Origin: Gammaproteobacteria bacterium
GTDB taxonomy: Bacteria; Pseudomonadota; Gammaproteobacteria; PS1; Pseudothioglobaceae
Reading direction: 5' to 3'
Assembly (NCBI GenBank): GCA_029243595.1
Contig: JAQWRQ010000026.1
Span: 1 to 53,164, forward strand
Length of the DNA stretch: 53,164 bases
Positions 1 to 53,164 of this stretch are shown here, piece after piece. The position numbers were made by a program, and so were the translations under genes. Position 1 is the stretch's first letter. The number at the start of each line of letters is the position of its first letter. The notes under the pieces are model-generated. The model was given only the letters and a program-made list of their open reading frames with translations. It had not been told where the DNA came from and did no database searches.

Positions 1-1
1 A

Positions 2-685
2 ATGCATAATATTGTTTCAGCGGGGGAAAACGCGCTACTGATTTATTTTGGCGACAAGATTGATGCTACGTTGCCTGAAAAAATCGGAAATTTTGCAAAT
101 CAGCTAAAAAACACCCTAAGTGACGTTATTGTTGACTTAATTCCGTCTTACACTTCACTACACGTGAGTTACGATCTTAATAAAATCGCAGAGCAAGATT
201 TACGCACACAAATTGAACAATGTTTAACCCAGCAAGAAAGCCAATCAAGCATATTAGAGTCAAATACCACGCACATTCCTGTTTATTATGGATTGGAAGT
301 TGGCTTAGATCTTGAGCGACTACTGGCAGAAAAAAATCTAGATTTAGATGTTTTTATTGAGATTCATACTGAGCAAGAATATTTGATTTATGCAATTGGC
401 TTTAGCCCTGCGTTTGCTTTTCTAGGTGAAGTAGATGAGCGTATACAATTGCCGCGCCTACCCACACCAAGAATTAAGATTCCTGCCGGTAGTGTTGGTA
501 TTGCTGAGAGTCAAACTGCTATCTACCCTGCTGACTCATCTGGTGGTTGGAATATTGTTGGGCGAACCTTGTTAGACTTGTCACTCAACAACCCTGAGAA
601 TGTTGATAAATTTCGTGTTGGTGACAAGGTGAAATTTTATTCAATCACGCGTGATGAGTACCTTAAAAATGGTGGATTATTATGA
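2..685 (+). CDS. pxpB: 5-oxoprolinase subunit B (KipI/PxpB family)
   Basis: With PxpC this forms the catalytic part of the cytosolic ATP-dependent 5-oxoprolinase PxpABC, which opens 5-oxoproline to glutamate. The 227-aa product has the family's conserved C-terminal core: GFSPAFAFLG at about 133-142, PAGSVGI at 161-167 and GGWNIVGRT at 181-189. Length is close to the usual ~220 aa. The ATG lies at the second base of the window, so no ribosome site can be judged and the true start could lie slightly upstream; the N-terminus nevertheless begins like known family members. The stop overlaps the pxpC start as ATGA, indicating translational coupling. A pxpA (LamB/YcsF) gene would be expected nearby but is not in the window. 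In Bacillus the homologue KipI is a kinase inhibitor; the pairing with PxpC favours the oxoprolinase role. Confidence 0.9.
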   Translation: MHNIVSAGENALLIYFGDKIDATLPEKIGNFANQLKNTLSDVIVDLIPSYTSLHVSYDLNKIAEQDLRTQIEQCLTQQESQSSILESNTTHIPVYYGLEVGLDLERLLAEKNLDLDVFIEIHTEQEYLIYAIGFSPAFAFLGEVDERIQLPRLPTPRIKIPAGSVGIAESQTAIYPADSSGGWNIVGRTLLDLSLNNPENVDKFRVGDKVKFYSITRDEYLKNGGLL

Positions 686-1590
686 GCTTTAAGGTAATTA
701 AATCTAGCTTTTTATCCACCGTTCAAGATTACGGGCGTCTTAATCATGGTGAGCATGGCATGAGTCAGTCAGGGGTAATGGATGAACACGCCTATGCGTG
801 GGCCAATCATTTACTTAATAATCATTTTAATGATGCGGTGGTTGAGGTTACTTTTGGTGGTTTGCAACTTGAAGCACAAGCAGATACATTTGTTGCGGTG
901 ACAGGTGCGGATCTTGATTTTAAGATTAACGATGAGCCTGTACAAATGTGGCACGGGTTACAGATCCACAAGGGTGATGTGCTTAGCTGGGGCATGCCTA
1001 AAAGTGGTGTACGTGCATACTTAGCAGTTAAAGGTGGGTTTGATACACCGGTATTGTTTGATTCAAGATCTGTTAATTTACGTGAGCACATTGGCGCTAA
1101 ACTGGCTGAAGGTGATGAGCTGTCGTATAAGGGTTTTAATGAGACGACTTATAGGTTTATCCCGCCTAAATATATACCCAATTACAATCAAGATATTACT
1201 TTAAGATTACTACCAGCTTATCAATTTAATGAGTTTAGTGTTAACCAGAGGGATTTGTTTTTTAATCAGAATTACACCGTTACCAATGCCAATGATCGAA
1301 CCGGTTGTCGCTTGAGTGGCGCACCGATTTCGATTAAGAAAGAGCGAATGATATCAGAGGGTATTAGCTATGGCTGCGTAGAGATTGCCACTGATGGTTT
1401 GCCAATTATCTTACTGAAAGATGCGCCTAGTATTGGCGGCTATCCTAAGATTGGCACGGTGTTTTCATTGGATTTAGCCAAGCTTGCACAGCGACAGCCG
1501 AATATCAAACTACGGTTTGAATTAATAGATATTCATGAAGCACAAAAACAGCGAAAGAAGTTTAACGAATTCTTTAAAATCAGTTTTTAA
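682..1590 (+). CDS. pxpC: 5-oxoprolinase subunit C (KipA/PxpC family)
   Basis: Second subunit of the PxpABC 5-oxoprolinase, acting with the preceding gene on 5-oxoproline in the cytosol. The 302-aa product starts with the typical STVQDYGR motif (residues about 11-18) followed by a glycine-rich HGMSQSGVMDE segment, and ends with a conserved GYPKIGTVFSLDL region. Length matches the family (about 310 aa in E. coli YbgK). The start ATG overlaps the pxpB stop by 4 bp. The stop codon overlaps the stop of the convergent rhodanese gene: the four bases TTAA at 1587-1590 serve both strands. No terminator can fit between the two genes. Confidence 0.93.
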   Translation: MSFKVIKSSFLSTVQDYGRLNHGEHGMSQSGVMDEHAYAWANHLLNNHFNDAVVEVTFGGLQLEAQADTFVAVTGADLDFKINDEPVQMWHGLQIHKGDVLSWGMPKSGVRAYLAVKGGFDTPVLFDSRSVNLREHIGAKLAEGDELSYKGFNETTYRFIPPKYIPNYNQDITLRLLPAYQFNEFSVNQRDLFFNQNYTVTNANDRTGCRLSGAPISIKKERMISEGISYGCVEIATDGLPIILLKDAPSIGGYPKIGTVFSLDLAKLAQRQPNIKLRFELIDIHEAQKQRKKFNEFFKISF

Positions 1591-1901
1591 TACAGTGTCA
1601 TCGAGCTATCTACTTGCTTACCCCAAGCGTCAATACCACCACGTAAGTTAATAATATTTTCAAACCCAATTGAGTCGAAGTAGCGCGCTACTTGCATTGA
1701 GCGAATACCATGATGGCAGATAATCACCGTTTCTTTAGATTTGTCTAGCGTGTCGATATTAGCCATGATTTGACCCATGGGTAACAAAGTAGCATCTTCA
1801 AAATGGCATTTGTCCCATTCCCACTGCTCGCGTACATCTAGCAACAACGGTTGGTTGTCCTCTAAGTATTCGTCAAGTTCAATGGCAGAAAAATCTCTCA
1901 T
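1587..1901 (-). CDS. single-domain rhodanese-like protein
   Basis: A 104-aa stand-alone rhodanese domain, probably a cytosolic sulfurtransferase carrying sulfane sulfur as a cysteine persulfide. The active-site loop reads CHHGIRS with the catalytic Cys at residue 62, followed by the usual LRGGIDAW ending of the domain (about 86-93). It has no signal peptide or membrane segment. It is the last gene of a three-gene minus-strand set with the MoxR-type ATPase and the HExxH/VWA protein; its ATG is 3 bp beyond the VWA stop, so co-transcription is very likely. That context hints at a sulfur-handling partner for the ATPase/VWA pair, but the sequence does not show the substrate. It resembles the GlpE/PspE size class; I do not assign a symbol. 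Confidence 0.9.
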   Translation of the reverse strand: MRDFSAIELDEYLEDNQPLLLDVREQWEWDKCHFEDATLLPMGQIMANIDTLDKSKETVIICHHGIRSMQVARYFDSIGFENIINLRGGIDAWGKQVDSSMTLY

Positions 1902-1904
1902 GAT

Positions 1905-3248
1905 TTAATTTAGTTGGATACGAGACCCCCATGGTACACGCTCTTTACCTTTAATAAGCCACAAAACCGGATAATCTGGCTCAAACTCAGGAAACTTACC
2001 TTTGGCATCAGTGAAATAAATAAGCACGTCTGATGGTGTATCTTGTTTAGCGATGTAATCAAATACTGGAATAAAGTTGGTACCTTTACCGCCACCGAGT
2101 GATGCTGGAAATTGCAACTCATTCCAAGCCTCAAAACGCCAAGGCGAGTGCTCGGAGAGGCTGTCATCACAAGCAAGCAAGGTAATGCCAGCGCGTAAAT
2201 TAGCTTTAATGGCATCAACCTCAGAAACAAACTCATCGATCTCTTCTTGTGAGATAGATCCGGAAGTATCGATCGCCACAGTAATATCAAGTTGATGAGA
2301 TCTGAGCGATGGCATAATTGCCTCCCCTGGTCGGCGTGATGGGCGTGCATAGGAAAAGTCATCGCGAGCAAAGGTTGACATGTACTGCGCTAAAAGTGAT
2401 TGCCATGAGACTTGAGGCTGTAAGAAAAAATCAATCAACTTGGCAAATTCACCGTCAAGTTTGCCAGCTTGTTGTGCTAACTGTGCGGAGGATGCCAAGT
2501 TCTTTTGCCATTGAGTGGCGAGCTTATCAACTTCATCCGGCTGTAAAGCTGGGGGTTGTTGTGCAAGCTGAGACATACCACCTTTGTTGCCATCGTTTGA
2601 TTTAGACTCCGGGGTCGATTGTTGCTCTTGCTCTTTTTGTAAGTCGTCTTCACGCATGCCACCATCTGAAGATTTAGAATCATCGTTGGCTTGGTCATCA
2701 TACAGGTGCTGATCCATCGGCTCCTGATCAAGATTATCATCGATCATTGGGTAGATCTCTTCGGCGATCATGCCTTCGTATTGACGGAAAATTGGCACAT
2801 CAATCGGTGGGTGAAAACCTTCCTTAACTAAGAGTGGATTAATGGCAAAATCACAAGCCAAATCCCACTTATGCTTGGTGCGATTACCTCGGCGTGCAAA
2901 GTGAGTGAGTGCACAGTGTAGCGCTTCATGAATGAGGATGAATTTGATTTGGTGATTGTTTAAAGAATCAATAAATTCGGGATTGTAATAGAAACTTTTA
3001 GCATCTGTAGCGCTGGTTTTACACCAGGAGTCAGCAGCGATTAAGGGTAGACGCAGGACCAAATTACCTAAAAAAGGCTTGTCTAGCATTAGCTGTGTTC
3101 TGGCTTTGGTTAGGCGATCTTTAACCGCTTCTAATTCAGCAGTGGTTAGTGCTTCGTCTTGTTGTGGCTGGACAATGTCTTCGCCAACCACTCTAACCTT
3201 CTGCTCAGGCTTGATTGATCCATCTTGCCATGTTGGATATTTATCCAA
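1905..3248 (-). CDS. HExxH metallopeptidase-like / VWA domain protein (DUF2201 type)
   Basis: A 447-aa cytosolic protein of two parts. The N-terminal part carries a zinc-protease-like HEALH motif (His107, Glu108, His111). The C-terminal part is a von Willebrand A-like domain with a DTSGS metal-site motif (327-331) and a later YFTDAKG segment. Between them, about residues 170-235, lies a low-complexity acidic and Gln-rich linker. Proteins of this layout are known as DUF2201/VWA-like and are typically paired with MoxR AAA ATPases, as here: the MoxR stop is 8 bp upstream. The start is a TTG at 3246-3248 with a weak AGGA about 8-11 bases before it; no in-frame ATG occurs until well inside the conserved domain. 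Peptidase activity is not shown; the pair may instead act in complex or cofactor assembly. Confidence 0.85.
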   Translation of the reverse strand: MDKYPTWQDGSIKPEQKVRVVGEDIVQPQQDEALTTAELEAVKDRLTKARTQLMLDKPFLGNLVLRLPLIAADSWCKTSATDAKSFYYNPEFIDSLNNHQIKFILIHEALHCALTHFARRGNRTKHKWDLACDFAINPLLVKEGFHPPIDVPIFRQYEGMIAEEIYPMIDDNLDQEPMDQHLYDDQANDDSKSSDGGMREDDLQKEQEQQSTPESKSNDGNKGGMSQLAQQPPALQPDEVDKLATQWQKNLASSAQLAQQAGKLDGEFAKLIDFFLQPQVSWQSLLAQYMSTFARDDFSYARPSRRPGEAIMPSLRSHQLDITVAIDTSGSISQEEIDEFVSEVDAIKANLRAGITLLACDDSLSEHSPWRFEAWNELQFPASLGGGKGTNFIPVFDYIAKQDTPSDVLIYFTDAKGKFPEFEPDYPVLWLIKGKERVPWGSRIQLN

Positions 3249-3256
3249 AACCGATC

Positions 3257-4297
3257 CTAGTCAAACATCGTATCAGCGATTTTGCTGGCCCAATCGGCAA
3301 ACTCAGGAATGGCAAAAATCTCCTCACCAATTGCACGTTGCATGTCAGATACCAACATAACGCCTAATTCTTTTTGTGGGAAGTCTCGGGCAAAGTTAAG
3401 GATATTACCCCAAACCTGCTTTGCATTGTCTTTGTCTTTAACGCTAATCGCCCTACCCACTAGTGCTGAACAAATGGCGTATTGAAGGTCAATGGCATCG
3501 GGAATAGAAACCGACTCACCGTTCACAATCGCATCTAAATCTGGCAAGTCTTCGAGGTGCTCGATAAAGGTTGCGACTTCAACACCGGCCACTTCACCGA
3601 CACAAGCGCTTGCTGCTTGTCTAAATAGGTTGAGATTGTCATCAAATTTTTGTAAGGCACGATGCGTAAACTCCCAAGTTCTTGGTGATGGGAAAGCCAC
3701 TGGATTGTGCGCCGGGTCAAACTCAAATAAATGCTCTGGACGATAGCGTAAGAAACCAATAATGCGTTCATCAATGTTGTTTTTATAAGCCCAAGCTACC
3801 CAGTCATCAAGATTAACATCAAGCTCGTAATGAGAAAAACGATTGGCAAGCGGGGCTGGCATAGAGTAAGTGACACCACGGTCACCTTGGCGGTTACCCG
3901 CAGCAAAAATCACCCAACCTTCTGGCACGATATAATCACCCAAACGACGATCTAGAATTAACTGGTAAGCCGCTGCGGAAACTGTTGGTGGTGCTGAAGT
4001 AATCTCATCTAAAAATAAGATACCCTGCTCACCATGGCGCGCCGCATCAGGCAAGAGTGATGGGATTGACCAATCAACCAAATCACCGTTCTTAAAGGGG
4101 ATGCCGCGCAGGTCACTAGGCTCCATTTGCGACAGACGAATATCAATCATTGGTACGTTATGCTCAATCGCCACTTGCGAGATGATTTGTGACTTACCAA
4201 TACCTGGTGCACCCCATAACATGACTGGCGTATGATGACCATCGATAACGGATTCGAATTCTTGAGTGAGGATTTTGCTGACTTGTTCTGGACGCAT
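3257..4297 (-). CDS. MoxR-type AAA+ ATPase
   Basis: A 346-aa soluble AAA+ ATPase of the MoxR group, which typically works with VWA proteins as an ATP-driven chaperone for enzyme maturation or metal insertion. Walker A is GAPGIGKS at 29-36 and Walker B ends GILFLDE at 92-98. The sensor-1 stretch FAAGNRQGD and an APLANRFSHYE region with the arginine finger follow. It is the first gene of the minus-strand set ATPase-VWA-rhodanese. Its stop is TAG, which matters as evidence that TAG is an ordinary terminator in this genome. It is divergent from ybeD across 62 bp that must hold both promoters. The client protein cannot be read from the sequence; nothing nearby looks like a classic client such as a methanol dehydrogenase, RuBisCO or nitric oxide reductase. 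Confidence 0.9.
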   Translation of the reverse strand: MRPEQVSKILTQEFESVIDGHHTPVMLWGAPGIGKSQIISQVAIEHNVPMIDIRLSQMEPSDLRGIPFKNGDLVDWSIPSLLPDAARHGEQGILFLDEITSAPPTVSAAAYQLILDRRLGDYIVPEGWVIFAAGNRQGDRGVTYSMPAPLANRFSHYELDVNLDDWVAWAYKNNIDERIIGFLRYRPEHLFEFDPAHNPVAFPSPRTWEFTHRALQKFDDNLNLFRQAASACVGEVAGVEVATFIEHLEDLPDLDAIVNGESVSIPDAIDLQYAICSALVGRAISVKDKDNAKQVWGNILNFARDFPQKELGVMLVSDMQRAIGEEIFAIPEFADWASKIADTMFD

Positions 4298-4359
4298 AAA
4301 AACTTGAAAAATATAAAAGTGATACCATTCTACCGTAATAGACGATAAAATTACCCAAT

Positions 4360-4644
4360 ATGACTAAGCCTACTATCGAACCAAGCTCTGAAGAGTTGTT
4401 TAACTTCCCTTGCGACTACCCAATTAAAATCATGGGTGAGGATTGTGCCAATCTAAATGTAACCATGTGCCGTATTATTGAGCGTCATGCTGGAAAAATA
4501 CATCCGAACCAAATCACCAGTAAGAAAAGCTCAAAAGGAAAATATATTGCTTACACGGTTAGAATTGTAGCCACTAGCCGTGCACAGCTTGATTCAATCA
4601 ATCAAGAATTGCAAGATGACCCTTTGGTTGCTTATATCTTGTAA
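4360..4644 (+). CDS. ybeD: YbeD-family protein (DUF493/UPF0250)
   Basis: A 94-aa small protein with an ACT-like fold, commonly found immediately upstream of lipB in gammaproteobacteria. The conserved core reads FPCDYPIKIMG near the N-terminus, and a SSKGKYIAYTV strand follows around residues 56-66. The family is linked to lipoate metabolism by position only and has no firmly established activity. Length equals that of the E. coli protein (about 87 aa) within a few residues. The lipB start is 6 bp downstream, so the two form an operon with lipA. The promoter should lie in the 62 bp shared with the divergent ATPase gene; I see no convincing -35/-10 pair there. Confidence 0.9.
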   Translation: MTKPTIEPSSEELFNFPCDYPIKIMGEDCANLNVTMCRIIERHAGKIHPNQITSKKSSKGKYIAYTVRIVATSRAQLDSINQELQDDPLVAYIL

Positions 4645-4650
4645 CTGAGA

Positions 4651-5256
4651 ATGAAAATCGTCAATCTTGGTCTGCAAGATTATATTCAAACTTGGGATGC
4701 AATGAAAGCATTCACCCAGGCGCGTGATATTGAAACTGAAGATGAGCTATGGGTCGTAGAACACCTAAGTGTATTCACGCAAGGCATCTCTGGCAAAGAT
4801 GAACATGTACTAACCAATAGCGAAATTCCTATTGTTCGTACTGATCGTGGCGGACAAATTACTTATCATGGCCCCGGGCAGTTGATTATTTACTGTTTGA
4901 TTGATCTTAAGCGCTTAGGAATTGGGGTGAAGAAAATGGTGTCGATTATTGAGCAATCGATTATCGATTTACTTGCCAAGCATCAAATTAAATCACATCT
5001 CCAAGAGGGTGCACCTGGTGTGTATGTGGATGGCGCCAAAATTGCTGCTCTCGGCTTAAAAGTGAAAAATGGCAGAACTTACCACGGACTAAGCTTAAAC
5101 GTGAATATGGACTTGTCTGCCTTTACGCAAATAAACCCTTGTGGATATCAAGGATTGAAAGTAACACAGTTGTGTGATTTAACGGATAATATCAACCTAG
5201 ATACTATTGCCAATGAACTCACACAAATCTTAAGCAACCATGTTACAAGACATTGA
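4651..5256 (+). CDS. lipB: octanoyltransferase LipB
   Basis: Moves the octanoyl group from octanoyl-acyl carrier protein to lipoyl domains of 2-oxoacid dehydrogenases and the glycine cleavage H protein, the first step of lipoate biosynthesis. The 201-aa product has the [13 protein letters not shown] signature (67-79), the catalytic Lys130 in GAK, and the acyl-thioester Cys164 in [10 protein letters not shown], matching the E. coli Cys169/Lys135 pair. The substrate, octanoyl-ACP, depends on the acpP and fabF genes found later in the window. It overlaps lipA by 17 bp, which indicates translational coupling. No anomalies. Confidence 0.97.
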
Positions 5257-6187
5257 AATTAAAGCCCTCAAGGGTGAATCAAAGACAGCGCGCTTAAAGA
5301 TTAAGCCAGACGCTACGCGTACGCCACTCAGAAAACCGAGCTGGATTCGTATCAAGCACCCTGCTGGCTCTAAAGTTGATAAGCTTAAAAAAACCTTACG
5401 TGATCAAAAACTGTTTACCGTTTGTGAAGAAGCGCAGTGCCCTAATTTAGGCGAATGCTTTAATCACGGCACCGCAACCTTTATGATTATGGGGCAAATC
5501 TGTACGCGTCGTTGCCCATTTTGTGATGTCGCACATGGCAAACCCAAACCACTTGATACAGATGAGCCACAACACTTGGCTGAAACCATTGAAAAAATGG
5601 CGCTTAAATACGTGGTGATTACTTCAGTGGATCGAGACGATCTACGCGATGGTGGTGCTAATCACTTTAAACAATGTATTGATCAAATTAGACAAACCAC
5701 CCCACAGGTTAAAATTGAAATACTCACGCCTGATTTTAGAGGGCGTGTGGAAAAAGCCTTAGAGGTACTTAAAACTTGCCCACCTGATGTGTTTAATCAT
5801 AATCTTGAAACAGTGCCAAGCTTGTATCCTCAAGTACGCCCAGGTGCGAGCTATGAGTATTCATTAAAACTATTACAGTCATTCAAACAACAACACCCAG
5901 ATGTAACAACCAAGTCAGGCCTGATGCTAGGTGTGGGTGAGAGTGAAATACAAGTGTTAGACGTATTGGCTGATCTTCGAGCGCATGATGTGGACATGCT
6001 TACACTGGGGCAGTATTTACAGCCAAGTAAGCATCATTTGGCAGTTGAAGAATATATCACCCCCGAGCAGTTTGATCGCTACAAAGAACTTGCAACTGAA
6101 ATGGGCTTTTCCCAAGTGGCCAGCGGTCCAATGGTGCGCTCATCGTATCACGCTGATTTACAAGCGGCGGGAGAATCCATTAGTTGA
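5240..6187 (+). CDS. lipA: lipoyl synthase LipA
   Basis: Radical-SAM enzyme that inserts two sulfur atoms into protein-bound octanoyl chains to make lipoyl groups. The 315-aa product has both iron-sulfur sites: the auxiliary cluster cysteines 62, 67 and 73 ([12 protein letters not shown]) and the radical-SAM CTRRCPFC with cysteines 88, 92 and 95. The C-terminal RSSYHAD contains the conserved serine that ligates the auxiliary cluster. The auxiliary cluster is consumed as the sulfur source, so turnover relies on the ISC system encoded at 37453-42612. The start ATG lies inside the end of lipB (17 bp overlap). A hairpin terminator begins 25 bp past the stop. Confidence 0.97.
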
Positions 6188-6212
6188 CACTCTAAAACTT
6201 TAAACAGACAAA

Positions 6213-6241
6213 AAAAATGGCTTCAAATTGAAGCCATTTTT
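6213..6241. terminator. bidirectional intrinsic terminator between lipA and the RND pump gene
   Basis: A 13-bp stem (6213-6225 with 6229-6241) and a 3-base loop, with core ATGGCTTCA / TGAAGCCAT flanked by A and T runs on both sides. It can terminate lipA on the plus strand and the RND gene on the minus strand, whose stop is 20 bp away. Confidence 0.88.
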
Positions 6242-6261
6242 ACTTGTTTTATTGTTAGATG

Positions 6262-9200
6262 CTAAACATCATTCTTATCTTCTTTTTTAAGCAGACCGTT
6301 TGTGTCTATCTTCTCATCAGAAGTTTCTTTTTCAGTATCGTCATCCGTCTTCTTCTTTTTACTTAATGCAGCTTTAATCCACTCTTTCGGATCTTTGCTT
6401 GATTTCTCAGATTTAGGTTTTTTAGGTTTTTCTGGTTTTTCCACATTGTATTTTGCATCAGCATCTGCATCACCTGGCAATAAGCCCATGCTAACTGCAA
6501 TATTGCGACAAGAAGACTCGCCTGCTGATAGCGTACCTAGAGGGATTACAATCAGTGTTAATACAGTTGAGATCAACACACCGAATAACAATGAAATTGC
6601 CATACCTTGGAAAATAGGGTCCGTTAAGATCACACTTGCACCGCCTACCAATGCAAATGCAGTAATTAAAATTGGTCGCGTACGTGATGCGCAAGAGTTA
6701 ATGACAGCATCAAAGAACGGCATACCTTTGGCATATTCTTGCACGGTAAAGTCCACCAAAAGAATAGAGTTTCGTACAATAATACCGGCCAATGCAATCC
6801 AACCAATCATTGAGGTGGCTGTAAATTCAGCACCTAACAACCAATGTCCTGGCACAACACCTAAGAGTGTTAATGGAATTGGTGCCATTATTACCGCAGG
6901 GATAATAAAGTTACCAAATTGCCACACTACTAGCATGTAAATAACCACCAGCGCCACACCAAATGCGGTACCCATGTCGCGGAAAGTTTCGTATGTCACT
7001 GTCCACTCACCAGCCCATTCAAACCCTGGTACAGTCTGATCTTCAGGAGGACCTAAATATTCACCTTGTAATTCTTTACCGTCCACTGTTTGGTATCTAA
7101 GTAGTAAATCATCCACACCAAACATAGCGTAAATTGGCGCGCTTAAGCGGCCAATCGGCTCACCCAAAACGTACTCAACATCAGCCAGGTCTTTGTGGAA
7201 GATTAGATCATCTTGCTTTTTGTAAATAAACGAACCCAACTCAGAAATTGGAATCATGCCGCCATGTTGCGAAGGCACTGGAAGTTGTGTCAAGTATGAC
7301 AATTGTGAACGTTTAGACAGTGGCACCTTTAAGCAAACACGTGAAGGTTCTAACGCATTTTTAAGACGAATGGTTGTTACATTAAAGCTACTCATAGCCA
7401 TTGCCAACGTCTCTTTAACGGTTTGCACACTCACACCAAAACGAGAAGCTTTTTCAGTATCTACTTGGAAATTGATCACTGGATACTCATCACGCATCAA
7501 GTTGTCGATATCAGTCATTGTGCCTGACTCTTTAAACATTTCAGTTAAATCGTTGGCTAATTTACGACGAGTTTCCTTGTCTGGGCCATACACTTCTGCA
7601 ACCACAGGTCGCAACACAGGTGGGCCTGGCGGCATTTCTACTACTGCGTAGTTAGCACCCGCATCAGCAGCGATTTGCTTAATTAACTGCCTAGCTTCCA
7701 ATGCAATTTCATGGCTAGAGCGATCACGATCAGATTTTTCAGCTAACTGAATTTGCAACTCACCCTCTGATGAATTTTGTCTGAGGTAGTAGTGTCGAAC
7801 CAACCCGTTAAAATCAAATGGTTTGGCGGTACCTGCGTAAGATTGAATCGCAACTACTTCTGGCATATTACGTAATACTTGTGCCATTTTATGCAACGTT
7901 GAAGCGGTATCTGCCAATGCGGCCCCATCTGCCATATCTAAGACAACACCAAATTCTGACTTATTATCCAATGGCAGCATTTTTACTGGCACTGTGGTTG
8001 TATAGAACATTGACATTGACATAAAGAAGGCAACAAACAAGGCAATTAAAAAGCCCCAACCGTAAGCCTTGGTATGAAATAATTTTGAAATTGTAGAATG
8101 GAAGAACGCATACAATACTTTGCTTTCTTTTTCTTCTTTTTCATGCATTTTGTGCAACACACCGAGTGGTGGCACAATCTTCATAATAAAGTACGGTGTA
8201 AAGACAAAGGCTGCAAATAGCGATATCATCATAGCCACTGAACCTAAGACTGGAATTGGCGCCATGTAAGGCCCCATCATGCCGCTAACAGCTGCCATTG
8301 GTACCAATGCTGCGACCACGGTAAAGGTTGCTAGAATGGTTGGGTTACCTACTTCTCTTACTGCGTCAATCGCTGTTCCAATGGTAATTTTATTATCTAT
8401 TAGCCAGCGCCTGTATATATTCTCAGTCACAACAATGGCATCATCTACCAAAATACCAATCGAGAAAATCAGTGCGAATAAACTCACTCGGTCGATGGTC
8501 ATACCAAAAATCCATGCTGCAAAGATAGTCATTAATAATACAACTGGAATAACCAGTGTTACTACAACCGCAGGGCGCCATCCTAGTGCAAACCATACTA
8601 ATAAGGTTACTGCGCCTGTGGCAATAAAGAGTTTTTTAAGCAGTGCATTTACTTTGTCTTTAGCAGATTTACCGTAGTTTCTGGTAACACTAACCTCAAC
8701 ATTGTCCGGAATCAGTCGACCTTTAAGCTCCTCTACTCTGGCTAAAATATTTTCTGCAACTGCAACACCATTGGAGCCAAATTTCTTTGCAATGGCAATG
8801 GTGACTGCTTGTTCACCGGTGGCCTTTATGTTGGTCTTATTGGCTTTACCTGTATAGTAATTAACCATGTGGTCTGTTTCTTCAGGTGCGTAGTAGACAT
8901 CAGCCACATCACGCACATAAATAGGCATACCGTCTTTAACAGTAATCACTAGGTTTTCAATGTCTTCAACCTTTTTAAAGAAGTCACCTGAATAAACTTC
9001 CATCTTATAGCCGTTGAGCTCAATATCACCCGTGTGATCACTGACATTGGCCGAACCAACAGTATCTGCTATTTGTTGAATTGAAACCCCGTAACCAGCC
9101 AAACGGCCAGGATAAGCATCAATATGAAAAATCTCTTTACGACCACCAACCACAAAACCATTATTAGTGTCTTTAACTTTTTCGAGTTGTTGTAGTAGCT

Positions 9201-9717
9201 CTAAACCTAACGAACGTAGTTGTCCATCATCAAGTGATTTAGACCAGAGTGTTAAGTTAATAATAGGAACATCATCAATCTCTTTAGGCTTGATGAGTGG
9301 TTTTCTGGCGCCTGGCGGCATAAAATCAAGGTTGGCAAGCATCTTGTCTCGAACCTTGATGATGGAGGCGTTCATCTCTTGACCTACATCAAACTCAACT
9401 GTGATAATACCTTGACCTCTGTCAGAAACAGAGTAAACATGCTTCACACCTAAGATGTGTGACATTAATCGTTCTAGTGGTTTGATGATAATGTTAGACA
9501 CTTCATCAGAAGAAGCACCTGGATATTCAACAAATAAATCAATCATTGGCACGGAGATTTGCGGGTCTTCTTGCCTTGGGGTAGATATCAAACCAATAAT
9601 ACCTGCGCCCAACATGGCGAAGAATATAATGATTGAAAGTGGCGAGGTAATAAAGGCTTTGGTAAGCTTACCTGCTATTCCTAAATCATCTGCTTCCATT
9701 TGCTTGTTGTCTGACAT
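6262..9717 (-). CDS. RND-family efflux transporter, AcrB/ACR_tran type, with lysine-rich C-terminal tail
   Basis: A 1151-aa inner-membrane proton-driven pump subunit of the RND superfamily. The N-terminal helix (about 21-46) is followed by a porter domain, then the TM4 region GILVDDAIVVTENIYR with the paired proton-relay aspartates 425-426. A second porter domain and C-terminal helices complete the usual repeat. The last 70 residues (from about 1082) form a highly charged, lysine- and glutamate-rich cytosolic tail containing KKKK and DDD runs, which is longer and more charged than in well-known members. The membrane-fusion gene lies immediately upstream, 7 bp away, so the two form one unit. 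No outer-membrane channel is adjacent; the TolC-like protein at 46782-48146 is a candidate partner. Substrate cannot be inferred: the cytosolic TM4 motif does not match the metal-exporting CusA class clearly. Confidence 0.9.
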   Translation of the reverse strand: MSDNKQMEADDLGIAGKLTKAFITSPLSIIIFFAMLGAGIIGLISTPRQEDPQISVPMIDLFVEYPGASSDEVSNIIIKPLERLMSHILGVKHVYSVSDRGQGIITVEFDVGQEMNASIIKVRDKMLANLDFMPPGARKPLIKPKEIDDVPIINLTLWSKSLDDGQLRSLGLELLQQLEKVKDTNNGFVVGGRKEIFHIDAYPGRLAGYGVSIQQIADTVGSANVSDHTGDIELNGYKMEVYSGDFFKKVEDIENLVITVKDGMPIYVRDVADVYYAPEETDHMVNYYTGKANKTNIKATGEQAVTIAIAKKFGSNGVAVAENILARVEELKGRLIPDNVEVSVTRNYGKSAKDKVNALLKKLFIATGAVTLLVWFALGWRPAVVVTLVIPVVLLMTIFAAWIFGMTIDRVSLFALIFSIGILVDDAIVVTENIYRRWLIDNKITIGTAIDAVREVGNPTILATFTVVAALVPMAAVSGMMGPYMAPIPVLGSVAMMISLFAAFVFTPYFIMKIVPPLGVLHKMHEKEEKESKVLYAFFHSTISKLFHTKAYGWGFLIALFVAFFMSMSMFYTTTVPVKMLPLDNKSEFGVVLDMADGAALADTASTLHKMAQVLRNMPEVVAIQSYAGTAKPFDFNGLVRHYYLRQNSSEGELQIQLAEKSDRDRSSHEIALEARQLIKQIAADAGANYAVVEMPPGPPVLRPVVAEVYGPDKETRRKLANDLTEMFKESGTMTDIDNLMRDEYPVINFQVDTEKASRFGVSVQTVKETLAMAMSSFNVTTIRLKNALEPSRVCLKVPLSKRSQLSYLTQLPVPSQHGGMIPISELGSFIYKKQDDLIFHKDLADVEYVLGEPIGRLSAPIYAMFGVDDLLLRYQTVDGKELQGEYLGPPEDQTVPGFEWAGEWTVTYETFRDMGTAFGVALVVIYMLVVWQFGNFIIPAVIMAPIPLTLLGVVPGHWLLGAEFTATSMIGWIALAGIIVRNSILLVDFTVQEYAKGMPFFDAVINSCASRTRPILITAFALVGGASVILTDPIFQGMAISLLFGVLISTVLTLIVIPLGTLSAGESSCRNIAVSMGLLPGDADADAKYNVEKPEKPKKPKSEKSSKDPKEWIKAALSKKKKTDDDTEKETSDEKIDTNGLLKKEDKNDV

Positions 9718-9724
9718 AATTTTA

Positions 9725-10873
9725 TTAGATGTCCATTCCTGAAACCATTAAGATATTTGGATTAGTTACAATCTTTTCACCAATCTTTAAGCCTGATAAA
9801 ACGCTTTTCTTACTCTTACCTACTTGCTCACCTAAACGAACAAATCTCAGTTCGGTTTGGTTAGTTTTTGGGTTGATAACAAAAACACTAGGCAGACTTG
9901 AGCGCCACATGATAGCTAACTCAGGAATGATTGGTGTCAATATGCCTGAATCGGTTTCAAAAATCTCTACCTCTGCATAGGCGCCTGCTAATACTGGAGC
10001 ACCTGCTGGCAAATCAAATTTCACTTTAACGCTGTGTTTGTTGTTATCAGCAATTGGGTAAATTTGAGATAAAGTTGCATCAACCACAATGTTGGCAATG
10101 TCTAGCTTAATACGGTATTTTTTATCCAGCTTTAAGCTGGCAACCAAACGAGAAGGCACATTGACTTCCACTTGAAGATCTTTAATATTGGCAAACTTCA
10201 TTAATACTTGCCCTGGCTGTACGACATCGCCTTGATTAATATTCTTTACTACGATCACACCGTCAAATGGTGCAACTACATTAGCATCTTTTAAGCGCTC
10301 TTCCACCTGCTTAAGGTTAAGCTCTGCTTGCCTTAGTTTGTTTTTGGCTTGTTGGTAACCTGTGTAACGAGAGGTTCTGTTGGCAAACTTATCAAACTCT
10401 GGATTGCCTTGACCGCTCATCTTTAGCATTGGATCTGTGAACATTGAGAACATGCCTGGGATGCCGCCAAACATGCCGTTAGAATTAGGTGACACAATGG
10501 ATTGTGAATATTGAACACCAGCATTTCTAAGTGCTTCGTTGGCTGATGAGATATCTGCGTAGGCGGAATCTCTTTGTGCTTGGATAGATTCTTGCTCGAG
10601 TGTTACCAAGGTTGACCCTTGTTTAAACATGTCGCCTTCTTTACCGTTTACACTTAATACGTCGCCTGAAACTTGTGCAGACAAACTCACCTGTGCAGAT
10701 GAAACAACTACACCGCCTAAAAGCGCTCTTTTATCAAGAGACATTCCGCTGACAGATTGAAGATTGTAAACCGACTCAAAGCTGTCAGAATTTTGATTAT
10801 AAATTTGAGACTGAGAAGGGAGGGAAAACGCCAATAAAACTGAAGCAACTAAAGGGGTAATCGATGAGCTCAT
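9725..10873 (-). CDS. periplasmic membrane-fusion (adaptor) protein of RND pump
   Basis: A 382-aa adaptor that links the RND pump to an outer-membrane channel. The first ~22 residues form a hydrophobic export signal (VASVLLAFSLPSQS); no lipobox cysteine is seen, so it is anchored or soluble rather than a lipoprotein. The order is typical: a lipoyl half-motif near residues 60-90, a helical hairpin interrupted by a Gly/Met/Phe-rich stretch (PNSNGMFGGIPGMFSMF), the second lipoyl half (VVAPFDGVIVVKNINQGDVVQPG), then a beta-barrel domain. The glycine-rich stretch in the hairpin is unusual. It is the first gene of the pump operon, with an AAAGG ribosome site about 8 bases before the ATG and a very AT-rich upstream region shared with the divergent pdxA. 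Confidence 0.88.
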   Translation of the reverse strand: MSSSITPLVASVLLAFSLPSQSQIYNQNSDSFESVYNLQSVSGMSLDKRALLGGVVVSSAQVSLSAQVSGDVLSVNGKEGDMFKQGSTLVTLEQESIQAQRDSAYADISSANEALRNAGVQYSQSIVSPNSNGMFGGIPGMFSMFTDPMLKMSGQGNPEFDKFANRTSRYTGYQQAKNKLRQAELNLKQVEERLKDANVVAPFDGVIVVKNINQGDVVQPGQVLMKFANIKDLQVEVNVPSRLVASLKLDKKYRIKLDIANIVVDATLSQIYPIADNNKHSVKVKFDLPAGAPVLAGAYAEVEIFETDSGILTPIIPELAIMWRSSLPSVFVINPKTNQTELRFVRLGEQVGKSKKSVLSGLKIGEKIVTNPNILMVSGMDI

Positions 10874-11091
10874 AGTTAACCTTTTATTAAGTGAGAAAAT
10901 AAACTTTAAACCGAATTTTATATGATTAAAATATGCTGTGTATATTATATTTAAATAAATAATTTAAATAATGCTTAATTGTATTATAAGTTGTTGTTTT
11001 TAAATAAATTTTATATATTTTTTATCTTGATAAATATATATAAAATCTTGATTATATTCTAACCTTTTAATATAGATAATTTTATACTTTT
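10874..11091. other. AT-rich divergent intergenic region between pump operon and pdxA
   Basis: The longest gene-free stretch of the window, 218 bp and almost entirely A and T, including repeated TTTAAAT and TATATA motifs around 10940-10980 and 11005-11045. Both flanking genes point away from it, so it must carry two promoters. Several TATAAT-like hexamers occur on each strand, but the composition makes any single choice unreliable. No open reading frame and no stable hairpin are seen. Confidence 0.6.
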
Positions 11092-12054
11092 ATGTCAATC
11101 GCTTTTACCCCTGGAGAACCTGCCGGCATCGGCCCTGATTTAGCTGTTATTTATGCGCAGAAAAAAATTCGTAAAAATCTATTAGTTTTTACCGATCCAG
11201 ATCTATTGTTAGCGCGTGCAAAAAATCTTAATTTATCTATTAAAATCAAAGAGAAAAATAGCACGTCAACCCCAGGTGAGATTTGTGTTTTTCCAGTTAA
11301 AGCAAACACCCAGGCCGAAGTCGGTGTGCTGAATGATGACAATGCACAGTTTGTTTTAAACACGCTTGATATTGCCACACAGCATTGCCTTGACAAGCAC
11401 TGTGATGCTTTAGTTACTGGCCCTGTTCATAAAGGTATTATCAATCAATCTGGTATTGATTTTACTGGGCATACGGAATATTTGGCTAATTTGACCAACA
11501 CCCCTAAAACAGTAATGGTGTTAGCTACTGAAGGTTTGCGAGTAGCCTTGGCAACTACACATATTCCTTTATCTAGTGTGGCTCAGCATATTCAGGCTGA
11601 TTCGCTTGAGCAAACCATTAGAATTATCCACAATTCTTTGCAAGGCTACGGCATAGCAGATCCCCATATTGTTGTTTGTGGCTTAAACCCTCATGCTGGC
11701 GAAGATGGTTATCTTGGTAGTGAAGAGATTGAAATTATCAACCCCTTAATCAAGCAGCTTAATCACCAAGGGTTCAACTTAAGCGGTAGTGTACCTGCAG
11801 ATACGGCTTTCACTCCCGATGCACTCAAAGGTGTTGATTGTGTATTGGCCATGTATCATGACCAAGGGTTGCCTGTGCTTAAAACACTGGGTTTTAAAAA
11901 GGCTGTTAACATTACCTTGGGTCTGCCCTTTATTCGTACTTCGGTTGACCATGGTACGGCGCTTGATTTAGCGGGTACAGGTAATATTAGCCTGGGTAGC
12001 TTGCATACCGCACTAGATTACGCGCAAAATTTTATTGACAATCAATATGCATAA
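11092..12054 (+). CDS. pdxA: 4-hydroxythreonine-4-phosphate dehydrogenase PdxA
   Basis: NAD-dependent enzyme of the DXP-dependent pyridoxal phosphate pathway; oxidises 4-phosphohydroxy-L-threonine, whose decarboxylated product PdxJ condenses with deoxyxylulose phosphate. The 320-aa product begins with FTPGEPAGIGPDL, carries the metal/substrate histidines in VTGPVHKG and FTGHTEYLA, and has the MYHDQGLPVLK signature near residue 255. Length is close to E. coli (329 aa). PLP made here is the cofactor of IscS and IlvE in this window. First gene of pdxA-rsmA-apaG-apaH, an order conserved in enterobacteria. The ATG has no clear Shine-Dalgarno sequence. Confidence 0.97.
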   Translation: MSIAFTPGEPAGIGPDLAVIYAQKKIRKNLLVFTDPDLLLARAKNLNLSIKIKEKNSTSTPGEICVFPVKANTQAEVGVLNDDNAQFVLNTLDIATQHCLDKHCDALVTGPVHKGIINQSGIDFTGHTEYLANLTNTPKTVMVLATEGLRVALATTHIPLSSVAQHIQADSLEQTIRIIHNSLQGYGIADPHIVVCGLNPHAGEDGYLGSEEIEIINPLIKQLNHQGFNLSGSVPADTAFTPDALKGVDCVLAMYHDQGLPVLKTLGFKKAVNITLGLPFIRTSVDHGTALDLAGTGNISLGSLHTALDYAQNFIDNQYA

Positions 12055-12829
12055 ATCTTACACTGCAACTGCTGGAGGCCACAAAGCGCGCAAACGTTTT
12101 GGGCAAAATTTTCTAATCGACACTAAGATTGTTGACCGTATTGTTGCCACCATTGCGCCAAAGGCAGAAGACAACCTACTTGAGATTGGCCCTGGACAAG
12201 GCGCAATGACGCTACCCTTGTTGGAAAAATTAAACCAGCTACATGTAATTGAAATTGATCGAGACCTAATTGGCTTGTTAGAATCTTTTGGTAAGGATAA
12301 TCTAATCATTCATCAAGGTGATGCAATGAAATTTGATCTAAGCACCCTACCTACGCCAATTCGCGTGGTGGGCAACCTACCTTATAATATATCCTCCCCC
12401 ATCTTGTTTCACTTATTAGAAAACCGATCTTTGGTTGAGGACATGACCTTTATGTTGCAAAAAGAGGTGGTTGAGCGCATGGTGGCAAAACACGGCAACA
12501 AAACTTATGGTCGCCTTAGTGTGATGATGCAGGCTTTTTTTGAAGTAGAGCTAATTTTTATTGTACCCCCAGAGTCGTTTGATCCAGCGCCAAAAGTTGA
12601 TTCTGCCATTGTTTATCTTAATCCTTTAAAACAGTCTTTGGTTAATGATGTGGCTATATTTGAAAAAGTGGTTAAAGCCGCCTTTGCACAACGACGCAAA
12701 ACACTAAGAAATTGTTTAAAATCCTTACTAACGCAAGAACAAACTTCAATTGATTTATCGCAAAGAGCGGAAATGCTCAGCGTGTCAGATTTTATTAAAC
12801 TAACTCAAGATTATGAAAAACAACATTAA
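12047..12829 (+). CDS. rsmA: 16S rRNA (adenine1518/1519-N6)-dimethyltransferase RsmA/KsgA
   Basis: Methylates two adjacent adenines of the 3'-terminal helix of 16S rRNA during late 30S assembly. The product has the starting KRFGQNFL motif, the SAM site EIGPGQGAMT, and the catalytic NLPYNISSPI motif. I chose the ATG at 12047, which gives MHKSYTATAGG and a 260-aa protein; a longer reading would need a TTG at 12035 inside pdxA. The chosen start overlaps pdxA by 8 bp, and the gene's end overlaps apaG by 17 bp, so the group is translationally coupled. Length fits the family (E. coli 273 aa). Confidence 0.95.
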   Translation: MHKSYTATAGGHKARKRFGQNFLIDTKIVDRIVATIAPKAEDNLLEIGPGQGAMTLPLLEKLNQLHVIEIDRDLIGLLESFGKDNLIIHQGDAMKFDLSTLPTPIRVVGNLPYNISSPILFHLLENRSLVEDMTFMLQKEVVERMVAKHGNKTYGRLSVMMQAFFEVELIFIVPPESFDPAPKVDSAIVYLNPLKQSLVNDVAIFEKVVKAAFAQRRKTLRNCLKSLLTQEQTSIDLSQRAEMLSVSDFIKLTQDYEKQH

Positions 12830-13184
12830 AGTCGATGTTCAAGTTACTTATTTAGAAGACCAGTCTGATATTGGGCATAGTCAATACGCTTACGCCTACA
12901 CCATCACAATTACCAACAATGGACAGATAGGCGCTCAGTTACGTACACGTCGTTGGCACATTCAAGACGAAACTGGGCACGTAGAAGATGTGATTGGCGA
13001 AGGTGTGGTGGGTCATCAGCCACATCTAATGCCTGGTGAGAGTTTTGAGTATTCTTCAGGTGCGATGATTAAGACAGCTACCGGCCTAATGAAAGGTGCT
13101 TATGGCATGGTGAATGATGAAGGCGATGAATTTGAAGCTGAAATATCTGAATTTGTTCTCAGTGAGCCCTACACACTACACTAA
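12813..13184 (+). CDS. apaG: ApaG (Co2+/Mg2+ efflux-associated, DUF525)
   Basis: A 123-aa single-domain protein with a fibronectin-III-like beta sandwich. The family signature is clear: YTITITNNG near residue 30, RRWHIQDETG at about 46-55, and GEGVVGHQPHLMPGESFEYSSG at about 62-83. E. coli ApaG has been tied to cobalt resistance and magnesium efflux, but its biochemical role is not settled. It lies between rsmA (17-bp overlap) and apaH (2-bp gap), the usual context. Confidence 0.95.
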   Translation: MKNNIKVDVQVTYLEDQSDIGHSQYAYAYTITITNNGQIGAQLRTRRWHIQDETGHVEDVIGEGVVGHQPHLMPGESFEYSSGAMIKTATGLMKGAYGMVNDEGDEFEAEISEFVLSEPYTLH

Positions 13185-13186
13185 TC

Positions 13187-13984
13187 ATGTCTGATTATTT
13201 GATTGGCGACGTTCAAGGCTGCTTTGACTCACTGCAATCTTTATTAAAAAAAATCAAATTTTCTGCCGATAAAGACCAGCTGTTCTTTTTGGGCGATGTG
13301 GTTAATCGTGGTGATCAATCATTAGCTACTTTGCGATTTATTAAAGATTTGGGTGAGAATGCAAAAATGGTTTTAGGTAATCATGATTTTCATTTATTAG
13401 CTTGCGCCCTAGGCGCTAGAAAACCTCATTCCAAAGATACTTTTGATGATATTTTAGGCGCAAGTGATTTTCAACCTCTTATTGATTTTTTATTACAACA
13501 GCCTTTGGTTATTCAACATAAAAAGGCGATTTTGGTACATGCAGGCATCCCACCAAGTTGGAATGAAGAGATGGCTTTAAGACAATCGCTTGAAGTTCAA
13601 AAACACTTGCAAAGCAATGATGCTGGTGATTTTATCAATAATATGTACGACAACCACCCTTACACTTGGTCAGAAAGCCTAGACACCATGGATGCTTGTC
13701 GATATACCATTAATGCTTGCATGCGAATGCGTGTTTGCAAGCCTGATGGTACTTTAGAATTTAGCCATAAAATGGGTCATGATGCCGCACCAGATGGGTT
13801 TAAAGCCTGGTTTTCGCATGACGATCGAGCTTTAAAAAACACAGATATATTTTTTGGACATTGGTCGACTTTATCTAATGTTAGGCAAGCACATGTTTAT
13901 CCGATGGATCAAGGTTGTGCTTGGGGTGGTCAGTTAAGTGCAATTCGATTTGAAGACAAACGAATATTCTCAGTCAATTGTTAA
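13187..13984 (+). CDS. apaH: bis(5'-nucleosyl)-tetraphosphatase, symmetrical (ApaH)
   Basis: Hydrolyses Ap4A symmetrically to two ADP and can also remove Np4 caps from RNA. The 265-aa product carries the calcineurin-type metallophosphatase motifs [10 protein letters not shown] (7-16), [10 protein letters not shown] and GNHDFH, with a later GHWSTL containing a metal-binding histidine. It closes the pdxA operon. Its stop overlaps the stop of the convergent dapF through the shared bases TTAA at 13981-13984, so no terminator separates them. Confidence 0.96.
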
Positions 13985-14793
13985 ATTTCAATTTGCCCTT
14001 CGTACACAAACTGTGCGGGACCTGATAAAAATACGTGCTCATTTTCAGTATATTCAATTAGTGCATCCCCTCCCCTAAGGTGGGCCACGACAGTAGAATC
14101 TAACAACCCTGCTCTAACGCCGGAAATCACCGCTGCACAAGCACCTGAACCACAAGCCAGCGTTTCTCCAGCGCCACGCTCATACACACGCAAATTGATT
14201 TCATTAGCGTTTAACACCTGCATAAAACCAACATTAGCTTGATTGGGTAATAATTCACTTTGCTGAATTTGTATTGCAATATCTTGGACATTAACCGTGT
14301 TAACATCATTCACAAGCATGACGCAATGTGGATTGCCTATGGAAAGTGTTGCCACCTCAAAACCTGCGATTTCATAAGTATTCTGCTGTTGCATTGCGTG
14401 CAAAGGGATGTTGATAGGATTAAAGTTAGGCTCGCCCATATCAACTTGAACCGTCTGGTTATCGTTGACAAATAAACTCATTAATCCTGCTCGAGTTTCG
14501 ACGTTAATTGGGTTGTTGGTCGTAAGGCCTTTTTCAGTCACAAAGCGTGCAAAACAGCGCGCACCATTGCCACACTGCTCTACTTCGGTACCATCTGCAT
14601 TGTAAATAATATAGCGAAAATCTACTCCCGGTGTGGTGCTCGATTCCACCATTAGAAGCTGATCAAATCCAACGCCAAGATGTCGGTGCGCCAGGGCAAT
14701 AATCTGCTCAGCACTTAAAGTGATAGCGCCCAAGATATTGTCAATCACCATAAAGTCATTGCCCAATCCGTGCATTTTTGTAAAATTAATCAT
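13981..14793 (-). CDS. dapF: diaminopimelate epimerase DapF
   Basis: Converts LL- to meso-diaminopimelate for lysine and peptidoglycan synthesis, using a pair of cysteines. With the ATG at 14791-14793 the product is 270 aa, begins [16 protein letters not shown], and has catalytic Cys74 in CGNGARC and Cys214 in [11 protein letters not shown] two codons upstream is also open, but the ATG matches the family N-terminus better. It works in the same pathway as lysC at the other end of the window. It is a single-gene minus-strand unit, convergent with apaH and divergent from the DUF971 gene. Confidence 0.96.
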
Positions 14794-14824
14794 ACGCACA
14801 TTTTAACTGTTAGTTTCTTGTGTG

Positions 14825-14851
14825 TTTACAAATTAAAGTATCTGCTAAAAT
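14825..14851 (+). promoter_or_regulatory. putative promoter of the DUF971-rseP-bamA run
   Basis: TTTACA (14825-14830), a 15-bp spacer, and an extended -10 element TGC-TAAAAT (14843-14851), ending 28 bp before the DUF971 ATG. The spacer is shorter than ideal, but the TG extension can compensate. Confidence 0.4.
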
Positions 14852-14879
14852 TAGCACCTCATTTAATTTGGATTTCATC

Positions 14880-15233
14880 ATGATCACACCTAGCAATATT
14901 ACCCTTAATAAAGAAAAAACGCTATTAACCATTACATTTGAAGGTGTTGATTATCCGCTAACTAGTGAATATTTAAGAGTTTACTCGCCTTCTGCAGAAG
15001 TGGTTGGTCATGGCCCTGGCCAAGAAACTTTGCAAGTTGGCAAGGATAATGTCACTATTACGCGCATTGAGCCAACCGGTAATTACGCGGTTGTTTTATT
15101 CTTTAGTGATGGTCACGATAGTGGTATTTATTCTTGGTCCCATTTACATCATTTATCCACTAATCATCAGGATCTTTGGCCTGAGTACTTAGCTAGATTA
15201 AAAGCCGCAGGACATCCGCACCCTGAACTTTAA
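14880..15233 (+). CDS. DUF971 protein (gamma-butyrobetaine hydroxylase-like N-terminal domain)
   Basis: A 117-aa stand-alone DUF971 domain, the fold that forms the N-terminal zinc-binding part of gamma-butyrobetaine hydroxylases. Typical features are the two-strand core LTITFEGVDYPLTSEYLRVYSPSAEV (split here between residues about 18-43), the VTITRIEPTGNYAV segment and the ending FSDGHDSGIYSWSHLHHL. The upstream in-frame ATG at 14820 would add 20 unconserved residues across the promoter, so I start at 14880. Stand-alone copies in proteobacteria have been linked by position to hslVU or Fe-S genes; the function is not established. It lies 12 bp before rseP and is probably co-transcribed. Confidence 0.88.
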   Translation: MITPSNITLNKEKTLLTITFEGVDYPLTSEYLRVYSPSAEVVGHGPGQETLQVGKDNVTITRIEPTGNYAVVLFFSDGHDSGIYSWSHLHHLSTNHQDLWPEYLARLKAAGHPHPEL

Positions 15234-15245
15234 GGTTTAAATCTT

Positions 15246-16586
15246 ATGGCATTTTTAAATGCTTTAATCGCTTTTATTGTCACCATTGGTATTTTGGTAA
15301 CAGTACATGAGTTTGGTCATTTTTGGGTGGCTAAAAAACTCGGCATCAAGGTGCTACGCTTCTCAGTAGGCTTTGGCAAAATCTTAAAATCATGGCAAGT
15401 TGGTGAAACTGAGTACACGCTGTGTGCCCTACCCTTGGGTGGCTTTGTCAAAATGCTGGATGAAAACGAAGGCAAAGTTGATTCTAGTGAAAAACACAGA
15501 GCCTTTAATACTCAAACTGTTTATAAACGCATTGCTGTCGTTGTAGCGGGGCCTGCGGCGAATTTTATATTGGCTGTTATTATTTATACCTTTATTTTTA
15601 TCATTGGCACTCATGGTATCAAGCCTGTGGTTGGTGTAGTTAAAAATGACAGTATTGCCCAATATGCCGAGCTAGAAATAGGCGATCAATTATTAACTAT
15701 TAATGGACAAGAAACCCCGAGCATTAGCGAGTTCTCTTTTGCTTTTGTCCGCGCTGCACAAGCACCTACAATGCAAATTGATGTGCGCTCAAAAACTGAC
15801 AACCTAAAAACATTAACGCTAAATTTAAAAGAAGATTTTCTATCCAAGCCAGAACAAGGCGTTGAACAATATTTAGGCTTTAAATTTGCTTTACCGACAC
15901 TCAAACCAATCATTGATCAAGTCATAAGTGAAAGCCCGGCAAGCTTGGCTGGCATCCAATCAGGTGATCAAATACTCAGTGTAAATAATAAGCCAGTAAA
16001 TACTTGGCGTGACTTTGTTGTAATGATTAAGAAAAGCGTTAACCAGACAATGCAATTAAGTATTTTACGAAATAAGCAGATAATCACACGCTCACTATCA
16101 CCAAAAAATGAAAATGGCACTCCCAAGATAGGTGTGAGCGTTATGGCGCCAGAAGGTTATTTAGATGAGTGGCGTGTTTTAGTTAAAAAGCAGCCATTAG
16201 ATGCCTTTCTATCTGCCAATGTTAAAACCTACCAACTCACTATGTTGAATTTGAAAATGATTCAAAAGATGATTTTGGGTGAAGCTTCTGTTAAACAAAT
16301 CAGCGGTCCGATCAGTATTGCGGATTATGCGGGCAAAACAGCGAGTGTCGGCTTAGTCTCTTTTTTGTCATTTTTAGCTTTAATCAGCATTGGTTTAGGC
16401 TTACTTAATTTGCTACCCATCCCCCTGCTTGATGGCGGGCACTTATTCTTTTATCTAATTGAAATTGTAAAGGGATCTCCTGTAAGTCAAGCTTTGCAAC
16501 AAAATGCATTGAAATTCGGCTTGTTTGTTATCCTCTCGCTTACCCTTATAGCGCTGTATAATGATTTTTTACGATTATTATCATAA
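15246..16586 (+). CDS. rseP: site-2 intramembrane zinc protease RseP
   Basis: Inner-membrane protease that cleaves the anti-sigma factor RseA and leftover signal peptides, releasing the envelope-stress sigma factor. The 446-aa protein has the zinc motif HEFGH (21-25) in the first transmembrane helix, two periplasmic PDZ domains (about 120-200 and 210-290), and the third metal-ligand region LLPIPLLDGG in a C-terminal helix. Length equals that of E. coli RseP (450 aa). It precedes bamA by 10 bp as in many gammaproteobacteria, although dxr and cdsA, which usually come just before, are absent here. Confidence 0.96.
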   Translation: MAFLNALIAFIVTIGILVTVHEFGHFWVAKKLGIKVLRFSVGFGKILKSWQVGETEYTLCALPLGGFVKMLDENEGKVDSSEKHRAFNTQTVYKRIAVVVAGPAANFILAVIIYTFIFIIGTHGIKPVVGVVKNDSIAQYAELEIGDQLLTINGQETPSISEFSFAFVRAAQAPTMQIDVRSKTDNLKTLTLNLKEDFLSKPEQGVEQYLGFKFALPTLKPIIDQVISESPASLAGIQSGDQILSVNNKPVNTWRDFVVMIKKSVNQTMQLSILRNKQIITRSLSPKNENGTPKIGVSVMAPEGYLDEWRVLVKKQPLDAFLSANVKTYQLTMLNLKMIQKMILGEASVKQISGPISIADYAGKTASVGLVSFLSFLALISIGLGLLNLLPIPLLDGGHLFFYLIEIVKGSPVSQALQQNALKFGLFVILSLTLIALYNDFLRLLS

Positions 16587-16596
16587 ATTTTAAACC

Positions 16597-17763
16597 ATGA
16601 AAAAAATTCTTACTCAAATCTCTTTAATTTTAACACTGTCTATCGCCTCTATCGCACAGGCAGAGATCATTAAAAGTATTGATATACTTGGCCTAAGTGC
16701 TATTTCTAGAGGTACAGTTTTGAGCTATTTACCTGTTGAAGTAGGTGATGATTATAGTAAAAAAACCTCAACACAGATTATTCGTGCACTTTATAAAACG
16801 CATTTTTTCAAAGACATCGAGGTCTCACAATCAGATCAAGTATTAGAAATAAAGCTTCAAGAGAATCCGCATATTAAATATGTTGAGCTGTTAAATTACT
16901 CAGACAAGGTGATTGAAGAAGAGTCTATTAAGCAAGTGCTAAAAAGCATGGATTTATCCCAAGGTAAAATTTTTAACAAAAGACAATTGGATAAGCTTAT
17001 TTCGCAAATAGAGGCGTCTTACATCTCTAAGGGTTATTACGGTATCAAAATTACCAAGACCATTGAAATTGATGATCAAAATAGAGTTGGTATAGAGCTT
17101 GATATTAATGAAGGCGAGGTTGCACGTATTAGCACAATGAAAATCAGTGGCAACCAAGTGCATGACGAAGATGACTTATTAGATTTGTTCGAGATTGGTG
17201 AGGCTGATTTTTTCCCACTAAACTACTTCACTGAAAAAGACCATTACTCAAAAGTGGCTCTCGATGCTGGTGTTGAGGCAATGAAATCACTCTACATTAA
17301 CTCAGGTTATCTTGATTTTAAAATTGGTCAAATTAAAACAGACTTGTCTGATGATAAGCAAAGTATTGATATTGACATTCAAGTTAACGAGGGCTCGCAG
17401 TATAAAATTGGCAGCATCAAGTTTAGTGGTGACCTACTCAACCAATCGATTGATGATCTTAACGGTTTATTAACAATTGGCAAGAGTGATGTATTTAAGC
17501 GAAAAAAAGTAATTGAAAGTATTCAAGCGGTTACTGATTTATTTGCAGATCAAGGTTATGCTTTTGCCAAGGTTGATCCAATCACCAAAGAAGATACTAA
17601 AGCGCATGTAATTGATTTAGATATCAATATCGCTTTAAACAAAAAGGTTTATATTAATCGCATCACTATTGTTGGTAACACGCGTACTCAAGATGAAGTT
17701 ATTCGTCGTGAAATTGGTATTAACGAAGGCGGTCTATATTCAAATACCGAGTTAGACGAATAG
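16597..17763 (+). CDS. bamA: BamA N-terminal fragment: signal peptide and POTRA1 to part of POTRA5
   Basis: If read literally this part gives 388 aa: an export signal ending in AQA at about 20-22, POTRA1-4, and the first half of POTRA5 (VYINRITIVGNTRTQDEV). It would be secreted to the periplasm but lack the entire barrel. The start ATG lies 10 bp past rseP. Confidence 0.75.
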   Translation: MKKILTQISLILTLSIASIAQAEIIKSIDILGLSAISRGTVLSYLPVEVGDDYSKKTSTQIIRALYKTHFFKDIEVSQSDQVLEIKLQENPHIKYVELLNYSDKVIEEESIKQVLKSMDLSQGKIFNKRQLDKLISQIEASYISKGYYGIKITKTIEIDDQNRVGIELDINEGEVARISTMKISGNQVHDEDDLLDLFEIGEADFFPLNYFTEKDHYSKVALDAGVEAMKSLYINSGYLDFKIGQIKTDLSDDKQSIDIDIQVNEGSQYKIGSIKFSGDLLNQSIDDLNGLLTIGKSDVFKRKKVIESIQAVTDLFADQGYAFAKVDPITKEDTKAHVIDLDINIALNKKVYINRITIVGNTRTQDEVIRREIGINEGGLYSNTELDE

Positions 17764-18885
17764 GTTAAAAAGATTAAACGACTAGGCTTCTTCTCTGATG
17801 TACAAATGGAAGTGACAAAACTCAAAGAATTTGACGATAAAATTAATTTACACTTTAGTGTTGAAGAAACTAAAACCGGTACTTTTTCAATTGGTTTATC
17901 TCACTCCAACAGCTCAGGTGCTGCCTTCAACATGGGTATTAAAGAAAATAACTTCTTAGGTACAGGTAACACGCTTAACGCCGCTTTATCAAACTCTGAA
18001 GCGGTACAAGAAATGAATTTTTATTTCTCCGACCCATACTTCACTGAAGACAAACATAGTATTAGTTATGGTTTTTTCACCAAATCAATTGATGGTGCAA
18101 GCCTTGACGTTTCTTCTTATAAAATTGACGAAAATGGCTTTAGCCTGGGTTACGGCATACCTTTAACCGAAGACACACGTATCAGTGCTGATGTTCGCGC
18201 CTCTAGTCGTACTGTTACTTGTGGTACAACCTTTGCAGGTGCAGACTATGAAGCGACTCAATGTGCTAGTGGTGACAAGACAGAAGTTAAAACCAATGTT
18301 CGCTGGTCTAACAACACATTAAACAACTTTAACCATCCAACTGACGGACAAAAGAACAGCTTAAGTTTAGACTTGACCTTGCCAATCGCAGATTTCCGTT
18401 ACTATAAGCTCGACGCTTCTCATAAAAGCTACCGACCAATTGGTAATGACGTAACTTGGAAGGTTAACGGCAGTTTGGGTTTAGCACAGGGTTATGGCGG
18501 CAAAGACTTACCTTTCTTTAAGCGCTACTACGGTGGTGGTTCGTCATCTGTGCGTGGATTTGACTTTAACTCACTAGGTGCGACTTATAGTGATGGAAAA
18601 GCCAAAGGTGGTGAATTATCACTATTAGCAGGTACTTCACTTATTTCACCAATGAAATTTATTAATGATAGTAAGAATATGCGCATGAGTGCATTTATTG
18701 ATACGGGATCCGTTGAAGAAAAAGCATCGAGCTTTAATGTTGATAACATACGCATGTCAACTGGTGTGGCATTCTCATGGTTAACACCTGTTGGCCCGTT
18801 AGGTATTTATGCCGCCACACCTTTAATCAAAAAATCAGCAGACAAAACAAAAACAGTTGAATTTACATTAGGTACAAGCTTTTAA
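17764..18885 (+). CDS. bamA: BamA C-terminal fragment: rest of POTRA5 and beta barrel
   Basis: Open in the same frame directly after the TAG. The first ATG is at 17806, giving 359 aa with the end of POTRA5 and the whole barrel, including the conserved VRGF motif (GGGSSSVRGFDFN) of loop 6 and a C-terminal FTLGTSF ending with the terminal Phe expected of outer-membrane proteins. Read alone it would have no export signal and could not work. Confidence 0.75.
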   Translation, partial: VKKIKRLGFFSDVQMEVTKLKEFDDKINLHFSVEETKTGTFSIGLSHSNSSGAAFNMGIKENNFLGTGNTLNAALSNSEAVQEMNFYFSDPYFTEDKHSISYGFFTKSIDGASLDVSSYKIDENGFSLGYGIPLTEDTRISADVRASSRTVTCGTTFAGADYEATQCASGDKTEVKTNVRWSNNTLNNFNHPTDGQKNSLSLDLTLPIADFRYYKLDASHKSYRPIGNDVTWKVNGSLGLAQGYGGKDLPFFKRYYGGGSSSVRGFDFNSLGATYSDGKAKGGELSLLAGTSLISPMKFINDSKNMRMSAFIDTGSVEEKASSFNVDNIRMSTGVAFSWLTPVGPLGIYAATPLIKKSADKTKTVEFTLGTSF

Positions 18886-18892
18886 TATATAG

Positions 18893-19390
18893 ATGACGAT
18901 AAAAACTATTGCTCTTGTATTGTTAACGTTTAGCGCTACTTTACAAGCAGAGTCTCCGAAAATTGGCTATATTAATATTGATCATGTGGTCAGTAGTTCG
19001 CCACAATTTATCCAAGCTAATCAATCAGTTGTTAAAGAGTTTAAACCTCAAGAAGAACAGTTGTTGTTGCTTAGCCAAAAAATACAATTGCTAGCAGATG
19101 ACTTTAATAAAAATAGTAAGGCACTTACACAGTCTGAGCGAAAGTCTGAGATTAAAAAAATCGCCAATTTAGAGCGCCAACTTAAACAGCAGGCATCATC
19201 ACTAAAAAACCAATTAAAGCTTAAGAACGAATTAGAATTAGGAAAAATCCAAGATTTAATCAATGAAGTCATTAAAGAGACTGCCGAATCACAAGGGTTT
19301 GATTTAATCCTCTATCAAGAAGTTGCTTTTGCAAGTAAGAAAGTGAATATCACACCAATTATCAAACAAAAACTCAGACAACGATTTTAA
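18893..19390 (+). CDS. skp: periplasmic chaperone Skp/OmpH
   Basis: Holds unfolded outer-membrane proteins in the periplasm and hands them to the Bam complex. The 165-aa product has a signal peptide (ending about LQAE at 18-21), the IGYINIDHVVSSSP start of the mature domain, and a long charged coiled-coil segment (about 50-120) that forms the tentacles, as in the Skp trimer. It starts 7 bp after bamA and ends 2 bp before lpxD, the usual order. Confidence 0.93.
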   Translation: MTIKTIALVLLTFSATLQAESPKIGYINIDHVVSSSPQFIQANQSVVKEFKPQEEQLLLLSQKIQLLADDFNKNSKALTQSERKSEIKKIANLERQLKQQASSLKNQLKLKNELELGKIQDLINEVIKETAESQGFDLILYQEVAFASKKVNITPIIKQKLRQRF

Positions 19391-19392
19391 TT

Positions 19393-20391
19393 ATGCATAC
19401 ACTTGGGGAACTTGCTAAAATTATTGATGCTAAGCTTGTTGGTGACGAGTCAATTAACATTGCAGGAGCCGCCTCTCTTGGCTTGGCAAGCAGTGACCAG
19501 TTAAGCTATATCGTTAGCGTAAAACACAAACAAAATCTACTTACCTCGAAAGCAGGTGTGGTTATCCTTAATGAAGATTTGTTAAACGATTGCCCTACCA
19601 ATGCTTTAGTAGTTAATGATGATGTATATCTGGCTTTTGCTAAAATTTCACATTATTTTAAAAAACAAACCACTCTCTCTGATGGTGTTCATTCTAGCGC
19701 CATTGTTAACAATGCGAAAATTGGTAGTAATTGCAATATTGGCCAAAACGTTATCATTGGCAGTAACTGCACCGTTAGTCATAACGTCATTATTGAAGAT
19801 GATGTCGTTATTGGTGATAATGCCTATTTACACCCTAATGTTACGATTTTACAAGGCTGCTCAATAGGTGATAACGTGGTGATTTCATCGGGCGCTGTGA
19901 TTGGTTCAGAAGGCTTTGGCAACGCAAGAGATAAACAGGGTTGTTGGCATACGATTGCACATTTGGGCAATGTTGTTATTGGTGATAATGTGACGGTTGG
20001 TGCAAACACAACTATTGACAGAGGGACACTGGAAGATACTCAAGTACATAATGGTGTGAGACTTGATAATTTGATACATATTGCTCACAATGTTACTATT
20101 GGTCAAGACACTGCGATTGCTGCTAATACCGGTATTGCCGGCAGTACGGTACTTGGTAAGCGCTGTATGATTGGTGGCATGGTCGGCATTGTGGGGCATT
20201 TAAATATCTGTGACGATGTGATTGTAAACGCCAAAAGCACGGTTGATAAAGACATTAAAACACCAGGAATGTACACAGGCATCATGCCACTCATGCCTCA
20301 CAAACAATGGCAGAATGTTGGTTTATGGCTAGTAAAACTTGATAAAATCATCAAATACTTAAATATTAAACTCAAAAATTTAAAGGATTAA
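19393..20391 (+). CDS. lpxD: UDP-3-O-acylglucosamine N-acyltransferase LpxD
   Basis: Third enzyme of lipid A synthesis; adds a hydroxyacyl chain from ACP to the 2-amino group of UDP-3-O-acyl-glucosamine. The 332-aa product has a short N-terminal uridine-binding domain (about 1-100) and then a left-handed beta helix of hexapeptide repeats (about 105-300, pattern [LIV]-G-x4), with the catalytic histidine in HIAHNVTIG. Length is near E. coli LpxD (341 aa). It lies between skp and fabZ in the standard lipid A cluster. Confidence 0.96.
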
Positions 20392-20396
20392 TCGTT

Positions 20397-20840
20397 ATGG
20401 AAATGAACATTCAAGATGTAAAAAATTACCTACCCCATCGCTACCCTTTTTTGCTGATTGATCGAGTTTTGGAAATTGAAATTGGCAAATCATTAGTTGC
20501 CATTAAAAACGTAACTTTTAATGAGCCGCAATTTACTGGCCACTTCCCCGATCAACCAATCATGCCTGGCGTTATGATTGTAGAGGCTTTAGCTCAAGCC
20601 ACTGGTATTTTGGCGTTTAAATCCGAAGTAGGAAAGCCGATTGATGGGCAAATTTATATGTTGGTTGGTATCGACAAAGTGCGTTTTAAACGCGTGGTTG
20701 AACCAGGCGATCAAATACGTTTAGAAGTTGAAGTAATGACGGTTAAACGTGGCATCTGGAAGTTTAAATGCAGAGCTTTAGTCGACGAGAACGTCGTGAC
20801 AACCGCTGAACTTATGTGTACACAAAAAGCAGCGGATTAA
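20397..20840 (+). CDS. fabZ: 3-hydroxyacyl-ACP dehydratase FabZ
   Basis: Dehydrates 3-hydroxyacyl-ACP in fatty acid elongation, competing with LpxA and LpxD for the hydroxyacyl pool. The 147-aa hot-dog-fold protein has the catalytic His in [12 protein letters not shown] and the catalytic Glu in [11 protein letters not shown], with the [12 protein letters not shown] loop between them. An ATG two codons downstream is a possible alternative start. The gene follows lpxD by 5 bp and precedes lpxA by 28 bp. Confidence 0.97.
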
Positions 20841-20868
20841 TTAAAAATAAATTCTTGAGGAGAATACC

Positions 20869-21666
20869 ATGGCAATTGACCCTAGTGCAGTTATCGACCC
20901 TAGCGCAAAAGTTCATAAAAACGCTGAGATATGCGCCTACGCCGTTATTGGTGCTAATGTCGAAATTGGTTCTGGCACCATTGTAGAGTCTCATGCAGTT
21001 ATACAAGGCCCTACTAAAATTGGTAAAAATAACCATATTTATTCATTTGCCTCTATTGGTGGCGACCCGCAAGATATCACTTATGAAGAAGGTCAAGAAT
21101 CTAATTTAGTCATCGGTGATGACAACCTAATCCGTGAATTTTGCACCATTAACCGCGGCACAGAAAAAGAAAAATCACTCACTCGAGTTGGCTCCAACAA
21201 CATGCTGATGGCTTATGTGCATATCGCTCATGACTGTGAGGTTGGTGATCACACCATTATGTCTAACAATGCTTCATTGGCAGGTCATGTCAAAATACAT
21301 GATTGGGCAATCTTGGGTGGCTTTACCTTGGTAAAACAATTCTGCATGATTGGCATGCATACTTACATCGGTATGGGTTGTCAGGTAAATAAGGATATTC
21401 CAGCTTATATGGTGGCTTCAGGTACACAAACACGTGTCAGAAGTATTAATGCTGAAGGCATGAAACGTCGTGGTTTTTCATCAAGTGCAGTCGCCTCTAT
21501 CAAACGCGCCTTTAAAGTGGTATATCGCGAATCTCAAGGTCGACTATTAGACCACGCCCTGCAAGATTTGGAAAAATCTGAAGCTGATAGCCCTGAAGTA
21601 ATGCAATTTGTAAAATGTATTCGTAGCTCAAAAGTCGGCATTATGCGTGGCCCGATTGAGGAATAA
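20869..21666 (+). CDS. lpxA: acyl-ACP:UDP-N-acetylglucosamine O-acyltransferase LpxA
   Basis: First enzyme of lipid A synthesis; transfers a 3-hydroxyacyl chain from ACP to the 3-OH of UDP-GlcNAc. The 265-aa product is a left-handed beta helix (about 5-190) with the catalytic histidine in YVHIAHDCEVGD and the conserved GGDPQDITY and INRGT motifs, followed by a helical C-terminal domain. It has one of the stronger ribosome sites of this run, GAGGAGA, 7-8 bases before the ATG. lpxB, which often follows, is replaced here by murJ. Confidence 0.96.
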   Translation: MAIDPSAVIDPSAKVHKNAEICAYAVIGANVEIGSGTIVESHAVIQGPTKIGKNNHIYSFASIGGDPQDITYEEGQESNLVIGDDNLIREFCTINRGTEKEKSLTRVGSNNMLMAYVHIAHDCEVGDHTIMSNNASLAGHVKIHDWAILGGFTLVKQFCMIGMHTYIGMGCQVNKDIPAYMVASGTQTRVRSINAEGMKRRGFSSSAVASIKRAFKVVYRESQGRLLDHALQDLEKSEADSPEVMQFVKCIRSSKVGIMRGPIEE

Positions 21667-21683
21667 AACCGACTTAACACTTT

Positions 21684-23213
21684 ATGGATAAGTCCTTTTT
21701 AAAGTCAAGCAGCATTGTCACTGCTATGACTTTTTTATCTCGCATTTTAGGCCTGGTTCGTGATTATTTTATTGCTCGATATTTTGGTGCTAACGGGTTT
21801 ACCGATGCTTTTTTAGTCGCCTTTAGAATCCCTAATTTCCTCAGACGTCTTTTTGGTGAGGGTGCTTTTTCCCAGGCTTTTGTGCCTATTCTGGCTGAGA
21901 CTAAAGCCAACCACAATGAAGCAGAAGTTCAAAATTTCATTAACCATATTGGTACAAAATTTCTAACTATTTTAGTCATCATTACTGTAATTGCGGTGGT
22001 GGCAGCGCCTTTGATTATCCTTATGTTTGCCTGGGGTTTTTACTTTGATACTGACCCTACTAAATTTGACTTAGCATCCAGTATGCTTCAAATCACCTTC
22101 CCCTACTTATTGTTAATTTCTTTAACGGCTTTTGCAGGTAGTATTCTCAATACTTATGACAAGTTTGCTGTGCCGGCTTTCACCCCGGTTTTGCTTAATA
22201 TCTCTATGATTTTAAGCGCGGTATATTTATCCCAATATCTAGAAACACCTATTATGGCTCTAGCTTGGGGTGTGTTGATTGGTGGTATCGTGCAATTATT
22301 ATTTCAAATCCCATTCTTAATAAAAATTAAAAAATTACCGCGCTTGGCACGTGGCGACCACCCTAGTGTTAAAACCTTAAAAAAGCGTATGCTGCCTGCC
22401 CTTTTCGGCGTTTCTGTCTCACAAATTAACTTGCTAATTGACACCATGATTGCCACTGTTTTGGTTAGTGGTAGCGTGTCTTGGTTGTATTACTCTGATC
22501 GTCTACTAGAATTACCTTTGGCACTTATTGGTATTGCCTTAGCGACTGTCGCTTTGGCGAAACTGAGTAAACACCATGCCAACAAGGACGAGCAAAAATT
22601 CACTCGTACAGTTGACTATGCACTTAAGGTTGGCTTACTACTCGGCGCACCAGCCTGTGCTGGATTGCTGCTGCTAGCTGAGCCGTTGATCATCACCCTA
22701 TTTCAATACGAAGAATTTGATGCATTTGCAGCACATATGTCGGCTCTAAGTTTAACTGCTTACGGATCAGGGCTTATGGCTTTTATTGTGGTTAAAATTT
22801 TAGCGCCAGTATTTCTTTCTCGTGGCGACACTAAAACCCCGGTTAAGGTCGGTGTGATTGCCATGGTGTCAAATGTATTTTTAAACATTATTTTTGCTTA
22901 CTATTATGCGCATGTTGGGCTGGCAATTGCCACTTCAATCTCTGCTGTGATTAATGCGTCTTTGCTTTACTATTATTTAAACAAGCAATCTATTTATCAA
23001 TTTTCTAATGGTTTAATCAAACTATTTTTAAAAGTGTTGTTGGCAAGCTCTATAATGGTCGTTTTTATTTTAAATTTTTCTAACGACATTAATTTTTACT
23101 TAGAAAATGGCGTTTGGCAACGCATCACTTCTGTTGCAATCACAATTATTGCTTCAGCAGCTTTGTACTTTGCTTGCTTGCGTTTATTAGGCATCAGGAT
23201 AAAACAACTATGA
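21684..23213 (+). CDS. murJ: lipid II flippase MurJ
   Basis: Multi-pass inner-membrane protein that moves lipid II across the membrane for peptidoglycan synthesis. The 509-aa product starts with [20 protein letters not shown] and has the conserved [19 protein letters not shown] of TM2 and about 14 hydrophobic segments, consistent with the MOP/MATE-like fold. Length equals E. coli MurJ (511 aa). Its TGA stop overlaps the yggX start as ATGA. Confidence 0.96.
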
Positions 23214-23479
23214 ATACCGTACAATGTGTGAAATTAAACCAAGAACTCGAAGCTCTAGATAGAGCGCCCTACCCTGGCGAGCTAGGAAAAAGAATTTTAG
23301 CTGGCGTCTCTAAGCAAGGCTGGCAATTATGGCTAGATCATCAAACCATGTTGATTAATGAGAACAACCTTAATATGCTTGATGAAAAAGCACAAAGTTA
23401 TCTAAAAGAACAGATGGAAAAATTCTTCTTCTCTGAAGATGGCGCTGATGATATTCAAGGCTATACTCCTGGTAATTAA
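23210..23479 (+). CDS. yggX: Fe(II)-trafficking / oxidative protection protein YggX
   Basis: An 89-aa small cytosolic protein that in enterobacteria protects Fe-S clusters from oxidants and influences labile iron. The family signatures are present: YPGELGKRI at about 19-27, [19 protein letters not shown], and the ending IQGYTPGN. I use the ATG at 23210, which overlaps the murJ stop by 4 bp; a longer upstream reading inside murJ adds 32 unconserved residues. It usually follows mutY; here it sits between murJ and gmk. Confidence 0.94.
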
Positions 23480-23482
23480 CCC

Positions 23483-24088
23483 ATGGCTAATCTATTTATT
23501 GTTGCAGCCCCTTCTGGTTGTGGAAAAACATCTTTAGTTAAAGCGCTAATTAAGCAAGTCGATAACTTATGTGTGTCAGTGTCTCATACAACACGCGCTG
23601 CTCGCCCAGGCGAAGAGCACGGTAAAAACTATTTTTTTGTTTCTAAAGAAGCTTTTGATGAAATCAGCAGTAATGATGGTTTTATTGAGTCTGCTCAAGT
23701 ATTTGATAACCACTATGGTAGCGCTAAACAAACCGTTAAAGATTTATTAGCACAAGGTCAAGATGTAATCTTGGAGATCGACTGGCAAGGCGCAAGACAA
23801 GTCAAACAAAGCTTTACTGATGCGATTGGCATTTTTATCTTACCACCTTCAATTTCAGCCTTGCAAGAACGTCTAACCGACCGAGGTCAGGACGATCAAA
23901 GTATTATTGACAGAAGAATGCAAGATGCTGTTAGTGAAATGCAACATTTTGACGAGTTCGACTACCTAGTTGTCAATGATGATTTTAATGTCGCATTGAG
24001 TGATTTATCCGACATTGTTCATACTCAACGCCTGACACTCGAACAACAATCAAGCAAACATCACGATTTACTCAAACAGTTGATTTAA
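23483..24088 (+). CDS. gmk: guanylate kinase Gmk
   Basis: Phosphorylates GMP or dGMP to the diphosphate with ATP; essential for guanine nucleotide supply. The 201-aa product has the P-loop APSGCGKT (9-16), the GMP-binding SHTTRAARPGEEHGKNYFF segment, and the EIDWQGARQVK motif. The gene begins 3 bp after yggX. The rpoZ-spoT genes that follow gmk in E. coli are replaced by rpoH, whose promoter overlaps the last codons of gmk. Confidence 0.96.
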   Translation: MANLFIVAAPSGCGKTSLVKALIKQVDNLCVSVSHTTRAARPGEEHGKNYFFVSKEAFDEISSNDGFIESAQVFDNHYGSAKQTVKDLLAQGQDVILEIDWQGARQVKQSFTDAIGIFILPPSISALQERLTDRGQDDQSIIDRRMQDAVSEMQHFDEFDYLVVNDDFNVALSDLSDIVHTQRLTLEQQSSKHHDLLKQLI

Positions 24089-24107
24089 CAAGTAAATTGC
24101 GTATAAT
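24080..24107 (+). promoter_or_regulatory. putative sigma-70 promoter of rpoH
   Basis: TTGATT (24080-24085), a 16-bp spacer, and a perfect TATAAT (24102-24107), 40 bp before the rpoH ATG. The -35 element lies in the last codons of gmk. No sigma-32-type or sigma-E-type promoter is obvious. Confidence 0.65.
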
Positions 24108-24147
24108 ATCAGTCCTTACTAATATTAATCATTAGTTATAAATATAT

Positions 24148-24990
24148 ATGAGTCAAGACTTTGCCCTGCCTACTGTTAGAACCTCAAGTTCATTAGAGGT
24201 TCAAAAATATCCTCCGATCCTTACCCCGGAAGAGGAGCATGATTTAGCAATTGAACTTTACGAAAACCACGACCTTAGCGCCGCAAGAAAATTAGTTTTG
24301 TCACACATGCGTTTTGTGGCTTTTATTGCTCATGGTTACAAGGGCTACGGTTTAGAGCAGGCAGACCTCATCCAAGAAGGTACAATTGGCCTAATGAAGG
24401 CGGTAAAACGCTTTAATCCACACAAAAAAGTACGTCTCGCTTCTTTTGCAGTGTATTGGATCCGCGCTGAGATTCATGAGTTTATTTTCAAAAATTGGAA
24501 AATTGTTAAAGTGGCCACTACCAAGGCGCAACGCAAACTATTTTTTAAACTTAGAAAAGCCAAATCACATATCTATAACTCGTTAAACGAATCACAAGCT
24601 GATGAAATTGCGAATGATTTAGGTGTTCGTCGTCAAGATGTACTCGAGATGGAATCGCGCCTACAGTTTAATGACGTAACCTTCGACATCTCTGATGATG
24701 AAGATTCTTCTGCACCTGAGCACTATCTGACCGACAACAATACACAGACACCTGAGCAATTACTACTCAGTAACGACACTCATAAAAACCAGCAACAACA
24801 ACTTTACCAAGCGCTTTCATCGTTAGACGCAAGAAGTTTAGATATCTTACAATCTAGGTATTTAAGAGAAGAAAAAACAACTCTGCATACATTAGCAGAC
24901 AAGTATGGCGTTTCTGCTGAGCGAGTTCGTCAACTTGAAAACAAAGCCATGCAAAAGCTTAAAACTTCTTTAGAAGCACAGCCACTCTAA
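24148..24990 (+). CDS. rpoH: heat-shock sigma factor RpoH (sigma-32)
   Basis: Alternative sigma factor directing RNA polymerase to heat-shock genes. The 280-aa product has region 2 (about 50-125, with GLEQADLIQEGTIGLMKAVKRF and the core-binding/-10 contact stretch RLASFAVYWIRAEIHEFI), the RpoH-box QRKLFFKLRK (about 128-137) that separates this family from other sigma factors, and a region 4 helix-turn-helix near the C-terminus (KYGVSAERVRQLENKAMQKLK). Length matches E. coli (284 aa). Genes it would be expected to control include hscA-type chaperones elsewhere; no sigma-32 site was identified in the window. Monocistronic: own promoter and a hairpin terminator. Confidence 0.95.
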   Translation: MSQDFALPTVRTSSSLEVQKYPPILTPEEEHDLAIELYENHDLSAARKLVLSHMRFVAFIAHGYKGYGLEQADLIQEGTIGLMKAVKRFNPHKKVRLASFAVYWIRAEIHEFIFKNWKIVKVATTKAQRKLFFKLRKAKSHIYNSLNESQADEIANDLGVRRQDVLEMESRLQFNDVTFDISDDEDSSAPEHYLTDNNTQTPEQLLLSNDTHKNQQQQLYQALSSLDARSLDILQSRYLREEKTTLHTLADKYGVSAERVRQLENKAMQKLKTSLEAQPL

Positions 24991-25008
24991 ACATGTTGTC
25001 TATTGAGT

Positions 25009-25039
25009 AAAAAAGCCTCGTTTTAACGGGGCTTTTTTT
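25009..25039 (+). terminator. intrinsic terminator after rpoH
   Basis: Stem AAAAAGCCTCG with CGGGGCTTTTT (one G-T pair) around a 6-base loop TTTTAA at 25021-25026, followed by a run of T to 25039. It begins about 19 bp past the rpoH stop. Confidence 0.85.
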
Positions 25040-25077
25040 GGTATGATGTTTTGCAAAATATTCTTGGGTTGTAATTT

Positions 25078-26961
25078 ATGAGTAACTATGACGCTTCATC
25101 AATTGAAGTCTTAACCGGGCTAGAGCCAGTACGAAAACGCCCTGGTATGTACACCGATACTGAGCGCCCAAATCACTTGGCTCAAGAAGTAATCGACAAC
25201 AGTGTTGATGAAGCAGTTGCTGGACACGCATCAAAAATCAAAGTAGTGCTTTATAAGGATGGCTCTCTATCTGTTGAAGACGACGGCCGTGGTATGCCGG
25301 TTGACATTCATCCTAAAGAAGGCAAGCCTGGTGTTGAGGTTATTCTAACCAAGCTTCACGCAGGTGGTAAATTCTCCAACGACTCTTATCAATTTTCAGG
25401 TGGTTTGCATGGTGTTGGTATTTCAGTGGTTAACGCCTTATCAACTTCAGTTGAAATTTGGATTAAACGCAATTCAGTAGAACACTATATTACTTTTGCC
25501 GATGGCTTTAAAAAAACCGATCTAGAAGAAATTGGCAGTGTTGGCAAGCGCAATACGGGTACTACCGTTAAATTCAAACCAGATCCACAGTTTTTTGATA
25601 CGGTTAAATTTTCAGTCACTAAATTACGCCACAACCTTAGATCTAAAGCGGTTCTATGCCCAGGGCTAGAGATTAATTTTCACAATGAAATTGATGACAC
25701 AACTGACAATTGGGTCTACCAAGAAGGTCTTAAGGATTATTTATCTATGGCGTTGGACGGCCTTGATTGCCTACCAACCACACCTTTTGTGGTTGATTTC
25801 GCCTCGGATCAGCAGCAATTAAACTGCTCACTTGCTTGGACTGAATACAACACCAATGTTGTGGCTGAAAGCTACGTCAACCTTATTCCAACTACCAATG
25901 GTGGTACACATGTCAACGGCTTGCGATCAGGACTAACTGACGCCCTTAAAGAGTTTTGTGAATTTAGGAGTCTATTACCTAAAAACATCAAGCTCACGCC
26001 GGATGATGTTTGGCAAAAAATTGCCTACGTCTTATCCATCAAAATGCTGGACCCGCAATTTTCTGGACAAACCAAAGAACGACTTTCATCACGTGAAAGT
26101 GCAGGGTTTGTGACCAACGTTGTTAAAGACGCCTTTAGTCTTTGGCTAAACCAACATACCTCTGTTGCTGAAAAGATCGCTGAACTAGCCATTATGAATG
26201 CGCAATCAAGGCTTAAAACCGGCAAAAAGATTATTCGTAAAAAGATTATTAGTGGCCCCGCCCTACCAGGAAAACTATCAGACTGCACTAGTAGCGATCT
26301 CAATCAAACTGAGGTGTTTTTAGTTGAGGGTGACTCGGCTGGTGGCTCTGCTAAGCAAGCACGTGACAAAGAGTATCAAGCCATTCTGCCACTTAGAGGT
26401 AAGATTCTAAACACTTGGGAAGTAGATTCTGAGCAAGTATTGGCTAGTAATGAAATACACGATATTAGTGTTGCCATTGGGCTTGAACCTAACAACGAAG
26501 ACCTAACCGGCCTTAGGTACGGAAAAATTTGCATCCTTGCAGATGCTGACTCTGATGGTGCGCATATTGCCACTTTGATTTGCACCTTGTTTGTTAAGCA
26601 CTTTCCAAAACTGGTTAAAGAGGGGCATATTTATGTTGCTATGCCACCTTTATACAGGGTGGATGCCGGCAAGCAAGTGCACTATGCATTAGACGACAAT
26701 GAAAGAGATGCGATTATTCGAAAAATTGAAAGTGAGAACAAACGCGTTAAGATTCAAGTTCAGCGCTTTAAAGGCCTAGGCGAGATGAACCCTTCTCAAC
26801 TTCGAGAAACCACCATGCTGCCCGACACTAGGCGCCTCATTCAGCTCACACTAGAAAACCCGCTGCAAGCTTTTCAAACCATGGACATGTTGTTGAGTAA
26901 AAAACGCGCACCGGACCGTAAAAAATGGCTAGAACAAAAAGGCAATTTGGCTAATGTCTAA
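25078..26961 (+). CDS. parE: DNA topoisomerase IV subunit B (ParE)
   Basis: ATPase subunit of topoisomerase IV, which with ParC decatenates daughter chromosomes. The 627-aa product has the GHKL ATPase N-terminus ([32 protein letters not shown]), the transducer domain, and the TOPRIM region with [15 protein letters not shown] and the metal-binding DADSDGAHI. The length of about 630 aa and the lack of a large C-terminal insertion distinguish it from GyrB. A TATGAT lies at 25042-25047 just after the rpoH terminator, but no convincing -35 accompanies it. It overlaps queC by 8 bp. Confidence 0.95.
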
Positions 26962-27625
26962 GGCAGTTGTTCTACTTTCTGGTGGTTTAGACTCCACCAC
27001 CACCCTCGCTATTGCAAAATCTCAAGGATTTGATTGTTATGCATTAAGCTTTGATTACGGCCAAAAACAAAAATCAGAACTCAATTCAGCCACCAAAATT
27101 GCCAAACAATTTGGCGCAGTTGATCACAAAATTATGAATATTTCTTTGTCAGACTTTGGTGGATCAGCACTCACCGATGATGATATCGAGGTGCCTAATT
27201 TTAAGGAAAGTGACGAAATACCTATCACCTACGTGCCTGCGAGAAACACCATCTTTTTATCTTTTGCCATGGCTTGGGCCGAAGTGCTCGATTGTCAAAA
27301 TATCTTTATCGGCGTTAATGCACTTGATTATTCAGGTTATCCTGATTGCCGACAAGCTTATATTGACGCCTTTGAAAACATGGCAAATTTAGCTACCAAA
27401 CAAGGTGTAGAAGGGCAAAATCTCTCCATCATCACCCCGCTAATTGATCTCAATAAAGCTGATATTATCAAAAAAGGTTTGTCTCTGGGCGTGGACTACT
27501 CACTCACAACCACCTGCTATCAAGCTAACGACAAAGGTGAAGCCTGTGGTGTTTGTGATGCTTGTGAATATAGAAAAATCGGCTTTAAGTCTGCCGGAAT
27601 TTCTGACCCCACTCGATACCAATAA
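26954..27625 (+). CDS. queC: 7-cyano-7-deazaguanine synthase QueC
   Basis: ATP-dependent enzyme that turns 7-carboxy-7-deazaguanine into preQ0 in queuosine biosynthesis. The 223-aa product has the PP-loop SGGLDS (9-14) and a zinc-binding [20 protein letters not shown] near the C-terminus with four cysteines. Length fits the family (E. coli 231 aa). It overlaps the end of parE by 8 bp, so it is co-translated with an unrelated gene. queD and queE are not in the window. Confidence 0.96.
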
Positions 27626-27647
27626 ATATTTTTAATTTAGTCTTGTA

Positions 27648-27675
27648 TTGACTTTGTTTAGCGATAAAATAATAG
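27648..27675 (+). promoter_or_regulatory. putative promoter of acpP
   Basis: A good -35 TTGACT (27648-27653) with a 16-bp spacer to a weak -10 TAATAG (27670-27675), 26 bp before the acpP ATG. A strong AAGGA ribosome site follows at 27689-27693. The choice of -10 is uncertain because the stretch is AT-rich. Confidence 0.5.
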
Positions 27676-27701
27676 TTTTAAACCTATTAAGGAAATGACA
27701 A

Positions 27702-27929
27702 ATGAGTATTGAGGAAAGAGTAAAAAAAGTTGTATCTGAACAATTAGACGTAAGTGGCGATATTGACAATAACGCTTCTTTTATTGACGATTTAGGTGCA
27801 GACTCTCTAGATACTGTTGAATTAGTAATGTCTCTTGAAGAAGAGTTTGACTGTGAGATCCCTGATGATCAAGCAGAAAATATTACAACTGTTCAACAAG
27901 CAATCGACTACGTTAACAACAATTTGTAA
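27702..27929 (+). CDS. acpP: acyl carrier protein AcpP
   Basis: Carries growing acyl chains on a phosphopantetheine arm for fatty acid, lipid A and lipoate synthesis. The 75-aa acidic protein has the modification site DSL with Ser35 in [19 protein letters not shown]. It has its own promoter, a clear AAGGA ribosome site, and a hairpin between it and fabF, consistent with much higher expression than its neighbours. LpxA, LpxD, FabZ, FabF and LipB in this window all use it as substrate carrier. Confidence 0.98.
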
Positions 27930-27954
27930 TTTCCGTTTAGTCAAATAAACGAAT

Positions 27955-27989
27955 AAGGCGCTTTCTTCTTTGAATTAGGCGCCTTTTTT
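27955..27989 (+). terminator. hairpin with T-run between acpP and fabF
   Basis: A 7-bp GC-rich stem AAGGCGC / GCGCCTT (27955-27961 with 27979-27985), a 17-base loop, and a T run. The long loop suggests only partial termination, letting some transcripts continue into fabF. Confidence 0.65.
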
Positions 27990-28009
27990 ATCTGTTATAG
28001 AGAAATATT

Positions 28010-29248
28010 ATGAGCAAAAGAAGAGTAGTAATCACTGGCATGGGTATCGTATCCCCTGTTGGAAATAGTGTAGAAGAGTCTTGGGGTAATATCCTTGCGG
28101 GTAAATCTGGCATTAATTCACTCACCAATCTTGAGACCGAAGGTCAGGCCGTTACTTTTGGTGGCTCGGTTAAAGATTTCGAAATTACAGATTACCTCAA
28201 ACCTAAAGACGCCAAAAAAATGGATACTTTTATCCACTACGGTATGGCGGCAGGTATTCAAGCCATTGAAGACTCTGGTATTGAAATCACCGAAGAAAAT
28301 GCCGAACGCATTGGTGTTGCCATCGGCGCTGGTATTGGCGGCTTAGGCACGATTGAACGCACAGCCGATCTTTTCAGAGAAAAAGGTGCTAAGCGTATTT
28401 CACCTTTCTTTGTACCCTCTTCTATCATTAATATGATCTCGGGCAACCTCTCTATCAAATACGGCTTAAAAGGCCCTAATTTCGCCATTGTGACCGCTTG
28501 TACGACTGGTACGCATAACATTGGTGATGCCTCTCGTTTGATCGAATATGGCGATGCTGATGTGATGATTGCCGGTGGTGCAGAGATGTCAACCACCAAT
28601 TGTGGCTTAGGTGGTTTTGCAGCTGCTCGCGCACTCTCTACTCGTAACGATGATCCAGCAACAGCTTCTCGCCCTTGGGACAAAGACCGAGATGGTTTTG
28701 TACTAGGCGATGGTGCAGGTGTGGTTGTACTTGAAGAATATGAACATGCTAAGGCACGTGGCGCCAAAATCTATGCTGAAGTTGCAGGCTACGGCATGAG
28801 TGGTGACGCTTACCACATGACGCTACCTTCCAAAGGTGGCGAAGGTGCGGCGCGCTGTATGAAAAATGCCATGCGTAATGCTGGTGTTAATGCCGACCAA
28901 ATCGACTATATCAATGCACATGGCACTTCAACGCCAGCGGGTGATCAGGCTGAAACTGATGCGGCTAAATTAGCCCTGGGTGATCACGCTTATAATATTG
29001 TCATGAGTTCTACCAAATCAATGACTGGTCATTTGTTAGGTGCTGCCGGCGGTATTGAGGCTATCTTTACGGCATTAGCCATTAGAGATCAGGTGGCCCC
29101 ACCAACGATTAACATTATTAATCAAGACCCTGATTGTGACTTAGACTATGCTGCAAATGAAGCTCGAGAGATGAAAATGGATTATGCTATTTCTAACTCA
29201 TTCGGCTTTGGTGGCACGAATGGTACGATCTTACTATCTAAAATTTAA
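28010..29248 (+). CDS. fabF: 3-oxoacyl-ACP synthase II (FabF)
   Basis: Elongates acyl-ACP with malonyl-ACP in fatty acid synthesis. The 412-aa product has the thiolase-fold catalytic triad: Cys164 in [10 protein letters not shown], a His in [11 protein letters not shown] (about 304) and a His in [13 protein letters not shown] (about 341). Length equals E. coli FabF (413 aa). It follows acpP, as in most bacteria. It converges with a small membrane protein gene only 2 bp past its stop. Confidence 0.97.
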
Positions 29249-29250
29249 CC

Positions 29251-29466
29251 TTATTTTTCAACGGTTAAATCAATGCCTTTAATCTTATCGGCGTCACTGA
29301 TTAAGTCACTGCCAAAGTCATAAATTTTTACTGCACCATTTTGTACGCTGCTCATCGCTGCGTCTTTGTTCACTACTAATGACCATTCTGCATCTGTTGA
29401 TCTAAACTCAATTGCACCGCCAATTAATGCCAATGCTACAACCACACCTAATAAAAATTTAATCAT
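29251..29466 (-). CDS. small membrane or secreted protein of unknown function
   Basis: A 71-aa product with one hydrophobic N-terminal segment (about residues 2-19, FLLGVVVALALIGGAIEF) that could be a membrane anchor or uncleaved signal, followed by a ~50-residue mostly polar tail ending in lysine. I recognise no family. It lies 39 bp downstream of prlC on the same strand and may be co-transcribed with it; it ends 2 bp from the fabF stop. Clear ATG, moderate length and coding-like composition support a real gene, but conservation cannot be checked here. Confidence 0.6.
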   Translation of the reverse strand: MIKFLLGVVVALALIGGAIEFRSTDAEWSLVVNKDAAMSSVQNGAVKIYDFGSDLISDADKIKGIDLTVEK

Positions 29467-29505
29467 AATTCAAACCCTAGTTATTTAATATAAAAATTAT
29501 TTTAC

Positions 29506-31425
29506 CTACTTAAGTCCAGTAATACCGTTTGATTTAAGCAGTGCCTCAGTTGTCGGACGCTCGCCTCTAAATTTAACATACTGTCCCATAAAATCCAAAC
29601 TACCGCCTACTTGCAAAATATGATACATAAACGATCGGGAGGCTTCTGATCCAATGCCACCATTAGCATGAACATAATCATAGGCATCTGCCGCTAAAAC
29701 CTCTGCCCATTTATAACTAAAGTACCCTGCTGCATAACCACCACTAAAAATATGCCCAAAGGTGTTTAAGAATCGACTTTCATCAACACTTGGCATTAGC
29801 GCTGTTTTAGCTCTAACTTTGTCTAATATTTCGTAAGTATCTTGATCTGACAAGTGTGTATGAATATCCCATAAAGAAAACTCACATTGACGCAACATAC
29901 CTAAAGCTGATTGGAAGTTTTTACTGGCAATGAGTTTTTCATACAACTCATCTGGCAACGACTCACCCGTTTGCCAGTGCTTAGACAAAAGATTAACCAC
30001 ATCACGCTCATAACAAAAGAATTCCATATATTGGCTTGGCAATTCAACCCCATCCCAAGGCACACCAGCAATACCAGCGGCAGACGGGTATTCAACCGTT
30101 GTTAATACGTGATGTAGCGCATGGCCAAACTCATGGAACAATGTGACAATTTCATCAAACTCAAACAAAGCTGGCTTGCCTTCAGAAGGGGAATTTAAAT
30201 TACACACCACAAAAGCCACCGGCTTATTATCACCCATTAAAGCTTGGTAATCTGCCATCCAGGCACCACCCCGTTTGTCTTCACGTGCATACACATCTAA
30301 ATAAATACGCCCTACCAATCCGTTGGCATTGGTGATTTCTAGCACTCTTACATCTGCATGATAAGTAAACTCATCAACTGCTTTAATTTGAATTTGGTAA
30401 AGGTTTTCAATGGTACTAAACAAACCACTTAATACTTGTTGTTCTGGAAAATATGGCGTAAGCTCAGTCTTCTTAAATCCAAATTTTTGTTCTTTTAGTT
30501 TCTCAGAATAATAACCCAAATCCCAAGGCATTAGCTCGATCCCAGCAAAGGCTTTTAACTCGTCTAATTCTCTTTGTGCTTGAGGTTTAGACTGAGCAAC
30601 CAAGTCATCTAAAAAATCAATAATTTGCTTTGGAGATTCCACCATTTTTGATTCAACTGAAAGCTCGGCATAATTTTTAAAACCTAAAATTTGCGCCATT
30701 TCTAATCTTAAGGCTAAGATTTCATCCATAATGGATTTATTATCAAATTCACTAGAAGTGATACCCACCTCAGATGCACGAGAAACATAAGCTTTATACA
30801 CTTCTTCTCTAAGTGCTCGATTATCTGCATACGTCATCACATCCATATAAATTGGTATTTGCAAATTAATCTCAAAACCATTATCGGTTTTAATTTTGGC
30901 TAACTGATCTTCGCCATAACCCTTAAGATCATCCTTGGTTACTGGTTTTTTCCATTCGTTAGTTGCTTTTAAACTGTTTTTTGAAAACTGATTACTAAGC
31001 AAACTTAAACGCTCTTTAATGGCTTTAAATCGAGTAGACTCTTCACCTTCTAAACCAACACCAGAAAGTTCAAAACCTTCAACAGCATCTTGAATAATGT
31101 GTTGTTGTGCCTCATTTAAATCACTATTTTTAAGGTTTTTATAGGCTTGATACAAAGCTTTATTGGTACTAATTTCAGAATAGAAGTTAGTAATCAAAGG
31201 TAGTGTTTTTTCATATTCAGCATTAAATGCCTCATTAAACATGACTGAGTTTAAGTGAGAATTAACACTGGTGTGTTGCCCCAGCTCAAACTCAAACTTA
31301 TCCAAAGGCCCAACCACACTATCCCAATCATTACCTTTAGCTGACTCAGCTACAACACTCAACCCCTCTTGGGTTAAAGACTCAATGGTTTTTACAATAT
31401 TTTTTGGTTGGAAGTTTGGCTGCAT
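29506..31425 (-). CDS. prlC: oligopeptidase A (M3 family)
   Basis: Cytosolic zinc metallopeptidase that degrades short peptides, including cleaved signal peptides. The 639-aa product has the M3 zinc motif HEFGHALHH at about residues 428-436, within the longer M3 signature that starts FDEIVTLFHEFG. Length fits OpdA/PrlC (680 aa in E. coli) rather than the longer mitochondrial type. The ATG is 21 bp beyond the 3' end of the upstream tRNA-Ser gene, leaving hardly any room for a separate promoter, so it is probably read through from metG and the tRNA. Confidence 0.94.
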   Translation of the reverse strand: MQPNFQPKNIVKTIESLTQEGLSVVAESAKGNDWDSVVGPLDKFEFELGQHTSVNSHLNSVMFNEAFNAEYEKTLPLITNFYSEISTNKALYQAYKNLKNSDLNEAQQHIIQDAVEGFELSGVGLEGEESTRFKAIKERLSLLSNQFSKNSLKATNEWKKPVTKDDLKGYGEDQLAKIKTDNGFEINLQIPIYMDVMTYADNRALREEVYKAYVSRASEVGITSSEFDNKSIMDEILALRLEMAQILGFKNYAELSVESKMVESPKQIIDFLDDLVAQSKPQAQRELDELKAFAGIELMPWDLGYYSEKLKEQKFGFKKTELTPYFPEQQVLSGLFSTIENLYQIQIKAVDEFTYHADVRVLEITNANGLVGRIYLDVYAREDKRGGAWMADYQALMGDNKPVAFVVCNLNSPSEGKPALFEFDEIVTLFHEFGHALHHVLTTVEYPSAAGIAGVPWDGVELPSQYMEFFCYERDVVNLLSKHWQTGESLPDELYEKLIASKNFQSALGMLRQCEFSLWDIHTHLSDQDTYEILDKVRAKTALMPSVDESRFLNTFGHIFSGGYAAGYFSYKWAEVLAADAYDYVHANGGIGSEASRSFMYHILQVGGSLDFMGQYVKFRGERPTTEALLKSNGITGLK

Positions 31426-31446
31426 ATTAAAAATGATTTATAAAGG

Positions 31447-31534
31447 TGGTGGAGAGAGAGGGATTCGAACCCTCGGTACGTTACCGTACACCCGCTTTCC
31501 AAGCGAGCAAATTAAACCACTCTGACATCTCTCC
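31447..31534 (-). tRNA. tRNA-Ser (GGA)
   Basis: An 88-base tRNA including an encoded CCA. The 7-bp acceptor stem pairs GGAGAGA with TCTCTCC. The anticodon loop TTGGAAA holds GGA (complement of 31498-31500), reading UCC and UCU. The long variable arm TACGGTAACGTA is the mark of class II serine tRNAs, and the T arm has GAGGG-TTCGAAT-CCCTC. The discriminator base is A rather than the G usual in bacterial serine tRNAs. It lies 15 bp after metG and 21 bp before prlC on the same strand. Confidence 0.95.
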
Positions 31535-31549
31535 GAAACTTGTATTTGT

Positions 31550-33550
31550 CTAACTGATTTTCATTCCAGGTTTAGCACCTGAATCTGGCGATAAAATATG
31601 TAAAGACTTACCATCACCGGCAGCCAACACCATGCCTTCAGAAAGTCCAAATTTCATCTTTCTGGGTGTAAGATTGGCAACCATAACCGTTAAACGCCCT
31701 TCTAAGTCTTCAGGGTTGTAATGAGCCTTGATGCCAGCAAAAACATTACGTGTATTTTCTTCGCCAATATCAAGTGTGAGTTGTAGTAACTTGTCTGCAC
31801 CCTCAACATGGTTGGCTTTTACAATCTTAGCAATTCGTAGGTCAATTTTTGTAAAGTCGTCAATTTGAATCATGTTGTCATCCTCTGTATTTTCTTCTAC
31901 TGCTTGTATGTTTTGTTTTGAAGCCTCAATTACTGTCTCAATCTGCTCATCTTCAATGCGTGACATTAAAGGTGTAAATTTATTAATTTGATGTTTAGTC
32001 AGTGGGTGCTTCAGATCCGCCCAATTAAGCGCATCAATATTTAAAAAATCTTCAGCCTGTTCGGCCATTACTGGCAATACCGGCTTAAGGTAAGTCATCA
32101 GCACTCTAAATAAGTTGATTGCCAATGAAGTAACATCATGCACTTGTGCCTCGCTACCCTCTTCTTTAATCAATTGCCAAGGCTTGTGCTCATCAATGTA
32201 CTGGTTAGCTTTGTCAGCGAGCTTCATAATCTCACGCATGGCTTGATTGTAATTACGAGCCTCATAAAGCTTAGCAATGTCATCGCCCTTAGCAACAAAG
32301 GCGTTGTACAAATCAGGCTCAATCGCATAAGCAGACAATGTTTTGTTAAACTTCTTAACGACAAAGCCAGCACTACGTGAGGCAATATTCACCACTTTAC
32401 CGACCAAATCAGAGTTCACGCGTTGTTTAAAATCTTGTAAATTAAGGTCGATATCATCAATCTTAGCTGAGAGTTTGTAAGCGTAATAATAACGCAAGCA
32501 CTCAGGGTTAAGGCTCTCCAGATACGTTCTGGCTTGAATGAATGTGCCACGAGATTTACTCATCTTTTGGCCATTAACGGTTAAAAATCCGTGGGCAAAA
32601 ATAGCAGTAGGCGTACGATAATCAGCACCCATTAGCATTGCTGGCCAAAATAGCGCATGGAAATAAACAATATCTTTGCCAATAAAATGATACAACTCAG
32701 TTTTAGAATCTTTATTAAAGTATTCGTTAAAATCTAAGCCCTGCTCACTACACAGCTTTTTAAAACTAGCCATATAGCCAATTGGTGCATCAAGCCATAC
32801 ATAAAAATATTTGTTTTCCACACCGGGGATTTGAAAGCCAAAATATGGTGCATCGCGAGAAATATCCCATTGCTGTAAGCCTTGCTCAAACCATTCAGAA
32901 AGTTTGTTACTGATTTCAGCTTGCAAGTGCCCTGCTTCTGTCCAATCCTTAAGTTGTACTTCAAACTGCGGTAAATCAAAGAAATAGTGCTCAGAATCTT
33001 TGGTGATTGGGGTTGCACCTGAAATAGCTGATTTGGCATTCTTAAGCTCAGTTGGTGAGTACGTTGCACCACAGACTTCACAATTATCACCGTATTGATC
33101 TTGTGCGCCACACTTAGGGCAATCGCCTTTAATGAAGCGATCAGGTAAAAACATTTGTTTTTCAGGGTCGAATGCTTGGGAAATTGTACGAGTCTTAATA
33201 AAGCCTTTGTCGTTCAACTTGTTGTAAATACCAGCAGATATTTCTTTGTTTTCTTCGGAATGGGTTGAATGGTATTGGCTAAAACCAATCGAAAAATCTT
33301 TAAAATCAGCCTGGTGGCGTTCACTTACACCAGCAATGAGCTCTTCAGGGGTAATGCCAAGCTCATTAGCTTTAAGCATGATAGGCGTACCGTGCGCATC
33401 GTCTGCACACACATAATGACATTCATTACCCATCCCGCGTTGAAAACGCACCCAAATATCTGTTTGGATGTATTCCAATAAATGCCCTAAATGGATCTCA
33501 CCATTGGCATAAGGAAGTGCTGAAGTAACTAGGATTTTTCGTTGTGACAT
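31550..33550 (-). CDS. metG: methionyl-tRNA synthetase MetG
   Basis: Charges initiator and elongator tRNA-Met. The 666-aa product is of the long type. It has the class I HLGH motif (20-23) in the Rossmann domain, a zinc knuckle with CPKCGAQ and CEVCGA near 143-160, the KMSKS loop at about 330, an anticodon-binding helical domain, and a C-terminal tRNA-binding OB domain (about 565-666, starting [21 protein letters not shown]). It is divergent from apbC/mrp, as in E. coli. Downstream come tRNA-Ser and prlC on the same strand. Confidence 0.97.
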
Positions 33551-33560
33551 AAGGGTGTGC

Positions 33561-33574
33561 TAATAGGCCTATTA
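33561..33574. promoter_or_regulatory. perfect 14-bp palindrome in the metG-apbC divergent region
   Basis: TAATAGGCCTATTA reads the same on both strands and starts 11 bp upstream of the metG ATG. It could be an operator for a dimeric regulator, or chance in AT-rich DNA. TATAAT (33590-33595) and TTGCTT-15-TAAAAT (33585-33611, plus strand) lie in the same region as possible promoter elements. Confidence 0.3.
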
Positions 33575-33643
33575 ATATTATGGATTGCTTATAATCGTTA
33601 TACGCTAAAATAGCATCATTTTACTTAATTGGATGTATAACAA

Positions 33644-34726
33644 ATGGCAGATTTAACCCAAGATCAAATCGAGAACATTCTTGAAACCGTTGTTGATATT
33701 TACACTGAGCAAGACTTAATTGCTTCACATGTGGTGGATAGTATAGACATTGATGGTGACAATGTGACTGTTAATATTGTACTTGGCTACCCTGCTGCTA
33801 GTTACCATAAAACATTATCAGATGCTGTTACACAAGCATTATCTAGTGCTGGCATTAACAACTCAACCGTTAATATCGAGACTAAGATTGCAACTTACTC
33901 AACGCAAAAAGGTGTTGATGTATTGCCAGAAGTTAAAAATATTATTGCTGTTGCCTCAGGCAAAGGTGGCGTTGGTAAATCAACCACTGCTGTTAACTTG
34001 GCACTTGCACTACAGTCTGAAGGCGCTAAGGTTGCTATTTTAGATGCTGATATTTATGGCCCATCTCAACCAAGAATGCTAGGCGTTTCAAAACTTAAGC
34101 CCGATCAAACAGGTGAGGGGAAATTATTACCTATCTTAGGTCATGGTATGCAAAGTATGTCAATTGGTTATTTGGTAGATGAAGAGTCACCTATGATTTG
34201 GCGTGGTCCTATGGTAACGCAAGCACTAGAGCAAATGCTGCGTGATACTTTGTGGCGTGGCGTTGATTACATGATCATCGACTTACCACCAGGCACTGGT
34301 GATACGCAATTAACACTGTCTCAAAAAATTCCAGTCAGTGGCTCTGTGATTGTTACAACACCACAAGACATTGCGTTACTTGATGCTAAGAAAGGTTTGG
34401 CTATGTTTGAAAAAGTCAACATCCCTATTCTTGGCATTGTTGAGAATATGTCGTTACACATTTGTTCAAACTGTGGTCATGAAGAAGCTATTTTTGGCGT
34501 TGGTGGTGGTGAGCAAATGGCTAAAGATGCCGGTGCTAATTTCCTAGGCGCACTGCCATTAGAAATGGAAATCCGTACTGACGTAGATGAAGGCGTGCCA
34601 ACAGTGGCTAGAGATTCAGAAGGTCGAATAGCTGAAATATACAAAGAAATTGCCAGAAAAGTATCTGCTAAATTAACACAGCAAGATAAAGCCTTAGGCG
34701 CATTCCCAAGCATTACCATTGAATAA
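33644..34726 (+). CDS. apbC: Fe-S cluster carrier ATPase ApbC/Mrp
   Basis: P-loop NTPase of the Mrp/NBP35 family that binds and delivers [4Fe-4S] clusters to apo-proteins. The 360-aa product has an N-terminal MIP18/DUF59-like domain (about 5-80), the deviant Walker A GKGGVGKS (106-113), DADIYGPSQPRM, and the cluster-binding CSNC pair near residue 280. It is divergent from metG as in E. coli. It sits on the same strand as the downstream cytochrome genes but a hairpin and a separate promoter divide them. Clusters would come from the ISC operon 3 kb further on. Confidence 0.95.
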   Translation: MADLTQDQIENILETVVDIYTEQDLIASHVVDSIDIDGDNVTVNIVLGYPAASYHKTLSDAVTQALSSAGINNSTVNIETKIATYSTQKGVDVLPEVKNIIAVASGKGGVGKSTTAVNLALALQSEGAKVAILDADIYGPSQPRMLGVSKLKPDQTGEGKLLPILGHGMQSMSIGYLVDEESPMIWRGPMVTQALEQMLRDTLWRGVDYMIIDLPPGTGDTQLTLSQKIPVSGSVIVTTPQDIALLDAKKGLAMFEKVNIPILGIVENMSLHICSNCGHEEAIFGVGGGEQMAKDAGANFLGALPLEMEIRTDVDEGVPTVARDSEGRIAEIYKEIARKVSAKLTQQDKALGAFPSITIE

Positions 34727-34757
34727 ACTTATATCTTAGGTTAGACAATATAAGTTT
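34725..34757 (+). terminator. hairpin after apbC, possible weak terminator
   Basis: A 10-bp inverted repeat AAACTTATAT / ATATAAGTTT (34725-34734 with 34748-34757) around a 13-base loop, overlapping the apbC stop. The stem is AT-rich and lacks a clean T-run, so termination would be weak at best. Confidence 0.4.
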
Positions 34758-34769
34758 GCGCTTATTTGT

Positions 34770-34798
34770 TTGACTCTCTTCTGTTGAGACACTATCAT
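34770..34798 (+). promoter_or_regulatory. putative sigma-70 promoter of the cytochrome operon
   Basis: TTGACT (34770-34775), an optimal 17-bp spacer, and TATCAT (34793-34798). A strong AAGGAGAG ribosome site follows at about 34826-34833, just before the cytochrome ATG at 34837. Confidence 0.65.
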
Positions 34799-34836
34799 AG
34801 AAACTTTGTGATTGTGAATTTCTAAAAGGAGAGAGG

Positions 34837-35499
34837 ATGTCATTCAATAATAAACATTGGATTCTTGGGCTTATTTGCCTATCGTTAAATTTTTCTGCTG
34901 TTGCCCAAGGTGATGCCGAAATTGGTAAATTAAAAACTATGGGTTGTATGGGTTGTCATGGTCCTACTGGTAATAGTTTTTTACCTAACTTTCCTGCACT
35001 TGCAGGTCAGCCTTCAAGTTATATTGTTAAACAAATTCAAGATTTTAAAACTGCAGGTCGACATAACGCAACGATGACAGGATTTGCACTAGGTATCAAT
35101 GAGGCTGATCTAAATCATATTGGTGCTTTTTACGAGTCTCAAGTTAAAACACCTGTAATCAAAAATATTCCCCATCTTAAAACTGATTCAGAAAAAACAG
35201 CCTTATTAACCTTAGGCAAAAAACTTTATGACAATGGTAATGCCGATACAGGTCAAGCCGCTTGTTTTGTATGCCACGGTAGTAATGGTGATGCATTAGT
35301 TGATCTAGGTGTGCCTGTCTTAGCTAACCAACACCCTCGGTATCTAATTTCAACACTCAAAGAATTTAAGAATAGAAAACGAACTAATGACGGCGAAAGA
35401 GTCATGCGACGTATTATTGACACCATGAGTGATGAACAAATTGAAGCAGTGGCTTATTACTCAAGCTATTTAGTCTCTACCATAGAGGAGAAAAAATAA
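34837..35499 (+). CDS. diheme cytochrome c4-like protein
   Basis: A 220-aa periplasmic electron carrier with two class I c-type domains. It has a signal peptide (hydrophobic 8-22, ending AVAQ) and two heme-binding motifs: CMGCH (Cys37, Cys40, His41) and CFVCH (Cys143, Cys146, His147). Met80 in NATMTGF and Met190 in ERVMRRI are likely axial ligands, one per domain, which matches the cytochrome c4 pattern. Cytochrome c4 commonly feeds cbb3-type oxidases in gammaproteobacteria. Its stop overlaps the start of the pentaheme gene by one base (TAATG), so the two are coupled and probably exchange electrons. Confidence 0.9.
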   Translation: MSFNNKHWILGLICLSLNFSAVAQGDAEIGKLKTMGCMGCHGPTGNSFLPNFPALAGQPSSYIVKQIQDFKTAGRHNATMTGFALGINEADLNHIGAFYESQVKTPVIKNIPHLKTDSEKTALLTLGKKLYDNGNADTGQAACFVCHGSNGDALVDLGVPVLANQHPRYLISTLKEFKNRKRTNDGERVMRRIIDTMSDEQIEAVAYYSSYLVSTIEEKK

Positions 35500-37031
35500 T
35501 GAAAAAAATAACAACACTCTTATTTACTATTACACTCGCTTTATTTGCGTTTAATAATCTTAATGCAGCCTCAGTAGGTGTTAATAACGAAGTCTCAGGA
35601 TACGATATAAAACCTACGCCAGAACGCCCTTTCCCCCCTTCAATGCTACGTACTAAAAACAATCATCAAGCCACGCTTGATAGTTTTGAAAACCCTGAAA
35701 CCTGCGCAGGTTGCCACCCAAAACAATATGAAGGCTGGCGTGGTTCTATGCATTCTAATTCATGGAACGATCCAATCTTTCAAGCTGAATTTAAAAAAGG
35801 CCTAAATGCTACCGATGGCAAGATTTTCAATCTATGTGCCGGCTGCCATTCTCCTATTGGCGTTTTGACTAACACTATCAGTTGGGATAAAAAAACCAAC
35901 GAATTTAGTGTCTCTGAAAAAGGCGCACGTGGTGTGACTTGTGATGTTTGCCACAGTATTGCCGGTGCGGTTCCTTTAGAAGATACAGTCACTTCAGAGC
36001 ATGGTAATGGATCGCACATTATCGATACTGAGACTCATATTAAATATGGCCCTTTAAAAAATTCTAAATCACCTTATCATGAAACACAGTATTCAGAGTT
36101 ACACACCAAAGCAAATTTGTGTGCCAGTTGTCATAATATTATTCATCCAGAAAATGGTACTGGTATTGAGAGAACGTTTGATGAATGGCGCACTTCACCT
36201 TATGCACAAAATGAAATTGTCTGTCAAGACTGCCATATGAATTCTGTAGAGGTTGCAATTCAAATTGCTAAGACACTTAAACGTCCAGAGACTTTCACCA
36301 ACAAAAAAGTTCGATTAAGTGGAAAAGCCTCAACACTGGGTACGGAAGAACATAGTATTGTTCATTCCCATGAATTTGTCGGCGGTAACGCTATTATCTC
36401 TGCCATTATGTCGCCTAAAAATCTTCGTAAACGTCAACATGCAGAAATTGCTAAAAAACGACTACAAAATGCGACAGATTTAAAAGTAAACCTAAATCAA
36501 AGAGACGATGGTTTGTTTGAAATAAAAGTTGATGTTCATAATGTAGGTGCAGGTCATAACTTGCCAACATCATTGACTCAGGTTCGTCATATCTGGATTG
36601 AGGCAACAGTAACAGATGGCAATGGTAAAGTTTTATTTGAAACTGGTAAACTTGATCATCACCATGACTTTGATGAAGAAAAAACAGTGGTGTTTAAAAC
36701 ATGGGCAGAAGATAAGCAAGGTAATGACACTCACGATCCGTGGGCAATTGCTAATATTGTGAGAGACACAACTATTCCGCCGAAAGGCCATAGTAAACAT
36801 GATTTTGTCTTTAATAATAAGGATAACTCTAACCAGATCAATGTTGATGTCAAGCTTAACTATCGTTCTGCATCGCAGCATATTGCTGAAGACTTGTTAG
36901 GTCATGATGCACCCACTATCCCTACGATTATGATGAATCATTTTTCTAAATCTTTCTCTAATACTAGTGGTGACTGGAAAGAATTAGAGCAAAGCTACAA
37001 CTCTCTTGAGGCAGATATTGAAAATAATTAA
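35499..37031 (+). CDS. pentaheme c-type cytochrome (cytochrome c554-like heme domain plus beta domain)
   Basis: A 510-aa exported multiheme protein. After a signal peptide (about 1-24) there are five CxxCH heme motifs: CAGCH at 69, CAGCH at 113, CDVCH at 148, CASCH at 208 and CQDCH at 242. The spacing recalls cytochrome c554-type domains. A spacer with HSHEFVGGN (about 289-297) leads to a heme-free C-terminal region (about 325-480) with predicted beta strands and a conserved-looking NVGAGHNLPTS motif. No membrane helix other than the signal, so soluble in the periplasm. It lies between the c4-like cytochrome (1-base overlap) and the 141-aa unknown gene (1-base overlap). The substrate is unknown; nitrogen, sulfur or metal redox chemistry are all possible and none is shown. 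Confidence 0.85.
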   Translation: MKKITTLLFTITLALFAFNNLNAASVGVNNEVSGYDIKPTPERPFPPSMLRTKNNHQATLDSFENPETCAGCHPKQYEGWRGSMHSNSWNDPIFQAEFKKGLNATDGKIFNLCAGCHSPIGVLTNTISWDKKTNEFSVSEKGARGVTCDVCHSIAGAVPLEDTVTSEHGNGSHIIDTETHIKYGPLKNSKSPYHETQYSELHTKANLCASCHNIIHPENGTGIERTFDEWRTSPYAQNEIVCQDCHMNSVEVAIQIAKTLKRPETFTNKKVRLSGKASTLGTEEHSIVHSHEFVGGNAIISAIMSPKNLRKRQHAEIAKKRLQNATDLKVNLNQRDDGLFEIKVDVHNVGAGHNLPTSLTQVRHIWIEATVTDGNGKVLFETGKLDHHHDFDEEKTVVFKTWAEDKQGNDTHDPWAIANIVRDTTIPPKGHSKHDFVFNNKDNSNQINVDVKLNYRSASQHIAEDLLGHDAPTIPTIMMNHFSKSFSNTSGDWKELEQSYNSLEADIENN

Positions 37032-37456
37032 TGTCAAGCTATATTGATGAGTTTCAAGGGCGTTTCATTGGCATCATGCAATGGGATGATTGCCATGCCT
37101 TATTACAAAAACTGATCGATCAGCCCAGTGACTGGTATTTATACGATACCCTGGAAGACACTCCTACAAAAACCATTAATGTTGACGGCTTTATCAATCA
37201 GATTAATGAAATTAAGGAAATTTTAACCAGTCAACATCAAGAGCGCTATTGCGGCATTGTTTATACTAATGACTTAGAAAATCCAAGTTTTGTTAAGATT
37301 TTTCACCCGAATAATTTAGGGAAATCTTGCGGTAGTAGTGAGCATCCGCCAATACCACAATGGCTATTATCAAAGACCAAGCCAGAAGACGTGGTTGAAA
37401 AATTTGGCCCGCCTAAAGAAGAGCAGGGATTTATTTCTAAATATCTTAAGTTTTAG
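37031..37456 (+). CDS. conserved-looking 141-aa protein of unknown function
   Basis: I do not recognise this family. The 141-aa protein has no signal peptide or membrane segment, so it should stay in the cytosol although its operon partners are periplasmic. It is mildly acidic, rich in Trp/Tyr near the N-terminus (IMQWDDC, DWYLYDTLED), and has cysteines at about 21, 74 and 100 (DDCHALL, ERYCGIV, GKSCGSS). The C-terminal motif EKFGPPKEEQGFISKYLKF looks structured. Its start overlaps the pentaheme stop by one base (TAATG), so expression is coupled. It ends in TAG, with TTAG at 37453-37456 shared with the convergent fdx stop. Confidence 0.8.
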   Translation: MSSYIDEFQGRFIGIMQWDDCHALLQKLIDQPSDWYLYDTLEDTPTKTINVDGFINQINEIKEILTSQHQERYCGIVYTNDLENPSFVKIFHPNNLGKSCGSSEHPPIPQWLLSKTKPEDVVEKFGPPKEEQGFISKYLKF

Positions 37457-37791
37457 TGATTCTCACTGACTTGATTAATTGTGTATTTCGGGATCTCTAT
37501 TACTAAATCAGTGTCATTAACAATCGCCTGGCAAGATAGGCGAGAGTCTGGGTCTAAACCCCAAGCCTTATCCAATAAATCATCTTCAGTTTCATCAGAT
37601 TCTTCAATGTCATCAAAGCCTTCTCTTACATAAATATGGCAGGTTGTACAAGCGTTTGACATCTCACAAGCATGTTCGATTTCAACATCATTAGCCAGTA
37701 GTGCATCACAAACACTAACCCCTGTTTCAACTTCAATAACTGTGCCTTCTGGGCATAACTCATGATGGGGTAATACAATAATCTGTGGCAT
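37453..37791 (-). CDS. fdx: ISC-type [2Fe-2S] ferredoxin
   Basis: Adrenodoxin-like ferredoxin that supplies electrons for cluster assembly on IscU. The 112-aa product has the four ligands Cys42, Cys48, Cys51 and Cys87 in the pattern C-x5-C-x2-C...C (HACEMSNACTTCHIYV). Length equals the E. coli protein (111 aa). It is the last gene of the isc operon, 11 bp after hscA; no iscX follows. Its stop overlaps the stop of the convergent unknown gene. Confidence 0.96.
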   Translation of the reverse strand: MPQIIVLPHHELCPEGTVIEVETGVSVCDALLANDVEIEHACEMSNACTTCHIYVREGFDDIEESDETEDDLLDKAWGLDPDSRLSCQAIVNDTDLVIEIPKYTINQVSENH

Positions 37792-37802
37792 AAGGCTTCC
37801 TT

Positions 37803-39647
37803 TTAAAATTCGTCAACATTGTGGCCTTTCATGGCCTTCATAACCGTACTATTCATACGTATTTCTACAAACTTTTCACTGACTTTTTCTAGATGATCAA
37901 TGGCAGTTTTAATTATTTTTTCATTGTCACTTTCACTGACTTTTTCTAAATCAATTCTTGCTTGTAGTATCTCTTTAATCATTGATTCGTCTAATAATTC
38001 TTTGTCTTTAGCTAGAGCTGAATCAATCGCTTCTAGTGTACGCTTGGCATCCACTTGCATTTCATACAGTTGCCTGGCTTCAATATCATCTTTGGCAAAT
38101 AAAATAGAATCTTTTAGCATTTTTTCCATTTCGGCATCAGTTAAACCATAAGAAGGTTTGATGGTTACATCTGCCTTAATACCAGAGATTTCTTCTGTTG
38201 CACTAACAGATAACAAACCATCTGCATCTACTTGAAATTCCACGCGGATGCGTGCATTACCAGCTACCATCGGCGGAATACCTCTAAGCTCAAACCTTCC
38301 AAGGGAACGACAATCTTTTACCAATTCACGCTCACCTTGCAAAACATGAACACTCATGGCAGTTTGCCCATCTTTAAAGGTGGTAAATTCTTGTGCACGG
38401 GCAATAGGAATGGTTGTATTTCGATGCACGACTTTTTCTACCAACCCACCCATGGTTTCTAACCCTAAAGATAGCGGTAATACGTCCAATAACAACATAT
38501 CGTTTTTTGACTTATTACCAGCCAAAAGGTTCGCTTGAATTGCCGCACCTTTAGCGACCACTTCATCTGGATTAATACTACATAAAACTGGCTTGTTAAA
38601 TAAATCACCGACCATTTCTCTTACTAACGGCATGCGTGTCGAACCACCCACCATAATCACATCCCTAATTTCACCCATTTCCACTTGTGCATCTCTAACA
38701 GCGCGTTTGGTTAATAGCAAGGTGCGCTTAATCAAAGTCTTAGATAAAGACTCAAACTTGGTCTTGGTAATGCGATAAGGCGCCTCTATACAGTCAAATT
38801 CGGCGTAATCACTTTGTGTTAGGGTTTCCTTCGCTGTACGTGCAAATTGCTTAATTTTCTGCATCTGAGTTGGTGTTAGCTCACCCAAATCTAAGGTGGC
38901 AATACAATCATCAATAATCAGCTGATCAAAATCATCACCACCGAGCGCAGAGTCTCCGCCAGTGGCTAATACTTTAAACACACCTTTTTGAAAACTTAAA
39001 ATAGAAACATCAAACGTGCCACCACCTAAGTCATAAATCGCATGAATACCGGCTTCACCTGATTCTAGGCCATAAGCAACAGCAGCTGCAGTCGGCTCGT
39101 TTAATAAACGTAGCGTATTTAAACCAGCTAGGGTTGCTGCATCTTTAGTAGCTTGGCGTTGTGCATCGTTAAAATAGGCCGGAACCGTAATCACAGCGCC
39201 AACTAAATCACCACCCAGCGCTTGTTCGGCTCTTGCTTTAAGTGATGACAAGATACTTGATGAGATTTCAACGGCGCTCAAATCACCCATGGCTGTATGG
39301 AATAAAACATTGTTGCCATTTTCAACCAGTTGATAAGGGCAATTCTTAAACTCAATCACTTCTTTGTAGCCCAGACCCATAAATCGTTTAACTGAAACAA
39401 TGGTATTGGTAGGATCGGTTTTTGCATACGGGCAAGCATCACAACCAACAGTGAGTTTGTTATCTTTTCCACAATGAACAACCGATGGCAAAATTGCTTC
39501 ATTATTCTCATCAGTTAAGACGGTGCTCACACCACTCATGACTGAGGCTACTAGTGAATTAGTCGTACCTAAATCAATACCGATTGCCAGCTTATGCTGG
39601 TGTGGTACGCTTGATTGCCCCGGCTCTGATATTTGTAATAATGCCAT
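37803..39647 (-). CDS. hscA: Hsp70-type chaperone HscA of Fe-S assembly
   Basis: Specialised Hsp70 that, with HscB, promotes cluster transfer from IscU by binding its LPPVK motif. The 614-aa product has the ATPase start [14 protein letters not shown], phosphate-binding [10 protein letters not shown] and the Hsp70 signature VGGSTRMP, then a substrate-binding domain. Length fits HscA (616 aa) rather than DnaK (about 640), and it lacks the acidic EEVD-like DnaK C-terminus. It sits between hscB (8-bp gap) and fdx. Confidence 0.95.
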
Positions 39648-39655
39648 ATTCTATT

Positions 39656-40168
39656 CTAAAGCCATTCGTCCATCAGTTGATTAGCTTGTGTATTCAACTG
39701 TGTATAAAACTTTAATTCTCTCACTAGATTCTTAATTTTATCAAACTCATTAAGTTCAAATAATTGCTTAACTTGTTCTATATTTTGTGTCACCTTCTGA
39801 CTCACTTGTTCAATAAAATCATCGAGTGCTAATTCGTCTTTATCGACTTCTAACGATTCTAATTGCTCTCTTAAGGCTATTTGATTCATTAAAAAGTCCA
39901 TATCCATTTGTGTGTCTTTCTCATCAAAGGCGTTAATGTCTTGTAATTCTAACAAGTAGGTTGCTCGCAACAAAGGGGATTTTAACGTGTCATAGGCTGT
40001 ATTAATCAGCGATGTATTCTGCAGGGCAATGGATTTTTCTTTATCACTTTTAGTGACAAAATTATCTGGATGAAATAGTGAAATTTGTGACTGATAAGCC
40101 TGTTCTAGACTGGTTAAATCTATTGCAAAATTAACCTCTAAAGAGAATAACTCAAAGTAGTTTTGCAT
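39656..40168 (-). CDS. hscB: J-domain co-chaperone HscB
   Basis: Binds IscU and stimulates the HscA ATPase. The 170-aa product has an N-terminal J domain with the HPD motif at 33-35 (LFHPDNF) and a C-terminal three-helix domain rich in acidic residues (about 90-165). Length matches E. coli HscB (171 aa). It begins 12 bp after the iscA stop in the isc operon. Confidence 0.94.
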   Translation of the reverse strand: MQNYFELFSLEVNFAIDLTSLEQAYQSQISLFHPDNFVTKSDKEKSIALQNTSLINTAYDTLKSPLLRATYLLELQDINAFDEKDTQMDMDFLMNQIALREQLESLEVDKDELALDDFIEQVSQKVTQNIEQVKQLFELNEFDKIKNLVRELKFYTQLNTQANQLMDEWL

Positions 40169-40180
40169 AGCGGAAAAAAG

Positions 40181-40504
40181 CTAAACGGTGAATGATTCGC
40201 CGCAACCACATTCGGCCTTGGCATTCGGATTGTTAAACTCAAATCCTTCGTTCAAACCTTCCTTAACAAAATCAACCTCAGTACCATCTAAGTAAATCAA
40301 GCTTTTTGCATCAACAATCACTTTAACGCCGTTGTCTTCAAACACAGTATCATCATCATTTACATTATCGACAAACTCTATGTTATAACCTAAGCCAGAA
40401 CAACCAGTGGTTTGCACAGACAAACGAATACCCATACCTGAACCGCGGTTGGCCAAAAAACCAACAACACGCTCAGAAGCTGTATTTGTTAATGTGATTG
40501 ACAT
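40181..40504 (-). CDS. iscA: A-type Fe-S carrier IscA
   Basis: Receives and delivers Fe-S clusters, especially in making [4Fe-4S] proteins. The 107-aa product has the three ligand cysteines Cys35 (TTGCSGLGY), Cys99 and Cys101 (ECGCGESF). It ends in TAG, one of the intact genes showing that TAG is used as a normal stop here. It lies between iscU (13-bp gap) and hscB. Confidence 0.96.
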
Positions 40505-40517
40505 TTTTTTACCTTAG

Positions 40518-40895
40518 TTATGCTTTGCTTTTAATGTCGCTAATCGCGGCTTTAATCGCATCTTCAGCCAGTACTGAACAATGAATCTTAACTGGTGGCA
40601 GTGCTAACTCTTCTGCAATATCAGTGTTTTTAATTTCTGCAGCTTCATCTAGTGTTTTACCTTTAACCCATTCGGTTAATAACGAACTTGAAGCAATGGC
40701 TGAACCACAGCCATAAGTTTTGAATTTTGCATCTTCAATCACGCCATCGTCATTAATTTGAATTTGTAAGCGCATTACATCACCACAAGCCGGTGCACCG
40801 ACCATACCTGTGCCGACGTTTTTAGCGTCTTTGTCTAATACACCCACATTGCGTGGATTTTCATAATGATCGAGTACTTTTTCACCATATGCCAT
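40518..40895 (-). CDS. iscU: Fe-S scaffold protein IscU
   Basis: Scaffold on which [2Fe-2S] clusters are built from sulfur given by IscS. The 125-aa product carries the ligands Cys37, Asp39, Cys63 and Cys106, and the HscA recognition motif LPPVK at 99-103. A strong AGGAGA ribosome site precedes the ATG. The 77-bp gap to iscS is the largest inside the isc operon and shows no promoter or strong hairpin. Confidence 0.97.
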   Translation of the reverse strand: MAYGEKVLDHYENPRNVGVLDKDAKNVGTGMVGAPACGDVMRLQIQINDDGVIEDAKFKTYGCGSAIASSSLLTEWVKGKTLDEAAEIKNTDIAEELALPPVKIHCSVLAEDAIKAAISDIKSKA

Positions 40896-40972
40896 CTTAT
40901 TTCTCCTAATAATCCTTTTGTTGTCATTCTAACCCTTTATTGGCTAGATAATCCTTGTATTTTGTATAGTAA

Positions 40973-42187
40973 TTAGTGCGCAGCCCACTCAACTTTACTT
41001 AAATCAACGCCATCTTTAAACATATCCCATAATGGCGATAAGTCACGTAATTTTTGCACTTTATCACGCACTAAATCAATTGCCTTATCGATGTCTTCTT
41101 CTGTTGTGTAACGGCCAATACTAAAGCGAATAGAGCTGTGTGCCAATTCATCATTCAAACCTAGGGCGCGCAATACATACGACGGCTCAAGACTAGCAGA
41201 GGTACAAGCAGAGCCAGAAGACACCGCAATAGAATTAATCGCCATCATCAATGACTCACCTTCTACATAATTAAAGCTGATGTTAAGGTTGCCTGGAATA
41301 CGTTGAGTGGCATGACCATTAACTTGCACTTCCTCCATGTCGGAAAAGCCTGCCAATAATCGATCACGCAAGACTAAAAATCTTTCATTTTCCTCGATCA
41401 TTTCTGCCTCAGCAATCGCAAAGGCTTCACCCATACCAACAATTTGATGAGTAGCTAATGTACCTGAACGCATACCACGCTCATGGCCACCACCGTGCAT
41501 TTGCGCCTCAAGGCGAACACGTGGCTTACGACGCACATACAAAGCGCCCATGCCTTTAGGGCCGTAAATTTTATGTGCTGAAAAACTCATTAAATCAACC
41601 GGAAGTGTCGATAAATCAATCGCTACCTTGCCGGCAGATTGCGCCGCATCAACATGGAAAAATACTTTACGCTCACGGCAAATATTGCCAATAGCTTCAA
41701 TATCTTGAATCACGCCGATCTCGTTATTTACGTGCATGATAGATACCAATAATGTTTGGTCTGTAATCGCAGCCTTTAAAACTTCTAAATCCAATAAGCC
41801 GTCTGCCATTGGATCTAAATAAGTGACTTCATAACCTTCTCTTTCTAATTGACGACAAGTGTCTAGTACTGCTTTGTGTTCAGTCTTAAGAGTGATAATG
41901 TGATTGCCTTTTTTCTTATAAAAATGCGCAATACCTTTGATTGCCAAGTTGTCTGATTCAGTGGCACCCGAAGTCCAAACAATTTCTCTTGGATCTGCAC
42001 CCACTAAGCTGGCCACTTGTTTTCTAGCATTTTTTACTGCCGTATCTGCCTGCCAACCATAATAATGAGAATTCGAAGCTGGGTTACCAAAATCGCCATC
42101 CATGGTTAAGTATTGCATCATTTTTTCAGCCACGCGCTTATCCACAGGAGTAGTCGCTGAGTAATCCATATATGTAGGTGTTGACAT
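40973..42187 (-). CDS. iscS: cysteine desulfurase IscS
   Basis: PLP enzyme that removes sulfur from cysteine and passes it to IscU and tRNA thiolation proteins. The 404-aa product has the PLP lysine Lys206 in [12 protein letters not shown] and the persulfide-forming Cys328 in [10 protein letters not shown], both at the same positions as in E. coli IscS, of equal length. It begins 5 bp past iscR. Cysteine supply is served by cysE directly upstream of iscR; PdxA supports its cofactor. Confidence 0.98.
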
Positions 42188-42192
42188 ATTCT

Positions 42193-42612
42193 TTATAGTC
42201 CTTTGTTTAGTTGATGATCATCGATCACTTGTTGTAAATTTTTACTGCTTAAAAATGTTCTAATTTGGTCGCTCACTTCACACCAAAGCTGGTGAGAAAT
42301 ACATTGTTTTCCACTATGACAAGTACTCATACCTTTACAACGACGAAGATCGATGTTTTCATCCACAGCTTCGATAATTTGCGTCAAAGTAATGTCTTCT
42401 GCTGCTGTATCTAACAGGTAACCGCCACCAGGTCCACGCACACTTTTAACCAGTGCTGCTTTTCTGAGTTTGGCGAATAATTGCTCAAGATAAGACAATG
42501 AGATATTTTGTCTTTGTGAGATGATATCAAGTGTAATAGGCTTGCCAGTGCTATTAGACGCCAAATCTAACATGGCTGTGACAGCATAACGACCTTTAGT
42601 TGTTAATTGCAT
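42193..42612 (-). CDS. iscR: Fe-S-responsive regulator IscR
   Basis: Rrf2-family repressor that carries a [2Fe-2S] cluster and shuts down its own operon when clusters are plentiful. The 139-aa product has an N-terminal winged helix (about 1-65, with [10 protein letters not shown] and [15 protein letters not shown]) and the cluster ligands Cys92, Cys98, Cys104 and His107. It is shorter than E. coli IscR (162 aa), lacking the C-terminal tail. The promoter just upstream contains a dyad likely to be its own operator. Confidence 0.96.
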
Positions 42613-42639
42613 ACTAGTCCTTTTTTTTAACAGTACATT

Positions 42640-42673
42640 ATTATATACTTAACCAAGTGTTTTGGTCAAGTAA
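42640..42673 (-). promoter_or_regulatory. isc operon promoter with overlapping IscR-like dyad
   Basis: On the minus strand, TTGACC (42664-42669), an 18-bp spacer and TATAAT (42640-42645), about 28 bp before the iscR ATG. An inverted repeat, TACTTGACCAA / TTGGTTAAGTA (42646-42672, 10 of 11 pairs), overlaps the -35. Each arm resembles the E. coli type 1 IscR half-site, but the arms are about 4 bp further apart than in that consensus. Confidence 0.7.
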
Positions 42674-42695
42674 AAAACCCTATTTTTTATAAGGT
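42672..42695 (-). terminator. weak hairpin with T-run after cysE
   Basis: On the minus strand ACCTTAT-AAAAA-ATAGGGT (42677-42695, one G-T pair) followed by five T at 42672-42676. It would separate cysE from the isc promoter just beyond. AT-rich stem, so modest strength. Confidence 0.45.
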
Positions 42696-42710
42696 AAAGC
42701 TAAAAAAAGA

Positions 42711-43409
42711 CTATTTGCTTTCGATTTCTAAATCCTTAACATTAATATCATCTTGATCTTTGATGTCAAGTTTTTTAGAGACGACGTTAAGCTGTTCGTC
42801 CATATCGTGGATATGTGACAAAATTGAATTAATAGCTTTAACGGTAGGATCATCAACATCAGTACCCACCGCATAGGATTCGAAATGATCTGATTTTGTT
42901 TTAGAGTCTTTCAGCACGCGCGCAGGCACACCAACAACAGTTTGAGCATTATCAACTGATTTAACCACTACTGAGTTAGATCCAACACGAACATCATCAC
43001 CCAGAGTAATCGGGCCTAAAATTTTAGCGCCAGCACCAATCACTACATTGTTGCCTAATGTTGGATGGCGTTTGCCTTTTTTCCAGGTGGTTCCACCTAG
43101 AGTAACACCATGATAAAGCGTACAATCATCGCCAATTTCAGCTGTTTCGCCAATCACTACGCCCATACCATGATCAATAAAGAAGCGTCGACCAATAGTC
43201 GCACCAGGGTGGATTTCAATGCCTGTGAACCATCTGGCCAACATAGAAATGAATCTGGCTAACCATTTAAGTTTTAATAGCCACAGCCGATGCGTCAAAC
43301 GATAAAACAACATCGCTTGCACACCGGAATAAGTGGTTATTATTTCGAAGGTATTTCTTGCCGCAGGGTCGCGATCAAATACACTTTGAATGTCTTCAAT
43401 AAATTTCAT
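42711..43409 (-). CDS. cysE: serine O-acetyltransferase CysE
   Basis: Acetylates serine to O-acetylserine, the carbon skeleton for cysteine. The 232-aa product has a short N-terminal helical region and a left-handed beta-helix domain with [16 protein letters not shown], the catalytic His in HGVTLGGT and the [11 protein letters not shown] repeats, then a ~50-residue C-terminal extension rich in Asp and Lys. I start at the ATG 43407-43409; a TTG two codons upstream is open too. Placement before iscRS is known from other gammaproteobacteria and links cysteine supply to sulfur mobilisation. A perfect TATAAT at 43416-43421 lies only 6 bases before the ATG. Confidence 0.93.
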
Positions 43410-43458
43410 GGACAAATTATATCATAGAGCACTTATAAACTTAATAAGGCATCTCTAA

Positions 43459-44298
43459 TCAATAATCAATAACAGACTTAAAGCGCTTGTAGTTCCATAA
43501 ATATTGCTCTGGCTTGACTTTAACCAAACTTTCAATCGCCTGATTCATCAAAATTACGTCGTCTTTAAGCTCGCCAGAATCTGACAAAATATTCACCGGC
43601 TTTAAATTTAACTCATATCCTTTGCCTTTGTCAAGACGTGTTGCCCAAGTCATTAAGACTTTGGCGTTATTTCTTCTGGCAAGTTTGACTAATAGTGTCA
43701 TTGTGCGCGCATCATGGTTAAAAAATGGCGCCAGAACGCCACCCTCTTCGCCTGGATCTTGATCGGGCAAAATACCAATTAACTCATTTTTTGCCAATGT
43801 TCTTTGCAGTTTAATCACGCCTTTTTTATCAGCAGTTGCCATTGACAAGCCATTTTGTTGTCTTTTAGAAATTAAGCAAGCCTCCTGCTCAGACTTTCTT
43901 AATGGCTTGTATAAAAAGGTTACCGGCTTGGTTAATGACAATACTCTGCCAGTAATTTCCCAACAGCCAAAATGTGGCACTAATAAGACAACCGGTACAT
44001 CGCTTTTTAAATGATCTATACCGGTGGTTTTAGTAATATAAGTAGCGTTATTTTTAAAGCTATTAAACCAAATAAAGCCAGATTCACTCAAGCCTTTGCC
44101 AGTTTCAATTAAAGACTTTTTAATAAGATCTTGCTGTTCTGCCTCACTCAAATTAGCAAAACAAGCTTGTATGTTCTTACTTACTACTGATTTAGAATCG
44201 CTATTTGTTAAGTATAGGTATCGACCAATCATAGCGCCAATAAAATGATTGACTCTAAGTGGCAAGATCGAGAAAAAAGTTAAGATAAATTTAATCAT
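43459..44298 (-). CDS. lipid A late acyltransferase-like protein (LpxL/HtrB family)
   Basis: Inner-membrane-associated enzyme adding a secondary acyl chain to lipid A precursors or a related glycolipid. With the ATG at 44298 the product is 279 aa, begins MIKFILTFFSILPLRVNHF with a hydrophobic anchor, and has the catalytic HX4E motif HFGCWE (His109, Glu114) and the later GILPDQDPGEEGG segment. Length is somewhat short for E. coli LpxL (306 aa). An ATG 21 bp upstream adds a less typical N-terminus. It overlaps the TtcA-like gene by 8 bp and ends the long minus-strand operon; lpxA, lpxD and fabZ are at 19-21 kb. Exact acyl specificity cannot be told. Confidence 0.85.
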   Translation of the reverse strand: MIKFILTFFSILPLRVNHFIGAMIGRYLYLTNSDSKSVVSKNIQACFANLSEAEQQDLIKKSLIETGKGLSESGFIWFNSFKNNATYITKTTGIDHLKSDVPVVLLVPHFGCWEITGRVLSLTKPVTFLYKPLRKSEQEACLISKRQQNGLSMATADKKGVIKLQRTLAKNELIGILPDQDPGEEGGVLAPFFNHDARTMTLLVKLARRNNAKVLMTWATRLDKGKGYELNLKPVNILSDSGELKDDVILMNQAIESLVKVKPEQYLWNYKRFKSVIDY

Positions 44299-45040
44299 CA
44301 AGCAAATCCTTAGTCTCATCCAACATTGGCTTCATTGCACTGAGTAGATTTTTATACAAGCTAGGAATGCGTTTTTCCTCTTCTAGCAACCACTGTTTAA
44401 AATATTCTCGCTCAGTAGGCATACTAAAGCAAGCTGGGCAAGAGTCAGCAATCACCGGTAAATTTGCTGTTGCGGCAAAATCAGACAATTGACGTTCACG
44501 TACATACACCATAGGACGAATAATACGTAAATCTTTAGCGTCGTTAATATAATGTGCTTTCATGGTTTGAATCTTACCATTGTGGCACATCGACATCATT
44601 AAACTCTCGCTTAGATCATCTAAATGCTGCCCTAGAGCCAAAACGTTATACCCTTCTCGTCTGGCCACCTGATACATTAAACCACGCTTAATTCGAGAAC
44701 AAAATGAACAATAAGAATCTCCTTTCATACTCTCTTTGGCTTGTTCCATAATCGGAAACTCTTCAAAAAAATACGGCGTGTCAAATTGCTTAAAAAATAC
44801 TTCAAGCGCTTGCGGCTCAAAACCCTCAACTTGTGGGTCGACAGTTATTACACCTAGTTCAAACTTAACTGGAGAATGGCGTTGAAAATGACGCAAGATA
44901 TGAAACAAGCTAAGGGAATCTTTGCCACCAGAAACTGCCAATAAAATCTTATCGCCAGCCTTAATCATGCCAAAATCACTAATGGCACGGCCAACAGGTT
45001 TAAGCAATAGTTTGGGTAAATTTATGCGCGGTAAAACCAT
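44291..45040 (-). CDS. TtcA-like PP-loop tRNA thiolation protein
   Basis: ATP-using PP-loop protein related to TtcA, which makes 2-thiocytidine at position 32 of tRNAs with an Fe-S cluster. The 249-aa product has SGGKDS (37-42), a CSFC pair (Cys111, Cys114) followed by SRIKRG as in TtcA, and a second pair CPAC (Cys201, Cys204), whereas E. coli TtcA uses a single third cysteine there. It is also about 60 residues shorter than the E. coli enzyme. It may therefore be a distinct subfamily; I withhold the symbol. It overlaps the M61 gene by 19 bp and the acyltransferase by 8 bp. Confidence 0.8.
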   Translation of the reverse strand: MVLPRINLPKLLLKPVGRAISDFGMIKAGDKILLAVSGGKDSLSLFHILRHFQRHSPVKFELGVITVDPQVEGFEPQALEVFFKQFDTPYFFEEFPIMEQAKESMKGDSYCSFCSRIKRGLMYQVARREGYNVLALGQHLDDLSESLMMSMCHNGKIQTMKAHYINDAKDLRIIRPMVYVRERQLSDFAATANLPVIADSCPACFSMPTEREYFKQWLLEEEKRIPSLYKNLLSAMKPMLDETKDLLDD

Positions 45041-46785
45041 TGTTTTTGTCTTTTTAAAGTGTCTTTAGTTAGATCATCGGCAATGCTTAAAGTGCAAAAT
45101 GTTGGCGCACTGTTGGCTATTGTAACGCTTAGTTCACTTAATAATTCGTCTCTTAAAATACCAACTTGGATTGTACTTTTTTCAGCGTAAGAGTCAATCG
45201 CATTCGCTAAATCTTTAGCTTGCACTTTAATACTATCAATACTCATGATCTTATCGCCAACATACAAACCCGACGCCTGAGCACAAGTACCATCTAATAC
45301 GTGCGTAATGCTGGCAAATTCTTGGGCTTTGTCAATACCAATGCCAAAGTTAGATAACTCCCCTTTCTTATGACTAAATTCACAATTGATACCTACGTAG
45401 TCAAACGCTTGTTTGAGTGGCAGCTCACTCACGCCATATAAATAATCATTAAAGAATTCAGTGAAATCACTTTGGGTTAAATGCGCAACAACTTGTTGTA
45501 CCGTGTCATCTTCTAAGCCAGTATCTTGATAATTACCCCAAATCAACTTTAATACATCATCAAGTGATTGTTGGTCATTACTACGTTTGCGTATCTCAAT
45601 ATCCAATACAAAGGCTAATAAAGCACCCTTAGTGTAATAGCTGACAATCGCATTCGGTGCATTTTCATCTTGCTGGTAAAACTTAGTCCAGGCATCAAAA
45701 CTCGACTCAGCCAACGACTGCCTATAACGACCCTGGCTCTTTTGTACTCGGGTTAGTGTTTGAGCAAATAAAGTTAAATACTGCTCTGGCGATAATAATT
45801 TAGTACGTAATAACGACAACTCATCATAATACGAGGTAAAGCCTTCGAAAATCCACAACTGCTCAGTGTAATTTTCCCGCCCCAAATTAAGTGCATGAAA
45901 ACTCGCTGGCTTGATGGTTTTAATCCACCAAGCATGAAAATATTCATGCGAACAAAGCGCCAAAAATCTTGTGTAATCAGAGTTAATTTCAGGCTTGTCT
46001 TGTGTCGGCAACTCTTTTCTAGAACAAATCAAACTGCTAGATTTTTTGTGCTCTAAACCACCATAAGCTTTAGTTCTTACTAATGTTAGAAATAAGTACT
46101 CATCAAACGGCACTTCACCACCAAAAAAATCAATGTGGTGCTCGCAAATTCGCATTAAATCAGCTCTTAATCTGGCAACATCAGTTACATGCCGACCAGT
46201 CAATGTCATCGAATGTGGTATGCCACTGACTTCAAATTCAAAGCGAGTAAAATCAGCCATCTCTACTGGATGATCAATCAAATCCTGGTAATTATCAGCT
46301 TGATAAATCTCGAAGCCTTTATGTTTTGATTTAAGCTTTAATGTGGTGGCACAACTCCAATCACCTAACATCTTGCTTGTTGGATAGTTAATCACTAACT
46401 CACACGGGCTATCTTCAAAGCCAAGAGGTTTTAAAAACACACTGCTGCCATTAAAGAAGGCGCGCTCATGAGTTAAATAAGCACAACGCACTGACAAATC
46501 AAAAGCATACAATTCGTATTGTAATGTTATGTTTTCACCACAAGGCTGAGTAATCCAATGATTTTTATCTAGTTTTTTAATGGCGATTTTTTCACCACAA
46601 CTTTGTGCACTAATACTAACAATATGCTTGGAGAAATCTCGGATCAAATAACTACCTGGAATCCAGTTTGGCAATGAAAAGACTTGCCCCAACGGGTTAG
46701 GGTTATCAAGCGTTAACTCAACTTGAAAAATATGTGCGTGTAAGTCTTTAGGGGTGAGTGTGTATCGAACGATATTTTGACTCAT
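45022..46785 (-). CDS. M61 family aminopeptidase with PDZ domain
   Basis: Glycyl aminopeptidase-like zinc peptidase. The 587-aa product has an N-terminal beta domain (about 1-180), a gluzincin-type catalytic domain with HEYFH (His280, Glu281, His284) followed by W and a downstream GFTSYYDEL glutamate ligand region, and a C-terminal PDZ domain (about 475-570, with ASGLYVGDKIMSI). There is no signal peptide, so it is probably cytosolic. It is coupled to the TolC-like gene by ATGA and to the TtcA-like gene by a 19-bp overlap. The physiological substrate is unknown. Confidence 0.9.
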   Translation of the reverse strand: MSQNIVRYTLTPKDLHAHIFQVELTLDNPNPLGQVFSLPNWIPGSYLIRDFSKHIVSISAQSCGEKIAIKKLDKNHWITQPCGENITLQYELYAFDLSVRCAYLTHERAFFNGSSVFLKPLGFEDSPCELVINYPTSKMLGDWSCATTLKLKSKHKGFEIYQADNYQDLIDHPVEMADFTRFEFEVSGIPHSMTLTGRHVTDVARLRADLMRICEHHIDFFGGEVPFDEYLFLTLVRTKAYGGLEHKKSSSLICSRKELPTQDKPEINSDYTRFLALCSHEYFHAWWIKTIKPASFHALNLGRENYTEQLWIFEGFTSYYDELSLLRTKLLSPEQYLTLFAQTLTRVQKSQGRYRQSLAESSFDAWTKFYQQDENAPNAIVSYYTKGALLAFVLDIEIRKRSNDQQSLDDVLKLIWGNYQDTGLEDDTVQQVVAHLTQSDFTEFFNDYLYGVSELPLKQAFDYVGINCEFSHKKGELSNFGIGIDKAQEFASITHVLDGTCAQASGLYVGDKIMSIDSIKVQAKDLANAIDSYAEKSTIQVGILRDELLSELSVTIANSAPTFCTLSIADDLTKDTLKRQKQWFYRA

Positions 46786-48146
46786 TGAACCAATTGATCA
46801 ATTGTTGCTTTGAAATCCAATACTGCCTTTTGGTAATTTGTAGCCACCTGCGCATAACCAAGCTGAGCATTCTGTTCGTTATTTTGCGCGCTAATCACAA
46901 AGCTTGCCTGGCCACTACCATTAGCATAACGATCTCTCTCCTCTACTGTTCTAGCTTTAGCAATTGCAATTTGCTTTTTATTGGATTTAAGCATCTTCAT
47001 TAGTAAGTTAATTTTTTCTTTAAGCGTAACTGCTTTCACATTAAGATCAAGCAATTGCTCTTGCTTATATTGCGTCAAGCGTGCCAATTTTATTTCTGCT
47101 TTTTTAATATTATTATTACTTTTAACCCCACCAAGCGGATACGACAATCCCAAACCAACATTCCAGGTGGTGCTTTGATTTTCTAACGAATTTGAATAAT
47201 TAGTATTTTCTCCATCGCTTACTAAGCCTAAATTTAAATCTAGTTTTGCTTGAGATTCATTCTTAAAACTACGCAGCTGTCGCTTCAAGGTTTTTTGATC
47301 TAAGGTGGTAATTTTCAAGACTCTAGTACTGCTTAATGATTGCATATCTTTAGCGATATAAGCTTTATACAAGTCCATTTTGGCGACTGCTTGATCAAAG
47401 CTAAGTGCTAACGTAATGGCGATTTCATGGCGCAATAGGGCTAGATCTTGCTGTGCTTGTAACAACTGCTGCTGCGCCCTTTGGTAAGCATCTTCTTGCA
47501 ATAAAACATCAACTTTATCAACAACAGAGGCGGCAAATTTTTGCTTAACTAGGTTTAGCTCTTGCTCAGCCAAAACCAGTCGGCGCTCATTGATTAACTG
47601 CTGTTCTTGAGCGTAAGCCAAATCAACAAAACGCTTGAGTTTTTTAAGAATGAAATTCTCTTCTTGTTCAAGTCGATCTAGTGTGTTTTTATCAATGGCA
47701 ATTTGAGCAACATCCCCATCAAGCTGATCATTCACACCATATCGGTTACGTAATAGTGGATATGTGTAATCTAGTGAAAACTTATTACGTGTTGTATCAA
47801 CATCTTTGCTCTTATCTTTCCAAGTGTGTTTAAAGGTGATGTCGCTACCAGAGTTTGCAATTTTTCGAGTTGCAGAAACATCAACCGAGGTTGTGTTTAG
47901 CTTATTGTAAGTGCTTGATGATACATCGCTAGCATTTTCATTTTTATAATTACTATCAATTGCAACAATCCAATCTTCATTAGCGGTGGTTAGACGCTTT
48001 TCAACTTGTTTAATTTGGCTTGATAATGCTTGTTGCTCAAAAAAAGGATGAATGCTTTTTAGTCGTTCAACAAATTCATGCTCGCTAATTGCTTGTGCAC
48101 CAAAGCCAGTTGACAATATTACAACAGCGATAAAAATTTGCTTCAT
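46782..48146 (-). CDS. TolC-family outer membrane efflux protein
   Basis: Outer-membrane channel of the OEP family, which forms a trimeric tunnel for RND pumps or type I secretion. The 454-aa product has a signal peptide (ending about GFGAQA at 15-20) and two similar halves of beta strands and very long amphipathic helices: helices around 155-230 with Gln-rich QRAQQQLLQAQQDLALL and around 345-450. It lies between aroK and the M61 peptidase, sharing ATGA overlaps with both. The RND pump at 6262-10873 lacks its own channel and could use it; no direct evidence. Confidence 0.85.
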   Translation of the reverse strand: MKQIFIAVVILSTGFGAQAISEHEFVERLKSIHPFFEQQALSSQIKQVEKRLTTANEDWIVAIDSNYKNENASDVSSSTYNKLNTTSVDVSATRKIANSGSDITFKHTWKDKSKDVDTTRNKFSLDYTYPLLRNRYGVNDQLDGDVAQIAIDKNTLDRLEQEENFILKKLKRFVDLAYAQEQQLINERRLVLAEQELNLVKQKFAASVVDKVDVLLQEDAYQRAQQQLLQAQQDLALLRHEIAITLALSFDQAVAKMDLYKAYIAKDMQSLSSTRVLKITTLDQKTLKRQLRSFKNESQAKLDLNLGLVSDGENTNYSNSLENQSTTWNVGLGLSYPLGGVKSNNNIKKAEIKLARLTQYKQEQLLDLNVKAVTLKEKINLLMKMLKSNKKQIAIAKARTVEERDRYANGSGQASFVISAQNNEQNAQLGYAQVATNYQKAVLDFKATIDQLVQ

Positions 48147-48664
48147 TCTGGTACAGCTTTTTTAATTTCACTAATGATAGCGTAAAGCTTTTTACCTGTA
48201 GTGTCAATCACCACATCGGCAACCTCTTGATAAAAACCCTCTCTAGCCTCTACCAAATCACGAATAGTTTGCTCTCGATTGTCTGACTGTTCTAGCAAAG
48301 GGCGTGATTTAGAATTGGCTGTGCGCTTTACTAACTGCGCAATACTAGAGGATAAATACACCACAAAACTACCCTGCTTTAATAATGCCCTATTCTCTTC
48401 TTTAATAACGATGCCACCGCCAGTAGCAATGACAATATTAGAAATCTCACACAAATCTTTCAGCATTTGAGTTTCGCGCTTGCGAAACCCTTCTTCACCT
48501 TCTACATCAAAAATATGATCAATGGCCACACCGGTTCGGGCTACAATTTCAAAATCAGAATCAAAGAAATCACGTTTTAACACGCAAGCAAGGCGACGAC
48601 CAACCGAAGTCTTGCCAGAACCCATCGGGCCGACTAAAACAACATTGGTTGGCTGGTTACCCAT
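48143..48664 (-). CDS. aroK: shikimate kinase AroK
   Basis: Phosphorylates shikimate with ATP in aromatic amino acid synthesis. The product of the ATG at 48664 is 173 aa, the same length as E. coli AroK, and begins MGNQPTNVVLVG. It has the P-loop GPMGSGKT (12-19), the shikimate-binding DSDFEI and ATGGG motifs, and the lid SKSRPLL. A longer reading upstream would run into the zinc-finger gene and adds unconserved residues. It overlaps the TolC-like gene by ATGA. In E. coli the partner is aroB, absent here. Confidence 0.93.
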   Translation of the reverse strand: MGNQPTNVVLVGPMGSGKTSVGRRLACVLKRDFFDSDFEIVARTGVAIDHIFDVEGEEGFRKRETQMLKDLCEISNIVIATGGGIVIKEENRALLKQGSFVVYLSSSIAQLVKRTANSKSRPLLEQSDNREQTIRDLVEAREGFYQEVADVVIDTTGKKLYAIISEIKKAVPE

Positions 48665-48681
48665 GATATGGTCAAGGGCAA

Positions 48682-48870
48682 TTAAGCCAGTTGATAACTT
48701 GCGCCACAATACGGGCAAGCGGCTTTGCCTTGTGAATCAAATTTCAAAAAAACCTTGGGATGCATATTCCACTTTTGCGCATTTTTTGGTGGACAATGAA
48801 ACGGTAAATCTTTAGCCTCGACCGTAGAATGACTAACGTGCTTTTGCTGAAAATCATCGACTGTACTCAT
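48682..48870 (-). CDS. small CHCC zinc-finger protein
   Basis: A 62-aa protein of the zf-CHCC type, related to the zinc-binding domain of the complex I accessory subunit NDUFS6. Likely zinc ligands are Cys26, His37, Cys52 and Cys55 (FHCPPKN, NMHPKVFL, ACPYCGASY). The bacterial family is often found next to ilvE, as here: its ATG overlaps the ilvE stop as ATGA. It is followed by aroK after 17 bp. Its role is not established. Confidence 0.88.
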   Translation of the reverse strand: MSTVDDFQQKHVSHSTVEAKDLPFHCPPKNAQKWNMHPKVFLKFDSQGKAACPYCGASYQLA

Positions 48871-49799
48871 TTACACACTCCTTTAGCTATCCAACCTTTG
48901 TATTGATCATTACGACCATAAACACAATCAAAGTACAAAGTTTGTAATTGCTCAGTGATTGGCCCGCGTGTGCCAGTACCGATTGTGCGATTATCCAGTT
49001 CACGAATTGGCGTAACTTCAGCCGCAGTGCCGGTAAAGAAAGCCTCGTCCGCACAATACACTTCATCGCGCGTAATGCGTTTTTCAACAACTTGGTAACC
49101 TAAGTCTTTCGCCAAAGTAAAGATAGTGTCACGCGTAATACCTGCTAATGCTGAGGTCAAATCAGGCGTGTAAATAACACCATCACGAACAATAAAGAAG
49201 TTTTCACCACTGCCTTCAGCCACAAAACCATCCACATCTAACAACAGTGCTTCGTCATAACCATCAGTCAATGCCTCTTGAAGTGCCAACATTGAGTTAA
49301 TGTAGTTACCGTTTGCCTTGGCTTTTGTCATGGCAATATTAACATGATGGCGTGTATAGCTAGAAGTACGAATACGAATGCCGTTTTTCATGTTATCCTC
49401 GCCCAAGTAAGCACCCCACTCCCACGCAGCAATGATTGTATGTACTTTTAAACCATCTGCACGTAAGCCCATACCTTCGGAGCCATAAAAACTCATTGGG
49501 CGAATATAGGCACTATCAAGGTTGTTTTTAGCCACAGCGTCTTTTTGCGCTTGGTTAATCTCTTCTTTAGAAAAACCAATATCCATATTCATGATCTTGG
49601 CAGAATTAAACAACCGATCCGTATGCTCTTCAATGCGGAAAATCGCAGGGCCGTTGTCAGTTTCGTAAGCACGAACACCTTCAAACACACCCATACCATA
49701 ATGAAGTGTGTGTGTAAGTACGTGAACTTTGGCATCGCGCCAATCAACCCACTCACCATCAAACCAAATCAAACCATCTCTGTCATCAAATCCTGGCAT
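48867..49799 (-). CDS. ilvE: branched-chain amino acid aminotransferase IlvE
   Basis: PLP-dependent enzyme that makes valine, leucine and isoleucine from their keto acids with glutamate. The 310-aa class IV transaminase has THTLHYGMGVFEG (30-42), the PLP lysine Lys161 in AKANGNY, and GFVAEGSGENFF (about 208-219). Length equals E. coli IlvE (309 aa). It lies 2 bp after lysC and overlaps the zinc-finger gene by 4 bp. Confidence 0.96.
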   Translation of the reverse strand: MPGFDDRDGLIWFDGEWVDWRDAKVHVLTHTLHYGMGVFEGVRAYETDNGPAIFRIEEHTDRLFNSAKIMNMDIGFSKEEINQAQKDAVAKNNLDSAYIRPMSFYGSEGMGLRADGLKVHTIIAAWEWGAYLGEDNMKNGIRIRTSSYTRHHVNIAMTKAKANGNYINSMLALQEALTDGYDEALLLDVDGFVAEGSGENFFIVRDGVIYTPDLTSALAGITRDTIFTLAKDLGYQVVEKRITRDEVYCADEAFFTGTAAEVTPIRELDNRTIGTGTRGPITEQLQTLYFDCVYGRNDQYKGWIAKGVCK

Positions 49800-49801
49800 C
49801 T

Positions 49802-51025
49802 TTATTCCTTATCTAATTCAAACGCGTTGTGTAATGAACGCACTGCTAATTCTAAATATTTTTCATCAATTACAACCGATATTTTAATCTCTGAAGTAGA
49901 GATCATTTGAATATTAATATTCTCTTGATGTAATACTTCAAACATCTGCGCTGCAATGCCTGCGTGTGAACGCATACCAATACCCACTAAAGACACTTTA
50001 ACCACTTTATCATCGGTTTGCACACCCATAGCACTAAGTTCATCACAAATACCTTGTAAGATCGCTTGTGCTTTATCAAAATCATTACGATGCACGGTAA
50101 AGGCAAAATTAGTTAAGCCTTCACGTGCCGAAACACTTTGCACAATCATATCAACTTCGATATTCGCCTCACTAATCGGCTTTAAAATTTTAAAAGCAAT
50201 ACCAGGCTCATCTGGCACACCAATCAAGCTTAACTTAGCCTCATCAATATTGTGCGCAATGCCTGAAATAACGGCTTGTTCCATAATGTTTTCCTCGCTG
50301 GTAATTAATGTACCTTCAGGGTTGTCAATCAATGATGACAACACCCTTAAAGGTACTTTGTATTTTGATGCAAACTCAACTGAGCGAATTTGCAAAACTT
50401 TTGAGCCAAGCGACGCCATCTCAAGCATTTCTTCATAGCTCACAGTATTCATTTTTCTCGCCTTTGGCTCAATGCGCGGGTCTGTCGTATATACGCCGTC
50501 CACGTCAGTATAAATTTGACACTCGTCAGCATTCAGCGCTGCAGCCAAAGCCACAGCTGTAGTATCAGATCCACCACGCCCTAGCGTAGTAATATGCCCT
50601 TGTTCATCCACACCTTGAAAACCAGCTACAACCACAACCTTACCATCATCCAAGCTTTCACGAATACGATGATCATCAATCGACTTAATGCGCGCCTTAC
50701 CATGCTCACTATCCGTAGTAATACGCACTTGTGAACCTGTATACGATATCGCATCACAACCTAGCGCTTGCAAAGCCATACTAAGCAGCGAAATAGTCAC
50801 CTGCTCACCAGTCGTCAACAACACATCCATCTCTCTCAAAGACGGTACATCTTGTACGTCTCTAGCAAGTGCCGTCATACGGTTGGTTTCACCACTCATC
50901 GCAGACACACTAACAACCAGTTGATCACCGCCATCGGCAAAGGCTTTAATCTTTTTAGCGACGGCCTGAATCCTCTCAACTGAGCCGACTGAAGTGCCGC
51001 CATATTTTTGTACAATCAATGCCAT
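49802..51025 (-). CDS. lysC: aspartokinase (monofunctional, LysC type)
   Basis: Phosphorylates aspartate, the entry step to lysine, methionine, threonine and diaminopimelate. The 407-aa product has the kinase start KYGGTSVG (7-14), the TLGRGGSDTTAVALA region (about 146-160) and two C-terminal ACT domains (about 265-400) for feedback regulation by end products. Monofunctional, with no homoserine dehydrogenase fused. It is the promoter-proximal gene of the long minus-strand operon that runs to the lpxL-like gene. Confidence 0.96.
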   Translation of the reverse strand: MALIVQKYGGTSVGSVERIQAVAKKIKAFADGGDQLVVSVSAMSGETNRMTALARDVQDVPSLREMDVLLTTGEQVTISLLSMALQALGCDAISYTGSQVRITTDSEHGKARIKSIDDHRIRESLDDGKVVVVAGFQGVDEQGHITTLGRGGSDTTAVALAAALNADECQIYTDVDGVYTTDPRIEPKARKMNTVSYEEMLEMASLGSKVLQIRSVEFASKYKVPLRVLSSLIDNPEGTLITSEENIMEQAVISGIAHNIDEAKLSLIGVPDEPGIAFKILKPISEANIEVDMIVQSVSAREGLTNFAFTVHRNDFDKAQAILQGICDELSAMGVQTDDKVVKVSLVGIGMRSHAGIAAQMFEVLHQENINIQMISTSEIKISVVIDEKYLELAVRSLHNAFELDKE

Positions 51026-51053
51026 CGCTTAACAATTAATCAATAATGCATGA

Positions 51054-51083
51054 ATTATACGTTAGCAACACTATTTTCAGCAA
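51054..51083 (-). promoter_or_regulatory. putative sigma-70 promoter of lysC
   Basis: On the minus strand TTGCTG (51078-51083), an 18-bp spacer and a perfect TATAAT (51054-51059), 28 bp before the lysC ATG, directly after the terminator of the upstream MMPL gene. No lysine riboswitch fits in the short leader. Confidence 0.6.
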
Positions 51084-51086
51084 TAA

Positions 51087-51112
51087 AAAAAGCTTGCCGA
51101 AGCAAGCTTTTT
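51087..51112. terminator. intrinsic terminator after the MMPL gene
   Basis: An 11-bp stem AAAAAGCTTGC / GCAAGCTTTTT with the 4-base loop CGAA, flanked by A and T runs. On the minus strand it lies 24 bp past the MMPL stop and before the lysC promoter, so it separates the two units. Confidence 0.9.
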
Positions 51113-51135
51113 AATAATATTTTTTACTGTTTTAT

Positions 51136-53164
51136 TTACTTCTTATTGCCAAACACATACTTTGGTTTGAAGATGTAGACCAATAGCGGGATGATAGTTA
51201 AAGCAAGAACCACATCAATAATCAACGCTTCAGAAATAAACACACCTAACGCCCAAGTATTGGCTAACTGAGTCATGAGTAGTGGAATGAAACTTGCAAG
51301 CAATACAATAATCGATGCAAATACTGCCGCACCGGTTGTCTCCAATGTATTTCTTAACGATTCAACCCACTGCCCACCTGTGGCCTGCATTTCCTCTTTT
51401 AAGCGAGAGATCATGTAAATACCATAGTCAACACCTATACCCATCGCAATCGATAACGATACCAAGGTTGCAAAGTGAAGATTACCCGACCAATTTTCAA
51501 CACTGGTAAAGTAAGCGCCAAGGCCATATTGACCAAAGAGAGTTATCAATAACGTACCAGTCAAAATCGCTGCAACCAATGGCGAACCAAAGATCAGTGC
51601 TGCAATAATGAAAATTGCAAGTGCTGTAATCAATGGAGATGACAAATATTCTTGTACGGCAACATCATGTGTGGCTTCAGTCGCACCCAAGAAACCACCA
51701 ACTGCTACGGTATCAGTACCGCTGTCTTCGATAGTAACTGTCTTGCCACTCTCAGGCATGTGCACGACATCACCCGACTTAAAGCCCCAGGTTACTAAAT
51801 CAAATCCCGGCTCGTGCTGATGCTCTTTAAAGAACTGTTGAATATCTTTAACCGTTTGGTGGGTTTTAACTGGATCCATGGTATTTACAAAGCCCATAAT
51901 CACACCTTCATTCCAACCTTTAGCAACGAATGAATCTAAATCACCGGCATTAGTATTCGCCTCTAACAAGCCGTTAAAGCCGGTCACGATTTCATTTGCA
52001 TCAGGCACCCATTCAGGGTCTTCAGGGTCACCGAACACATCCATATTAGCATTAATAAATGCTTCATTTGGCACATGGAAGTACTTCAGATCTGGTTCTT
52101 GCCCTTCTGGTGTCATCATTAACATGTTGACAATTTTCATAAACTGAATGTATGAACCAGTAAAGCCGATGTTAGGATGAGCCCTCATCCAATCTTCAGT
52201 TTTTTCAATCGCCGCTTGAACCTCAGCATTGTTAAATGCACCTTGCGGGTCATCTTCATCCTCATCCCAACAAGGGGTACCTGGCGCTTGCGAACCATCA
52301 TATTCACAAGCTGGTAGCATTGGGAAGTGCTCAGGCTTGCCTTTAATAGGAATATTCACTGAAATCACACCCGGCATAACCTCACCTAGGCGGCGCAGAT
52401 CAATATTCGCATCTGAATCATATTTAAACGCAGCACGAGAATAGTTAATACCAACTTCCACACCTGGCATTGCTGACTCTTCTGTTGGACTCAGTACTTT
52501 GGTTTGTACTGTACTCCACGCTACAAGCGCTACAATCATACCAATTGGAATGATCTTCATCTTGCCAGTGATAACACTAGTTAGTGTTTTTGCCATGCCT
52601 TTTTCAAAGGCTGAAGCCTCAGTCATTGAAGCGTCACGCTCAGTTTCTTTGCCTGGGAACATCGCCATTAAAATTGGCGCAACCGTGGTTGTGGTAATCA
52701 AAATAGTCATCATGCCAAACATGCCAAAATACGCATAGGCTTTGTAGAACGAGATATCGACAAACGACAAAGTAAAGAAACCCACCATGTCTGTCACAAT
52801 CGCCAGTGTTGCAGGGATAATCGTCGTCGCAATGGCTTTTTCTGCAGCTGTTAGTGGCTTAATGCGTTTATCACTGTGTAGCTCACTTTGATAACGCCTG
52901 ACCACTTGCACGGCGTGACCGGTACCAATCGCTAGTAATAGCATTGGTGTTAGCACCATCATCGTTGTCAACTTATAAGCGGTAAAGCCCATTAAGCCAA
53001 GGGTGATAATAATAGTTGCAACCACACCAATCAGTGGGAATACCGAACCTCTCCAGCCTTTATTGAGATACCAAAGCATCGCAACCACGATTAAGAATGA
53101 AATCGCAAACAACCACCATTTTTGTACTAAGTCATACAACATAAAGGCTAAGAAGTACGGCTCA
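51136..53164 (-). CDS. MMPL/RND-superfamily membrane protein (5' end outside window)
   Basis: Partial: the frame stays open to the window edge, so the start lies beyond 53164 and the visible ~675 residues are the C-terminal part. It shows a membrane block near the start of the visible part with GTGHAVQVVRRYQSE, a large extracytoplasmic region with an acidic Cys-containing loop (PGTPCWDEDEDDPQG), then a second membrane block with AMGIGVDYGIYMISR carrying the TM4-type aspartate. This resembles the HpnN/MmpL type of RND exporters of lipids or hydrophobic compounds rather than drug pumps with adaptors. Substrate unknown. It has its own terminator before lysC. Confidence 0.85.
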   Translation of the reverse strand, partial: EPYFLAFMLYDLVQKWWLFAISFLIVVAMLWYLNKGWRGSVFPLIGVVATIIITLGLMGFTAYKLTTMMVLTPMLLLAIGTGHAVQVVRRYQSELHSDKRIKPLTAAEKAIATTIIPATLAIVTDMVGFFTLSFVDISFYKAYAYFGMFGMMTILITTTTVAPILMAMFPGKETERDASMTEASAFEKGMAKTLTSVITGKMKIIPIGMIVALVAWSTVQTKVLSPTEESAMPGVEVGINYSRAAFKYDSDANIDLRRLGEVMPGVISVNIPIKGKPEHFPMLPACEYDGSQAPGTPCWDEDEDDPQGAFNNAEVQAAIEKTEDWMRAHPNIGFTGSYIQFMKIVNMLMMTPEGQEPDLKYFHVPNEAFINANMDVFGDPEDPEWVPDANEIVTGFNGLLEANTNAGDLDSFVAKGWNEGVIMGFVNTMDPVKTHQTVKDIQQFFKEHQHEPGFDLVTWGFKSGDVVHMPESGKTVTIEDSGTDTVAVGGFLGATEATHDVAVQEYLSSPLITALAIFIIAALIFGSPLVAAILTGTLLITLFGQYGLGAYFTSVENWSGNLHFATLVSLSIAMGIGVDYGIYMISRLKEEMQATGGQWVESLRNTLETTGAAVFASIIVLLASFIPLLMTQLANTWALGVFISEALIIDVVLALTIIPLLVYIFKPKYVFGNKK

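Follow-up and report, generated by a model that had tools for sequence, protein, structure and literature searches.

Single-base nonsense errors are a general phenomenon in draft genomes. BamA (YaeT, TIGR03303), a member of the Omp85 superfamily (PF01103 with POTRA repeats, PF07244), and its POTRA3-5 domains have been described as essential in E. coli (PMC3871556). Basal read-through of UAG has been put at about 0.005-0.03% in three gammaproteobacteria: two pseudomonads gave about 0.01% and 1 in 20,000, and E. coli gave about 1/500 of its UGA level of 12% (PMC9481147). Such levels would be far too low to supply the essential BamA.

The bamA gene studied here lies in a window of 53,164 nucleotides, the whole stretch of DNA that was analysed, which is one contig (C29) of a gammaproteobacterial assembly that totals 1,098,124 bases over 55 contigs and is 93.05% complete. 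The assembly is fragmented and its relatives carry MAG labels, which points to a probable origin from a metagenome. The gene resembles described BamA in its full-length, in-register match to the family model and in its location in a conserved envelope cluster (rseP-bamA-skp-lpxD-fabZ-lpxA); its one difference is the TAG that occupies a conserved serine position of POTRA5, and it is otherwise ordinary. The features of the locus were as follows.

15246 to 16586, plus strand: rseP, intact, upstream of bamA (TIGR00054)
16597 to 17763, plus strand: 5' part of bamA, with the signal peptide region, POTRA1-4 and the start of POTRA5; 388 codons, ended by TAG (Pfam; TIGR03303 positions 2-358)
17761 to 17763, plus strand: in-frame TAG, at a column where relatives have serine in 33 of 34 aligned rows (certain contigs were present in two collections and so count in more than one row)
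17764 to 18885, plus strand: 3' part of bamA, with the remainder of POTRA5 and all of the Omp85 beta-barrel; 373 codons and a terminal TAA (TIGR03303 positions 362-741)
18893 to 19390, plus strand: skp-like chaperone gene, intact, downstream of bamA (profile match)
19393 to 20391: lpxD, after the skp-like gene
20397 to 20840: fabZ, after lpxD
20869 to 21666: lpxA, after fabZ

All of the neighbours of bamA (rseP, the skp-like gene, lpxD, fabZ, lpxA and murJ) were intact. A suspected broken gene at 13981-15233 of the window proved to be a false alarm; an open frame on the minus strand occupies that region.

Translation of 16597-18885 on the plus strand gave 762 codons and a terminal TAA, with the TAG at 17761-17763 as the sole internal stop, confirming the claim of an earlier note that a single bamA frame runs uninterrupted except at this codon. 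When read through the TAG, the product scored 662 bits against TIGR03303 (cut-off 297) over positions 2-741, which places it in the BamA family. The BamA architecture of POTRA repeats followed by an Omp85 barrel was present; Pfam located the POTRA repeats 5' of the TAG and the whole Omp85 domain (1-325 of 325) 3' of it. The one departure was that the reading frame, expected to be unbroken in BamA, is broken by the TAG. Since the TIGR03303 match stops at position 358 before this codon and resumes in register at position 362 after it, the TAG stands for one residue, with no deletion or duplication at the break, as the earlier note had also held with regard to a deletion. Two conserved halves kept in register are not expected of random sequence.

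The TAG is an isolated nonsense call in a bamA that is otherwise intact and looks functional. The likeliest reading, and one that we consider probable, is that a single base of the draft consensus is wrong or that a minority variant has entered it; we infer that the error came from sequencing or assembly rather than from the cell. On this reading the living population would have kept a sense codon, which is serine in almost every relative. The locus shares with the nonsense errors of other draft genomes a single substitution, a lack of decay, restriction to one assembly and an essential gene.

The earlier note had proposed that the codon be compared in related genomes. Of 115 genomes searched (the source genome included), 102 gave a match, and a stop inside bamA was found only in the source genome. 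The column aligned with the TAG held alanine in the single row (1/34) that was not serine, and no relative had TAG there. All six close relatives had TCN at this codon, TCG among them, and TAG is one C-to-A change from TCG. A consensus error is favoured both by the serine column, with TCG one step away, and by the absence of a stop from the bamA of every other genome among the 102. Against it, the nearest relative, a contig labelled Candidatus Ruthturnera with 93% protein identity over the full length and 87% DNA identity, has TCA, so that two changes in the TAG codon separate the pair.

In the comparison with this nearest relative, dN/dS was 0.055 for the part 5' of the TAG and 0.038 for the part 3' of it; values for other pairs lay at 0.03-0.06. 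Private amino-acid changes in the two halves numbered 5 and 6 in the source lineage and 7 and 3 in the nearest relative (totals of 11 and 10), with no excess in the source lineage. By these measures both halves of bamA are under strong purifying selection and the gene is undecayed. The relaxed selection or additional disabling changes of a pseudogene were not seen, dN/dS lying at 0.03-0.06 in both halves and the stop being single. Given this lack of decay, the stop is either absent from the cells or very new. The low dN/dS of both halves and the balanced private changes favour a consensus error; the lack of decay is equally what a very recent change predicts. The next likeliest explanation, which we nevertheless regard as rather unlikely, is a real, very recent nonsense mutation in some of the sampled cells (a deleterious polymorphism within a strain or a bottlenecked population), with the wild-type codon persisting. 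However, as BamA is essential in E. coli (PMC3871556), unrescued cells should die, and a lethal allele should not turn into the consensus. This essentiality, combined with UAG read-through that is too low (PMC9481147), is a further point in favour of a consensus error. The evidence presented here fits a consensus error and a true mutation alike.

In a genome-wide check, 1.12 of the 1.51 Mb of a complete relative (G028) was compared with the source genome, which gave 848 non-overlapping aligned stretches and 246,210 residues. No convincing internal stop beyond that of bamA was found in the 848 stretches; six interior stops were left after filtering, and inspection of the alignments placed all six in upstream, intergenic or tRNA stretches. 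The 271 internal stops of an unfiltered pass were discarded as largely antisense shadow frames and alignments overrunning gene starts. When all frames were scanned for stops lying between coding-like stretches, bamA stood out as the clear case, and the other frame-split cases had, as judged by eye, a start codon right after the stop or plausible alternative starts. With no comparable stop elsewhere, the bamA event is isolated, and a generally poor assembly was rejected as its cause because no other clear nonsense or frameshift was found. The absence of another convincing internal stop from the 246,210 residues favours a consensus error at this one codon. The same cleanness also counts against it: the assembly has neither ambiguity codes nor scaffold gaps, and no further clear nonsense or frameshift was found, so substitution errors may be infrequent in it, and the smaller number of base errors then expected argues for a recent nonsense mutation.

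Nonsense changes make up 4.5% of random coding substitutions, and a consensus error rate of 1e-5 to 3e-5 leads to an expectation of about 0.4 to 1.3 nonsense calls in a 1.1-Mb genome. With this share and a modest error rate, a single nonsense call in such a genome is therefore not improbable, and the expectation of one such error at these rates again favours a consensus error. Nothing usable was found in the literature on either premature stops in metagenome-assembled genomes or oxidative sequencing artefacts of the C-to-A type.

The earlier note had further suggested that a second bamA might exist. Searches for the Omp85 barrel and TIGR03303 in the 93%-complete assembly, in which eight contigs shorter than 3 kb (16,906 bases) were read as N and hence not covered, found one copy, with its one TAG, and no second. 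There is only a slim chance that a second intact bamA lies in the uncovered part of the genome, which would make the present copy a newly formed pseudogene. The assembly may lack about 7% of the genome, in addition to the 16.9 kb read as N, but the nearest same-genus relatives have one bamA locus each, fragments at contig ends aside, and the present copy occupies the conserved cluster. The least probable explanation, and one to which we give almost no credence, is a split BamA whose two fragments are made separately and act together. An ATG at 17806, downstream of the TAG, does open a frame of 359 codons; however, this frame begins within POTRA5 and its product would be without an export signal, the upstream part would be without a membrane anchor, there is no discontinuity in dN/dS or residue conservation at the break, and no relative has a stop at this site.

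Functional read-through, in which the TAG would be decoded often enough to give full-length BamA through a mutant suppressor tRNA or a leaky context, is improbable. The locus resembles bacterial amber suppression or read-through in the open, conserved frame after the stop, and no second bamA was seen that could supply the protein, but the decoding machinery pointed the other way. ARAGORN identified 33 tRNA genes and a tmRNA in the whole (incomplete) assembly, and none of the 33 had the CUA anticodon of the amber suppressor that the earlier note had proposed to look for. Since tRNA-Ile(GAU) and tRNA-Ala(UGC) were absent as well, this tRNA set is incomplete, probably because the rRNA operon region was unassembled, and a suppressor tRNA gene could sit in the unassembled few percent. 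RF1 was present, with PET and GGQ motifs identical to those of close relatives. TAG was an ordinary terminator, ending about 131 (about 19%) of 696 aligned genes, alongside 455 ending in TAA and 110 in TGA, so that a strong suppressor would extend many proteins. Neither mark of programmed read-through was found: the stop was not conserved in relatives, and no stable, stimulatory RNA structure was detected 3' of the TAG (MFE -5.5 kcal/mol, z = +1.4). The basal UAG level of the three gammaproteobacteria (PMC9481147) likewise argues against it. In a separate observation, two adjoining tRNA-Glu(UUC) genes were found at G000:C47:1700-1921 (minus strand), one with an odd anticodon position in the ARAGORN model.

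Genome-wide recoding of TAG, which would be marked by a lost or altered RF1 and many in-frame TAGs, was rejected, since RF1 is intact, TAG serves to terminate genes and the genome-wide check showed no convincing internal TAG besides that of bamA. The earlier note had deemed recoding unlikely because TAG ends intact genes here, and the TAG terminators that it cited (3257, 37456 and 40181) were real ORF ends. It is very doubtful that the TAG is real and fixed and that BamA is made by efficient, site-specific UAG read-through, with a suppressor tRNA encoded in the unassembled part or an unknown local signal; were this so, the dependence of a core essential protein on stop-codon read-through would be remarkable. 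Thus, of the explanations offered in the earlier note, a base-call error fits all of the findings and is the likeliest, and neither read-through or suppression nor a second bamA gained support. The TAG in bamA most likely does not reflect a novel decoding of the genetic code. With consensus errors at a modest rate, one nonsense call within an essential gene is to be expected in a draft genome; the case serves as a caution that the reads should be consulted before recoding is invoked.

As regards the other Bam components, BamD and BamE were present in the genome. TIGR03300 did not recognise BamB here or in 17 of 18 other family members, with weak partial matches in one, and BamB may have been lost or be very divergent across the whole family. 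Elsewhere in the window, positions 6262-9717 on the minus strand encode a large RND-type efflux permease of 1151 amino acids, whose score falls short of the curated cut-off for every named subfamily.
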